In this document: one piece after another, positions 1 to 41,166 of the stretch
Layout of the letters: the number at the start of each line of letters is the position of its first letter
Numbering within the stretch: the stretch's first letter is position 1
Source of the DNA: a virus
IMG/VR virus record: IMGVR_UViG_3300031673_000163
Coordinates: 1 to 41,166 of that record
Length of the DNA: 41,166 nucleotides
Direction: 5' to 3' (one strand)
The notes under the pieces: generated by a model
Seen by the model: only the letters and a program-made list of their open reading frames with translations
Database searches by the model: none
What the model was told of the DNA's origin: nothing
Program-made: the position numbers and the translations under genes

Positions 1-33
1 AACAATGGTGAAGTTAAAAATATTAACGTATAA
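1..33 (+). CDS. 3' end of an upstream gene (partial)
   Basis: Read in the frame beginning at base 1, the window opens with ten codons (NNGEVKNINV) and a TAA stop. The next gene's ribosome binding site (AAGGGAG) follows directly. The short tail reads like coding sequence and the spacing suits a co-directional operon, but ten codons are too few to assign a family. Confidence 0.35.
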   Translation, partial: NNGEVKNINV

Positions 34-50
34 GAAGGGAGAATAATGTA

Positions 51-380
51 ATGAGTGCTACGGCAAATTTATTAATCGGAATAGCTTCATGTGGAAGTTT
101 AGCTGCGATCGTTTATATGTTTATGGGTTTTATGAATAAAAAAAGTGACAACAGAGAAACAGGACATAGTATACTTCAAAAAATAGGTCTTGAAAAAATA
201 ACCAAAATAGAAGAAAAACAAGTTCCGATTATAAAGAAAATTGAAGAAAGTGAATTAATATCAGTAGAAACAAAAAAGGAAATTAAAGAAGTTAAAGAAG
301 AAGCTAATAAAAAAATTATCGAAATATTAAAAACAGAAAGTTTTGAAGAATTATCGAAAAGGGAGGATGAACTATGGTAA
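51..380 (+). CDS. Small membrane-anchored coiled-coil protein (possible inner-membrane spanin)
   Basis: This 109-residue protein has one hydrophobic segment at about residues 6-27. A Lys/Glu-rich helical stretch (about 40-105) follows and looks like a coiled coil. That is the layout of Rz-type inner-membrane spanins: an N-terminal anchor with a helical ectodomain. AAGGGAG lies about 8 bases before the ATG. The gene overlaps the next one by 7 bases (ATGGTAA), so the two are probably translationally coupled, and the neighbour is a lipoprotein, as in Rz/Rz1 pairs. No holin or endolysin was recognised nearby. The spanin role is inferred from architecture only; a generic membrane protein is also possible. 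Confidence 0.6.
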   Translation: MSATANLLIGIASCGSLAAIVYMFMGFMNKKSDNRETGHSILQKIGLEKITKIEEKQVPIIKKIEESELISVETKKEIKEVKEEANKKIIEILKTESFEELSKREDELW

Positions 381-895
381 AGGGAATTGCGATAATCTTA
401 ATATTATTATCATTTATTGTTGTTGGTTGTGCACCAGCACCTTTTATTGCTAAAGAACCATTTCAGGTGAAATTTGATCCTACACTAAAATATGAAGTTG
501 ACTTATCAGGAATTATTCAACCTGATAAACCAGTAAAAATATGGGTGGATGAAAATTTCAATGTAGTTGCAGATGCTAAAGACGCAAAATATTTACTTCT
601 TACACAAAAGGAATATGCTAAATATGTAGTACAACTACAAATTAAAGAAACATATAAAGAAATAATTATACAACAAGAAATACTTATAAATACATATATT
701 GATCAGATAAATTCTTTAAAAGAATATATAGCTTTAGAACAAGCAAAATCTAAAGCTTATCGTGATTTATGGGTAGATTCTGAAAACGCATATAGGCAAG
801 AAAGATACGACCATAAAATGAGTAATTTAATTAACAAGGGTGTAACTGGAGCAATATCCCTCGGTGCATTAATTTTACTAATTTTAGCTTTATAA
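374..895 (+). CDS. Lipoprotein with C-terminal membrane segment (u-spanin-like)
   Basis: A 173-residue protein. It begins with a basic residue, a hydrophobic stretch and a lipobox ending VVGC (Cys19), so it should be a lipidated outer-membrane protein in a Gram-negative host. Residues about 80-150 are charged and helical. The last ~18 residues (after about 155) are a strongly hydrophobic segment that ends the protein. A lipobox at one end and a transmembrane helix at the other is the layout of unimolecular spanins such as T1 gp11, which link both membranes and fuse them at lysis. The preceding gene also looks like an inner-membrane spanin, so a two-protein spanin is the alternative. The function is inferred from layout, not from sequence similarity. 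Confidence 0.6.
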   Translation: MVKGIAIILILLSFIVVGCAPAPFIAKEPFQVKFDPTLKYEVDLSGIIQPDKPVKIWVDENFNVVADAKDAKYLLLTQKEYAKYVVQLQIKETYKEIIIQQEILINTYIDQINSLKEYIALEQAKSKAYRDLWVDSENAYRQERYDHKMSNLINKGVTGAISLGALILLILAL

Positions 896-917
896 AAAAG
901 AAAAGAAAGGAAATAAA

Positions 918-1487
918 ATGAGTAATTATCTAGAAAAAATGAATAGACTGTTACTGCGAAATATGACAGATACTGGTTATGCTTTTTGGAGTGCTGTAAT
1001 TCAAAAAATATCCACTATTTGGGATAGACCAACTTCATCGACAATGAAATACCATAAAAAAGATGATGGACGGGTGCCATCAGTATCAGAGCACACTTAT
1101 GAAATGTTATATTCATGTGTTGCAATTTGGAGATTATTTGACGTTAAACCAAAAACAGAAATTGCTGATGTACTACTTTTATCTATAGCTTTACATGACG
1201 CATTTAAATACGGCGAAAAGCCACATATAAGAAAACATACAGATAAAACCCATGATAAGATTTGTGCAGATATGATTAACAGAGGCAAAGGTACTTTTCT
1301 AAAATTCCTAAATGAAAATTATGTAGATGTTCTAGAAGAATCAGTTCGATTCCACAGCGGAAGGTGGTCAACTGATGCTGATGAAAATTTCGATTTTGAT
1401 AAACATCACCCGTTCGTTTTATTTATTCATATGTTAGATATGTTTAGTGCAAATAATTTGATTCATATACCAGAGGAATCTAAGTAA
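918..1487 (+). CDS. HD-domain phosphohydrolase
   Basis: A 189-residue protein with the HD-superfamily metal-site pattern: an early His (SEHTYE, about residue 58), the HD doublet in ALHDAFKYG (about 92-93), later His residues near HTDKTHD and RFHSGR, and an Asp in HMLDMF. Such proteins are metal-dependent phosphohydrolases. The compact size and the early SEHTYE resemble YfbR-like 5'-nucleotidases, which act on nucleoside monophosphates, so a role in nucleotide-pool control is plausible. The RBS is AAAGGAAA, and the gene is followed one base after its stop by an HNH endonuclease. The substrate cannot be told from sequence. Confidence 0.75.
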   Translation: MSNYLEKMNRLLLRNMTDTGYAFWSAVIQKISTIWDRPTSSTMKYHKKDDGRVPSVSEHTYEMLYSCVAIWRLFDVKPKTEIADVLLLSIALHDAFKYGEKPHIRKHTDKTHDKICADMINRGKGTFLKFLNENYVDVLEESVRFHSGRWSTDADENFDFDKHHPFVLFIHMLDMFSANNLIHIPEESK

Positions 1488-1488
1488 T

Positions 1489-2559
1489 ATGAAGTTGTGT
1501 GATTATGGGTGCGGAGAAGAAGCCAAATATCAGTTTAAGAATAGTAAGTGGTGTTGTGAAGTTCATTGGAGCAGATGTCCTGAAATAAGAAAAAAGAATA
1601 GCGAAGAAAAGAAGAACAACCCTGTTAAATATTGGTTGGATAAAAAACGACCGGATCTTAGTAAACTTATGCAAGGACATATTGTTAAAGAAAAAACAAA
1701 AAAGAAAATAAGTAATAAACACATAGGAAAAGTTCCTTGGAATAAAGGTAAAACAAATATATACTCAAAAGAAACAAAAAATAAAATGGGTAATGGACGA
1801 AAAGGTAAAATTCCTTGGAATAAGAACAAAAAAGGTATATGGACGAAAGAACAATTAGAAAGAAATCGTAAAGCTAACGAAGGAAAACAAGGATATTGGA
1901 AAGATAAACATCGTTCAAAAGAATCAATAAGAAAAACAAGTGAAGGAAACAAACATACAATTAAACAAATATACAAAAAGTATCCAACTTTTGCTAAAGA
2001 AGAAAAAATGAGGTATAACCCAGATAAGCTCCCAGAAAAAGAAAAACAAGTTCATTGTTATAATCATAATTGTTTTAATTGTAAAGAAAAAGGTGGTTGG
2101 TTTACTCCAACAAGAGATCAAATATATAACAGAATTATTACTTTAGAAAAACCACTAGGATTTGGCGGTTCTAATTTTTATTGCTCAGAAAAATGTAAAC
2201 AGACATGTTCATCTTTTAAAAAAACAGTACCTCAACTTATAAAAGAAGATGAAATAAAAGCTGGTATTATAACAGAAGAAACCTCTGGTGGAGAATTCCA
2301 AATATTTAGAGAAGAGGTTTTAAAAAGACAAAAAGAAGAATTGGGATACAACGAGTGTGAATATTGTGGAAATAAAAACTTAAAAGAGTTAGTTGTTCAT
2401 CATGAATACCCAAGAAAAACTTATCCACAATTTGAGTTAGACCCAGATAATGGAATAGTTTGTTGTGGTTTAAATAGCACTAACAAATGTCATATTAAAT
2501 ATGGACATAAAACAGGAACTCAATGTTCAACTGGAAATTTAGCAAATAAGATATGTTAA
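1489..2559 (+). CDS. HNH homing-type endonuclease with NUMOD-like DNA-binding repeats
   Basis: A 356-residue protein in three parts. An N-terminal Cys module (CDYGCG, then CC and C; about residues 4-33) probably binds zinc. Several Lys-rich repeats containing IPWNK or VPWNKG (about 75-130) match the NUMOD3 type found in phage homing endonucleases. The C-terminal HNH region (about 295-340) has CEYCG, VVHHEYP and CCGLNSTNKCH, giving Cys pairs around the catalytic His. Such enzymes cut DNA at a target site and spread their own gene. The same Cys module occurs twice in the protein at 40437-40985. The gene sits one base after the HD gene's stop, with AGAGGA about 11 bases upstream. It looks like a free-standing mobile gene. 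Confidence 0.85.
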   Translation: MKLCDYGCGEEAKYQFKNSKWCCEVHWSRCPEIRKKNSEEKKNNPVKYWLDKKRPDLSKLMQGHIVKEKTKKKISNKHIGKVPWNKGKTNIYSKETKNKMGNGRKGKIPWNKNKKGIWTKEQLERNRKANEGKQGYWKDKHRSKESIRKTSEGNKHTIKQIYKKYPTFAKEEKMRYNPDKLPEKEKQVHCYNHNCFNCKEKGGWFTPTRDQIYNRIITLEKPLGFGGSNFYCSEKCKQTCSSFKKTVPQLIKEDEIKAGIITEETSGGEFQIFREEVLKRQKEELGYNECEYCGNKNLKELVVHHEYPRKTYPQFELDPDNGIVCCGLNSTNKCHIKYGHKTGTQCSTGNLANKIC

Positions 2560-2574
2560 TAAAGAGGAATATAA

Positions 2575-3189
2575 ATGACTTTATCTAGCACTATGCTTGT
2601 TCTTGAATTACAATATTGGTTCAACTATTTTGTAATCAATAGTGAAATAAATAAAAATCAAGTTCCAATTCCTACAACTTTAGATGAAGTATACCTTCCT
2701 CAAAAGTCATTTATAGAACTTTTATTTAATGATAGTTATAATGATAGTGAATATTACTATTATTATACAGAAGAGACAAACAAATATAGTTGGCCATATG
2801 TTGTTAAAACGCGCTTAAATTTATATCCAGCATCTGCAAAATATTATACTTTATCAGATTCAGCAACTACAAATTTGTTTAATCTGCAACAACATGATAT
2901 TATTTTATTAAATGCTCTTTTAGCATACAGGTTAGATTCAACAGCTGTATCAATTATTACAGATACTACCGCTGTTGGATTTGTAAGTAATATTCTTTAC
3001 GCAAACTATAATAATCTTAATACAAATTTATCAAAATTAATTTTTTTATATCTTGACTTAAAAATTAATGAAAACTACTCTAACTATAACAACGAAAACT
3101 TAGTATCCGAAGGAAATCTTTTAGAAAGTGTATATGAAACATATGTTTTAGATGAAATGTTTAAGTTAGTTTCAAATAGAAGTACTTAA
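2575..3189 (+). CDS. Unknown protein, probably tail or virion related
   Basis: A 204-residue acidic protein rich in Tyr, Asn and Ser, with no signal peptide, membrane segment or recognisable motif. It starts after a good RBS (AAAGAGGA). It ends 13 bases before the TTG start of a baseplate-type tail protein, so the two are probably cotranscribed. That neighbour is the only clue to function: a tail or baseplate accessory protein is likely but unproven. Confidence 0.6.
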   Translation: MTLSSTMLVLELQYWFNYFVINSEINKNQVPIPTTLDEVYLPQKSFIELLFNDSYNDSEYYYYYTEETNKYSWPYVVKTRLNLYPASAKYYTLSDSATTNLFNLQQHDIILLNALLAYRLDSTAVSIITDTTAVGFVSNILYANYNNLNTNLSKLIFLYLDLKINENYSNYNNENLVSEGNLLESVYETYVLDEMFKLVSNRST

Positions 3190-3202
3190 CGGAGATAAAA
3201 TA

Positions 3203-5023
3203 TTGTTTAAATTAGAAGACCTTTGGAAAGTGTGGAACCTCTTAAAGGGTGAAACCGTTGACGATTTAAGTAAAGCTCTTGAGTCAATTGCGAAATCAGA
3301 ACAAGCTAAATCTACAACTTTCTTTAACACGACTTTAAACCAGTTTGCTTATTCTTCAAATGACTACACTAGATTGAAGAGTTTTATAATCGACTGGTAT
3401 GCATCAATGAAAAGCCTTTTATCGACACAAGCTCAAGCATCCGACCCGTTTTCTCTTCCTGACTCACATCTAAATGAACTATTCAAATCTTTTGGATACC
3501 CATACCCGACAGATCTAACTACTCAAAGTAATGATGTAAATACAACAAAAGTAAACTTTTTTCTTGATCTTGTAAACCTTTATAAAATTAAAGGAACACC
3601 GGCTTCTATAATTTCAGCATTACAATATTATGGACTAAAAGACATTGATATATATGAATTCTGGTTAAAAATGAATCCATCTGGCAACCCATATTTCTTA
3701 GGAGAATGGACCGCAGGAACAACAACAGTAAAAACACCTTATGAAATTCCATTCGCTTCAATGATAGCTAACGATCCTCACTGGCTTATGACACAAAGTC
3801 AAGTAAAAGCACTTCATGCATCAAATAAAATTAATCTTCCTTCGAGAAGTCCATATTTTGCAATGAGACCAAAGCATGAAATAGGTGTTGTAGTAGCAAT
3901 TGTAGAAAGGATTTTGCAAGATGAATATATTAGTTGGGTAGCTTCTAGTGATAAATCTCAATGGCTTATTGATCATCAAGAAGCTGGAATAACATCTGTG
4001 GGTACTGAAAATTCACTTCTAGAACTGTATCTATCTTCATTATATATATTCAATGAAACTTATTCCGCGGGATTAATACCACCTTATCAATGGGATGGAA
4101 CAAGTTACAATTCTATAAATTTCTTTTGTTATGATGGAACTAAAACAAATTATACTGAAATAATAAATGATTACTATGATCTAATCAGCCGACCAGAAAC
4201 TAAGGATGAAAGAGAAGATAATATAGATATTTTAAATGACTTATACTCAAGGAATCAATCAACAAACTTCTTAATAAATAGACAAACCGCAGGACAAAAA
4301 CTTGAATTAGTAAACTCAGATTTAAAAGATCTTTTAGATGAAATAAAAATATCAGAAGAATTTCCTGGAGAATTATTACAATCTCTTCTTCAAGATCTGT
4401 GGACATGGACAAAAAATAATATCGGTCTTGGTTATTTAAACATCTTATATTTAATCCTTGGTGAATCAGCCTTTGTTTCACAACTAGGAAATGTTATAGA
4501 TTTTTTCAAACCATATCGAGCAAGATTACTTACTTTAGAACTTATAGAATTTAATAATCCTCTTACTGACTCAATATTATTATATGACGAAATATCAAAC
4601 ATTGATATTAGTGAAACTATTATAGATTGGGCAACCTGTGATAGTGTTCCGTGCTGTCCAAATTTAGATACTACTTGCGGTGGTCCTGACACATATTATT
4701 CAAGATTAACATATGACTGTGATTCTTATTACGATATCGGTGCTGCATGTGATAAAGATAATGTACAAATTGACATTACCGAAGAAATTCATGATATCTT
4801 TATTTGTCTTCCTGATGGTACATCTTGTATAGATAATTATTATTTGACAGACGATTATTATCAAGACTCAACTGCTGGTGGTATTGTAACTGATTCAACA
4901 TCTTTGATTCTGGTTGTTGGAACATCAGGTGGATTCTGCGATTTCGATGATGAAGGGTCCTTTGACTGTCTAAGTGGAGCAGATGTTTGTCAAATATATT
5001 TAGGCCCTGTTGACTCAACATAA
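3203..5023 (+). CDS. Baseplate/tail protein, P2 gpI-like N-terminal half, Cys-rich C-terminus
   Basis: A 606-residue protein. The start is TTG, chosen because GGAG lies 8 bases upstream and the reading frame has no better start. Residues about 60-160 resemble the tail protein I family of contractile-tail phages: a helical region followed by a short motif around YKIKGTPASI. GpI-type proteins sit at the baseplate periphery and help attach tail fibres. The C-terminal ~120 residues are unusual, with about a dozen Cys (including CC and CxxC) among Asp, Tyr and Ser. That is odd for a phage structural protein and suggests disulfides or metal binding. The family call rests on the N-terminal half. Confidence 0.7.
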   Translation: MFKLEDLWKVWNLLKGETVDDLSKALESIAKSEQAKSTTFFNTTLNQFAYSSNDYTRLKSFIIDWYASMKSLLSTQAQASDPFSLPDSHLNELFKSFGYPYPTDLTTQSNDVNTTKVNFFLDLVNLYKIKGTPASIISALQYYGLKDIDIYEFWLKMNPSGNPYFLGEWTAGTTTVKTPYEIPFASMIANDPHWLMTQSQVKALHASNKINLPSRSPYFAMRPKHEIGVVVAIVERILQDEYISWVASSDKSQWLIDHQEAGITSVGTENSLLELYLSSLYIFNETYSAGLIPPYQWDGTSYNSINFFCYDGTKTNYTEIINDYYDLISRPETKDEREDNIDILNDLYSRNQSTNFLINRQTAGQKLELVNSDLKDLLDEIKISEEFPGELLQSLLQDLWTWTKNNIGLGYLNILYLILGESAFVSQLGNVIDFFKPYRARLLTLELIEFNNPLTDSILLYDEISNIDISETIIDWATCDSVPCCPNLDTTCGGPDTYYSRLTYDCDSYYDIGAACDKDNVQIDITEEIHDIFICLPDGTSCIDNYYLTDDYYQDSTAGGIVTDSTSLILVVGTSGGFCDFDDEGSFDCLSGADVCQIYLGPVDST

Positions 5024-5170
5024 TACATCATTATCCTGCATTTCATCAGTTTCAATCCAATTAAATTCTTTCTTAAATTATAACAAACTAACCTATTCTT
5101 AAACAATTCCTGTTTGAATCTATATGTTAAGTAGTCAATTTCTTTAATAAATCCTCTGTTATTACCCTTT
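5015..5170 (-). pseudogene. Possible decayed gene fragment opposite the intergenic region
   Basis: The minus strand between the tail gene and the metallophosphoesterase has a start-less open frame of about 55 codons (reading GFIKEIDYLTYRFKQELF and onward) ending at 5015. Near its end a one-base change of frame would give FNWIETDEMQDNDV and a stop, which looks more protein-like than the original frame. This fits the frameshifted 3' remnant of a gene. There is no start codon or RBS, so it may be chance. Confidence 0.2.
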
Positions 5171-5176
5171 ATATAT

Positions 5177-5192
5177 AGAACATATTATAAAT
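5177..5192 (+). promoter_or_regulatory. Candidate phage promoter element (AGAACATATTATAAAT)
   Basis: AGAACATATTATAAAT ends 28 bases before the metallophosphoesterase ATG. The identical 16-mer occurs at 9012-9027, and one- to two-base variants occur at 22313 and 9928, each just upstream of a plus-strand gene. The TATAAA part resembles a -10 box. It lies in the 197-base gap after the tail gene, next to a GGGAGGG ribosome binding site. Confidence 0.5.
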
Positions 5193-5220
5193 TAATAAAA
5201 TTTATAGGGAGGGTTTATTC

Positions 5221-6420
5221 ATGCTTCGTTATCCTGGACTTAAACAATTTATTCAATATGGACTTAGTGCTGGTGTAAAAACAGGAGATATGTATGTTAA
5301 TGCTGTAAACAAATTTGATTATAGAAATACTAGTAAAGCATTTTCAGTATACGTTTCAAAAATAAAAAGAAATTTAAATTATACTGATGTAAAAGCAAAA
5401 GAAATCGAGAAAGTGAGTGAAGAAGAATTATTTTTAAGCATATTAAAGAAACAAAAAAATATGTCAATTATACAACTTGCAGATGAAGTTGGTTGCTCAG
5501 CATCAAGGATCATTGATTATATTGACTATTATAGAGAACAAGGTTATGAAATTCTTTATGATGAAAACATGGTAGCCTTAAGTTTTAATGTTACTTCAAA
5601 AGGGAAAGAAATAGATACGTTAGAAGAACAAGAAATAATCTTTGGAGTTGCTTCTGATTTACATATTGGTTCAAAATCAACACAAATAACTGCCTTAAAT
5701 AGATTTTGTGAAATATGTAAAAAAGAAGGTGTTAAATATATGTTTTCGCCCGGAGATATATGTGCCGGATATAATGTATATCCTGGTCAGTTATTTGATC
5801 TGTATGCAATATCAGCAGAAGAACAAGAAGAATCTGTAATTGTAAACTTACCGAAAGGACTCGAGTGGTTTATGTTAGGTGGAAACCATGACTACTCTTT
5901 TATCAAAAAGGGCGGTGGGCATAACCCGTTATTAACAATAGAAAACTCAAGAGATGATATTCATTATGTAGGTTTTGATGATGGTGATATTCCAATACTT
6001 CCTGGTGTTGATTTAAAACTTTTTCATCCCTCTGGAGGAATCCCATATAGTATTTCATATAGAATCCAAAAAACTATTGAACAAATAACCTCTTATGAAC
6101 TTGTAAAAATAGTAAGTGGTATAAAATCTAAACCTACAATTAGATTTTTACTTGCTGGTCATCTTCATGTTCAAATGCAAGGATTATTTGGAAGTATATT
6201 TGCAGCCCAAGTTGGGTGTTTTGAAGGACAAACAAACTATTTGAAACGAAAAGGATTAATGCCTACAATAGGAGGTTATATAATTAAAGCAACTCTTAAG
6301 AACGGTGGTTTATTAAGGTTTGAAGCACCTTTTTATATGTTTCCTGAAATAGAAGATGATTGGAAAAACTACAGTCACTCTATTCCAAAACAAAAAATTA
6401 TAAAACCAATATTTTCTTAA
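5221..6420 (+). CDS. Metallophosphoesterase with N-terminal winged-helix-like domain
   Basis: A 399-residue protein. The C-terminal two thirds carries the calcineurin-like phosphoesterase motifs in order: DLHIG, GDI, GNHD, a central His (LFHPSGG) and GHLHVQ. These bind a two-metal centre and hydrolyse phosphodiesters or phosphomonoesters. Before it, about residues 75-125 (IIQLADEVGCSASRI) look like a helix-turn-helix or winged helix, which suggests a nucleic-acid substrate or target. A strong GGGAGGG RBS precedes the ATG, and a candidate promoter lies upstream. The fused DNA-binding-like domain makes it more than a generic phosphatase, but the substrate is unknown. Confidence 0.85.
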   Translation: MLRYPGLKQFIQYGLSAGVKTGDMYVNAVNKFDYRNTSKAFSVYVSKIKRNLNYTDVKAKEIEKVSEEELFLSILKKQKNMSIIQLADEVGCSASRIIDYIDYYREQGYEILYDENMVALSFNVTSKGKEIDTLEEQEIIFGVASDLHIGSKSTQITALNRFCEICKKEGVKYMFSPGDICAGYNVYPGQLFDLYAISAEEQEESVIVNLPKGLEWFMLGGNHDYSFIKKGGGHNPLLTIENSRDDIHYVGFDDGDIPILPGVDLKLFHPSGGIPYSISYRIQKTIEQITSYELVKIVSGIKSKPTIRFLLAGHLHVQMQGLFGSIFAAQVGCFEGQTNYLKRKGLMPTIGGYIIKATLKNGGLLRFEAPFYMFPEIEDDWKNYSHSIPKQKIIKPIFS

Positions 6421-6423
6421 AAA

Positions 6424-7293
6424 ATGAAAAAATTAAATATAAAGCATATAAAAGAAATTTTAAAAACTGAAAGTTATGAACTATTATCAGAATATAAAAA
6501 TAATTATACACCAATATTTTTACAGTGTCCTAAAGGTCATAAATTTAGCATAGTATGGGCAAATTACCAACAAGGTATTCGTTGTAAAAAATGTTATTTC
6601 AATAAAAAAAGAAAATCAATTGATTATATCAAAAAATATCTAAAAAGAGAGAAATACATATTTCTTGATAAAGATTATATTAATAATTACACTAAATTTA
6701 AAATTGAGTGTCCAGAAGGTCATATCTATATAACAAATTGGAATGGTTTTCAACGAGGATTTAGATGTAAAAAATGTTATCATAATAGAACAAAGAAAAC
6801 TATAGAAGAAATTAATAACCATATAGAGAAACTTGGTTATAAATGGATATCGGGTACATATAAAAGTACCTTTTCAAAATTAACTATGGAGTGTCCTCAG
6901 GGTCATATTTTTACTACAAGAATTGATAATTTATTATATAGTTCATACTTATGCCCAGAATGTACTAAAATCAAAAGATCACTTAATATGATGGGAGAAA
7001 AGAATTGGGCATGGAATAACGGTAGTTCATTCGAACCATACTGTCCAATATGGACTGATCAAGAATTTAAAAAATCAATCAAAGAAAGAGACGGTAATAT
7101 TTGTCTAAATCCTTATTGTTTCAAACAATGTAAAATATTAAGTATTCATCATATTGATCATAATAAAAAAAATTGTCATCCATCAAATTTGATCACTCTT
7201 TGTAATTCTTGTAATTCTCTTGCTAACAAAGATAGAGAATGGCATAAATTATGGTATCAAACTATAATACAAAAAAAATATAAATATAAATAA
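6424..7293 (+). CDS. HNH endonuclease with three zinc-ribbon repeats
   Basis: A 289-residue protein. Three successive modules of about 50 residues each contain a CP-x-GH pair followed by CxxC (for example CPKGHKF then CKKC, CPEGHIY then CKKC, CPQGHIF then CPEC); these are probable zinc ribbons that read DNA. The C-terminal HNH nuclease (about 225-275) has CLNPYC, ILSIHHIDHNKKN and CNSCN. It starts only three bases after the metallophosphoesterase stop, with no ribosome binding site visible, so translation probably depends on coupling. It resembles a free-standing homing endonuclease inserted at the end of the operon, just before the terminator hairpin. Confidence 0.8.
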   Translation: MKKLNIKHIKEILKTESYELLSEYKNNYTPIFLQCPKGHKFSIVWANYQQGIRCKKCYFNKKRKSIDYIKKYLKREKYIFLDKDYINNYTKFKIECPEGHIYITNWNGFQRGFRCKKCYHNRTKKTIEEINNHIEKLGYKWISGTYKSTFSKLTMECPQGHIFTTRIDNLLYSSYLCPECTKIKRSLNMMGEKNWAWNNGSSFEPYCPIWTDQEFKKSIKERDGNICLNPYCFKQCKILSIHHIDHNKKNCHPSNLITLCNSCNSLANKDREWHKLWYQTIIQKKYKYK

Positions 7294-7300
7294 GAACAAA

Positions 7301-7335
7301 AAATTAGGGGGTATAAAACAAATACCCCCTAATTT
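7301..7335. terminator. Terminator hairpin between converging operons
   Basis: A perfect 14-bp inverted repeat, AAATTAGGGGGTAT and its complement, with a 7-base loop (7315-7321). On the minus strand it is followed by a run of six T, a canonical intrinsic terminator for the 8924-7340 operon. On the plus strand the trailing T run is short, so termination of the HNH gene is probably weaker. Confidence 0.85.
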
Positions 7336-7339
7336 AAAA

Positions 7340-7507
7340 TCATGACAGATAATGAAAGTGATTTTGTTCTCTTTCTACTTTTTTCAAATATTGAAAATCA
7401 TTCTGTTTCTCTGGTATAAATAAGACACCCAGTCTACCCATTCGAATAACAGATTCATTCACTTCTAATTTTTTCATTCTGAATACCCATCTGAAAAATC
7501 TTTTCAT
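7340..7507 (-). CDS. Small basic unknown protein (55 aa)
   Basis: A short reading frame encoding a basic 55-residue protein that begins MKRFFRWVFRMKK. Its ATG overlaps the stop of the upstream gene as ATGA (7504-7507), and AAGGAG lies about 9 bases before the start, both strong signs of a real, coupled gene. The amphipathic Arg/Phe/Trp start could associate with membrane or nucleic acid. It ends just before the terminator hairpin, so it is the last gene of its operon. No family recognised. Confidence 0.6.
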   Translation of the reverse strand: MKRFFRWVFRMKKLEVNESVIRMGRLGVLFIPEKQNDFQYLKKVEREQNHFHYLS

Positions 7508-7686
7508 TTTTCATTCTCCTTCTTATCTGTATTATGAACAACTTGCTTTCTAACCTTGAAAGCACTTCCTTTTTCCATGCGGAATTTAGAAGCTTGTCGT
7601 GTAGTAGGTTCTACACCAGCTTTCTCACAACATGCTTTAAAAAATCCGTCCTCAGAAAACTTCTTGTTTGTTACTACTTCTGCCAT
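7504..7686 (-). CDS. Small unknown protein (60 aa)
   Basis: A 60-residue charged protein. The sequence around ACCEKAGVEPTTRQASKFR resembles a small helix-turn-helix fold, but the match is too weak to assign. It has a GGAGG-type RBS and is coupled to the next gene by an ATGA overlap. No membrane segment. Function unknown. Confidence 0.6.
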   Translation of the reverse strand: MAEVVTNKKFSEDGFFKACCEKAGVEPTTRQASKFRMEKGSAFKVRKQVVHNTDKKENEK

Positions 7687-7731
7687 ATATTCCCTCCTAT
7701 ATAAAATTTAGATAAAAATTCACTTCTGCTT

Positions 7732-7923
7732 TTACCATGGATCTTCAGATTCATAGAAGTCATCTTCAGGTTCATCTATCATCCATGAAATATTCCCACA
7801 TGAATCATAGGATTTTTCTTCCTCGTCATCGAAACAAGATTCACACAATAGACCAAATTCATTAGTATATTGTGCATCATCTTTACCAAATTCATGACCA
7901 CATATTTCACAATGCTCAGACAT
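7732..7923 (-). CDS. Small zinc-ribbon-type acidic protein (63 aa)
   Basis: A 63-residue protein with CEICG near the N-terminus and CESC about 23 residues later. This four-Cys pattern suggests one bound zinc. The C-terminal half is very acidic (for example DDEEEKSYD and EPEDDFYESED). AGGAGG precedes the ATG. Acidic zinc-ribbon miniproteins in phages can act as protein-binding inhibitors or adaptors, but nothing here identifies the partner. Confidence 0.65.
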   Translation of the reverse strand: MSEHCEICGHEFGKDDAQYTNEFGLLCESCFDDEEEKSYDSCGNISWMIDEPEDDFYESEDPW

Positions 7924-7936
7924 AATTTATTTCCTC

Positions 7937-8395
7937 CTATCTAAAATCTGACATAATTTCTCGTCCCTTCTTATTATGTATCTGCCTTTCATAAGGGATT
8001 GTACGAAGATCAACTACGCTATTGTTATCGATAAATGATTGATCAACTATCCAAAAAGCTCTATTTGGTTTAATTGGCTCAATTGCTACTTTGTACTTTC
8101 TTCTACGGATTGTTGCTTCATACTCTTTCCCACTTTTTGGATATTTGATAACAATATCTTTTCTTCCGCCAAAAACTCTGTTTGATTGTCTTTTGATCTT
8201 TTCACGATGTATTGGATTTTCGCTCGGTTGGCGGTTATCATTATCCGCAATGACAAATTTAGTTTCTGAATTTTCTTGTTTCTCGCCATAAAATGCTTCT
8301 TCAAGTTTTTCTTTTTGATTTGGATAACCTACTTTTAGTTTTTGACTCATTTCATAATCTTCTCTAGTTAAAATTCTTACACCTTTTTGTGTCAT
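7937..8395 (-). CDS. Unknown basic protein (152 aa)
   Basis: The frame is open further upstream, but the start chosen is the ATG at 8395 (MTQKGVRI) because AAAGGAGG lies about 7 bases before it. The longer version would overlap most of the lipoprotein's end without an RBS. The product is 152 residues and Lys/Arg-rich, with a probable small beta domain in its second half (residues about 75-135). It overlaps the lipoprotein gene by 32 bases. No family recognised. Confidence 0.6.
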   Translation of the reverse strand: MTQKGVRILTREDYEMSQKLKVGYPNQKEKLEEAFYGEKQENSETKFVIADNDNRQPSENPIHREKIKRQSNRVFGGRKDIVIKYPKSGKEYEATIRRRKYKVAIEPIKPNRAFWIVDQSFIDNNSVVDLRTIPYERQIHNKKGREIMSDFR

Positions 8396-8924
8396 TTTGG
8401 TTACCTCCTTTCTCTTTAAAACTAATTCTATAAAAGTTATATCCCGACCATAACAAATATAAACCATGTTCTAAATTGCCATTTGCCCCATTTTCATCAA
8501 TCAAATTAAAATCACCTTCGTTCGGATGACGAAAATCATAAGTTAACAATTCAGTGCATGTAACTGCTGTAAACCCTTTTGTAAAATAAGAATCATTTGC
8601 TAACTCAACTAAAGCTGTATTTACAGCAAGTTGAAAAATAAATCCTCCTCTTGCCATCCATTGTAAACTATTTGAATTTGGATCCTTTGAATAATCTACA
8701 ATTTCATTTAGACCGTCAAGATGAATATCTACATCAAAAACTTCTGCAGCTATATAATGGCCAACAATATGTGTACCAACAGAAGCCACTGCTCCAAGAG
8801 CTGCTACTCCAAAATCTTTACCCTTCATTTCTTTGATATCTATACCACATACTAAAAACTTAGTATGAGAAAAACAACCACTTAGAAGAAACATACATAT
8901 TAAAATTAAAGGTAACTTTTTCAT
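8364..8924 (-). CDS. Lipoprotein of unknown function (186 aa)
   Basis: A typical type II signal peptide (MKKLPLILI onward) ends in LLSGC, so Cys17 should be lipidated. The mature protein has a small, moderately hydrophobic segment containing GTHIVGHYIAAEVF, with two His in an HxxxH spacing, and further on an Asp/Asn-rich region. It is the first gene of a five-gene minus-strand operon. Phage lipoproteins made early can block superinfection at the host surface, but that role is only a possibility. The HxxxH could bind metal; no protease signature is complete. Confidence 0.75.
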   Translation of the reverse strand: MKKLPLILICMFLLSGCFSHTKFLVCGIDIKEMKGKDFGVAALGAVASVGTHIVGHYIAAEVFDVDIHLDGLNEIVDYSKDPNSNSLQWMARGGFIFQLAVNTALVELANDSYFTKGFTAVTCTELLTYDFRHPNEGDFNLIDENGANGNLEHGLYLLWSGYNFYRISFKEKGGNQNDTKRCKNFN

Positions 8925-8974
8925 TTTTAATCTCCTTTTTAAATAAATTAAAATTCAAATATCTTATCTCATTA

Positions 8975-8991
8975 ATTAATATATATAGAAA
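8975..8991 (-). promoter_or_regulatory. Candidate minus-strand promoter element (TTTCTATATATATTAAT)
   Basis: On the minus strand this 17-mer lies about 50 bases upstream of the lipoprotein ATG. The identical 17-mer lies at 22261-22277 upstream of the other minus-strand operon that starts at a divergent junction. Its position and AT-rich core suggest a -10 region or upstream element. Confidence 0.45.
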
Positions 8992-9011
8992 GTAAACATA
9001 CAAAAGAATTT

Positions 9012-9027
9012 AGAACATATTATAAAT
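9012..9027 (+). promoter_or_regulatory. Candidate phage promoter element (AGAACATATTATAAAT)
   Basis: Exact copy of the 16-mer at 5177-5192, here 72 bases upstream of the zinc-ribbon gene at 9100. It pairs with the minus-strand element at 8975-8991 in the divergent intergenic region. Confidence 0.5.
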
Positions 9028-9029
9028 GC

Positions 9030-9041
9030 GTTTGCTACGCT
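9030..9041 (+). repeat. Left arm of a 12-bp inverted repeat flanking one gene
   Basis: GTTTGCTACGCT here is the exact reverse complement of AGCGTAGCAAAC at 9891-9902. Matching AAAT bases, two positions further out, extend the similarity to about 16 of 18. The arms bracket the single gene 9100-9882. Confidence 0.6.
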
Positions 9042-9099
9042 TAATCTAATGGACTTTAAAAAATCAAGGTTTCAGTCCATAACCTAAGGAGGATTAAAA

Positions 9100-9882
9100 A
9101 TGGTGTATAAAACAAATTTTATAGTTGTTGTAAAATGTAATGGAAAAGTTCTTCGAGAAAAGGACGAATTTGTTACCCTACCTTTTGGAAGTGAATATTC
9201 ACTTCTTCTTAAAAATCTTGACTCAAGACGATCTAATGTTGATATCTCTATTGATGGTCAGGATGTTCTTAACGGTTCTTCATTAATAATTGAACCAAAT
9301 AATGAAACAGAAATAAAAGGTTTTCTAAAAGGCAACACTGCAAAAAATAGATTTAAATTTATAAAGAAAACTAAAGAGATTCAAGAACATCGTGGTGATA
9401 AGATTGATGATGGAATTATAAGAGTTGAATTTGCTTTTGAAAAGAAACCAATCATTTCAAAACAAATAATTCATGAAGATCATCATCATCATTACGACCA
9501 CTATCTATGGCATACTACATACAATAATAATCACGAAACTGGTGATGATGTTCAAACATTCCATAGTTCTTGTTGTGATGGTCAAATGAGATCTTGTTCT
9601 ATAGAAAATCAAAATCTTTCTGTTGCAGAAGATTCTACTCATCAAAAGGATGAAGGAATAACAGTAAAAGGTTCTGAAATCAATCAACATTTTCAAAATA
9701 CTTGGATTGGTGAATTAGACCCTTCTGAAGTTATAATTCTCAGATTAAGAGGATCAACAGATAGCGGTAAAGAAGTAAGTGAACCAATCACAGTTAAAAC
9801 AAAAATAAAATGTTCTATTTGCGGAAAAAAGTCCAGCTCGAATGTAAAATTTTGTTCAAACTGTGGTACATTTTTAGAATAA
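9100..9882 (+). CDS. Zinc-ribbon protein with His-rich linker, unknown function (260 aa)
   Basis: The first ~130 residues look like beta-sandwich material. A His-rich stretch follows (HEDHHHHYDHYLWH, about 126-139), then a low-complexity linker. The C-terminus is a zinc ribbon with CSICG and CSNCG about 16 residues apart (about 236-258), like the short ribbons that end many bacterial proteins. AAGGAGG lies before the ATG. It stands alone between a candidate promoter and a second one, and is bracketed by a 12-bp inverted repeat. The His cluster and ribbon point to metal binding. No enzyme motif recognised. Confidence 0.65.
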   Translation: MVYKTNFIVVVKCNGKVLREKDEFVTLPFGSEYSLLLKNLDSRRSNVDISIDGQDVLNGSSLIIEPNNETEIKGFLKGNTAKNRFKFIKKTKEIQEHRGDKIDDGIIRVEFAFEKKPIISKQIIHEDHHHHYDHYLWHTTYNNNHETGDDVQTFHSSCCDGQMRSCSIENQNLSVAEDSTHQKDEGITVKGSEINQHFQNTWIGELDPSEVIILRLRGSTDSGKEVSEPITVKTKIKCSICGKKSSSNVKFCSNCGTFLE

Positions 9883-9890
9883 ATAAACAT

Positions 9891-9902
9891 AGCGTAGCAA
9901 AC
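9891..9902 (-). repeat. Right arm of the 12-bp inverted repeat
   Basis: AGCGTAGCAAAC, 9 bases after the stop of the zinc-ribbon gene, is the exact reverse complement of the left arm at 9030-9041. No terminator-like T run is attached. Confidence 0.6.
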
Positions 9903-9927
9903 AAATTTCTAATATGTTAAGATAATA

Positions 9928-9943
9928 AGAACAAATATAAAAT
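9928..9943 (+). promoter_or_regulatory. Candidate promoter element (AGAACAAATATAAAAT)
   Basis: A variant of the AGAACAWATTATAAA element, 36 bases upstream of the gene at 9980. It differs from the consensus by one missing T in the spacer before TATAAA. Confidence 0.4.
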
Positions 9944-9979
9944 ATGATTCTACAAACCCGAGAGATAAAGGAATAAGAT

Positions 9980-10657
9980 ATGAAAAAACAAGATAAAGAC
10001 TTGGTTATTCAAATAGAAGATATGTATGGAGAAGAATGCTTCGGAGATACACTAAGTCCAAATTCAAATGTTCCAAGAAAACCACAAGGACGTGTTGAAA
10101 TTTTTGAATTAGATGAATATAACAAAAAGAAACTTATTTCAAAGAGTAATTTAGTTGTATATATGGCAAGAGAATTAATTGCTGAAAAAACTGTAAATGA
10201 AAATTATGTAGGAATAACACCTGATAAAGATGAATTTGTTTGTTGGTTTGGACTTGGTGATGGTGGGGTAGCTGGGGGTGATCCTTTTGATCCTCTTGTA
10301 CCAACAAATGGTGATGAGGACTTAGCAAGTGAAGTTATGATTCATGAAACAAACTCTCTCTTGGGTGATTACAGAGTTGCTACACCTGGATATTACAAAA
10401 TACCTTTTGACAGTGTTGAATTTGAACAAGACACTGCAAATGATGATAGATGGGTAGTATTGAAGTTTACAATTACCGTTGGAGCAACATATGTAAACGA
10501 TATACAATTAAGCGAGGCTGGTTTATTTACTTTTGCAAATGCTACACCTGGACTTGGTTCAGTCGGAACATTTCATTTATTTTCAAGAGTTACATTTCCA
10601 TCTATTGTAAAAACATCAACTAGAAGATTATTATTTGTATGGTACTTATATACTTAA
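9980..10657 (+). CDS. Probable virion structural protein (tail/baseplate type)
   Basis: A 225-residue protein without signal peptide or membrane segment. Its C-terminal part contains the run QLSEAGLFT and then FSRVTFPSIVK followed by LLFVWYLY. This order (ElGLf, then arVtFp, then a hydrophobic last strand) recurs in phage baseplate and tail-fibre-associated proteins. The gene lies just upstream of the tail sheath gene on the same strand, which supports a tail role. The exact position in the particle is unknown. Confidence 0.55.
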   Translation: MKKQDKDLVIQIEDMYGEECFGDTLSPNSNVPRKPQGRVEIFELDEYNKKKLISKSNLVVYMARELIAEKTVNENYVGITPDKDEFVCWFGLGDGGVAGGDPFDPLVPTNGDEDLASEVMIHETNSLLGDYRVATPGYYKIPFDSVEFEQDTANDDRWVVLKFTITVGATYVNDIQLSEAGLFTFANATPGLGSVGTFHLFSRVTFPSIVKTSTRRLLFVWYLYT

Positions 10658-10794
10658 TTCAATTACGAAATAGATACAAAGGATAGAACAAACCAAAGGA
10701 CTTCCACATTTTATAGATTTCCCCGAAAGGCAATTTGAAATTATAGAAAAATAAAAATTTAAATTAGAGAAAATATTAATCGGAGGAAATTATA

Positions 10795-12735
10795 ATGCCT
10801 AATGTCTCACCTGGGGTATATACTAAAATAATTGACCTATCAACTTATGTACAAGCTGTTCCATCAACTATTGGACTGATTTGTGCACTCTCAGAAAAAG
10901 GAAGAGATAATGAACTAGTATTTGTAGGTTCACGATCTGAACTAATTTCTGAATTCGGTGATCCTAACATCGCAACTTATGGAAAAAATTATGGGCAAGG
11001 ACCATATTGTGCTTATAACTATTTAGGAGAAAGTGGTTCTCTTTATTACATGAGAGCACTTCCTGATGATGCATCTTACTCAAATTTTAGAATTGATGCT
11101 GCATCTGGAGACACCACATCTACTATTACTGTAAGTTATGTAGAGGCTTTAAACACAAAAGCTGCAATTAAAACTAACCTTGGGATTGCACCGCTTTCTG
11201 CGCTTTGTACTCTTTATCCAATTGGTAGAGGACAATATTACAATGGTTTAGGTGTACGTTTTGTAGAGCATTCAAACCCAATTTTAGATAGTGTTTATGT
11301 AATGGACATCTACGAAAAACAATCAGATGGTGATGATAATATTATTGAATCATTTGAAGTTTCTTTTGATCCAAATGCTAAAGATACTGCTGGGGATTCT
11401 ATATTTATTTCATATGTATTAGCAACATATTCTTCAGTTCTTCGTGCAGAAATGGAACTTACTAGTGGTGAATATACTGATGGTTATAAATTAATATCTA
11501 AAATATATGATAAGAATATTGGAACAGTTTCAGCTGAAGGAGCTAATGGATCAGCCTCTATTACTGATAACAAACAAGACTTCTCGAGTTGGGAACAAAC
11601 ACTAGGTTCTGGAAATTATGTTGTTATTGCAACAGACGATAAAGGTGCTAAAGTTTGGGGTTGGTTGGGTACAGCTTCTGGAGATGATGATGTAACAGTT
11701 GCAGTATTTGATGATAAAAATTTAGGAACTCAAAGTTGGAATATCATTGGAGACATCACATTTACTTTTAGTTCGACATCTATTACATACTCTATTAAAC
11801 AAATGTATGGAAATATTGCAGATGCATTTACATCAAGTGAACCTGTTCCATTAAAGAAAGGATCAGAAGGTGCTTTAATTCAAGCTGACGGTAGTTTAGA
11901 TACTGCTGAAGCAACTACACTTTTGTCAAACGCTTATGCAGGAACAATTGATGATGATATTCTTGATACAGAAAACATATATTTTACTCTTGTATTTGAT
12001 TGTGGTTATCCAAGTGATGTTAAAACTTGGATTTATAATTTAGTTACTACAAGACGAGACTGTGTTGGAATTATGGATAATGGTGATAACTCAACATATG
12101 CAGCATCAATTACTTCCAGAGAAGATACTCATACATTCAATACTTATTTTCTTGCTCTTTATGAATCTTTTAATAAGGTTTATGATATATTTACTGGACA
12201 GGATGTTTGGTTCTCACCTATTTACCACATGTCATATCTATTACCAAGAAATGATGTTGTTGGTGAACTTTGGTATGCTGCTGCTGGTTTTAATAGAGCC
12301 TCAATCGGGTCTATTAAAGAACTTAGGTTTAATCCTAAACTAGGACAGAGAGACCAAATGTATTTGAAACAGTTAAATCCAATTGTGAAATTTAACCCTG
12401 GTTACGTTGTTTGGGGTCAATTAACTTCACAAACAAAAGCTAGTGCGTTACAGGATTTAAATATTGTAAGATTGGTTCTGTATTGCAAGAGAGCTTTGGA
12501 ACAATATTGTAGATACTTTATATTTGAACAAAACGACTCAATTACTTGGAACATGGTTTCTAGCGATATAGTTGAATTCTTAGAAGTAATCAAAAGAAAA
12601 CGTGGTCTGTATAGCTATGATGTTGAAGTTGCTGCTACTGACTACGAAAAGAAAAGTAAAACATTTCATGTTAACGTTAACCTTGAACCCACTAGAGTAG
12701 TTGAAAAGATAGAACTCAATTTTTTCATTAAATAA
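10795..12735 (+). CDS. Tail sheath protein
   Basis: A 646-residue protein with the hallmarks of contractile tail sheaths. The N-terminus (SPGVYTKIIDLSTY) and following strands are the arm that links neighbouring subunits. The C-terminal domain (about 560-646) includes the conserved helix and final strand pair ending VEKIELNFFIK. The middle carries variable insertions (about 160-330) rich in Ser, Thr and Asp that would face outward. Sheath rings contract to drive the tube into the host. The RBS is GGAGGAAA. The gene ends in a strong bidirectional terminator and is about 10 kb from the tube gene, whereas sheath and tube are often adjacent in other phages. Confidence 0.93.
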   Translation: MPNVSPGVYTKIIDLSTYVQAVPSTIGLICALSEKGRDNELVFVGSRSELISEFGDPNIATYGKNYGQGPYCAYNYLGESGSLYYMRALPDDASYSNFRIDAASGDTTSTITVSYVEALNTKAAIKTNLGIAPLSALCTLYPIGRGQYYNGLGVRFVEHSNPILDSVYVMDIYEKQSDGDDNIIESFEVSFDPNAKDTAGDSIFISYVLATYSSVLRAEMELTSGEYTDGYKLISKIYDKNIGTVSAEGANGSASITDNKQDFSSWEQTLGSGNYVVIATDDKGAKVWGWLGTASGDDDVTVAVFDDKNLGTQSWNIIGDITFTFSSTSITYSIKQMYGNIADAFTSSEPVPLKKGSEGALIQADGSLDTAEATTLLSNAYAGTIDDDILDTENIYFTLVFDCGYPSDVKTWIYNLVTTRRDCVGIMDNGDNSTYAASITSREDTHTFNTYFLALYESFNKVYDIFTGQDVWFSPIYHMSYLLPRNDVVGELWYAAAGFNRASIGSIKELRFNPKLGQRDQMYLKQLNPIVKFNPGYVVWGQLTSQTKASALQDLNIVRLVLYCKRALEQYCRYFIFEQNDSITWNMVSSDIVEFLEVIKRKRGLYSYDVEVAATDYEKKSKTFHVNVNLEPTRVVEKIELNFFIK

Positions 12736-12742
12736 TGTTACA

Positions 12743-12782
12743 AAAAAATAGGTCAGAGTTTTAATTCTCTGACCTATTTTTT
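12743..12782. terminator. Bidirectional intrinsic terminator
   Basis: A 16-bp perfect stem containing ATAGGTCAGAG, an 8-base loop (12759-12766) and A/T runs at both ends, giving T6 on either strand. It separates the sheath gene from the converging minus-strand operon, and overlaps the TAA stop at 12781-12783. Confidence 0.92.
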
Positions 12783-13191
12783 ACATCGATTCTTCTACGG
12801 ACACTATATTTTTAATAGCCTCTATAACCTTCTTATTTAACTCTTCTGCTAAAACATTAATCGAAACGATATTATAAGTCTGTACACTAGATGCAACCAA
12901 ATCCATAATAACTCCAAGATCTTTTAAAATCTTGATAAAATAAGCAACTGTCTCGTACGGAATTTTATTAGAAAACAACCTAAATATTATAGAATCTCTT
13001 ACAGCATTGGACAAAAAGACTAAATCTCTTTTTTTAATCAATCTATTACCAAACATACCAGCATGTTCCTTCAAAGATAAATATTTTTCAATATCAAAAT
13101 CATTAGGAATAGCTACTACTATAGTATGATACTCTAGTCTATATTCATTATCACTATCATTATCTACAACATTATTCATACCTAAAGTCAT
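12781..13191 (-). CDS. Unknown protein (136 aa), last gene of the long minus operon
   Basis: A 136-residue soluble protein, mixed alpha/beta by composition, with no recognised motif. Its ATG overlaps the preceding stop as TAATG, and GAGGA lies about 6 bases upstream. Unlike the three genes before it, it lacks the TNSSS N-terminus, but the coupling suggests shared regulation with them. Transcription stops in the hairpin that overlaps its stop codon. Confidence 0.6.
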   Translation of the reverse strand: MTLGMNNVVDNDSDNEYRLEYHTIVVAIPNDFDIEKYLSLKEHAGMFGNRLIKKRDLVFLSNAVRDSIIFRLFSNKIPYETVAYFIKILKDLGVIMDLVASSVQTYNIVSINVLAEELNKKVIEAIKNIVSVEESM

Positions 13192-13538
13192 TAGTGGTCC
13201 TCTTCAATCTTAAATTTAAAACCCAGAAAACCATAGTCACTTTTAAGATCTTCTTTTTCTACAATAAACATAACCAACAAATCCCTCATATATTCTGGAA
13301 TATCATTAAAGTAATTATACATTGAAGTCCAATCACTAACTAAAAAAGTATTAGAAGAAATTTGTTCAATATCGTTTGGGTTAAAAAATCTTGCACTCCC
13401 ATTAATAACTGATGCATGAAAAGTCATATATCTTTCAAACGACTCCTTAAAATCCTCTAAGTTATCACCCTTTGACTGAATATACAACAAGAAACTTGCT
13501 GAACTTGAATTAGTCACAAAATCTGTTTTTATTTTCAT
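13191..13538 (-). CDS. TNSSS-motif protein 3 (unknown function, 115 aa)
   Basis: Begins MKIKTDFVTNSSSASF, the N-terminal motif shared with the next two upstream genes. The ATG at 13538 is preferred over the adjacent TTG, because it matches the other two proteins and AGGAG lies about 9 bases upstream. After the motif the sequence is unrelated to its siblings: about 100 residues, acidic, no signal peptide. Many proteins of unknown function in bacteria and phages begin with a similar DFVTNSSSSSF run. I recall this from sequence databases and know of no established role. Confidence 0.65.
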   Translation of the reverse strand: MKIKTDFVTNSSSASFLLYIQSKGDNLEDFKESFERYMTFHASVINGSARFFNPNDIEQISSNTFLVSDWTSMYNYFNDIPEYMRDLLVMFIVEKEDLKSDYGFLGFKFKIEEDH

Positions 13539-13550
13539 CAATAGTTTCTC

Positions 13551-14099
13551 CTATCTATCCTGTTCTGTAAAAACAACAAAACTTGGACAATTAATAGATA
13601 TCTTTCTTCCAGCATAATCCATTGTTGTTCCGACAGCATCCCCTTTAACATCACCATGATTATCTCCAAAAGATATCATTATATATGAAGACAATCCCTT
13701 CTTTTTAGCTTCTTTAAGAAGTTGAGTTCTTTTCTGTATAGTCTCAGCTTTTTCTTTATAATAAATATCATGTAAAGTTTTTGAATATTTACTTCCATTT
13801 TTATATAGATCAAAAAACATCTTTTTATCATCTTCAAAAGTCTCTATGATATGATCTATATTTGTAACATTTTTTAATAACCATAAATCTGAATCATTCG
13901 ATCTAATAACTTTATCTATTTCTCTAATTACATCCCAAGTAGTAATATTGAACACCAACTCTTCAAATGTATCATAAGATAGGTCGAATTCATGTTTATG
14001 TTCAAGTAATCTTTGATATAAGTCAATGTGGTCACCTTTAAAGATAAAATAGAAATTGGTTGAACTACTGTTAGTAATAAAATCACGTTTAATTTTCAC
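13551..14099 (-). CDS. TNSSS-motif protein 2 (unknown function, 182 aa)
   Basis: Begins MKIKRDFITNSSSTNF, with a GTG start supported by AAGGAG 6 bases upstream. The rest is helical and charged in the middle (about 60-130). The final part has beta character and an internal Gly/Asp-rich stretch (SFGDNHGDVKGDAVG). No catalytic motif recognised. It sits between two genes with the same N-terminus and divergent bodies, so the family looks like a common short tag attached to different domains. Confidence 0.65.
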   Translation of the reverse strand: MKIKRDFITNSSSTNFYFIFKGDHIDLYQRLLEHKHEFDLSYDTFEELVFNITTWDVIREIDKVIRSNDSDLWLLKNVTNIDHIIETFEDDKKMFFDLYKNGSKYSKTLHDIYYKEKAETIQKRTQLLKEAKKKGLSSYIMISFGDNHGDVKGDAVGTTMDYAGRKISINCPSFVVFTEQDR

Positions 14100-14109
14100 T
14101 TTGAACTCC

Positions 14110-14640
14110 TTAATGATGACTTATTGTTATATGTGGAAGTTGTACAAAAATATCACCATGTTCCATTTCAGAATATAAAGCTCCATCTTCATCAGCATAT
14201 GAAAACATATATACAACTTTTCCCACATTTTGATCTATAAATTTTTTAGCTTTATCAATCGCTAAATTCTTATTATATTCCTCAACTTCATCAATTTTAT
14301 CTTTACATTTTTTTCTGGCTTCTGTAAAGCCACAGTTGTGTCTTCGTTCATACTCATAAACTGCATCCAATGAATCTCTATAACCATCAAACCAACCAGA
14401 ACTTATTTCACTAGATATTCTATTTGTTATACTTTTTAAGACAGGATTCATATCAAAATCAAAATTATTATTTTGTAATATCATTGGTTGTTGTTTCAAA
14501 ATATCCCCATACACAATTTTAGCGTGAACTTCTGATCTTATATATTTTTTCACATCTTCATATGTTTTTACTTCTTTATCCCAAGCAACTATAAAACAAC
14601 TACTTGAACTATTTGTTACAAAATCTGTTTTAATTTTCAA
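14110..14640 (-). CDS. TNSSS-motif protein 1 (unknown function, 176 aa)
   Basis: Begins MKIKTDFVTNSSSSCF, with a TTG start preceded by GGAGGAG at 7 bases. The body contains a helical segment (about 65-130) and a C-terminal part containing VGKVVYMFSYADEDG, and ends in a His-rich run (ITISHH). The three motif genes use three different start codons (TTG, GTG, ATG in transcription order), which may set their relative amounts. Its only link to function is that it lies two genes downstream of a radical SAM enzyme. Confidence 0.65.
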   Translation of the reverse strand: MKIKTDFVTNSSSSCFIVAWDKEVKTYEDVKKYIRSEVHAKIVYGDILKQQPMILQNNNFDFDMNPVLKSITNRISSEISSGWFDGYRDSLDAVYEYERRHNCGFTEARKKCKDKIDEVEEYNKNLAIDKAKKFIDQNVGKVVYMFSYADEDGALYSEMEHGDIFVQLPHITISHH

Positions 14641-14643
14641 TTT

Positions 14644-15042
14644 TTATCTCCTCCAATAATCCAACCTTTCTAAATCAATTCTTTTATTATATTGTTCTTT
14701 AAACATATCAAAAAATATAACATCATAATCAATATCCGCAGATTGTTTTTCAGTTAAAAAAGTTTTAATAAGTATATTCATTTCTTCATAAAAATGGTCA
14801 CTAATCATCCTAGATGCGCATATTAAATCAACTCTAGTATTGAACCAATCTTTGAAACAAAACATTCTAAATAAACTTGGTATGTGAATATAAAGACCAC
14901 CATCATAATTTTCTGGTGGTTTACATATTCTTCTACCGCGCATTTCATTTATTTCTAAAAGAGAATGAAAATAAAAACTAGAAATAACATCCAAAGGTTT
15001 ATCAATGGAAGAATAAAAACTATAGTGATTACTATAACTCAA
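14644..15042 (-). CDS. Unknown protein between the radical SAM and TNSSS genes
   Basis: About 132 residues. The frame opens with TTG at 15048 and again at 15042. AAGGAG is only 2 bases from the first but 8 from the second, so 15042 is preferred. The protein is rich in aromatic residues (Phe, Tyr) with several Cys and no recognised motif. It lies 12 bases after the radical SAM stop and 3 bases before the first TNSSS gene, so it belongs to the same transcription unit. Confidence 0.55.
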   Translation of the reverse strand: MSYSNHYSFYSSIDKPLDVISSFYFHSLLEINEMRGRRICKPPENYDGGLYIHIPSLFRMFCFKDWFNTRVDLICASRMISDHFYEEMNILIKTFLTEKQSADIDYDVIFFDMFKEQYNKRIDLERLDYWRR

Positions 15043-15054
15043 AATCAATTCTCC

Positions 15055-16107
15055 TTACAAATTAAGTGGACATCTATCAGGTTTTATTTCTAACTTCTTT
15101 CTAAATAATCTAAACGATTCAGAATTGTTCCATACTTCATATATCGTTTTATCACGAATACTTTCACCGTACTCATCATGATCAGCAAAAGAACATGGAA
15201 CCAATCTCATATCAGGAGTTATGTATACAGACATTCTGGATGATTCACAAAAATCTATTGCCATTTGTTCAACTTCAGAAAAATTAGCAACTGATGCTAC
15301 ATGGTTGATCATACAGCTGTCCATCCCAATTTTAAATTTCAAATTCTGATTTTTAAGATTTGCAGAAAATTCTTTAAACATAGGATATGAAGGAACCCAT
15401 CTTCCTAACGACTTGCCACTTCCTTGAGGTTTAAATAATAAAAATACAACAGCATTTAATCTTTCAAAATCAACATCACCATTCCATATATCTTTTCCTT
15501 TAAGTATTTCAATAGCACTATCATGTGATTGCGTAGAATAAATAAAATGGATATTCGTTTTTATTCCAGCATCCATAAACATTTTTAGTGATTTATATGT
15601 ATACGATCTAACATAATCAGAAACTGCTACAGCACCACACATTTTTGATATTTCAACTTGTTCATTAGTTAGATTAATTCCGCTTGTTGTATAGTTTGGA
15701 ACTACATTATTATTTTTTGAATATTCAACTATTTCTCTGAAATTCTCATGTAAATTTGGATCACCTCTACCACCTAAAGCAATTTGATTTACATGGTGTT
15801 TAGTTTCGTCTATAATTTTTTTATAATCTTCTAATTTCATATTAGGTTCATTATTATCACCCTGATAACAAAATGAGCATTTATTTAAACAATGACCCAT
15901 AATTCCGCAGTCTATCATCGATGGTAATTCTAAAACAAAAGGATCTGGATTATCATCTATGCCGTAAAGAACTTCAACTCCAGTTTTCGTATTAAACAAT
16001 AATTCATATTTATCGTTCCTGAATGATTTGTCAAAACCTCCAACTACTGCAATTTTAGTATCTGGATCTTTAATGATTCTTACTCTCATTTCTTGATCTT
16101 TTTCCAC
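15055..16107 (-). CDS. Radical SAM enzyme with short Cys-containing C-terminal extension
   Basis: A 350-residue protein. Cys73-x3-Cys77-x2-Cys80-Tyr is the radical SAM [4Fe-4S] site, followed by a Gly-rich SAM-binding segment (ALGGRGDP, about 110-117). The C-terminus has further Cys at 265, 287, 305 and 346 around ITPDMRLVPC, like a reduced SPASM or twitch domain that holds an auxiliary iron-sulfur cluster. SPASM-type enzymes often modify peptides or proteins, so neighbouring gene products are candidate substrates. The start is GTG (AAAGG about 11 bases upstream); an in-frame ATG follows six codons later. Substrate unknown; the link to the TNSSS genes is inference from position. Confidence 0.85.
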   Translation of the reverse strand: MEKDQEMRVRIIKDPDTKIAVVGGFDKSFRNDKYELLFNTKTGVEVLYGIDDNPDPFVLELPSMIDCGIMGHCLNKCSFCYQGDNNEPNMKLEDYKKIIDETKHHVNQIALGGRGDPNLHENFREIVEYSKNNNVVPNYTTSGINLTNEQVEISKMCGAVAVSDYVRSYTYKSLKMFMDAGIKTNIHFIYSTQSHDSAIEILKGKDIWNGDVDFERLNAVVFLLFKPQGSGKSLGRWVPSYPMFKEFSANLKNQNLKFKIGMDSCMINHVASVANFSEVEQMAIDFCESSRMSVYITPDMRLVPCSFADHDEYGESIRDKTIYEVWNNSESFRLFRKKLEIKPDRCPLNL

Positions 16108-16125
16108 TTTTCTACCAGCCTTTCA

Positions 16126-16153
16126 TGGTGGGGTAGAGTTAACCACCCCACCA
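16126..16153 (-). other. Intercistronic hairpin between ligase and radical SAM genes
   Basis: TGGTGGGGT and its exact complement form a 9-bp GC-rich stem with a 10-base loop. In the direction of transcription (minus) T6 precedes the hairpin instead of following it, so it is not a canonical terminator. It may stabilise mRNA ends or tune expression of the radical SAM gene, whose start is about 19 bases downstream. Confidence 0.5.
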
Positions 16154-16158
16154 AAAAA

Positions 16159-17952
16159 TTAAAGATTATTCAAAAGTTCCTCAATAGAAACTACCTTAAT
16201 TCCAAGATTTTCAGCTTTCTTTTGCTTACTCGACCCTTTACTTGGATCAGCTACAACTAACACGTCAAGATCTTTTGTAACTTTTTCCCAAATATCATAT
16301 CCCTTATTTTTAATCAAATCATAATAATAAGATTTCGTCTCATGGAATTTTCCAGTAAAACATATTTTCATCAGGTCTCCTTTTGCTTCAACATTTCTAA
16401 TGGGTAAAATTTTTAAAAGACGATCAATATATTCTTGATTATCTTTTAAACCATTAAAAAGAACTTTAGCTCTTTCAGGACCAATTCCTTGAATTGCCTC
16501 AAATTGATCAATATTATATTTTCTAATTTCTTCCAAAGATCTACCTTCTAACAAATCAGCACTCAAAGATCTTCCTATTCCTTCAAGATTTACAGACGAA
16601 AGAATCTGCCATTCAAAAACTCCATTTTCTTTAACTTTTTGAATCTCACCAAAAAGATTATTAGTTGAGGACTCAGCAAATCCTTCTAACGTGATGATAT
16701 CATCTTTATCTAAATGAAAAATATCAACTAAATTATATACATACAAATCATCTATCATTTTTCTTAGAGTTGGTTCACCAAGTCGTTCAATACCAATTCT
16801 AACAACAGCATCCATAAGTTTAACTAAATGCTTTCCCCTACAATCAGGATTAATACATACCATTTCTGGATCTTCATATCTAACATCAGAGTCACAAGCA
16901 GGACAATTAGTAATATAAATCCATTCTCTTTCTTGTCCTTGTGATACTCCAGCTGCAAAAGGTATTACATCACCAGCACGTTCAATCTTCAATTCATCTC
17001 CTATATGAATATCCATATCTCTTATATTTTTCATATTATGAAGATTGACATTTCGAATTGTAACTCCGCTAACTTCTACTGGTTCTACATTACCAATGGG
17101 AGTAATTGTATGTTTACCAACACTCCATGTTACTCCATTCAACTTTGAAAATGCAAATGGATTGGCAAATTTAAATGCTATCTCAGATTTTGAATAATGT
17201 CTTGTTGATCCTAATTGTTCTGCATATTCCTGATCATCAATTTTAAAAACAATACCATCAGCAGGATAATCTAACATCTTAATATCTCTTTCAATTATCC
17301 TTATTCCTTCTTCTCCAAGATTTTCTATGTCATTTAAATTCAATTTTACACCAAGATGACGAAAATCTACCAGAGTTAATATTTCGCCAACACTATAATC
17401 AATATCATCTCTATTTAATATTCCTCCAACTGCATTCCTTTCATTTTTATAAGATTCGCCACCCTTTCTGACGACCTTATTTATATTTTCTCTAAAACTA
17501 GATTTTTTAAAAAGAATTTCACCTCTAACATCTTTAGATCCAGTTGTTGAAAAAACTTTTATTAGAGGAAGTTTATCTGATACATCTTCGCCAACAATAC
17601 CATCTCCCCTTGTAGCCAAAACTCCATCTCTTAAATCTCCAGATACACCATCATATTTTACTTCACTTTTGAACATTTCATTTTTTGATCTAGCAACTTT
17701 TCTACACCATTTTACAAGATCTTTAAATGAATATACTTTATCAAGACTCAACATTGATATTTTATGACGAATCTTTTTTTCATTCGTTACTGGAGTATGT
17801 ACTTTAACTAAAAGTTCATTTGAAGGATCAAGTTCTTTAAGTTCATTTACTAATTTATCATACTCAATGTCAGAAATAATTGGGTCGCTCTTTTCCCAAT
17901 AAAGTTTATCATGTTTAGTTATTTCTAAAACCAGTTCATCTATTCTATTCAT
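16159..17952 (-). CDS. ligA: NAD-dependent DNA ligase
   Basis: A 597-residue protein, somewhat shorter than bacterial LigA (about 670). It has the full domain series: an N-terminal NMN-binding Ia domain; the adenylation domain with KYDG (active Lys99) and the later VFKIDD segment; an OB fold; a four-Cys zinc finger (CPAC, then C-x4-C, about 345-370); helix-hairpin-helix repeats (about 430-510); and a C-terminal BRCT domain (about 525-597). It seals nicks using NAD+. T4-type phages usually carry ATP-dependent ligases, so an NAD-type enzyme is a distinguishing feature. It lies in the same operon as two nucleotidyltransferases. The RBS is TAGGAG. Confidence 0.95.
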   Translation of the reverse strand: MNRIDELVLEITKHDKLYWEKSDPIISDIEYDKLVNELKELDPSNELLVKVHTPVTNEKKIRHKISMLSLDKVYSFKDLVKWCRKVARSKNEMFKSEVKYDGVSGDLRDGVLATRGDGIVGEDVSDKLPLIKVFSTTGSKDVRGEILFKKSSFRENINKVVRKGGESYKNERNAVGGILNRDDIDYSVGEILTLVDFRHLGVKLNLNDIENLGEEGIRIIERDIKMLDYPADGIVFKIDDQEYAEQLGSTRHYSKSEIAFKFANPFAFSKLNGVTWSVGKHTITPIGNVEPVEVSGVTIRNVNLHNMKNIRDMDIHIGDELKIERAGDVIPFAAGVSQGQEREWIYITNCPACDSDVRYEDPEMVCINPDCRGKHLVKLMDAVVRIGIERLGEPTLRKMIDDLYVYNLVDIFHLDKDDIITLEGFAESSTNNLFGEIQKVKENGVFEWQILSSVNLEGIGRSLSADLLEGRSLEEIRKYNIDQFEAIQGIGPERAKVLFNGLKDNQEYIDRLLKILPIRNVEAKGDLMKICFTGKFHETKSYYYDLIKNKGYDIWEKVTKDLDVLVVADPSKGSSKQKKAENLGIKVVSIEELLNNL

Positions 17953-17976
17953 ACTATTCTCCTAAAGATTGTTTTA

Positions 17977-18906
17977 CTATTTTAAAATTAATTGTCCATT
18001 GTCAATTCTGGGTAATTTTCTAAAAGAAAAAGGTTTTTGTAAAGAAATTAAATTCTCCAAAAATTTTAATTGTTCTTCAAAAATTAAATAAACCATAAAA
18101 GATAATTCTCTTGTAGCTCTAATCATTTTACTCTTATCTTTATCACTAAACCAACCCTTAACTTCAAAAATAATTTTATCATCAACTAGAAAATCGGGTA
18201 TATAAATTCTTTTAATCTCTTCATCAAAATATGGAAATCTCAAACTACATCTACTCCATCGATCTTTAAAGAAATATTCTAAAATATAAATAAATCTTCT
18301 TTCATATGAACTTTGATAAAAAATATCATTTATATAACCAGTTTTAAACCTTGATTTCATAGAGAATTTACCATCAATATAAGCTTGAGATATAATTTTT
18401 GATTGTTTTTCTCTTTCTTTTGGATCTAAAAACCTTGTAATTGTTCGATGCCGAAGTAATTCTCTTTCTCTTGGATTTCTGAATCTGTTTTTTGTAGAAT
18501 TGCTCATATTACTTCTGGCTTGTTTAGTCCATTGTTTTTTCCTAACTTTCAACATATGTTCTCTTTTAGTTTGCCACAATTTCTTTGCTGCTAAACTACT
18601 ACTAATTCTTTTTTTCTCTTTAAAATATGGATCATTATCTAGTTTGTATTTGATAACTTTGTTACCAATCTTAGATGCTCTTCTATTATCTTTTCTTCCT
18701 TTCTCAGTATTTTTAGATTCTTTAATACCAGACATCATCTTTTGTCTGATATCTTTATTTAACCAGTTCTTTTTTGCTAATTCTTGTTTCTTTTTAATCT
18801 GTTCTTCTGACAAATTAAGTTTTTTTCCTTTATTGTTATGACCTACAATAAATCTATTACCAGGTTTTACTAAAAAACCACAACCGCACTCACAAAATTT
18901 TTTCAT
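17977..18906 (-). CDS. Homing-type endonuclease of the PD-(D/E)XK fold
   Basis: A 309-residue very basic protein. It opens with a short Cys module (CECGCG) and Lys/Arg-rich repeats (about 30-185) typical of phage homing endonuclease DNA-binding regions. The C-terminal nuclease has SSYERRF (Glu202), YIPDF (Pro237-Asp238) and FEVKG (Glu248, Lys250): the PD-(D/E)XK active-site series, close to Vsr-like nucleases. It sits between the ligase and RlaP-like genes in the middle of an otherwise metabolic operon, as expected for an inserted selfish gene. The RBS is GAGG at a rather long spacing of about 11. Confidence 0.75.
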   Translation of the reverse strand: MKKFCECGCGFLVKPGNRFIVGHNNKGKKLNLSEEQIKKKQELAKKNWLNKDIRQKMMSGIKESKNTEKGRKDNRRASKIGNKVIKYKLDNDPYFKEKKRISSSLAAKKLWQTKREHMLKVRKKQWTKQARSNMSNSTKNRFRNPRERELLRHRTITRFLDPKEREKQSKIISQAYIDGKFSMKSRFKTGYINDIFYQSSYERRFIYILEYFFKDRWSRCSLRFPYFDEEIKRIYIPDFLVDDKIIFEVKGWFSDKDKSKMIRATRELSFMVYLIFEEQLKFLENLISLQKPFSFRKLPRIDNGQLILK

Positions 18907-18937
18907 ACCAATACAATCCTCTATTTTTATTTTTGTT

Positions 18938-20008
18938 CTAACATAGATCGCATATCGTACGACTTTCTAATAGAGGTTTAACTATATCTATACATAATTT
19001 ATTAATTATAGTTCTGTTTGGTTTATCTGGGAGCGATGATTTTAAATATAATTCTTCAAAATCATCTTCTACATGTTGAAGTTTCTCTAATAAATATTCA
19101 TAACTATATTTTCCATTTCTAATTTCAATCAAAAAATCAGCATCAGGTCTTGGAAAACTAATCTTACCACTTAAGAGAAGTTCTTCTGTCTCTGAAATCA
19201 ACCTGAAACAATGCATGCAAAATTTTGTATCATAACCAAATTTTTTCTCCAGTATAGCTCTATCTGGATTTCTATTCTTTTTCCAGTTTTGATAAGAATT
19301 CCATTCCCTCATTGAGTTACTATAAGCTTTCTCTCTATCAAGAGCCTCAATCAAATTATCAGAAACAGTCATTATCTTTGAAACTGCATTATAGTCTATA
19401 TTAACCAAATTTTGAATTGCAGAAATATAAGATACTGTTTCTTCCATTTTTTCTAACTCAACTGCTAATTTATGATGTTTTCCTATTTGTTTTAAATATG
19501 TAGATAATAATGCATTAAACGCTCCGATCTGATCTTTTGGTAGTAATGATTTGTTTTCAGGAAGACCATAATCACTTCTATTTGGTTGTTTCTTCGGCGG
19601 GTTTAATAACCAACTTCTATGTCTTTGTATTCTTTTTAACTGTGAATTAGCATATCCAAAAAAAGTATGTTTGCATTTTTTAGAAACAAAATACCTTCTA
19701 TTTAAAATAATATCATCCCACTCTTTAGTTTTATGAAGGATAAACTCATCTGGTATGAATAAAAACTCTATAATATTTGGATTATTATCAAGTGTTAGAA
19801 TGAGAAATTTTCGAATTTCATAAAACTCAAGATCTACTACGTCATCTTTGGGTTGTTCTACTCGATTCAAGAAACCATAAAAATATTCCTCGCTTGGAAT
19901 AAACACACCTCTTATATCTGTATCAGATAATTCTGTATTTGTTCCATAAAGATGACTTCCTGTTATAAATTTAGATATTAGTTTAAAATTATTCGGTAGA
20001 TTTAACAT
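18938..20008 (-). CDS. RlaP-like nucleotidyltransferase (DNA polymerase beta superfamily)
   Basis: A 356-residue protein with the nucleotidyltransferase signature GSHLYGT (Gly17-Ser18) followed by DTDIRG (two Asp of the metal site, about 29 and 31). A large helical C-terminal part contains NPNIIEFLF, PKDQIGAF and others. This matches RlaP (PF10127), a polymerase-beta-like family linked to RNA repair. Overlapping the upstream gene by 20 bases, it shares an operon with a CCA-adding-type enzyme and a DNA ligase, which supports a role in mending or tailing nucleic acid ends, perhaps tRNA broken by host defences. The substrate is inferred. Confidence 0.8.
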   Translation of the reverse strand: MLNLPNNFKLISKFITGSHLYGTNTELSDTDIRGVFIPSEEYFYGFLNRVEQPKDDVVDLEFYEIRKFLILTLDNNPNIIEFLFIPDEFILHKTKEWDDIILNRRYFVSKKCKHTFFGYANSQLKRIQRHRSWLLNPPKKQPNRSDYGLPENKSLLPKDQIGAFNALLSTYLKQIGKHHKLAVELEKMEETVSYISAIQNLVNIDYNAVSKIMTVSDNLIEALDREKAYSNSMREWNSYQNWKKNRNPDRAILEKKFGYDTKFCMHCFRLISETEELLLSGKISFPRPDADFLIEIRNGKYSYEYLLEKLQHVEDDFEELYLKSSLPDKPNRTIINKLCIDIVKPLLESRTICDLC

Positions 20009-20402
20009 TAACCTTCTCTTTTTCTTTCTCAGATGTTAAATCTACTGATGAATGTAAATCACCATTCTGTTTTCTTCCCGTTTTCGAATACATGTCTTTC
20101 CAAAATTGCCAATCACACAAAGGACCATCTACTCCAAAAACTTTTCTCATTTCTTCCATATCACCTACTGTAAGTTCGTCAATAAATCGGAGTAATGTCT
20201 CTGGTTTATCAGATGGTTGTATCCTGCAAAATAGTACTTTAATAAAATCTAGAATAACTTTACTAGATACATCATTTACATAGAAATCTATCTTGTAACC
20301 ATATTGAGGATGATCATCTTTTTTGCTTAATGTTAAATCAGCAATCAACCTCTGTAAATCCTTATCAATAGCACCTTCTGATCTTTTTCCTTTCATTTTC
20401 AT
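19989..20402 (-). CDS. Unknown protein upstream of the RlaP-like gene (137 aa)
   Basis: A 137-residue soluble protein with a basic start (MKMKGKRSEG) and a central helical part that includes DELTVGDMEEMRKVFG. The last ~25 residues are charged and look disordered. GAGAGG precedes the ATG by 7 bases. Its end overlaps the start of the RlaP-like gene by 20 bases, so the two are likely cotranslated and may interact. No family recognised. Confidence 0.6.
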   Translation of the reverse strand: MKMKGKRSEGAIDKDLQRLIADLTLSKKDDHPQYGYKIDFYVNDVSSKVILDFIKVLFCRIQPSDKPETLLRFIDELTVGDMEEMRKVFGVDGPLCDWQFWKDMYSKTGRKQNGDLHSSVDLTSEKEKEKVNVKSTE

Positions 20403-20403
20403 T

Positions 20404-20559
20404 TTAAAACCTCTCTTTAACTAAAATTTTTAAAAACAAATTACGATGACGATGCACCTCTAGGCGGGTACATTCCTCCTGTAGAATCAATACAGTACCC
20501 TCATATAAAAAACCATCATTGACGTCAGTGATTCTCTGACTTTTATATATTTGAATCAT
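20404..20559 (-). CDS. Possible small protein (51 aa)
   Basis: An open frame fills the 167-base gap between two operon genes and ends inside the next gene's ribosome binding region. The product starts MIQIYKSQRITDVNDGF and is mostly beta-like and basic. The start has only a weak RBS, so it is less certain than its neighbours. The filling of the gap, with no leftover spacer, favours a real gene. Confidence 0.4.
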   Translation of the reverse strand: MIQIYKSQRITDVNDGFLYEGTVLILQEECTRLEVHRHRNLFLKILVKERF

Positions 20560-20569
20560 CGTAAACTTT

Positions 20570-21910
20570 TCATAGAATCTCCAATTTCAAATACTTAAAA
20601 ACTAATTGTTTAAGGTTATATATATTATTTAGTTCAGGAACATCAACAACATTTTGAAGCAAGAATTTTAAAATATCTCCGATGAGTTTTCCTTGAGGGA
20701 TACCAGTTATTTTCATAATATCATTACCATTTAATTTCAAATGTTTAAAATTATTTGGTGGTTCCCTCGTTAATTCAGTTCTAATATCAGAAATAAGTTC
20801 TCTTGCTTTTGACAACTCATAATTTCCACGAAACAAATTTGACTTTCTATCAGAAAATTTCAATCGCACAATATCCTTATAATTAATTCCATGATCAGCT
20901 AATGCTTTAAGAGTTCTTCTAATTGATTTTGGTGATCTAAAATCTCTCATATGTAACTCGTTTATAAATGATACATAATTAGTATCGTCGTTAGAAAATC
21001 TAAGATGTTCTAATTCCTTTCTAACTACAACAGCTCCAGCTTTTTCATGACCAGCAAAATGAAACTCTCTTGTTTCTATATCTTGACACGCTGTTATTAC
21101 TTTACCAATGTCATGAAGGTATCCACCAAGTCGTAACAATGGATATTTTTTTGATATATTATCTCCGCACATCATACTGTGTGTAAATATATCTTCATTA
21201 TGATATGGTCCATGATCATGATCAAAACACCTGTCCAAAGTTGGAAAAATATACTTTAAAACATCGATCTCATGAAGAGCTAAAAAGAATATAGATGGTT
21301 TTCTATAATTCATACTTTTTAAAATTTCAATTTGAATTCTCTCCACATCAATATACTTTTCAACAAAGTAAGAATATTTCTTTAAAGCTTCTTTAGTACC
21401 TTCATCAAACTTACCTTCTATAAGAGCTAAAAATCTACAGGCTCTTATAATTCTATTTGGATCTTCATAAATGCGTTTTTCAGGATTACCTACAAACCTG
21501 ATTACCTTATTTCTTAAATCTTCTTTCCCTCCAAATCTGTCAATTATTTCTCCAGTATATTGACATCTTGCCATAGCATTTATTGTAAGATCACGACGAG
21601 ATAAATCTTCACCTATTGTTTTAGCAACTGAAATTTCAACATTCTTATCACTCAATCCAAAATATTTATCAGTTCTAAAAGTTGCTACTTCTACACCATC
21701 CACAAAAACAACTTTAAATGATTTACCTACCGTTTTAATTTTTTGTTCTTTGAATAGTTCTTCAATTTCATCTGAAGTTGCAGATGTAGCAATATCTATA
21801 TCCTTTGCTTCTACACCTCTCAAAAAATCCCTAACAGCTCCACCAACTACATAGGTTTCAAACCCATTTTGGCAAAGCCTATCAACTATGTATTTTGGTG
21901 TTGCTTCCAT
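20570..21910 (-). CDS. cca: CCA-adding enzyme / poly(A) polymerase family nucleotidyltransferase with HD domain
   Basis: A 446-residue class II nucleotidyltransferase. Motifs in order: YVVGGAVRDFLRG (nucleotide-binding GG-x-VRD, residues 20-32), DIDIAT (metal-binding Asp38 and Asp40), LSRRDLTINAM (about 105), and the EDPNRIIRACRF neck helix. A C-terminal HD phosphohydrolase domain follows (GGYLHDIGK, with other His around GHEK), as in bacterial CCA enzymes with phosphatase activity. It would rebuild or repair the CCA end of tRNA; the HD domain can remove 2',3'-cyclic phosphate ends. The RBS is AAAGGAG. Poly(A) polymerase activity cannot be excluded by sequence reading. Confidence 0.9.
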   Translation of the reverse strand: MEATPKYIVDRLCQNGFETYVVGGAVRDFLRGVEAKDIDIATSATSDEIEELFKEQKIKTVGKSFKVVFVDGVEVATFRTDKYFGLSDKNVEISVAKTIGEDLSRRDLTINAMARCQYTGEIIDRFGGKEDLRNKVIRFVGNPEKRIYEDPNRIIRACRFLALIEGKFDEGTKEALKKYSYFVEKYIDVERIQIEILKSMNYRKPSIFFLALHEIDVLKYIFPTLDRCFDHDHGPYHNEDIFTHSMMCGDNISKKYPLLRLGGYLHDIGKVITACQDIETREFHFAGHEKAGAVVVRKELEHLRFSNDDTNYVSFINELHMRDFRSPKSIRRTLKALADHGINYKDIVRLKFSDRKSNLFRGNYELSKARELISDIRTELTREPPNNFKHLKLNGNDIMKITGIPQGKLIGDILKFLLQNVVDVPELNNIYNLKQLVFKYLKLEIL

Positions 21911-21911
21911 T

Positions 21912-22217
21912 TTAATTCTCCTTTATATATTTTCTAACTTCTGACTCATCTTTTATTTCTTTACAATAACGATATGCCCATTTAGACTCTGTTATATATT
22001 TTCTAACTTCTGGTATGTCTTTAACAACTTTACAATAATAATATGCCCACATAGAAACTGTTATATATTTTCTAACTTCTGGTATATCTTTGACATTTTT
22101 GCAATAATAATATGCCCATTGAGAATCTGTTATAAGACTTCTAATGTTTAGATCATCTTCAACATAATAACAATAATTATATGACCATCCTGATATTTCT
22201 CTGGAATCTAACCACAT
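21912..22217 (-). CDS. Protein of tandem 23-residue repeats (101 aa)
   Basis: The start is placed at the ATG at 22217 (MWLDSREIS) because AAGGAG lies 7 bases upstream; the nine codons before it lack an RBS. Almost the whole protein is four copies of a 23-residue unit of the form VRKYIT-x-S-x-WAYYYCK-x-VKDIPE; the first copy is degenerate, and a fifth partial copy ends the chain. At DNA level the period is 69 bases. Helical AYxYA-type repeats of this sort are common in phage proteins of unknown role and probably form a small alpha solenoid for protein binding. It is the first gene of the long operon. Confidence 0.65.
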   Translation of the reverse strand: MWLDSREISGWSYNYCYYVEDDLNIRSLITDSQWAYYYCKNVKDIPEVRKYITVSMWAYYYCKVVKDIPEVRKYITESKWAYRYCKEIKDESEVRKYIKEN

Positions 22218-22260
22218 TAATTTTCTCCTTAAAAAATAAAACAAACTCTATTCATTTGTT

Positions 22261-22277
22261 ATTAATATATATAGAAA
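22261..22277 (-). promoter_or_regulatory. Candidate minus-strand promoter element (TTTCTATATATATTAAT)
   Basis: The same 17-mer as at 8975-8991, here 44 bases upstream of the first ATG of the long minus-strand operon. As at the other divergent junction, it faces away from an AGAACA-type element on the plus strand. Confidence 0.45.
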
Positions 22278-22312
22278 ACAGTTACAAAAATAAACGAACT
22301 ACTTCGAAAATC

Positions 22313-22328
22313 AGAACAAATTATAAAA
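22313..22328 (+). promoter_or_regulatory. Candidate phage promoter element (AGAACAAATTATAAAA)
   Basis: Differs by two bases from the 16-mers at 5177 and 9012. It ends 27 bases upstream of the HAD-phosphatase ATG at 22356, in the divergent intergenic region. Confidence 0.5.
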
Positions 22329-22355
22329 TAGTAGTTTTAGTAAAAAAGAGTTAAA

Positions 22356-22865
22356 ATGGACATAAATAAATATCTAAACAAAATTCAAAAAGATGAATCA
22401 TTGTTTCCGATGGATTCTTATAAAGATGAAAAAAAGAAAAATAATATAATTAGAACTATGTATCCAGAACAAGTAAATCCAAATATACCAATTAGAAAAA
22501 GAGCTATGATTGATTTTGATGGAGTTATAAGTCAGTATTTGAACGGTTGGAATAATGGAGTATTATCAGACGACCTCATGATAGGAGCAAAAGAATCAAT
22601 AGTCGAACTAAGAGAAATGGGTTACGAAATAGTAATCTTTACTACTAGAGCATCTAAAGTTCATATGGTTAAACCAACTGCTGAAGAACAAATTGGTGCT
22701 CTAAAAGTTTGGTTAAAGAAACACAATATATATTACGATAGAATTACAGCTGAAAAACTAGGAGCTACATTTTATATTGACGATAAAGGTATCAGGTTTT
22801 CTGATTGGAAAACCACAATGAAACAAGTAAAGGATATCAACAAGAACGTAAATATGGAGGATTAA
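22356..22865 (+). CDS. HAD-superfamily phosphatase with N-terminal YLxxIQ tag
   Basis: A 169-residue protein. The HAD motifs are present: DFDGVIS (Asp53 nucleophile, Asp55), the motif II Thr in FTTRAS, a Lys in TAEKLG, and the metal-binding YIDDKGIRF. This small, nearly capless HAD type hydrolyses phosphate esters. Before the domain sit about 45 extra residues beginning INKYLNKIQ, which resemble the starts of the proteins at 37160 and 38500. It is the first gene of the plus-strand tail operon, under a candidate promoter, and is followed 6 bases later by the tail tube gene. The substrate is unknown; the N-terminal tag may matter for location. Confidence 0.8.
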   Translation: MDINKYLNKIQKDESLFPMDSYKDEKKKNNIIRTMYPEQVNPNIPIRKRAMIDFDGVISQYLNGWNNGVLSDDLMIGAKESIVELREMGYEIVIFTTRASKVHMVKPTAEEQIGALKVWLKKHNIYYDRITAEKLGATFYIDDKGIRFSDWKTTMKQVKDINKNVNMED

Positions 22866-22871
22866 TTTAAA

Positions 22872-23585
22872 ATGAAATATTCATTCTCAGAGTTAGGCCA
22901 AAACATCCTTACTCGTAAATTCGGCGGAACTACTGTAGGAGTTGCCGACCCTTATACTACTGGTTATCATTTTATATGGTTTGAAAGAATTCCAGTAGGA
23001 ATAGTTGAATACACTAAACTCGGAATTAGTGGAATTTCACAAACTTCTGAAATTCAAAATATTTTAGCCGCTTCCTGTTTATCTGTTACACCTCCCGGTG
23101 GAACTTTAAATAAAACAGAGTTTACAGGACTTGGTGGTGTAAAATGGGCAGTGCCATCTAATGTGGATTATGGAAATACTGTTTCTATTAAATTTCTAGA
23201 GTTCAACAAGACACCTATTCTAGATATTATGCATAGTTGGGTTAAAATGATTAGAGATTATAGAACTGGTGTTACTGACTTGGTAGATAATGATGATGGT
23301 AGCGGTTATACAAAAGCCACATATGCTGGTTTAATGTATTACTGGACAACAGCACCAGATGCAAAAACAATAGAATATTATGCATGTTATGATGGAATGT
23401 TCCCAGCAAAAGACCCACAGGACTTATATTCAAGTGATGTAGAAACAGTCGGAAGACTGGACGTTGAAATTGAATTTAATATTGACTATGCTTGGCATGA
23501 ACCATGGGTAAGAACAAAGTGTCAAACATTCGCAGAAACATTTTATTCAGCAAAAGATATAATTAAAGCCTATGGTACAAAGTAA
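22872..23585 (+). CDS. Tail tube protein (probable)
   Basis: A 237-residue protein with features of contractile-tail tube proteins: a long strand region, then FLEFNKTPILDIMHSW (a helix that lines the tube subunit in this family), followed by an acidic loop. A late segment contains YDGMFPAKDPQDL and VEIEFNIDYAW, the pattern T4 gp19-like tubes use for their last strands. Tube rings stack to form the channel for DNA, inside the sheath. The gene is followed by the Cys-rich family and a gp26-like gene, in the position where tail assembly chaperones occur. The call is by pattern, not alignment. Confidence 0.6.
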   Translation: MKYSFSELGQNILTRKFGGTTVGVADPYTTGYHFIWFERIPVGIVEYTKLGISGISQTSEIQNILAASCLSVTPPGGTLNKTEFTGLGGVKWAVPSNVDYGNTVSIKFLEFNKTPILDIMHSWVKMIRDYRTGVTDLVDNDDGSGYTKATYAGLMYYWTTAPDAKTIEYYACYDGMFPAKDPQDLYSSDVETVGRLDVEIEFNIDYAWHEPWVRTKCQTFAETFYSAKDIIKAYGTK

Positions 23586-23642
23586 GTGGTTAACATATAA
23601 CTTTCCACTACCTTGTTAATTTAAAAAAGGAGACATATACCA

Positions 23643-23882
23643 ATGAACATCAATAACTTAAAAATAACTTGTGGCGAGATCATTGTTAACGCAAAGTTGA
23701 CGAAAGAATCTAAACTGCAACTTTTAAATTTTGTACAAGTAGAGGCTGATGAACACCAACTAAAAGTATTTTTACTTGATGGTGAAATTATAACAAAATC
23801 AGATGACGAAGCAAAAGAAATCATTGATCAACGATTTGAACAATCAAAGTTTCATTCTTATTTTTTAGCGAAAGCCCAGTAG
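23643..23882 (+). CDS. Cys-rich helical family protein, N-terminal half (0 frame)
   Basis: Seventy-nine residues with an AAGGAG RBS. The segment SKLQLLNFVQVEADEHQLKV and the following FLLDGEII match the starts of the proteins at 24225 and 34998, defining a paralogous family. Here the frame ends early. The missing second half, with the family's Cys pattern, is encoded in the -1 frame directly after (to 24211). A canonical slippery heptamer lies 15 bases before the stop codon. The product is either a short regulatory form plus a fused long form made by frameshifting, or a gene broken by a one-base change. Confidence 0.65.
   Translation: MNINNLKITCGEIIVNAKLTKESKLQLLNFVQVEADEHQLKVFLLDGEIITKSDDEAKEIIDQRFEQSKFHSYFLAKAQ
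23861..23867 (+). promoter_or_regulatory. Candidate -1 ribosomal frameshift site U_UUU_UUA
   Basis: The heptamer T TTT TTA is in the correct phase (TAT-TTT-TTA-GCG). Slipping back one base joins the two halves into a 189-residue protein, close to its paralogs (174 and 197). Six bases downstream, GCCCAG (23874-23879) can pair exactly with CTGGGC (23920-23925). A competing local hairpin pairs TGCTCAG (23908-23914) with CTGGGCA (23920-23926). Confidence 0.55.
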
Positions 23883-24211
23883 GCATTATTTCAGGAATGT
23901 CTGTATTTGCTCAGCCAACCTGGGCAGCTTGGAGAGGGTTAAAAGGTTTGCATAATAAAAAAACTATACAATGTAAATCCATTACAAACTCAAAGAAAAA
24001 ACGTTTATGTTTAGATTCTGCTAATACTGAACTTTATCATAAAGAATTAGAAATTATAAAACGAGTTATTTCTCAAGATTGTCCTCAAAATAAAAATGAA
24101 GATCTTTGTAAAAAGAAAGGACAAAACGCAATTAATAATGTACAACAAAAATTAGTAAGATTATTAAACAGATCAAAACAAAGACGATTAAAGGGATTGT
24201 ATAGATATTAA
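23867..24211 (+). CDS. Cys-rich helical family protein, C-terminal half (-1 frame)
   Basis: The -1 frame, entered by slipping at 23861-23867, encodes about 114 residues. A hydrophobic stretch (SPVGIISGMSVFAQ) comes first, then a basic helical region with four Cys spaced C-x11-C-x23-C-x8-C. The paralog at 34998 has C-x12-C-x22-C-x8-C with matching residues between, so this is the second half of the same fold. The only ATG near the start (23897) has an unsuitable CAGGA directly against it, so independent initiation is poorly supported. The role is unknown; the place after the tail tube is where assembly chaperones usually lie. Confidence 0.6.
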   Translation, partial: SESPVGIISGMSVFAQPTWAAWRGLKGLHNKKTIQCKSITNSKKKRLCLDSANTELYHKELEIIKRVISQDCPQNKNEDLCKKKGQNAINNVQQKLVRLLNRSKQRRLKGLYRY

Positions 24212-24224
24212 GGAGATTATTACA

Positions 24225-24749
24225 ATGGATAGAAAAGAGTTACAACTATTATCAATGTATATAGTTAGTGAGTCAGATAAATCAAAATTATCAAAATTAC
24301 AATTACTAAATTTTGTAATGGAAGCCTCAGAACATCAATTAATGACTTTTATTTTAGATGACCAAATTATAAAAACTGACGAGATAAGTGAGCAAATAAT
24401 AGAAGCAAGATTCAAAGTTATGGAAGCTGGAGGTAGAGTTGCTAAATTGAGGAAATCATATTCAAGTTTAACAGGTGTAGGATTTCCAGTTATGTGGTCT
24501 CTATATAGAAAAATAAGATCTATATACGATGTGTGTACCAAACGATGCGGCAAATTTGAAGTTAATACTTCAAGACGACAACATTGTATGCTTAAATGTA
24601 AAGTTGAAAAACATAAAGCTCAACTTGTTGCTGCTAAAAAAGCAAAAAATGATAAAGAAACTCAAAAGGCTAAAACAAACCTTATGAAAGCTAATGCTGC
24701 TCTTCAAAAATCAATAGCTTCATTTAAATCTCGTGGAGCGGAAGAATAA
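24225..24749 (+). CDS. Cys-rich helical family protein, second member (174 aa)
   Basis: Starts 13 bases after the previous frame with AAGGAG. Residues about 22-50 (LSKLQLLNFVMEASEHQL, then FILDDQII) match the family motif shared with 23643 and 34998. A moderately hydrophobic stretch follows, then Cys in the arrangement CTKRC and CMLKC, and a Lys/Ala-rich C-terminal helix (about 125-165). It is intact in one frame, unlike its neighbour. Adjacent tandem placement suggests duplication. A tail-assembly or membrane-associated role is possible, but nothing decides. Confidence 0.6.
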   Translation: MDRKELQLLSMYIVSESDKSKLSKLQLLNFVMEASEHQLMTFILDDQIIKTDEISEQIIEARFKVMEAGGRVAKLRKSYSSLTGVGFPVMWSLYRKIRSIYDVCTKRCGKFEVNTSRRQHCMLKCKVEKHKAQLVAAKKAKNDKETQKAKTNLMKANAALQKSIASFKSRGAEE

Positions 24750-24799
24750 AATTTTTGTAAAAAGTAGATAGAAAACAAATTTGAAAGGAGATCAAACTA

Positions 24800-25591
24800 A
24801 TGCCATTTACAGGATTTAATGTAAAATATCCAGAATACGAGGTAATCACACCTCAAACAAAATTATCATTCAATGTTAGATCATTGAATGTACAAGAAGA
24901 AGAAAGATTAAAAGGAAGTCTGATGACTCCAACAAAGGTCACAGAACATTTAAATAAATGTATTTATGATTCTATTGTAGTTAAACCAGAAAGCATTCCT
25001 GATTATAATACATTTTTAAAAGTAGTTACATTAAAAGATCGTGATGCACTTCTATATGGACTTTACCATATTACTTACGAAGAAATAAGAAATTATGAAA
25101 TTAAATGCGGAATATGTGGAAAAAAATATCCGGTGACTGTTAAAGCATCAAGTACATTTAATTTTACTCCATACCCATTAGATAACATATTAACCAAAAA
25201 GAAAAAAGTTGAATTACCAGTTAGTACAGGAGTTTCAGCTTTTATAAAACAACCATCTCTACATGACGAAATGACCGCTATAAGAGAATTATCATCAAGA
25301 CCTGGAAGTTCAATTGATATAATTATAGAAACATTAATTATAGATAAATTTGAAGAAGATGTAGAAGCTAAAGCAGAATCTAAAATTTATAATGATCGAG
25401 TTGACATAATTGATGCTTATCTAACTCTTCCTGCAAAAGATAAAAGAGAAATACATAAACACTATTTAGAAGAGTTTGGAAAATATGGTATTGAACTTAA
25501 AATGAAAACATATTGTCCAGAGTGTTCACAAGAAGAAGAAATTGATATAGACTTGGTGGATAACTTTTTTCGAGCAGTGTATTCAGCATAA
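24800..25591 (+). CDS. T4 gp26-like baseplate hub / tail assembly protein with zinc ribbon
   Basis: A 263-residue protein. The N-terminal half (VRSLNVQEEERLKGS and later TLKDRDALLYGLYHITYEE) follows the pattern of T4-type gp26 baseplate hub proteins and related tail assembly chaperones. CGICG (about 103-107) and CPECS (about 244-248) form a four-Cys zinc site. It is followed by gp25-like and gp6-like baseplate genes, which supports the assignment. Near its end, DNFF is encoded by AAC-TTT-TTT, then CGA. In the +1 frame a further 67 codons are open, suggesting a longer frameshifted product. Confidence 0.65.
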   Translation: MPFTGFNVKYPEYEVITPQTKLSFNVRSLNVQEEERLKGSLMTPTKVTEHLNKCIYDSIVVKPESIPDYNTFLKVVTLKDRDALLYGLYHITYEEIRNYEIKCGICGKKYPVTVKASSTFNFTPYPLDNILTKKKKVELPVSTGVSAFIKQPSLHDEMTAIRELSSRPGSSIDIIIETLIIDKFEEDVEAKAESKIYNDRVDIIDAYLTLPAKDKREIHKHYLEEFGKYGIELKMKTYCPECSQEEEIDIDLVDNFFRAVYSA

Positions 25592-25775
25592 CGGCATATC
25601 TGAGTATAAACGTAATTTAGCCGAAAACATATATTCTTGCATGGAGTTGAGTAAACAATCATATGGAGAAACTATGTTTATGCCAGTTAAAAAATTTTAT
25701 GATTACTTAAAATGGAAGTCTGAGTTAGAAGAATCAAAACAAAAACAAATGCAAGAAGAAGCTGCGAGGAAGTAA
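25572..25775 (+). CDS. +1-frame extension of the gp26-like protein
   Basis: Sixty-seven codons in the +1 frame, open from 25551 and ending at a stop two bases before the gp25 ATG. The peptide (EQCIQHNGISEYKRNL, later MELSKQSYGE, MPVKKFYDYLKWKSEL) reads as a compact helical domain, and FF-x-x-h continuing into this frame looks natural. The candidate shift site is UUU_CGA at 25568-25573: tRNA-Phe can move from UUU to UUC while a slow Arg codon waits. A separate start at ATG 25674 (GGAG, 6 bases) would give only 33 residues and lose the first half. The fused product would be 324 residues. Confidence 0.5.
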   Translation, partial: EQCIQHNGISEYKRNLAENIYSCMELSKQSYGETMFMPVKKFYDYLKWKSELEESKQKQMQEEAARK

Positions 25776-25776
25776 A

Positions 25777-26214
25777 ATGGCAAATATATTAGATAGATTT
25801 AATATAAGTGTAGTAGGTTCAGAAGGTAAAATATCTGACTACACTTCTACTATTGGTCCAAGCGGCGATTTCAGACGAGTTAGTGATTTAGAAGCAATTA
25901 TTCTCTCTTGGAATAACATCCTGTTAACAGCAACGAGGACATATACTCACGATCCTGAGTATGGAAGTGATTTATATAAATTCGTTTTTGACCCAGCTGA
26001 TAACTATACAGCATCTAAAATTAAAGATGAAGTAATGGTCAAACTCCAAAGATATGATAATAGAGCAAAAATTTTAAACGTTGATGTTAGGTTCTTAAAT
26101 AACAAAAAAGGATTTACTGTTTCAATAGACGTAAATTATAAAGGCGAAACTTCTCAATTAGGTGTTACCATTGACGAATCATTATATTTTAGATTTATGG
26201 AGGCTGCTGATTAA
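25777..26214 (+). CDS. Baseplate wedge protein, T4 gp25-like
   Basis: A 145-residue protein of the gene-25/lysozyme-like baseplate family. The typical middle is present: TYTHDPEYGSDLYKFVFDP followed by a helix (IKDEVMVKLQRYDNR) and two closing strands ending in hydrophobic residues. Gp25 initiates sheath polymerisation on the baseplate and sits beside gp6-type proteins, and a gp6-like gene follows two genes on. Start-on-stop coupling (TAATG at 26214) joins it to the next gene. Confidence 0.85.
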   Translation: MANILDRFNISVVGSEGKISDYTSTIGPSGDFRRVSDLEAIILSWNNILLTATRTYTHDPEYGSDLYKFVFDPADNYTASKIKDEVMVKLQRYDNRAKILNVDVRFLNNKKGFTVSIDVNYKGETSQLGVTIDESLYFRFMEAAD

Positions 26215-26876
26215 TGCAAAAATGGGTAAGAACTCCAAGCTGGGAAGCATTATATGGATATATTCATGAATATCAAAGATTAGTTTATGAATATTACAGT
26301 AAACATGCTATTGGATTTCTAACAACATATTATCATATAAATAAAGATGAAACAATATGGGAAGATGAAAATGTATTTGGTGGATCATATGAACAAGTTG
26401 GAGAACTAACTGGAATTAAAAGAGATAAAATACTACTATTACCAATCTATTTTCCAGATGAAATAACAACTTCATTTGACGGTCAAGATATTGGTCAAGT
26501 TAAAGAAAATATAACAAATATAATCTTTCCTAGTTCCTACGGAATTACACCTCTACCTCATGATATCATAAAATTAGAACAAACATTCTTAAGATCGACA
26601 AATGATATATATCCAATTTTTCAAGTCACTGGAGTAGAAATACATCCAAACACTGACAAACGTTATTGGAAGTTAAAACTAGAAATAATGCAAAGCCGCA
26701 CAACAACCGAAATAGATCAACAAGTTATTAATACTCACGTATTCTTTGATTATGACAAAAAAATTCATACTTTATCTGATACTGAATTCTTAACAAAACT
26801 TTTATCAAAAAATAGTTCATTAAAAAATACATTAAAAGATTTGTTTGATGAGAATTCAGGATTCTATCTAATGTAA
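26214..26876 (+). CDS. Virion structural protein between gp25- and gp6-like genes
   Basis: A 220-residue protein of mixed alpha/beta composition, starting MQKWVRTPSWEALYGYIHEY. A middle part contains ENVFGGSYEQVGELTGIK and DKILLLPIYFP. It is coupled to the gp25-like gene by a one-base overlap and is followed 13 bases on by the gp6-like gene. That position suggests a baseplate wedge or neck component. No clear match recognised; the structural role is inferred from context. Confidence 0.55.
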   Translation: MQKWVRTPSWEALYGYIHEYQRLVYEYYSKHAIGFLTTYYHINKDETIWEDENVFGGSYEQVGELTGIKRDKILLLPIYFPDEITTSFDGQDIGQVKENITNIIFPSSYGITPLPHDIIKLEQTFLRSTNDIYPIFQVTGVEIHPNTDKRYWKLKLEIMQSRTTTEIDQQVINTHVFFDYDKKIHTLSDTEFLTKLLSKNSSLKNTLKDLFDENSGFYLM

Positions 26877-26889
26877 GGGAAAATAAAAC

Positions 26890-29367
26890 ATGACAATATC
26901 CACTGAAATATACGCATCAAGAGATTCTATACGAGCTCAAATCACAGATTATATAAAAGAGTATCTTGAATTAGAAGGTGTGGATCTTACGAAATCATCT
27001 TTTCTTAGTTTCATTATTGATGTTGTTTCTACTTTAACAGGAAATTTGATGTTTTATCAAATGTCAACTTACCGCGAGTTCTTTCTTACTAAAGCCCAAC
27101 TTGCTGAATCAATCTTGAACCTTGGTGCATTTTTAGGATATAGCCCTTCAGATGCAGAATATTCTACAGCTAATGTTCTTGTTACAATACCTCTAACATT
27201 TACAGATGCTAGCGTAAGTTTTGATATTGCATCAGGTTTTAAATTTTACGCAGGTGACATTCAATTCACAACAGATTATACTACAACAATAGAAATAACA
27301 AGTAACTCAACAGTGGTAATTACATTAGTAAAAAATAATAAAAAATATACCCTTGCCTATACAAAAACATCTGATGACTTTTCATTCGTACTACCTGTGA
27401 ATCAATATCAACCAGATATTCAGGAATTTCAAGTAGATTCAGATTTAGACAGATATCAATTTGTAACAATTGATGTACCAATATCTGGAAAAATATCTAC
27501 TATAACAGTAGAGGTAAAAAATCCAGGAGATCCAGCATTTACAACATGGACAGAATATGATAGTTTATATTTAATGTCTGATTCTAATCAAGGATATGTT
27601 CGAAGAAGAACAGATTCTGGAGTTAGATTATATTTTGGAAATGGATTAATAGGAGTTCAGCCTGCTGCAGGTGGTACAGTTCGAATAACTTCTAATATTA
27701 CACAAGGAGCTGCTGGAAATGTAATAGCTGGTAGTATAAAAACAGGAGATAGACTTTATAATGAAACAGATGCTGGAGTAACACAAATAGTCAATTATAC
27801 AGTTTTGAACGCAACTTCTGCAAGTGGTGGAGAAGATGAAGAATCTCTAGAAGAAACTAGAAGAAATGCAATTGCTTCAATAACCACTCTTGGAAGATTA
27901 GTTACTGAAAACGACTATTCAAATGTAGATGTAGTAGTACCCACTTCACCATTATCTCAAAATTCAATTGCAGTATTAAAAAGATCAGACTTAAAAATAA
28001 ATGATATTCAACTATTTACATCATTGTTTTTTGGAACAGATCCTGATGATATTACTCAACAATTAATAGTTCCTACAAGAAACGCTTCTTTTATAACTGG
28101 TAGAACAGAAACAATTATTCCAAGGTTAACAACTGTTGTTGTTGATAACGTTAATTACTATACACTTTTCGATCTAGTAATAGACCTTATAAATTCTGCA
28201 GCAAATTATTATTATACTGTTGACGAAACAGAACAAACTCCAACTTTAATAACAAGCTATGTTTCAGACTATAATATATTTGCTGACAATTTGGTAGTAG
28301 AAAAAATAGGGAATGCAGGCAAATTTAATTTACATTATCATTCTACAGAATTAGATGTTGCCTTAGCAACATGTGAAATGGAAGTTAGTTCAACAGGTGT
28401 TACATATGATATGACTAACGACTCAACAGCATCAGAATTTTCCTATTCTGTAAGTCCATATACTTTTATTCCAGAAGGTCAAGAAACTTACTATTTTACA
28501 ATAAAAGATCCATCCTTAAATAATGTGTCTAGATATCAAAATTCGATAGTTTTTAGGCAAAATTTAGATGATTTTATGTTATCAAGTATTGTAGATGATT
28601 CAACTTCTTATATAACAATTTATGATATACCAGTAATTAAACAATCATATTACGATGGTATAGAAACAAGAGAATTTGAAAGTCAAATATTACAATCATT
28701 ATTAACTACTCTTGATTTTACATCACATAGAATGTTAACAGATTTTACAAATTTAAAATTTTCAAACACAACTGGCGTGCTTAAAAACATGCAGCATAAT
28801 ATAATAACAAAACCAACAGTTATAGATGTTGTATCTAGTCTTCCAGCAAATCCTTCTATAGATGATAAATATGCATTATCAGACGCTGCTACATCTTACG
28901 CTGGATATATAGCAACATGTACAGACGCCACAGCAATAACATGGCATTATTTAGTACCAGCATCAGACGATATTATTAATGTAACAAATAAAGGATATAA
29001 ATATATATATTCAATGAAAGGTTGGATACCAGTACCAAATTATACGATTCCATTAGAGATCGAAATAGAAGTTTTTAAAGAATCAGATACAACTCTAACA
29101 ATATCAGGAATTTCTCAAAGTATAAAAACTGCATTGATAAGTGCTTTTAGTAGTAGGTTTGGGTCTAATGTTTCAATATATAGATCTGAAATTATAGATG
29201 TTATACAAGGAGTAGATGGAGTAGATCATTGTAGACTAATAAGACCCGTAACAAGCATATTTTTCAATTATGATATTGATGATTTTACACAAACAGAATT
29301 GCTAGAATACGGTCCTGAATTTGTTTATTTTAGAGCTGCAAATATTACAGTTAGAGTCGTGGGATAA
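26890..29367 (+). CDS. Baseplate wedge protein, T4 gp6 / J-like
   Basis: An 825-residue protein with the layout of the gp6/gpJ baseplate family. A helical N-terminus contains FIIDVVSTLTGNLMFYQ and REFFLTKAQLAESILNLGAFLGY. A beta-rich middle contains VRLYFGNGLIG and GAAGNVIAGSI, then the conserved SGGEDEESLEETRR helix start and GRLVTENDY. The C-terminus (about 720-825) has strands and the VDGVDHCRL type motif. Gp6 rings form the inner wedge that controls contraction. The call is strong, helped by its place after gp25. Confidence 0.88.
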   Translation: MTISTEIYASRDSIRAQITDYIKEYLELEGVDLTKSSFLSFIIDVVSTLTGNLMFYQMSTYREFFLTKAQLAESILNLGAFLGYSPSDAEYSTANVLVTIPLTFTDASVSFDIASGFKFYAGDIQFTTDYTTTIEITSNSTVVITLVKNNKKYTLAYTKTSDDFSFVLPVNQYQPDIQEFQVDSDLDRYQFVTIDVPISGKISTITVEVKNPGDPAFTTWTEYDSLYLMSDSNQGYVRRRTDSGVRLYFGNGLIGVQPAAGGTVRITSNITQGAAGNVIAGSIKTGDRLYNETDAGVTQIVNYTVLNATSASGGEDEESLEETRRNAIASITTLGRLVTENDYSNVDVVVPTSPLSQNSIAVLKRSDLKINDIQLFTSLFFGTDPDDITQQLIVPTRNASFITGRTETIIPRLTTVVVDNVNYYTLFDLVIDLINSAANYYYTVDETEQTPTLITSYVSDYNIFADNLVVEKIGNAGKFNLHYHSTELDVALATCEMEVSSTGVTYDMTNDSTASEFSYSVSPYTFIPEGQETYYFTIKDPSLNNVSRYQNSIVFRQNLDDFMLSSIVDDSTSYITIYDIPVIKQSYYDGIETREFESQILQSLLTTLDFTSHRMLTDFTNLKFSNTTGVLKNMQHNIITKPTVIDVVSSLPANPSIDDKYALSDAATSYAGYIATCTDATAITWHYLVPASDDIINVTNKGYKYIYSMKGWIPVPNYTIPLEIEIEVFKESDTTLTISGISQSIKTALISAFSSRFGSNVSIYRSEIIDVIQGVDGVDHCRLIRPVTSIFFNYDIDDFTQTELLEYGPEFVYFRAANITVRVVG

Positions 29368-29369
29368 CG

Positions 29370-30482
29370 ATGGAAATATTACTATCTAAAACAAAAATAA
29401 ATATAACAAAATTAAAATCAGAGATGATTAAAGCAGCTGGTTATAGTCTTTCTAGTTTATCAGAACCTTGTTATAAACCAAAAACAAAAAAACATTATTT
29501 TACTTTTTTAAATCTTACCGGTCTGAAAGAACAAGATATTAAAGAATTTACAAAAAGACAATGGAGCGGAAGAAAAGAATCAAAGTTTAAACTTCATAAT
29601 GATCCAAAATCAAATTTCTATATTTTTCTAATGTGGTATTTCTTGAATCAAAGAGATCAAATTGGGTTTAGAACAACAATGTTATTTTTTGTTATTCGAC
29701 ACTATCGAGCACTTCTAGATAAACATATTAAATTTTGTAATGAAGATATATTTAGATATGCTTTAGAACACATAACAAAAACACATTTATTCGCAAGAGA
29801 AAAAACAATTGGTAATGCTATGTATCATATATCAAATGAGATGATCAGGAGATATACAAGATCTATGACAGAAAAAGACATAGACCAAATATCAAAATTT
29901 ATACAGGAATGTAGACATAGAATTTCGCAAAGTGTTAAAAGTTTTGCTAATACATATTATGAAGCAGTAAAACAAGGTGGGAAAATAAAAACACAAAATG
30001 AACCTGTTGATGATGAAGAGAATTCTTTTCAATATGAAAATATGAAAAAAGATGAAAGAGCTGTAGAAGAAGTAACAAAGAAAATAACAGTATATCAAAT
30101 AGTAGATAAAATTGCTCAAGAAAACGCAAGAAGAATAACAAAAATCAATAGTTCAATTGCCACGATGATTGTTAATAAAGTAAATAACGTAAAACATACA
30201 GATACTATAAGATTGATTTTAAAATTATTTGTAAAGGATTTAAAAAACGTTAATCAGATATGTGGAGATGATTATTATACATATGTTAGATCTCTCATGT
30301 CAATAAAAAGAACGATATCCCAGGTGTATTTCAAACAACAAGTAAATATATTATTAATGAAAGTTTTAGCAGATATGAAATATCAAAATAAATATAACAA
30401 CTTCACATCCCAAACACAATTTCTCATCAACCTTTTTCTCGCCTATTATTTAACTATGATTTTTCGAAATTCTATTTGTTAA
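29370..30482 (+). CDS. Unknown protein (370 aa) at the end of the tail operon
   Basis: A 370-residue basic, mostly helical protein with no membrane segment and no recognised domain. A charged, probably disordered stretch (about 198-225) separates two helical halves. The start has only a weak GGGA nearby, two bases after the gp6 stop, so coupling is likely. Its stop overlaps the stop of the converging minus-strand gene by 4 bases. The position suggests a virion or assembly protein, but the Lys/Arg content would also fit a nucleic-acid-binding protein. Confidence 0.55.
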   Translation: MEILLSKTKINITKLKSEMIKAAGYSLSSLSEPCYKPKTKKHYFTFLNLTGLKEQDIKEFTKRQWSGRKESKFKLHNDPKSNFYIFLMWYFLNQRDQIGFRTTMLFFVIRHYRALLDKHIKFCNEDIFRYALEHITKTHLFAREKTIGNAMYHISNEMIRRYTRSMTEKDIDQISKFIQECRHRISQSVKSFANTYYEAVKQGGKIKTQNEPVDDEENSFQYENMKKDERAVEEVTKKITVYQIVDKIAQENARRITKINSSIATMIVNKVNNVKHTDTIRLILKLFVKDLKNVNQICGDDYYTYVRSLMSIKRTISQVYFKQQVNILLMKVLADMKYQNKYNNFTSQTQFLINLFLAYYLTMIFRNSIC

Positions 30483-31723
30483 GCTAAACCAATCAAATCA
30501 TTGGATGCTTTTAAAGATGCAGCTTTCGTTATCACATCAACATCTACTCTGGCTTCATCTCCTTCGATAAGTGTTGGAGATGATGATCTTGGTTGAATTA
30601 ATGCTAGTCTTGGAGGTGATAATGCATTTTCAAAAGTTCTATTTGGAGATATTAATTTTGGTGCAGTTGTACCACCACCTAATTTAGCAGCTGTGTTATA
30701 TACAGGTTCTACCTCTTTATCCTCTAATAAATTTTGTAAATAAGATCTAATGGTAGGTCTGTTTGTAATATTAGCATCTCCCTCTTCGATCAACATACTA
30801 GTGTATAAACTAACAAAGTCAAGTCTTACATCAACCATCCCAAGTCTCTGATTATATGCAATTGCTTGTTGATCTCCTCCTTTAATGACAGTAACATTTG
30901 TTATAACCCCAGGATTTAATTCCCAAATCCCAGGAACTTTAACCCTATGAAAAAATGGCCAATTATAAGTATAACCATCTTGTGATCTAGGAATAGCTAA
31001 TGTAAGAATGGCAGCAAGTGGACCCACAATATGTTTTAGAGTAGATTCATAATTTCCAGGTTTTGGATTATATAACCTAATAGTAACAGTATAAGAAGGA
31101 CTAAAACCACTATTTCTCCAAACCTGTGGAAAGTCGACTCTGTTTCCAGCTAACATTTTATTAACAACATTACCAGCAATAGATGCGCCAGCTCCGGCTG
31201 CTCCGCCTCCTTTAGAAAGTTGTTGTTGAATTTTTTCTGCACCTTCAACAAAACTGGTAAGACCCTTTCCAGCAACATCAAAAACTTTTCCGGCAGCTCC
31301 ACCCAGGTTGCTCATTCCTGAAATTATATTTCCATATTGTTTAAGAGCTTCAGTTCCTGTCCGCGCACCAGTCATCTGTGCAAGTTGTGACATCCCTTGG
31401 CTAGCAACATCAGTAAATTTTTGTAAGAAAGTCTCTCCATAGTCATTGGTAAACGTATCCGTCGGGAAGTTATCAGCAAGAAAAGCAATTCTAAGAGGAT
31501 GTTCAATTTTAAAACCTAAATTATTAAGAATTTTATCATATGTTTCAATATCATCTTGAACAGTAAAAAGTGTCAGTCCAGTTTTAAATGAAGGTTTCGA
31601 CGGTCTAATCTCCATAACCGGCATGGAATTCTTTATCATGTGTGTACTTACAAAATTTGATGGCGGTAAACCAAAAATTCCATAAGGAGGATCTAACTTT
31701 CTTACATATGCATCATTTGCCAT
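30479..31723 (-). CDS. Baseplate or tail-tube-associated protein
   Basis: A 414-residue protein. The C-terminal half has a sequence of elements seen in phage baseplate/tube-cap proteins: WRNSGFSPSYTVTIRLY, then HIVGPLAAILTLAIPRS, WPFFHRVKVPGIWELNPG and VDVRLDFVSLYTSML. The middle (about 105-190) is a Gly/Ala-rich helical insert containing GGGAAGAGASIAG. It lies 14 bases downstream of the tape measure gene, as tube-end or hub proteins usually do. Phage T4 gp48/gp54-like or hub gp27-like roles are the candidates. Confidence 0.6.
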   Translation of the reverse strand: MANDAYVRKLDPPYGIFGLPPSNFVSTHMIKNSMPVMEIRPSKPSFKTGLTLFTVQDDIETYDKILNNLGFKIEHPLRIAFLADNFPTDTFTNDYGETFLQKFTDVASQGMSQLAQMTGARTGTEALKQYGNIISGMSNLGGAAGKVFDVAGKGLTSFVEGAEKIQQQLSKGGGAAGAGASIAGNVVNKMLAGNRVDFPQVWRNSGFSPSYTVTIRLYNPKPGNYESTLKHIVGPLAAILTLAIPRSQDGYTYNWPFFHRVKVPGIWELNPGVITNVTVIKGGDQQAIAYNQRLGMVDVRLDFVSLYTSMLIEEGDANITNRPTIRSYLQNLLEDKEVEPVYNTAAKLGGGTTAPKLISPNRTFENALSPPRLALIQPRSSSPTLIEGDEARVDVDVITKAASLKASNDLIGLA

Positions 31724-31737
31724 TATTGATCAATCTC

Positions 31738-34700
31738 CTACGATAAGTTACATTTTAAAACTTGTGCTGCAAAATCATTTCCAGATGAAAAACTTCCTCC
31801 TCCAGACCCCATTGAATCTGCTATTGTAGATGCCATGTTTGAATTTGAATTTGCCATTAAATTAGAATTATAAACCATTGCGTTATTAATTTGTACTTGA
31901 CCCTTTTCAATCTGAGAAGCTATATCACCTGTCTTCTTTCCAAACTCACCAGCAGCATATTTACTTTCAGCCATTCGAGATGCAACATCTCTCTTTGCAA
32001 TTTCAGATCTATCAATAAATCTTTTTGTAATAGCTTCCGTAACTTCTGGCGGTAATGGAATAACTGCTTCGCTTGCATGTAAATTTGCTAATGTAGATCT
32101 TGTTGTTATTCCTCCTTTAGCCATACCCGCAGCTTTTTTAAGAGATTTCCACCATGAAGGTTTGTCTTCTTTTGGTTTAACAATAGGTTCTAATCCTTGA
32201 CCGTCCTCTTTCTCTTTCTCTTTACTCCACTTCATTATTCTACCAATAAGAGGTATATTCTGAAGTTTCTCCATAGTCCAATCTTTAGCCTTTGTAACCA
32301 ATTCAACCATTTTTCTTATAGGCCATGTTATAAGGTCAACAATATTATCTATTTTTACATTCAAATCTTTTATAATATTATCCCACTTCTCATGAATTTT
32401 TTGTTTGAACGTATCTTTCAGTTCTATTATTTTTGTAAAAGGCCATGAAAGAAATGAACTTATTTTTTCTTTTACAGAATTCAAATCTTTTAAAATATTA
32501 TCCCACTTCTCACTAATTTTTTGCTTGAACGTATCTTTTAGTTCTCCTATTTTTTTAAGTGGCCATATAAGAAAAGAAGATATTTTTTCTATGAAAGAGG
32601 GTCCTTCCTCTTTTTTAAGTTTTTCAAACAATTTTTCTTTTGCAAGCCAAGAGTCATCTCCAGCTTGAAACCATCTACCAATTATAGGTATACTGCTTAA
32701 TTTTAATTTTGTCCATTGTTTAAGTCTTGATAATAGTGAAGAAACTTTTCTAAACGGCCAAGTAACAAAATCAACTATGTTTCCAGGCAAATTCCATATA
32801 AATTTAATAGAAGCAGATACACCTCTGTAAATAGTTTTGGTTGATTCACCTAACCATGTTCCAAAAGCTGATAATTTTTTAACAATTTTCCAAGCAAGTT
32901 TATAAGGATATGTAATAATTGCTCCTATTTGTTTCACTTTATTAAACACCCAAGAACCTTCAATTCTTTCATATACCCATTCTTTTACTTTTGTCCATAA
33001 TGAATGCACAGCAGTAAAAGGTAATTTTATAAATCCCCAAGCAACTTTATACCAGCTATCTCCTTGTTCATGAACTTTGTCATAAACCCATTTACCTAAA
33101 CCACCTTTTTCACCAAAAGCTTTATCAATAACTTTATTAATTAATGTTCCTATTCCATATCCAGCTGCACCAGCTCCAACAGCAGCTAATGACCAACCAG
33201 CAATTGTAGCTCCTGTAGCACCAAGAAGTCCACCAGCTACTTTTCCAATACCTCCAAATGCTTTACCAAGAAGACCACTACCAAGACTAAAAATACCAGT
33301 AGCAATAGCAGGAAGCCACCTACCAATAAGCGAACTTACAGATGTTAACAAAGGTTGAATAAAAGCAAAACCCATCATAAGAAGTTTCCAAATAAATTGT
33401 CCACTACTTTTTAATGTTTTTCCTAGTTTTGTAACTCCTTTACCCATCCAACTTATAGATCTTCTTGTTTTCTTTAGCTCTATTATTTGATCTTTTTGAA
33501 GTGGGGCTAAAAGCTTAACCTTTTTTGATGTACTGCGTGTATTTTCTTCAATCAGTCTTATATCGTTTGCCATCTGATCTGGCCCTGGTAGCAAATTTGA
33601 TTTTTTTCCCATTGATAATTCTTTTTTCTTGCCAGGAGTGAGCATTTTAAATACTCTAGAAATTAATCTAGAAGTTCCACTTTCTTGTTTTTCATAACCA
33701 CTTTCTTGTAATACAAAATTATTTAATGCTCCTGTATTTCTAATTAATGTATCCATTCTTGGCATTAACCTTGTATGAATTGCAGCTAATATATTAGCAA
33801 TCTGACCCATTGCGTTATCTGTGGATGTAGCTTGTTTTATATCTTTTGTATACTTTCCTTTTGCAGCAAATAATAGTTTGAAAGGCCAACGAATCATTCT
33901 TCCAAACATTTTTGATGTTGACCATAAACCTTTAGTAAGTCCAATAAGTTTTCTAAATATTGGATGCTTCCACATTATTGATTCCCAAGCAAACTTAAAT
34001 CTCCCAGGTGTTTCAGATATAGCTGCTTGTAATTTTTCAGTAGCCATAAGCATTCTGAATTCCCAACTTTTACCGTATTTTCCTCCCCATATACCAGTAA
34101 CAAAATCTTTTATAACTCCCTTTCGATTCATCTTCTCTTTTTGGAAATAGTTTCCATACATCTTCATATTAGTAGATAAATCTTTTAATGTTGTAAGTGT
34201 TTGCTCCTGTACATCTCCTCCTTTACCTTTTTGTTGTTCACTAAATTTGGATAATACTTTATCTATAGGAACAATAACTTCTGCAGGATGAACTTCTGCA
34301 ACACCACCCTTTTCTACGTAACCACCAGTCTGCATTTTTGGTGGTGGTTCTTTAACTCCTTTAGAAAATAAATTTTGAACTTTTGATGCAGCGGCAGAAG
34401 AAATATTTTTTAATCCACCACCAACAGATGATATTGCAGAACTAAATGTTTGTTTAATTTTTGCGGCAGCTGATTTAAACACATCAGTTTGCATAAACTT
34501 AGCAGCAAAATAACCAAAAATTGGAGTAGCCTTTGCAAGACTCATAGCCATTAAATTTTCTCTATTAATACTTATATCTTCAGATATAGCTTTTCCATAT
34601 TGACCAACAACATTCTTAGCAGAAGTGGCTGTATCTATCGTTATTCTTTTCATTCCAGTTGCTAACGATCCAACAGCTCCGCTTATATGTAACAGAATCT

Positions 34701-34968
34701 TATTAACTGCAGGAGCCATTGCTTCAATTTCAGGAATAGTAGAATCTTTAATTCCTTTCAATTCTTCACGAACTACTCTTTGTTTTTTAGATATTTTACT
34801 AATTTCATTAGACATCTTATTAGTATCTAGAATAGCTTGTTTCTCCATTTCAACTATTTTAGAAGAAAGACTACTAATTCTACGTGAACGTTCCACTCCC
34901 TCTTTAGAAGTTTGATCTAACATTTCTCTTGTGTTAGGCGGGATTTTTGCGTCTATATCGTCGGCCAT
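31738..34968 (-). CDS. Tail tape measure protein
   Basis: A 1076-residue protein, the longest here. Two copies of a typical tape-measure motif occur: QTGGYVEKGGVAEVHPAEVI with VPIDKVL following (about 210-240), and GGITTRSTLANLHASEAVI with PLPP following (about 970-990). The N-terminus is coiled coil. A hydrophobic Gly/Ala-rich segment (about 535-610) suggests membrane insertion. A long helical region contains repeated WP-x-(R/K) units. At about 1.5 Å per residue, 1076 residues would set a tail of roughly 150-160 nm. It sits on the opposite strand to the tube and sheath genes. Confidence 0.9.
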   Translation of the reverse strand: MADDIDAKIPPNTREMLDQTSKEGVERSRRISSLSSKIVEMEKQAILDTNKMSNEISKISKKQRVVREELKGIKDSTIPEIEAMAPAVNKILLHISGAVGSLATGMKRITIDTATSAKNVVGQYGKAISEDISINRENLMAMSLAKATPIFGYFAAKFMQTDVFKSAAAKIKQTFSSAISSVGGGLKNISSAAASKVQNLFSKGVKEPPPKMQTGGYVEKGGVAEVHPAEVIVPIDKVLSKFSEQQKGKGGDVQEQTLTTLKDLSTNMKMYGNYFQKEKMNRKGVIKDFVTGIWGGKYGKSWEFRMLMATEKLQAAISETPGRFKFAWESIMWKHPIFRKLIGLTKGLWSTSKMFGRMIRWPFKLLFAAKGKYTKDIKQATSTDNAMGQIANILAAIHTRLMPRMDTLIRNTGALNNFVLQESGYEKQESGTSRLISRVFKMLTPGKKKELSMGKKSNLLPGPDQMANDIRLIEENTRSTSKKVKLLAPLQKDQIIELKKTRRSISWMGKGVTKLGKTLKSSGQFIWKLLMMGFAFIQPLLTSVSSLIGRWLPAIATGIFSLGSGLLGKAFGGIGKVAGGLLGATGATIAGWSLAAVGAGAAGYGIGTLINKVIDKAFGEKGGLGKWVYDKVHEQGDSWYKVAWGFIKLPFTAVHSLWTKVKEWVYERIEGSWVFNKVKQIGAIITYPYKLAWKIVKKLSAFGTWLGESTKTIYRGVSASIKFIWNLPGNIVDFVTWPFRKVSSLLSRLKQWTKLKLSSIPIIGRWFQAGDDSWLAKEKLFEKLKKEEGPSFIEKISSFLIWPLKKIGELKDTFKQKISEKWDNILKDLNSVKEKISSFLSWPFTKIIELKDTFKQKIHEKWDNIIKDLNVKIDNIVDLITWPIRKMVELVTKAKDWTMEKLQNIPLIGRIMKWSKEKEKEDGQGLEPIVKPKEDKPSWWKSLKKAAGMAKGGITTRSTLANLHASEAVIPLPPEVTEAITKRFIDRSEIAKRDVASRMAESKYAAGEFGKKTGDIASQIEKGQVQINNAMVYNSNLMANSNSNMASTIADSMGSGGGSFSSGNDFAAQVLKCNLS
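32355..32594 (-). repeat. Two 120-bp tandem repeats within the tape measure gene
   Basis: Two near-identical DNA units with a period of 120 bases (the block TCAAATCTTTT occurs at 32361 and 32481) encode a 40-residue repeat built around ELKDTFKQKI and EKWDNI(L/I)KDLN. A recent in-frame duplication would lengthen the ruler by 40 residues. Confidence 0.75.
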
Positions 34969-34997
34969 TAATTGATCTCCGTTGGATTACTACATAT

Positions 34998-35591
34998 CTA
35001 TTTTTTTTGAGATTTAACTTTTTCTTCTGCTTTCTTAATTTCGTTTTTTGCCGCTTCGATTTTCTTTTCTGTTTTATTAATCTCTAGTTTTACTTTTAAA
35101 TCACATTCTTTTGGATCTTTTGCTTTATTACATAATGAAATTTTATCTTTTAAAAACTTTAGTTTTTCCTCATAAGCATCTAATCTTACATTTGCTGCAC
35201 ATAACTCAAATTCAGATTCAACATTTTTAAATTTAATGCATTTTCTATATTGCTTACTAACAGTAAGCATAAATACTTCTATAGCCATGCCTATAATTGC
35301 CATTGCTCCAACAATAGCTAAATATGCAATAAGTGTAGCAAGACCAGCAGCCCCAAGAACAAGTTCATTTAGTCTTTGCTCAACAATCTCTTTATGTTTA
35401 TTATTAGATTCTTGAATTGTTTGGTCAATATCAGACTCACTTATCATTCTTCCTGTTATTAATAAATGAAAAATTTGTTCTTTAGAAGCAGTTTCTACAA
35501 AATTCATTAACTCTATTTTTTCAGATTCATTAAGATTTGTTTGTTTAAGAATATAAATTAATGTCCCTATTTTCATATCTAATATTTTCAT
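34998..35591 (-). CDS. Cys-rich helical family protein, third member (197 aa)
   Basis: The ATG at 35591 (MKILDMKIG) is chosen because GGAGGAG lies 5-6 bases upstream; 21 upstream codons lack an RBS. Residues about 20-50 (ESEKIELMNFVETASKEQI) match the family motif in the genes at 23643 and 24225. Two adjoining hydrophobic segments (about 80-115) should span a membrane. The C-terminus has C-x12-C-x22-C-x8-C and a long Lys/Glu helix. The gene is directly upstream of the tape measure gene. The role is unknown; membrane association at assembly or at DNA injection is possible. Confidence 0.6.
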   Translation of the reverse strand: MKILDMKIGTLIYILKQTNLNESEKIELMNFVETASKEQIFHLLITGRMISESDIDQTIQESNNKHKEIVEQRLNELVLGAAGLATLIAYLAIVGAMAIIGMAIEVFMLTVSKQYRKCIKFKNVESEFELCAANVRLDAYEEKLKFLKDKISLCNKAKDPKECDLKVKLEINKTEKKIEAAKNEIKKAEEKVKSQKK

Positions 35592-35621
35592 TAGAACTCC
35601 TCCAAAAAAATAATCGTACCT

Positions 35622-35637
35622 TATGTATATTTGTTCT
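35622..35637 (-). promoter_or_regulatory. Candidate promoter element (AGAACAAATATACATA)
   Basis: A looser minus-strand variant of the AGAACAWATTATAAA element, about 30 bases upstream of the chosen start of the third Cys-rich-family gene. Confidence 0.3.
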
Positions 35638-35687
35638 ATATTATTCACTATCATAAATAAAAGATGGGATTGTTTCTTATATTCCTA

Positions 35688-35709
35688 GTGCGCTGGCCGC
35701 ACCGTTTTT
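35688..35709 (+). terminator. Hairpin with T run, orientation opposite to the flanking genes
   Basis: GTGCG-CTGGC-CGCAC (35688-35702) followed by CG and five T reads as a small intrinsic terminator on the plus strand. Both flanking genes are on the minus strand, where the T run precedes the stem. It may stop antisense transcription or have another structural role. Confidence 0.35.
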
Positions 35710-35727
35710 AATACTACTTATATCCAA

Positions 35728-35985
35728 TTAGTCAATCCACATCATAGTTCCATCAGGTTCATCACCATCATACTCTTGACCACGAATACAACCATTTTGA
35801 TGATAAACTATATACATACCAAAAGGATCTTCTAGGTATTTTTCCTGTTTTGGAAGTTCAACAATAATTCCTTCATTCTCTCGTAATAAAAAACTAAGCG
35901 CTCTCCCCATACATCTTCCAGATGTTTGCAAACCTTCTATATCATCTGGACTTCCGTCTTCATACATATATCCCGGTTCACACAT
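35728..35985 (-). CDS. Unknown small acidic protein (85 aa)
   Basis: The ATG at 35985 (MCEPGYMYEDGS) is preferred, with AAGGAG 6 bases upstream; ten codons before it lack an RBS. An 85-residue acidic protein (Asp/Glu/Gly-rich) with three Cys spread out and a C-terminal segment FGMYIVYHQNGCIRG. It directly follows the phosphoribosyltransferase gene. No family recognised. Confidence 0.55.
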   Translation of the reverse strand: MCEPGYMYEDGSPDDIEGLQTSGRCMGRALSFLLRENEGIIVELPKQEKYLEDPFGMYIVYHQNGCIRGQEYDGDEPDGTMMWID

Positions 35986-35995
35986 AATATTCTCC

Positions 35996-36388
35996 TTACC
36001 TATTTGGAATTTCATCCATTATTTCCCACGGAAATACAATCCACTTATCAGTTACAACTACATAAAAGGTTGGTTTAATTGTAGACCTTTCCTTATAGTA
36101 TATTGTAGCTGTAGCCCGACACATTCCAGCAACTTTTTCTAAGGTGACTCCTGTATCTGCTATATCATCAACTATTAATAATTCTTCTCTTTTATGGCCT
36201 GCTAAATTTGTTACTAAGGGTAATTCAAGATTGTGAGATAAATGAACTCCTATTGGATAACCCCCTCTTGGTATTGCATAGATTGCTTTAAGATCTTGGA
36301 TAACATCACTATCTTTTATCATATAAACTAGTTCATTTACATAAATTGAGTATTGGACGTATGATAAAGGTTCTTTAATATTTTCCAT
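35996..36388 (-). CDS. Phosphoribosyltransferase family protein
   Basis: The ATG at 36388 (MENIKEPLS) has AAGGAG 7 bases upstream. The 130-residue protein carries the PRPP-binding loop LLIVDDIADTGVTL (about 70-83) and the earlier AIPRGGYPIG stretch, both standard in type I phosphoribosyltransferases such as hypoxanthine/xanthine types. It lacks room for a big hood domain, so the base specificity cannot be read. In a phage this suggests nucleotide salvage. The upstream neighbour is a small zinc-ribbon protein, and the downstream one is unknown. Confidence 0.8.
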   Translation of the reverse strand: MENIKEPLSYVQYSIYVNELVYMIKDSDVIQDLKAIYAIPRGGYPIGVHLSHNLELPLVTNLAGHKREELLIVDDIADTGVTLEKVAGMCRATATIYYKERSTIKPTFYVVVTDKWIVFPWEIMDEIPNR

Positions 36389-36404
36389 TCTATATTCTCC
36401 TTTC

Positions 36405-36539
36405 TTAATTATGTTCTCCTGACATAAATTCTCTTCCACAATCTTTACATTGTTTTATATAGTCAAATGATTCAACCGCTATAACGTCAGTGCTCCCACA
36501 TTTAGGACATTTGACTGGTTTGCCGTTTTCTATGATCAT
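36405..36539 (-). CDS. Small zinc-ribbon protein (44 aa)
   Basis: A 44-residue protein with CPKCG and CKDCG about 16 residues apart and the following REF: a minimal zinc ribbon. Its ATG overlaps the upstream stop as ATGA, and AGGAG precedes it by 4 bases. It is easily overlooked owing to its length. Such miniproteins may bind nucleic acid or a polymerase; function unknown. Confidence 0.6.
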   Translation of the reverse strand: MIIENGKPVKCPKCGSTDVIAVESFDYIKQCKDCGREFMSGEHN

Positions 36540-37036
36540 AATACTCCTTTTTTTAAAAACATATCATCTAGTTTCTTTCTGGTTTTCTTATTAAACTTTA
36601 AGTTCTTTCTATTCTTAGTATACCACACCACAGCAGGAGTAGGATTTTTGATAGATTTACTTGCTCCTTTCCAATCACCAAGCATCTCCTTAAAATATTT
36701 ATTTGGAATCTCTCTACTATGTTCTCCATCACTAGTAGATAATATCCACCACTGCCAATGATGTTTATTTCTCTTTAAATGAAGAAATAAAGCAAACTTA
36801 AATTTCTCATCTTTCATATTCCGAGTGCTATAATAACCAGTCTTATCTCTTCCTGTATTCATACCGTCAGAACCAGGACCAAAAAAGTGATCAGCATACG
36901 GAAAAAATTCACTTGGTCTAAACTTACTACAGTCATGAATTATTCCTAACCATGGAATACCCAGTTTACAACATTCTATAAAAACATAGTATTTATGCTT
37001 TAATATATAATGAAGATATTTAAAGTATTTAGTCAT
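36536..37036 (-). CDS. DUF5662-family protein
   Basis: A 166-residue protein. HDCSKFRPSEF (about 34-44), DKTGYYSTRN, and KHHWQWW (about 91-97) form a His/Asp-rich pattern typical of DUF5662, a phage and bacterial family related in shape to HD-type hydrolases. The His and Asp residues are probable metal ligands. AAGGA lies before the ATG. Biochemical activity is unknown; it sits beside a phosphoribosyltransferase, so a nucleotide-related role is a guess. Confidence 0.75.
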   Translation of the reverse strand: MTKYFKYLHYILKHKYYVFIECCKLGIPWLGIIHDCSKFRPSEFFPYADHFFGPGSDGMNTGRDKTGYYSTRNMKDEKFKFALFLHLKRNKHHWQWWILSTSDGEHSREIPNKYFKEMLGDWKGASKSIKNPTPAVVWYTKNRKNLKFNKKTRKKLDDMFLKKGVL

Positions 37037-37051
37037 TTTATATTCCTTAAA

Positions 37052-37135
37052 CTAGTGATCAGGTAGTAAAGGGTTTCTCCACCTATTTGACCATTGTTTA
37101 TATATCACTTTAATTATTTTTTTAAATTTAGCCAT
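37052..37135 (-). CDS. Possible microprotein (27 aa)
   Basis: Twenty-seven residues, basic and aromatic (starting MAKFKKIIKVIYKQW), in the 123-base gap between two genes. AAAGGAGTGAG lies upstream, but at a long spacing of about 12 bases. The amphipathic basic character fits a membrane-acting peptide. Weakly supported. Confidence 0.35.
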   Translation of the reverse strand: MAKFKKIIKVIYKQWSNRWRNPLLPDH

Positions 37136-37159
37136 CTACTAAATCTCACTCCTTTCAAA

Positions 37160-37954
37160 TTATTCATAATAGTTTGGTTTACAAATTTCTTTTATCATTT
37201 CAATATAAAGTTCAACTCGTTCTTCAAATGGTTTTCTATTTGGGTTTTCAACTGTAATACTTTTCTTAACTCCCATTACTAACATTCCATGTTCAAAGGA
37301 ACTATCTTTATCATCAATTCTAATACCATCATCTCTAGATTTAAAACCACCAACTTTTAACCGACTTAAAGGAACAAGACCAAATTTCTCTTCTCCCATC
37401 TTAATTAATTTTTTATCTAATTTATCAAGCTCACTATAAGTAAATAAATAAAAACTTTCTTCATCATCTTCGTGTAATGTAACTAAACAATCTTTTCCGT
37501 ATTGATATAGTAAGTCCATATTCTCTTTTAAAATCTTATCTTCATGAGATGGTTTCTCATTAGAATCATAGCCTTTATTATAATAGCCCCTGTTTGGAAC
37601 CTCTCCCCAGAAATTAGATCTTCTAGAAAGATTAAATCCAGTTGGATTAACTAAAGGAAGTAAAGATAAATTTACAGAAGTTGAATATAAATTAGATTCT
37701 AAGAAGTTAACGATAGACCAAGGGCCGGAAGATTCATCACCATGGAATCCTGCCACAATAAGAACTTTAGGTTTTGGTGTTAATACTTTTGGGTGGATAA
37801 ACATAATTGGATGTTCTCTGGCATAACCAAATTCTTTAACTTCAGTATTGGTAGGGATAACCTTATTTAATCTGGAGAAGAATTCATCGATATCATAGTT
37901 ATAGTTTGATTCTGCATTTTCTTGTAATCTATGAAGATAGTTTTCTAGTATCAT
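37160..37954 (-). CDS. M14-type zinc peptidase / AstE-like, with N-terminal YLxxLQ tag
   Basis: A 264-residue protein. AGFHGDESSG gives the His71-x2-Glu74 zinc pair; NPTGFNLSRRSN (about 102-113) supplies the Arg/Asn substrate-binding segment; H160 in TLHEDD is the third ligand; and TVENP (about 240) gives the catalytic Glu. This is the zinc carboxypeptidase (M14) / succinylglutamate desuccinylase fold. Phage members can trim peptidoglycan peptides or amidated substrates. The N-terminus (MILENYLHRLQE) matches the tag on two other proteins here and includes LQE, a motif of the type cut by T4-like prohead proteases. GGAGGAG lies before the ATG. Confidence 0.8.
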   Translation of the reverse strand: MILENYLHRLQENAESNYNYDIDEFFSRLNKVIPTNTEVKEFGYAREHPIMFIHPKVLTPKPKVLIVAGFHGDESSGPWSIVNFLESNLYSTSVNLSLLPLVNPTGFNLSRRSNFWGEVPNRGYYNKGYDSNEKPSHEDKILKENMDLLYQYGKDCLVTLHEDDEESFYLFTYSELDKLDKKLIKMGEEKFGLVPLSRLKVGGFKSRDDGIRIDDKDSSFEHGMLVMGVKKSITVENPNRKPFEERVELYIEMIKEICKPNYYE

Positions 37955-37987
37955 AAGTTCTCCTCCTAGTTACGATTTTTATTCTCC

Positions 37988-38158
37988 TTAAAGAAGTGTG
38001 TCTATTACGAATGTTACCATTAATATAACTTCTGCTGAAATTAGTATACTACAGATTATGTTAACTAGTCTGTTTCGTCTCTTAAAGTTATGCTGATGAA
38101 GAATATCACACTGTTTACTACAACACGATTTTACGATACATTGCTTACAGGGATTCAT
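37988..38158 (-). CDS. Small Cys-rich membrane protein (56 aa)
   Basis: A 56-residue protein. The N-terminus holds five Cys in about 15 residues (MNPCKQC, then CC and C), a basic middle (FKRRNR) follows, and then a hydrophobic C-terminal segment (about 33-56). GGAG lies 8 bases upstream of ATG. The Cys cluster could bind metal or form a thiol site on the cytoplasmic face of the membrane. It sits directly between the structured region and the peptidase gene. No family recognised. Confidence 0.55.
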   Translation of the reverse strand: MNPCKQCIVKSCCSKQCDILHQHNFKRRNRLVNIICSILISAEVILMVTFVIDTLL

Positions 38159-38499
38159 TTTAATTCTCCAAAAATTTTTTTATAAAAAATATTCAAAACC
38201 CTTTTTCATTTTGAGATCGTAATTTTTTGGTTTCTTGTATGATTGGGTATGATCGAACCAGTGCAAACTGTGGGGTAACAAAATTACGATTCGGAAATAA
38301 ATTTCCGATTACCCACTAACAATCTAATCTACACTCCCCGGTAAGTCTTTCCGCACTTACCTCGATTCTGTCGAAATTACGCAAAAACGCGAATTTTTCT
38401 TTAATGATACTAAATGCTTACATTCCCGAAAATCGGCATAAATGCCGTTTGTTGGTAATCATAACAAACTACCAATTTACCAAAACAGAAACAGACTGG
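38159..38499. other. Gene-free structured region (possible ncRNA or cis element)
   Basis: The longest stretch without a recognised gene, and less AT-rich than its surroundings. It holds perfect inverted repeats: TCGGAAAT-AA-ATTTCCGA (38291-38308) inside an outer stem GTGGGGTAA/TTACCCAC (38270-38278/38309-38316, one bulge); GGTAAGT/ACTTACC (38340-38361); CGGCAT-AA-ATGCCG (38434-38447); GTTTGTT/AACAAAC (38447-38469); and ATCGTAATTTT/AAAATTACGAT (38216-38290). Both AA-loop hairpins have ATAAAT at the tip. No T run marks a terminator. It could be a non-coding RNA, replication or packaging site, or mRNA control element. Confidence 0.55.
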
Positions 38500-39303
38500 C
38501 TATTTTAGCTTATCTCTCTTTATCTTCCTTTTAAACCTTTCCACGGTATCCTTGAAAGTTTTGTCTTTACCTTTTAATCTAGCATATATAGTATATACAA
38601 TTGCAAGGGTTAAGTTGTATAATGACTTCCCTAACCATGGAACCGATAAACCAAAAACAAAGCCACTTCCGAATAAGGTCATTAACATTAATCCTTCAGG
38701 GCTCATGAATAAATCAGCAATATTAAAAGACCCTTGTAATGCTTCTAATGTGCTAGTAAAATTAAAGTCATAATCAAGGTTTCCTATAAACGTCATATTC
38801 AACCATATATACAACAGAATACCGGCTACTGCAACTCCTGTAATTTTCTTCAATATTGGATACTTATTAAGAAACTCATCAACCTTCATAACACCGCTTC
38901 TTAGTCTTTGTATATCCTTTGACTTATAAATCTCTCTAAACACTGCAAGTAGTCCAGCATGAATAAGATCAGTAAACTCAAAAAATGCTTTAACTATTAA
39001 CCGAATATTAAATCCAAATGCTCTTAATACATTATATGCTTCCTTTTGCCTAAAAGCGATAACCATAGTTGAAAGGTTTATATTAAACTCTTTTGATATT
39101 TTTGAAAGTTCATATTTCAACTCTTTAAAGACATTTACTAATTCTCGTGATAATTGCATCTTTCTTATATCATCAAATAGGCCTTCGTTTATATGGTCGT
39201 TATTAAACACTAAATCTATAACTTCACAATAAGTTTCATATGATGTATCTTCAATTGGAGAGTTTTGTAGATCGTCTAAATAACAATCAATAATATTTAC
39301 CAT
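38500..39303 (-). CDS. Membrane protein with N-terminal YLxxLQ tag
   Basis: A 267-residue protein starting MVNIIDCYLDDLQ, similar to the starts at 37160 and 22356. A helical soluble part (about 45-110) follows, then at least two membrane segments (about 150-172, VAVAGILLYIWLNMTF; and about 205-235), and a very basic C-terminal tail (KGKDKTFKDTVERFKRKIKR). The charge pattern suggests the tail faces the cytoplasm. GGAG lies 11 bases before the ATG. The function is unknown; the topology is a prediction by eye. Confidence 0.6.
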   Translation of the reverse strand: MVNIIDCYLDDLQNSPIEDTSYETYCEVIDLVFNNDHINEGLFDDIRKMQLSRELVNVFKELKYELSKISKEFNINLSTMVIAFRQKEAYNVLRAFGFNIRLIVKAFFEFTDLIHAGLLAVFREIYKSKDIQRLRSGVMKVDEFLNKYPILKKITGVAVAGILLYIWLNMTFIGNLDYDFNFTSTLEALQGSFNIADLFMSPEGLMLMTLFGSGFVFGLSVPWLGKSLYNLTLAIVYTIYARLKGKDKTFKDTVERFKRKIKRDKLK

Positions 39304-39318
39304 TACATTTTGATCTCC

Positions 39319-39334
39319 ATTTATATTTTGTTCC
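39319..39334 (-). promoter_or_regulatory. Weak copy of the AGAACA-type element (GGAACAAAATATAAAT)
   Basis: A minus-strand similarity to the candidate promoter element, but it lies only 15 bases from the ATG at 39303 and next to the ribosome binding site. That would leave almost no leader, so it is doubtful. Confidence 0.2.
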
Positions 39335-39390
39335 CATCTTGATTCTAATATACATAGGGCCTTGAGTTAATTGAAGTTAAGTATTTACTA

Positions 39391-39420
39391 TACCGCTTAT
39401 ATACGCATATATACGCTTTA
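39391..39420 (-). repeat. Three 10-bp phased repeats upstream of the membrane protein gene
   Basis: TACCGCTTAT, ATACGCATAT and ATACGCTTTA follow head to tail without spacing. On the minus strand the shared core is GCGTATATA or close to it. A 10-base period puts each copy on the same face of the DNA, as in operator or initiator arrays. The 183-base intergenic region (39304-39486) holds nothing else recognised. Confidence 0.45.
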
Positions 39421-39486
39421 TATAACAACCCTTATTCGATACGATATAACGCTACATGCATTAACGAAGTCTCGTGTCTACGATAG

Positions 39487-40395
39487 TTATACTCGAGATA
39501 GAGCTTTAAACGATAATGCTTTCTTTCCTTGCTCAGAAGATATGGCCATAACCTCAGATGGATAAAATAACTCTTGTATACAAAGGGTTGATAAGTTCCG
39601 CATTCCAAATGCTTTCTTATATGCGATGTATATGGGATATAGTATATGCTCATAATCCCCTTTTAGTTGAAAGAATCTCTGAAGGTCTTTAATAAACAAT
39701 TCTTGAACCTCAACATAGCTTGATAATTGCCGATCAAAATCACCTTCATGCATAGACGTTAATGGCAGTAGCTCTTTTTGTAGAACCGCAAACTCTTTAT
39801 TGAAGTCTGCAGATGTAGCCAAAGTAGTTTTTAATTCAAAGTTTTTAAATAGAAACCCTACAATAGGAATAACAATAGAGTTAGTGAGCTTATTTGGAGA
39901 AATTGAAAATATTTTAGCCCACAATTCTCTATAGAAATCACCTAGTTCGCTTTTAAATGTAGATACAAACAATATTCCCATCTTAGAAGCTGTCCTATGC
40001 ATCAACTCATGAATGGTTAACTTAGCCATGAAGTTATTAGATACATATCCAAATAGATTAGCGTTATTGCTTATAAGGATATACACCCTCTTGCTCTTAA
40101 TTGGTTCATAGAATCCCGCAATGCTCTTAATCGAGGACGGCCCAAATACTTTCCACGCATAGAATCTCGGAATCCCCTTTGTAAGAAAACACGGGATTAT
40201 AATTCTCTTATCAACAAGAGATTGTAACTTCTCTATAAAGGGTTTCGTCCTCCCAGATTTAGATAAGGCCCTGATATACTTCTCATTTAGTTTATCAGAT
40301 CCGTATAAGGGCATTCCATCCAACTTAGCAACCATCTTCAGGCCAGTTGGCATTACAAAGATTTCTCTTAAACTCTCATGAACTATTGTATCCAT
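39487..40395 (-). CDS. Putative zinc metalloprotease (HExxH motif)
   Basis: A 302-residue protein with HELMH at residues 129-133 (LTIHELMHRTASK), the gluzincin zinc motif, following a hydrophobic strand-like segment (RVYILISNN, about 103-111). A downstream Glu in a helix (for example ELGDFYREL, about 150-158) could be the third ligand. No signal peptide is seen, so it should act in the cytoplasm or virion. A good AGAGGAAA RBS precedes the ATG. It has no recognised close family; HExxH alone can occur by chance, but the surrounding strand-helix pattern fits. A role in protein maturation or in attacking a host protein are options. Confidence 0.55.
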   Translation of the reverse strand: MDTIVHESLREIFVMPTGLKMVAKLDGMPLYGSDKLNEKYIRALSKSGRTKPFIEKLQSLVDKRIIIPCFLTKGIPRFYAWKVFGPSSIKSIAGFYEPIKSKRVYILISNNANLFGYVSNNFMAKLTIHELMHRTASKMGILFVSTFKSELGDFYRELWAKIFSISPNKLTNSIVIPIVGFLFKNFELKTTLATSADFNKEFAVLQKELLPLTSMHEGDFDRQLSSYVEVQELFIKDLQRFFQLKGDYEHILYPIYIAYKKAFGMRNLSTLCIQELFYPSEVMAISSEQGKKALSFKALSRV

Positions 40396-40436
40396 TTAAC
40401 TTTCCTCTATCATCGGAGTTTCTCAATGAAACTTCG

Positions 40437-40985
40437 TTATTGTAGTCTCTTTTTAAGATCTTCGTATATAAGGTTGCGAATATATATCGGAATAGAGATA
40501 TACTCATCCTCAACTATTTCCTTTACACGGTCAAATGTCCATTGATCAGTTCCTATATTTGGGAATAACTTGGGAAACTTCTCCTTTTTAATTTTGTTCA
40601 GTCTATTTACAAAGCCCGGGCATGCTTTAAAGTCAGTTGAGCAGCAGAGTTTCCCGTTTGAAAACACATAGTTAGCTTTTTTCCCACAATCATAGTCACA
40701 AAGCTGTGATGTTACAACAGGGTGAGCATATATAACAGCATTCTTTCCTTTATTCCCCAACCCTATATTGGTTCTTGTTTCAGCATTGGGAGGGATTCCT
40801 TTATTCCAAGTCTTATGCCCCTTCTTATATTTATTAGCTATCTTTCTATATCCAGGGCATTGTCTAAAGTCTTGTGAGCAGCACACTCTCCCATTTTTAA
40901 ATTGATAGTGAGCCTGATTGCCGCAGCCATAAAAGCAAATCTCTTTTGTTTCTATAGGCTTAGATGTTGTATGACCTATTGGCAT
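40437..40985 (-). CDS. Protein with two zinc-finger-like modules (homing-endonuclease-derived, no nuclease)
   Basis: A 182-residue protein. Module 1 (about 12-45) reads CFYGCGNQAHYQFKNG, then CC and CPG; module 2 (about 96-130) reads CDYDCGKKANYVFSNG, then CC and CPG. The same module begins the HNH protein at 1489-2559. Between them is a NUMOD3-like WNKGIPP segment. No HNH or other nuclease motif follows; the C-terminus is helical. It may be a decayed or nuclease-free derivative that binds DNA, for example as a regulator. The RBS is AGGGGA. Confidence 0.65.
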   Translation of the reverse strand: MPIGHTTSKPIETKEICFYGCGNQAHYQFKNGRVCCSQDFRQCPGYRKIANKYKKGHKTWNKGIPPNAETRTNIGLGNKGKNAVIYAHPVVTSQLCDYDCGKKANYVFSNGKLCCSTDFKACPGFVNRLNKIKKEKFPKLFPNIGTDQWTFDRVKEIVEDEYISIPIYIRNLIYEDLKKRLQ

Positions 40986-40988
40986 ATG

Positions 40989-41165
40989 TTAATCCCCTAC
41001 ATTTCCTTTTGTATACATTTCTAATATATCCACAATGCCCCCATCGAGCTCTCCTATTTTCCCAAGGTTAGCTTTAACGTGAGCCATAATGTTAGCATCA
41101 GTCACTTCTCTAAGTTGTTCGTCATTCTCCGAGATTATGTTGGCAATTTGAGCTGCCGTATGTGC
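40989..41165 (-). CDS. Partial gene, C-terminal 58 residues
   Basis: An open minus-strand frame enters from the window edge and stops at 40989, two bases before the next gene's ATG. The visible part (starting AHTAAQIANIISENDEQ) is helical, acidic and soluble, with no motif. The tight spacing shows it is in the same operon as the zinc-finger protein. The family cannot be told from this end. Confidence 0.6.
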   Translation of the reverse strand, partial: AHTAAQIANIISENDEQLREVTDANIMAHVKANLGKIGELDGGIVDILEMYTKGNVGD

Positions 41166-41166
41166 A

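Follow-up and report, generated by a model that had tools for sequence, protein, structure and literature searches.

The window (the whole stretch of viral DNA analysed, 41,166 nucleotides long) carries on its minus strand a gene for a radical SAM enzyme with a reduced SPASM domain (15055..16107, 350 aa, GTG start) and, downstream of it, three genes whose products bear the same near-invariant N-terminal sequence of 18 residues, here called the tag, on three unrelated bodies. Tagged protein 1 (14110..14640, minus strand, 176 aa) has a TTG start and the tag MKIKTDFVTNSSSSCF, tagged protein 2 (13551..14099, minus strand, 182 aa) a GTG start and the tag MKIKRDFITNSSSTNF, and tagged protein 3 (13191..13538, minus strand, 115 aa) an ATG start and the tag MKIKTDFVTNSSSASF. 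The N-termini encoded from 14640, 14099 and 13538 read KIKTDFVTNSSSSCF, KIKRDFITNSSSTNF and KIKTDFVTNSSSASF, and a Shine–Dalgarno-like sequence lies just 5′ of each start (GGAGG, AGGAG and AGGAGA, respectively). This reading of the gene starts confirms an earlier note on this DNA, which had reported the common N-terminus and the three different start codons. The note also held that the rest of each protein is unrelated to the others, and the bodies, with residues 1–18 cut off, do fall into separate blastp clusters (0, 15 and 8). A six-frame scan found no fourth copy of the tag in the window.

The body of tagged protein 1 belongs to the phrog_7397 family and to a cluster of 48 viral proteins; its fold, as predicted by AlphaFold2, is mainly helical and has no match in the PDB. 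The body of tagged protein 2 falls into a cluster of seven, including one protein on a Lokiarchaeota contig (L184), and tagged protein 3 has a confident alpha+beta predicted fold with weak ferredoxin-like matches, its tag being predicted as disordered. The next gene (12781..13191, minus strand, 136 aa) overlaps the stop codon of the gene for tagged protein 3 and encodes an untagged homologue of a body found behind the tag in other phages: the BLASTP alignment with the tagged protein of L030 (26% across 106 alignment columns, E 8e-8) begins at residue 17 of the latter, and the cluster membership agrees. Between the enzyme and tagged protein 1 lies a gene for a 134-aa protein of no recognised family (14644..15048, minus strand), with a weak match to phrog_34816. 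No relatives of it were found among the neighbours of related loci, and it is not conserved in the loci examined; a kinship with untagged STAND-linked proteins was considered and rejected, since no relation is detectable.

Judged by its sequence, the enzyme is a member of the radical SAM superfamily with a SPASM/twitch domain, and both sequence hallmarks are present. It passes the Pfam models PF04055 Radical_SAM (33.8 bits, cut-off 29.5) and PF13186 SPASM (25.7 bits, cut-off 21.5). The CxxxCxxC Fe-S motif (C73/C77/C80) lies inside the Radical_SAM domain. The reduced SPASM-like C-terminus proposed in the earlier note stands: the auxiliary-cluster cysteines C265, C287, C305 and C346 are invariant in an alignment of 29 diverse relatives. 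Extra SPASM cysteines occur in cellular members of the family and are missing from phage members of the window type. The enzymes of gut Clostridia have a longer insert between the CxxxCxxC cysteines. The nearest solved structures are mostly SPASM/twitch enzymes that modify peptides or proteins (SuiB, SkfB, PqqE, anSME and CteB), with profile matches to SuiB (E 1e-13) and SkfB (E 6e-11) and a distant match to anSME (E 3e-5). Several maturase models of NCBIfam match far under their cut-offs, and NCBIfam holds no equivalog for the enzyme or the tag. The family is rare, being present in 7 of 929 sampled non-centre genomes.

The earlier note spoke of similar starts on many other proteins, and the collection made here bears this out: 420 tagged proteins were gathered from viruses, bacteria and archaea. 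The occurrence of the motif is far beyond chance. The consensus, 16–18 residues long, is MK[IVF][KR]x[DG]F[VI][TS]NSSSxx[FY], most commonly in the form MKIK-x-DFVTNSSSxxF, with F7, T9, N10, S11–S13 and F/Y16 near-invariant. In sets selected by pattern the conservation of D6, F7, V8 and T9 arises partly by construction, and virus loci selected by the enzyme provide the cleaner test. Among the 83 distinct tags of those loci, T9, N10, S11 and S12 occur in all 83 and S13 in 81, where the search expression constrained T9 to T/S, S13 to S/A/T/C and N10 to N/S.

The tag is modular. Without it, the 420 proteins fall into 99 body clusters; the bodies are diverse and folded, and the full proteins are mostly 80–500 aa long (about 900 at most). 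In the 272 viral tagged proteins the information content drops steeply past residue 18, and the alignment of untagged cellular paralogues with tagged proteins starts at residue 13 (hhalign 96.7%, E 3e-10). A chance repeat or the duplication of a whole protein was rejected as the origin of the tag, since the bodies cluster apart. In AlphaFold2 models of two tagged proteins with bodies of differing predicted structure, residues 1–10 have a mean pLDDT of 47 and 49, which corresponds to disorder, and the bodies mostly exceed 90. No solved structure of the tag or of a tagged protein was found, the single match being marginal (E 0.06).

The earlier note took a common tag on different bodies as a sign of recognition by something shared, such as an enzyme, and named the radical SAM protein close by as a candidate. 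This proposal is supported: in phages, in bacteria and in archaea alike, tag and enzyme are very strongly enriched near each other, whether the search starts from the tag or from the enzyme. What has to be refined is the partner, which is one specific enzyme family and not radical SAM genes generally. This family is the commonest neighbour of viral tags, lying within five genes in 59 of 120 tag loci. Cellular tag loci have it within 5 kb in 92 of 118 cases and within 600 bp in 87, by raw counts from a six-frame recount (simple gene calling missed enzymes in G+C-rich loci, and a flank-filtered set keeps all loci with the enzyme and loses some without it); 85 of these 87 enzymes share the strand of the tag. 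In the reverse direction, a tag was found within about 2 kb in all seven cellular enzyme loci picked irrespective of the tag, and of 80 viral loci with the enzyme at least 56 have one downstream on the same strand; each of the approximately 22 viral loci without a visible tag is a short fragment. Of 50 tag records with no local enzyme, 30 carry it elsewhere; among those of 100 kb or longer, 16 of 17 do. No enzyme was detected in a 121.7-kb tag record or in a few cellular genomes with the tag, possibly owing to incomplete assemblies. Another radical SAM family that occurs close to tags (cluster 11, for example in L091 and L113) was weighed as an alternative; it is probably a neighbour in the locus and not the partner, because several records carrying it also have the main family.

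Described phages give the same picture. INPHARED contains 175 records with a tagged protein and 174 with the enzyme, in nearly identical phage groups; a 20-residue tblastn query and the tagged L081 protein as a query found nothing in this database. As predicted, Vibrio phage D479, selected solely for its enzyme, encodes five tagged proteins. Phages RB16 and RB43, with the tag peptide MKIRSGFVSNSSSSSF, possess both tag and enzyme. The two are not always adjacent: in RB16, whose tagged proteins include RB16p111, about 20 kb separates the enzyme gene from the tags. RB16-like phages at first appeared to lack the enzyme, as the sole match to PF04055 there is short (165–184 aa), perhaps an NrdG-type enzyme; this exception was rejected as an artefact of the Pfam model, because tblastn and the family profile detect RB16p156. 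The tag variant GFVSNSSS tracks the enzyme clade: G6 and S9 occur in 9 of 9 tags of the RB16/phiEap-3/D479 clade, and outside it about 416 tags include three with G6 and one with S9, counts that also depend on how the search expressions were written. One enzyme can be accompanied by as many as about seven different tagged proteins. The link between tag and enzyme is near-obligate.

It is likely that the SPASM-type radical SAM enzyme recognises and modifies the tag as a portable N-terminal signal. The first 16–18 residues would constitute the substrate, and a single radical SAM/SPASM enzyme per genome would bind this flexible segment on many unrelated proteins. By means of a 5′-deoxyadenosyl radical and one or more auxiliary Fe-S clusters, the enzyme would install an identical modification in each tag. 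The likely sites are among F7, T9, N10, S11–S13 and F/Y16, by analogy with other SPASM enzymes, which form intramolecular cross-links or oxidise Ser. Each body would then perform its own job behind the modified N-terminus. The purpose is probably phage–host conflict: in phages the genes have accessory genes as neighbours, and some of the cellular copies belong to Avs2-like operons.

Pairs of radical SAM/SPASM maturases and RiPP precursors (SuiB/streptide, SkfB, PapB, CteB, WgkB) are similar in that a SPASM enzyme adjoins a ribosomally made partner, and here, too, the enzyme is genetically linked to its putative substrates. However, these partners are full-size folded proteins sharing only the tag, not short precursors with a core released by leader removal; clustering of neighbours revealed no conserved export, transporter or leader-protease gene in viral or cellular loci. 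Siderophore-type ABC genes occur in a few tag loci only. The tag might still be a mere docking leader, with the modified residues in the bodies as in classical precursors, since RiPP enzymes as a rule attach to a leader at the N-terminus and modify a variable core at the C-terminus, and there are precedents for one enzyme with many substrates. This is improbable, as the bodies are folded domains with confident models and no common residue pattern across the 99 clusters, and the small residues N10–S13 would have no need to be invariant in a helix or strand that serves for docking.

Little more can be said for an enzyme that makes a small molecule or has another target, the tagged proteins being regulators, inhibitors or receptors that bind through the tag. 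The genetic evidence does consist of pairing, and some cellular copies are found beside STAND NTPases, a setting in which a small protein may act as a sensor; such a role is nonetheless rather unlikely, as the number of tagged proteins per enzyme and the disordered tag better fit a class of substrates, and the closest enzymes act on peptides or proteins. Pairing would also be compatible with a tag that controls the enzyme or provides its scaffold.

It is very unlikely that the tag serves for targeting or packaging (e.g., into capsid or membrane) and that the enzyme is linked for another reason. The internal proteins of phage T4 do have a common N-terminal capsid-targeting sequence on different bodies, and the tag is likewise at the extreme N-terminus. 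However, the T4 sequence is different, is cleaved after Glu by the prohead protease, is confined to phages and has no radical SAM partner, whereas the tag occurs also in cellular operons outside phages, is tied to its enzyme and has no Glu at conserved positions (at most 1% at one position in cellular tags). A nucleic-acid element at the start codon, such as a translation enhancer or a regulatory RNA, deserves practically no credence despite its fitting position, because Ser is encoded by mixed TCN and AGY codons in the 272 viral tags, which indicates selection on the protein sequence, Thr by all four of its codons, and the start codon itself varies.

As regards modification of the tag itself, the sulfatase-maturing anSME is also a SPASM enzyme; it oxidises a Ser or Cys of large proteins that it recognises by a short motif, but this motif, C/S-x-P-x-R, is internal and restricted to sulfatases, whereas the tag is N-terminal, Ser-rich and placed on unrelated proteins. 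From genome context, Kaur et al. 2020 (PMC7159879) predicted that vWA-MoxR (VMAP) conflict systems pair radical SAM-SPASM enzymes with FxSxx peptides. These systems likewise combine such an enzyme with a genetically linked substrate, putative in our case, in a conflict setting, but their motif is another one and lies on a peptide, not at the N-terminus of many proteins; NSSS does not occur in that paper. MoxR/DUF2201-vWA genes are present in a few tag loci.

The Avs2-like STAND setting of some cellular copies, in immune-type operons, hints at conflict biology. In Arenibacter (L189) and Odoribacter (L249) such an operon comprises genes for the STAND protein, an untagged paralogue, a tagged protein and the enzyme. 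The STAND NTPases concerned match the PADLOC Avs2 models (E 5e-82 to 5e-17) and have the variable N-terminal effectors (TIR, trypsin, DUF4062) expected of Avs2; they are mostly 820–930 aa long (1343 aa in L179), compared with about 1400–1500 aa for Avs2 models with the C-terminal sensor. Tentatively, a general prokaryotic protein-tagging system is possible, in which a radical SAM enzyme puts one chemical mark on the tag of about a hundred unrelated proteins of phages, bacteria and archaea that act in phage–host conflict: cells might mark small partners of Avs2-like STAND receptors, and phages might use marked arrays for take-over or counter-defence.

No description of the motif was found in the literature, and the pair is covered neither by a family model nor by an open paper; the radical SAM–peptide pairs found in reports on conflict systems do not include this tag. 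Radical SAM maturases are known to modify small peptides or single protein families, and here a single enzyme appears to serve a short tag that can precede nearly every kind of protein, in different domains of life as well as in RB16 and RB43, phages of laboratory E. coli. If confirmed, this would be a new class of protein modification, and the tag could be encoded in proteins of choice as a genetic handle for radical chemistry. It would also offer a route to naming hundreds of hypothetical phage genes and would link radical chemistry to NLR-like bacterial immunity.

The earlier note's description of three tandem genes with a common N-terminal motif and the starts TTG, GTG and ATG is correct, as re-reading all three in the window confirmed. 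On the minus strand, the order of transcription is a radical SAM gene (16107-15055), a gene for a 134-aa protein (15048-14644), the three tagged genes, and a gene for an untagged 136-aa protein (13191-12781). Tagged proteins 1, 2 and 3 start at 14640 (TTG), 14099 (GTG) and 13538 (ATG) with MKIKTDFVTNSSSSCF, MKIKRDFITNSSSTNF and MKIKTDFVTNSSSASF, respectively, each preceded by a Shine-Dalgarno-like sequence. The window, an IMG/VR virus record of 41,166 bases, also contains tail-sheath-like genes and others of structural appearance. Upstream of the enzyme, on its strand, lie genes resembling those of NAD-dependent DNA ligase (16159-17952), an nrdC.11-like nucleotidyltransferase (18938-20008) and the CCA-adding enzyme (20570-21910); the last two have relatives (clusters 10 and 8) that turn up repeatedly next to tag loci. 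A small protein encoded at 21912-22244 is built of degenerate ~20-residue repeats (SxWAYxYCKxVKDxPEVRKYIT).

Pattern scans of IMG/VR yielded 272 distinct tagged viral proteins, with a maximum of about seven per locus; another 148 came from scanning bacteria and archaea, each species being represented by a single genome. Near-invariance is limited to residues 1-18, beyond which conservation collapses. Among 83 tags from viral loci that were picked for their enzyme and not for a tag, every one has T9, N10, S11 and S12, the search expression limiting position 9 to T/S, 10 to N/S and 11 to S/A, and 82 have an aromatic residue at position 16. An RNA element as the cause of the conserved start is excluded, since the tag serines are encoded by TCN and AGY codons alike. 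With residues 1-18 removed, blastp clustering split the 417 bodies of sufficient length into 99 clusters, of which 57 have a single member; the bodies of tagged proteins 1, 2 and 3 belong to clusters 0, 15 and 8. One body family is covered by phrog_7397, a PHROG of unknown function, and BspA-type leucine-rich repeats occur among the cellular bodies. AlphaFold2 models of two tagged proteins with different predicted structures gave a mean pLDDT of 47 and 49 for residues 1-10, a first strand from residue 13 and confident bodies; no convincing solved relative was found for either body. The untagged 136-aa protein of the window aligns with a tagged protein from residue 17 of the latter, and in cellular operons the alignment between an untagged paralogue family and its tagged sister family begins at residue 13 (hhalign 96.7%, E 3e-10). 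These alignments, together with the models, show the tag to be an extra segment preceding domains that are complete without it. Judged from the sequences, the tag is a real, modular element, predicted to be disordered and conserved by selection at the protein level.

The window enzyme has CxxxCxxC at 73/77/80 and four more invariant cysteines (265, 287, 305 and 346), which fit one auxiliary cluster; extra SPASM cysteines are kept in the cellular members and absent from window-type phage members. Among solved structures, those closest to it are SuiB, SkfB, BtrN, PqqE, anSME and CteB, most of which modify peptides or proteins. There is no NCBIfam equivalog for the enzyme, and PADLOC reported only weak viperin similarity. 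It is of the radical SAM/SPASM class, outside every named maturase family tested.

The enrichment of radical SAM genes near tags, proposed as a check in the earlier note, was found. The window's own enzyme family is the commonest neighbour of viral tags (59 of 120 loci, within five genes), followed by the tail sheath (32 loci). Of the 118 cellular tag loci, each examined as a block no longer than 8 kb, 92 have the enzyme within 5 kb of the tag and 87 have it within 600 bp, 85 of the latter on the same strand. The family occurs in 3/146, 6/391 and 1/395 sampled genomes, the centre genome counted each time; on this background, roughly 0.003 of the 118 cellular loci would have the enzyme nearby by chance. 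All three enzyme-bearing genomes of the 146-genome sample show an adjacent tag. Searching from the enzyme, a tag was found within ~2 kb in 7/7 non-centre cellular loci, one of them (L353) with a variant tag found only with a wider flank, and downstream on the same strand in at least 56 of 80 viral loci, the remaining loci being short contigs. Among tag records lacking a local enzyme, the family is present elsewhere in the record in 30/50, including 16/17 of those of at least 100 kb. In some phage contigs (loci L284-L286, L291-L293, L327, L335 and L338) the gene after the enzyme is untagged and often membrane-like, and the contig shows no tag; it may have been lost, lie elsewhere or be altered beyond recognition. 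In one phage lineage (L091, L094, L096, L113, L116 and L134), tags are adjoined by a radical SAM family separate from the main one, with the motif CNLKCSYC; it neighbours SbcCD-like nuclease and ATPase genes, and several such records carry the main enzyme too.

Relatives of tagged protein 1 were found in 175 phages of INPHARED, mainly members of Pseudotevenvirus and Slopekvirus. The T4-like enterobacterial phages phiEap-3 (L027:8001-12369) and RB16 (L028:8001-12391) each have two tagged genes on either side of a 2.2-kb gene, annotated as VWFA-like in RB16. The Pfam search missed the enzyme of such phages; tblastn against INPHARED found relatives in 168 records with the window enzyme and in 174 with the RB16 protein, in nearly the same phage groups as the relatives of tagged protein 1. 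RB16p156 scores 208 bits against the enzyme family profile. One clear outlier in the enzyme list could be followed, Vibrio phage D479, with an enzyme 53% identical; tags were predicted for it from the enzyme alone, and five were found. All nine tags seen in the RB16/phiEap-3/D479 enzyme clade read GFVSNSSSSSF; outside it, G6 occurs three times and S9 once among ~416 tags, the search patterns favouring D and T. The tag variant goes with the enzyme clade, which is what a substrate and its enzyme would show.

On sequence grounds, tag and enzyme form a near-obligate genetic pair and co-vary by clade. The enzyme probably binds the tag and modifies it. Because the tightest constraint falls on N10-S13 and on the aromatic residues at 7 and 16, and the bodies have nothing in common, the tag itself is the most likely site of modification. 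Possible chemistry would include, for example, a cross-link of an aromatic ring to a nearby residue or serine oxidation.

No entry for the tag was found in Pfam, NCBIfam, PADLOC or PDB, and no description in open-access papers, the literature covered. The reaction class is already known; we know of no precedent for a single portable tag on so many proteins. The published idea nearest to the tag-enzyme pair comes from Kaur et al. 2020 (PMC7159879), who predicted that FxSxx peptides of vWA-MoxR conflict systems are modified by radical SAM-SPASM enzymes. Those peptides differ from the tag in motif and architecture, but a few cellular tag loci, other than those with a STAND gene described below, likewise carry genes for a MoxR-type AAA ATPase and a DUF2201 metallopeptidase-vWA protein; the tagged proteins next to these have leucine-rich repeats or are of other kinds (L248:2770-4293, L192:5009-6433). 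In L141, L193 and L214, where the tagged protein belongs to a single family (cluster 6), siderophore-type ABC transporter genes lie near the tag-enzyme pair.

In 17 of the 118 cellular loci, the pair stands beside an Avs2-like STAND NTPase with a TIR, trypsin, DUF4062 or other N-terminus, and most of the 17 also encode the untagged paralogue. Operons of STAND, untagged small, tagged small and radical SAM genes were seen in L197:2348-5646, L189:1266-5796, L149, L174, L190, L205, L207, L216, L223 and L249, and are a candidate for an undescribed defence system. Within the 8-kb blocks, most cellular pairs have no STAND, MoxR or DUF2201-vWA neighbour. Such neighbours are features of conflict systems, and the leading guess, held with low confidence, is that the purpose of tagging may lie in the conflict between phage and host.

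Follow-up and report, generated by a model that had tools for sequence, protein, structure and literature searches.

The analysed stretch of DNA (the window) is a 41,166-bp fragment of an uncultured T4-like virus, in which PHROG and Pfam matches identify T4-like tail genes for the sheath, the tube, gp26-like, gp25-like and gp6-like proteins and the tape measure. Homing endonuclease-like ORFs, judged by eye from the ORF list, lie amid the tail genes at 1489-2559 and 6424-7293. Downstream of the tube-like gene is a gene divided between two reading frames. The features of this gene and its surroundings are as follows:

22872-23585, plus strand: tail tube-like gene (PHROG 21400, 45), upstream of the split gene
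23643-23882, plus strand: 0-frame ORF of 79 aa ending at a TAG stop, encoding the helical N-domain of a tube-adjacent Cys-rich family (short product; N-domain HMM)
23861-23867, plus strand: slippery heptamer T_TTT_TTA, in phase, retained in contigs L002-L005
23867-24211, plus strand: -1 half, with a hydrophobic segment and a Cys domain (family C-domain HMM, L243 alignment)
23874-23925, plus strand: possible stimulatory stem-loop, with outer stem 23874-23879/23920-23925 and inner hairpin 23880-23887/23896-23903
23880-23882, plus strand: 0-frame stop TAG, 12 nt past the heptamer, conserved in L002-L005
23897-23899, plus strand: first -1-frame ATG past the stop, conserved, without a usable SD
24225-24749, plus strand: continuous paralogue of 174 aa, with the N-domain and a Cys domain of the C-x3-C-x12-C-x3-C type
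24800-25591, plus strand: T4 gp26-like gene (PF12322; profile matches), probable TAC-N
25565-25775, plus strand: predicted +1 site UUU UUU CGA (25565-25573) and +1-frame extension, probable TAC-C
34998-35654, minus strand: third paralogue, also in one continuous frame, immediately upstream of the tape measure gene

The 23643 ORF is preceded by an SD sequence, AAGGAG. A sequence-only reading of the window had placed the end of the 0-frame ORF at 23882, the rest of the family fold in the -1 frame, and the heptamer T_TTT_TTA in phase at 23861-23867, and all these positions are correct. The -1 frame is free of stops from 23840 up to the stop codon at 24209-24211, and the joined frames are predicted to give a product of 189 aa, the length originally given. 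The Cys spacings counted in that reading are also right, both for the -1 half (C-x11-C-x23-C-x8-C) and for the paralogue at 34998 (12, 22 and 8).

About 300 loci, many of them overlapping, were gathered via searches with the tube, the gp26-like gene and the family, and HMMs were made for the family N-domain and for the C-terminal Cys domain. Within the family, the Cys residues are most often spaced C-x10-C-x22-C-x8-C, and a second type is C-x3-C-x12-C-x3-C. Against the C-domain HMM (54 other members, the window left out), the -1 half has an E-value of 1.1e-13, and wrong-frame controls gave much poorer scores. The joined 189-aa protein is 37% identical (E 7e-38) to a continuous 181-aa ORF of another virus, L243:1560-2105, and the alignment is gapless at the junction, with FEQSKFHSYFL/SESPVGIISGM in the window (the slash marks the junction) and FEASKINENLLVEGPVGSIMGM in L243. 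This alignment takes in SPVGIISGM, encoded downstream of the heptamer and ahead of the internal ATG, and on this comparison the heptamer-to-ATG stretch (ESPVGIISG) is conserved family sequence. The C-domain match and the gapless alignment uphold the initial claim that the two halves belong together: by homology, the 0-frame and -1 halves encode one family protein.

In-phase X_XXY_YYZ heptamers occur at 1.2% of codon positions in this genome, and the chance of finding one in an overlap of such size is 8-14% (3-5% for a homopolymeric one). The heptamer by itself is therefore weak evidence, and the case rests, at the level of sequence, on homology across the junction and on the conserved break. 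The heptamer, the frame break and the stop are also present in four further IMG/VR contigs (L002-L005), two of them near-identical to the window (at least 99% protein identity) and two diverged (81% protein and 84% DNA identity); thus, a sequencing error does not explain the break. For the -1 half past the 0-frame stop, neutral change was simulated and compared with the differences between the lineages: 24 nonsynonymous codons were observed versus 33 expected and no stops versus 4.5 expected (P < 2e-4), and the dN/dS of the -1 half is 0.43. These values indicate that the -1 half is under purifying selection, which together with the conserved break argues that the break is neither an assembly error nor young decay. 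Both lineages also share 39 identical nt after the heptamer, a run that is suggestive only (P 0.08 under uniform placement and 0.27 for the synonymous run).

In a tree of 107 family members, the window-clade pair groups with L243 as its sister (support 0.83), nested among continuous members, and hence the break is derived in the window clade. The comparison of homologues proposed in the sequence-only reading finds the heptamer and the break kept in two lineages (84% nt identity) and in none outside the clade. This confinement counts against a -1 frameshift, as the nearest other relatives are continuous; those relatives are, however, distant (30-39% identity) and hence not the close continuous relatives without a heptamer that had been named as contrary evidence. 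The alternative of a recent one-base deletion is disfavoured by retention of the break in the diverged lineage, yet the break is derived with respect to continuous homologues. A fixed loss-of-function frameshift, with only the N-domain still of importance and the C half left to decay, would agree with a derived break, with the common occurrence of N-only paralogues and with the presence of two other continuous paralogues in the same virus. We nevertheless consider it very unlikely, since the C half has been under purifying selection since the split and contains no stop and no further indel at 84% nt identity.

Short N-only ORFs constitute 25 of the 168 unique N-domain ORFs and, among them, only those of the window clade and L064 have both an in-phase heptamer and a -1 continuation whose Cys motif is of the family type. 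In L064, a single record, A_AAA_AAG marks a break at this same boundary between the domains; the -1 ORF reaches over the start of the following gene before it ends, and the -1 half on its own is only weakly similar to the family. A 9-bp hairpin at L064:2540-2600 (z -3.2) holds both the heptamer and the 0-frame stop inside its loop; it was given no weight as a downstream stimulator, because it encloses the slippery site rather than lying downstream of it. Another relative, L164, has a short form without an extension and, given also the share of short ORFs, short forms are normal in the Cys-rich family. In 96 relatives, the interval between the tube and gp26-like genes holds anything from no gene to three Cys-family genes in tandem (70-500 aa), some of them N-only or C-only; in 10 of the 96, an N-only gene comes after a full-length one.

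The occurrence of N-only and C-only genes in relatives (L191, L214) means that two separate proteins could also function, which counts against a -1 frameshift. Two proteins would result if ribosomes stopped at TAG 23880 and a coupled re-initiation took place at ATG 23897, giving an N-only product of 79 aa and a C-only product of 104 aa; this ATG is conserved and, being 14 nt past the stop, lies inside the re-initiation range. However, the SD energy at ATG 23897 is -2.9 kcal/mol, compared with -8.4 kcal/mol at the neighbouring genes (23643, 24225, and 24800), and independent translation of the C half is therefore disfavoured. The C-only protein would moreover lack the conserved ESPVGIISG, and the first in-frame ATG of L064 is more than 40 nt from the stop and without an SD, so that re-initiation seems to us unlikely. 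Transcriptional slippage at the T6 run, instead of ribosomal slippage, would fit the homopolymers found at the two breaks (T6 in the window, A6 in L064). It is extremely improbable in our judgement, as the homopolymers sit exactly in the phase of the heptamer in both the window and L064, and six bases are few compared with the runs of nine A or T for which bacterial transcriptional slippage has been described (PMC5009743). With a poor internal start and a T6 run that is short for transcriptional slippage, -1 ribosomal slippage remains.

A downstream stem-loop is a possible stimulator of such slippage. Its outer stem pairs GCCCAG (23874-23879) with CTGGGC (23920-23925), separated from the heptamer by a spacer of 6 nt, and the nested hairpin has 8 bp. 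The energy of the proposed structure is -16.0 kcal/mol versus -16.3 kcal/mol for the window MFE, the MFE fold of L005 has this structure at its core, and the fold stability of the region is in the lowest 0.3-0.8% among 795 coding windows of this genome. Thus, the stem seen in the sequence-only reading holds as to position, spacer and strength relative to the genome, but it gains nothing from the shuffle and covariation tests: the RNA fold shows no excess stability over dinucleotide shuffles in the window or L005 (z 0.15 and -0.41, respectively), and no covariation in the stem was found between the lineages, whose differences sit at unpaired bases. No upstream SD-like stimulator is visible.

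We consider it likely that the locus is one gene in two frames, from which -1 programmed frameshifting makes two products, one short and one long. Most ribosomes would halt at TAG 23880, releasing the 79-aa protein with the helical N-domain only, and a fraction would slip back one base on U_UUU_UUA, perhaps helped by the stem-loop 6 nt downstream, bypass the TAG, and add the hydrophobic segment and the Cys domain to form the 189-aa protein. The break would have arisen in the window clade from a continuous gene, and one gene would now give the short and long products that several relatives encode as tandem genes. Both forms are predicted to be made, and we infer that the slippage is by the ribosome, that both products are used, and that they act in tail assembly or the virion, a role suggested by the location and the short-plus-long pattern. 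The programmed -1 frameshift first put forward in the sequence-only reading is the best explanation of the homology, the kept break, the selection and the absence of an internal SD; its stem was supported in part, and its link to tail assembly chaperones (TACs) was not. The -1 programmed frameshift of the locus is probably real, and this tail-operon family would have taken it up inside the window clade.

As to that link, neither half matched the TAC families of PHROG and Pfam, and the gp26-like gene at 24800-25591 is the probable TAC of the window. The gp26/gp51 pair has reportedly been taken as the T4 TAC pair by Vladimirov et al. 2022. This study is cited in PMC10885494 and PMC12846349. In 12 of 96 relatives, no member of the Cys-rich family was detected between the tube and the gp26-like gene. 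The idea that the family is generally tied to the tape measure gene was dropped, as none of five relatives has a member upstream of that gene. DNA and protein searches of INPHARED revealed no homologue of the split gene, the DNA matches being chance ones that cover 8% of the query, and a scan of genome contigs with the tube gave no match. The AlphaFold2 model of a continuous member is all helical (pLDDT 90.5) and has no match in PDB or BFVD at E <= 0.001; therefore, the fold gives no function.

The gp26-like gene is itself a strong candidate for programmed frameshifting, in this case +1, at UUU UUU CGN. A +1-frame ORF overlaps the end of this gene in 104 of 105 relatives; it adds 163-223 nt among the matches listed, and the C-terminal region that it encodes is conserved (CMEMskQSY...MPvKrF.dylKWK..LEeeKqK). 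FFR occurs in 104 sequences, in all of which the second Phe codon is UUU (versus 78% elsewhere in the same genes) and the following Arg codon is CGN (versus 19%), in counts that treat related sequences as independent; a single sequence, L039, has ACG after UUU UUU. A UUU codon followed by C would let tRNA-Phe shift +1 onto UUC. This signal is better conserved than the -1 signal of the Cys-rich gene, and we regard it as the stronger and broader finding of the two.

Tentatively, and with somewhat less than even confidence, we propose that two recoding sites with opposite signs, -1 in the Cys-rich gene and +1 in the gp26-like TAC, lie no more than 1.7 kb apart in the tail operon, that the Cys-rich family supplies a second component of assembly or of the virion, one needed in a short and a long form that tandem genes or frameshifting provide, and that frameshifting arose at least twice in it (at T_TTT_TTA and at A_AAA_AAG). 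Frameshifting would then have been taken up by a tail-operon family outside the TAC and, as relatives of the clade are still continuous or have tandem short and long genes, the step from separate genes to recoding would be directly comparable. The analysis also points to a +1 frameshift in the T4-type TAC, T4 being the noted exception to TAC frameshifting (PMC5009743).

The proposed -1 shift resembles that of lambda gpG/gpGT and P2 E/E', where one gene gives rise to both a short N form and a long NC form (PMC5009743), and where the slippery site likewise lies near the end of a short ORF past the tube gene. The split gene differs from gpG/gpGT in that it belongs to a Cys-rich family that has no TAC match, is not universal in the group and occurs in up to three copies, and in that the window genome has a separate gp26-like TAC candidate. 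The frameshift site of E. coli dnaX is A_AAA_AAG, the same heptamer that is found in phase in the L064 member; however, the protein is a different one and no upstream SD stimulator is visible. In Bacillus phage AR9 (L237), the gp26 homologue gp230 (end at 3346) is instead extended by 227 nt in the -1 frame, and the annotation lists this extension as a gene of its own, gp229. In T4, which has two genes here, gp26 adjoins gp25, as the gp26 homologue of the window does. The gp26 homologue is next door but one to the split gene, whose short-plus-long logic would be that of T4 gp26/gp51, although the Cys-rich family itself is neither gp26 nor gp51. Whereas the T4 TAC consists of separate genes, the gp26 homologue of the window group seems to rely on a +1 shift.
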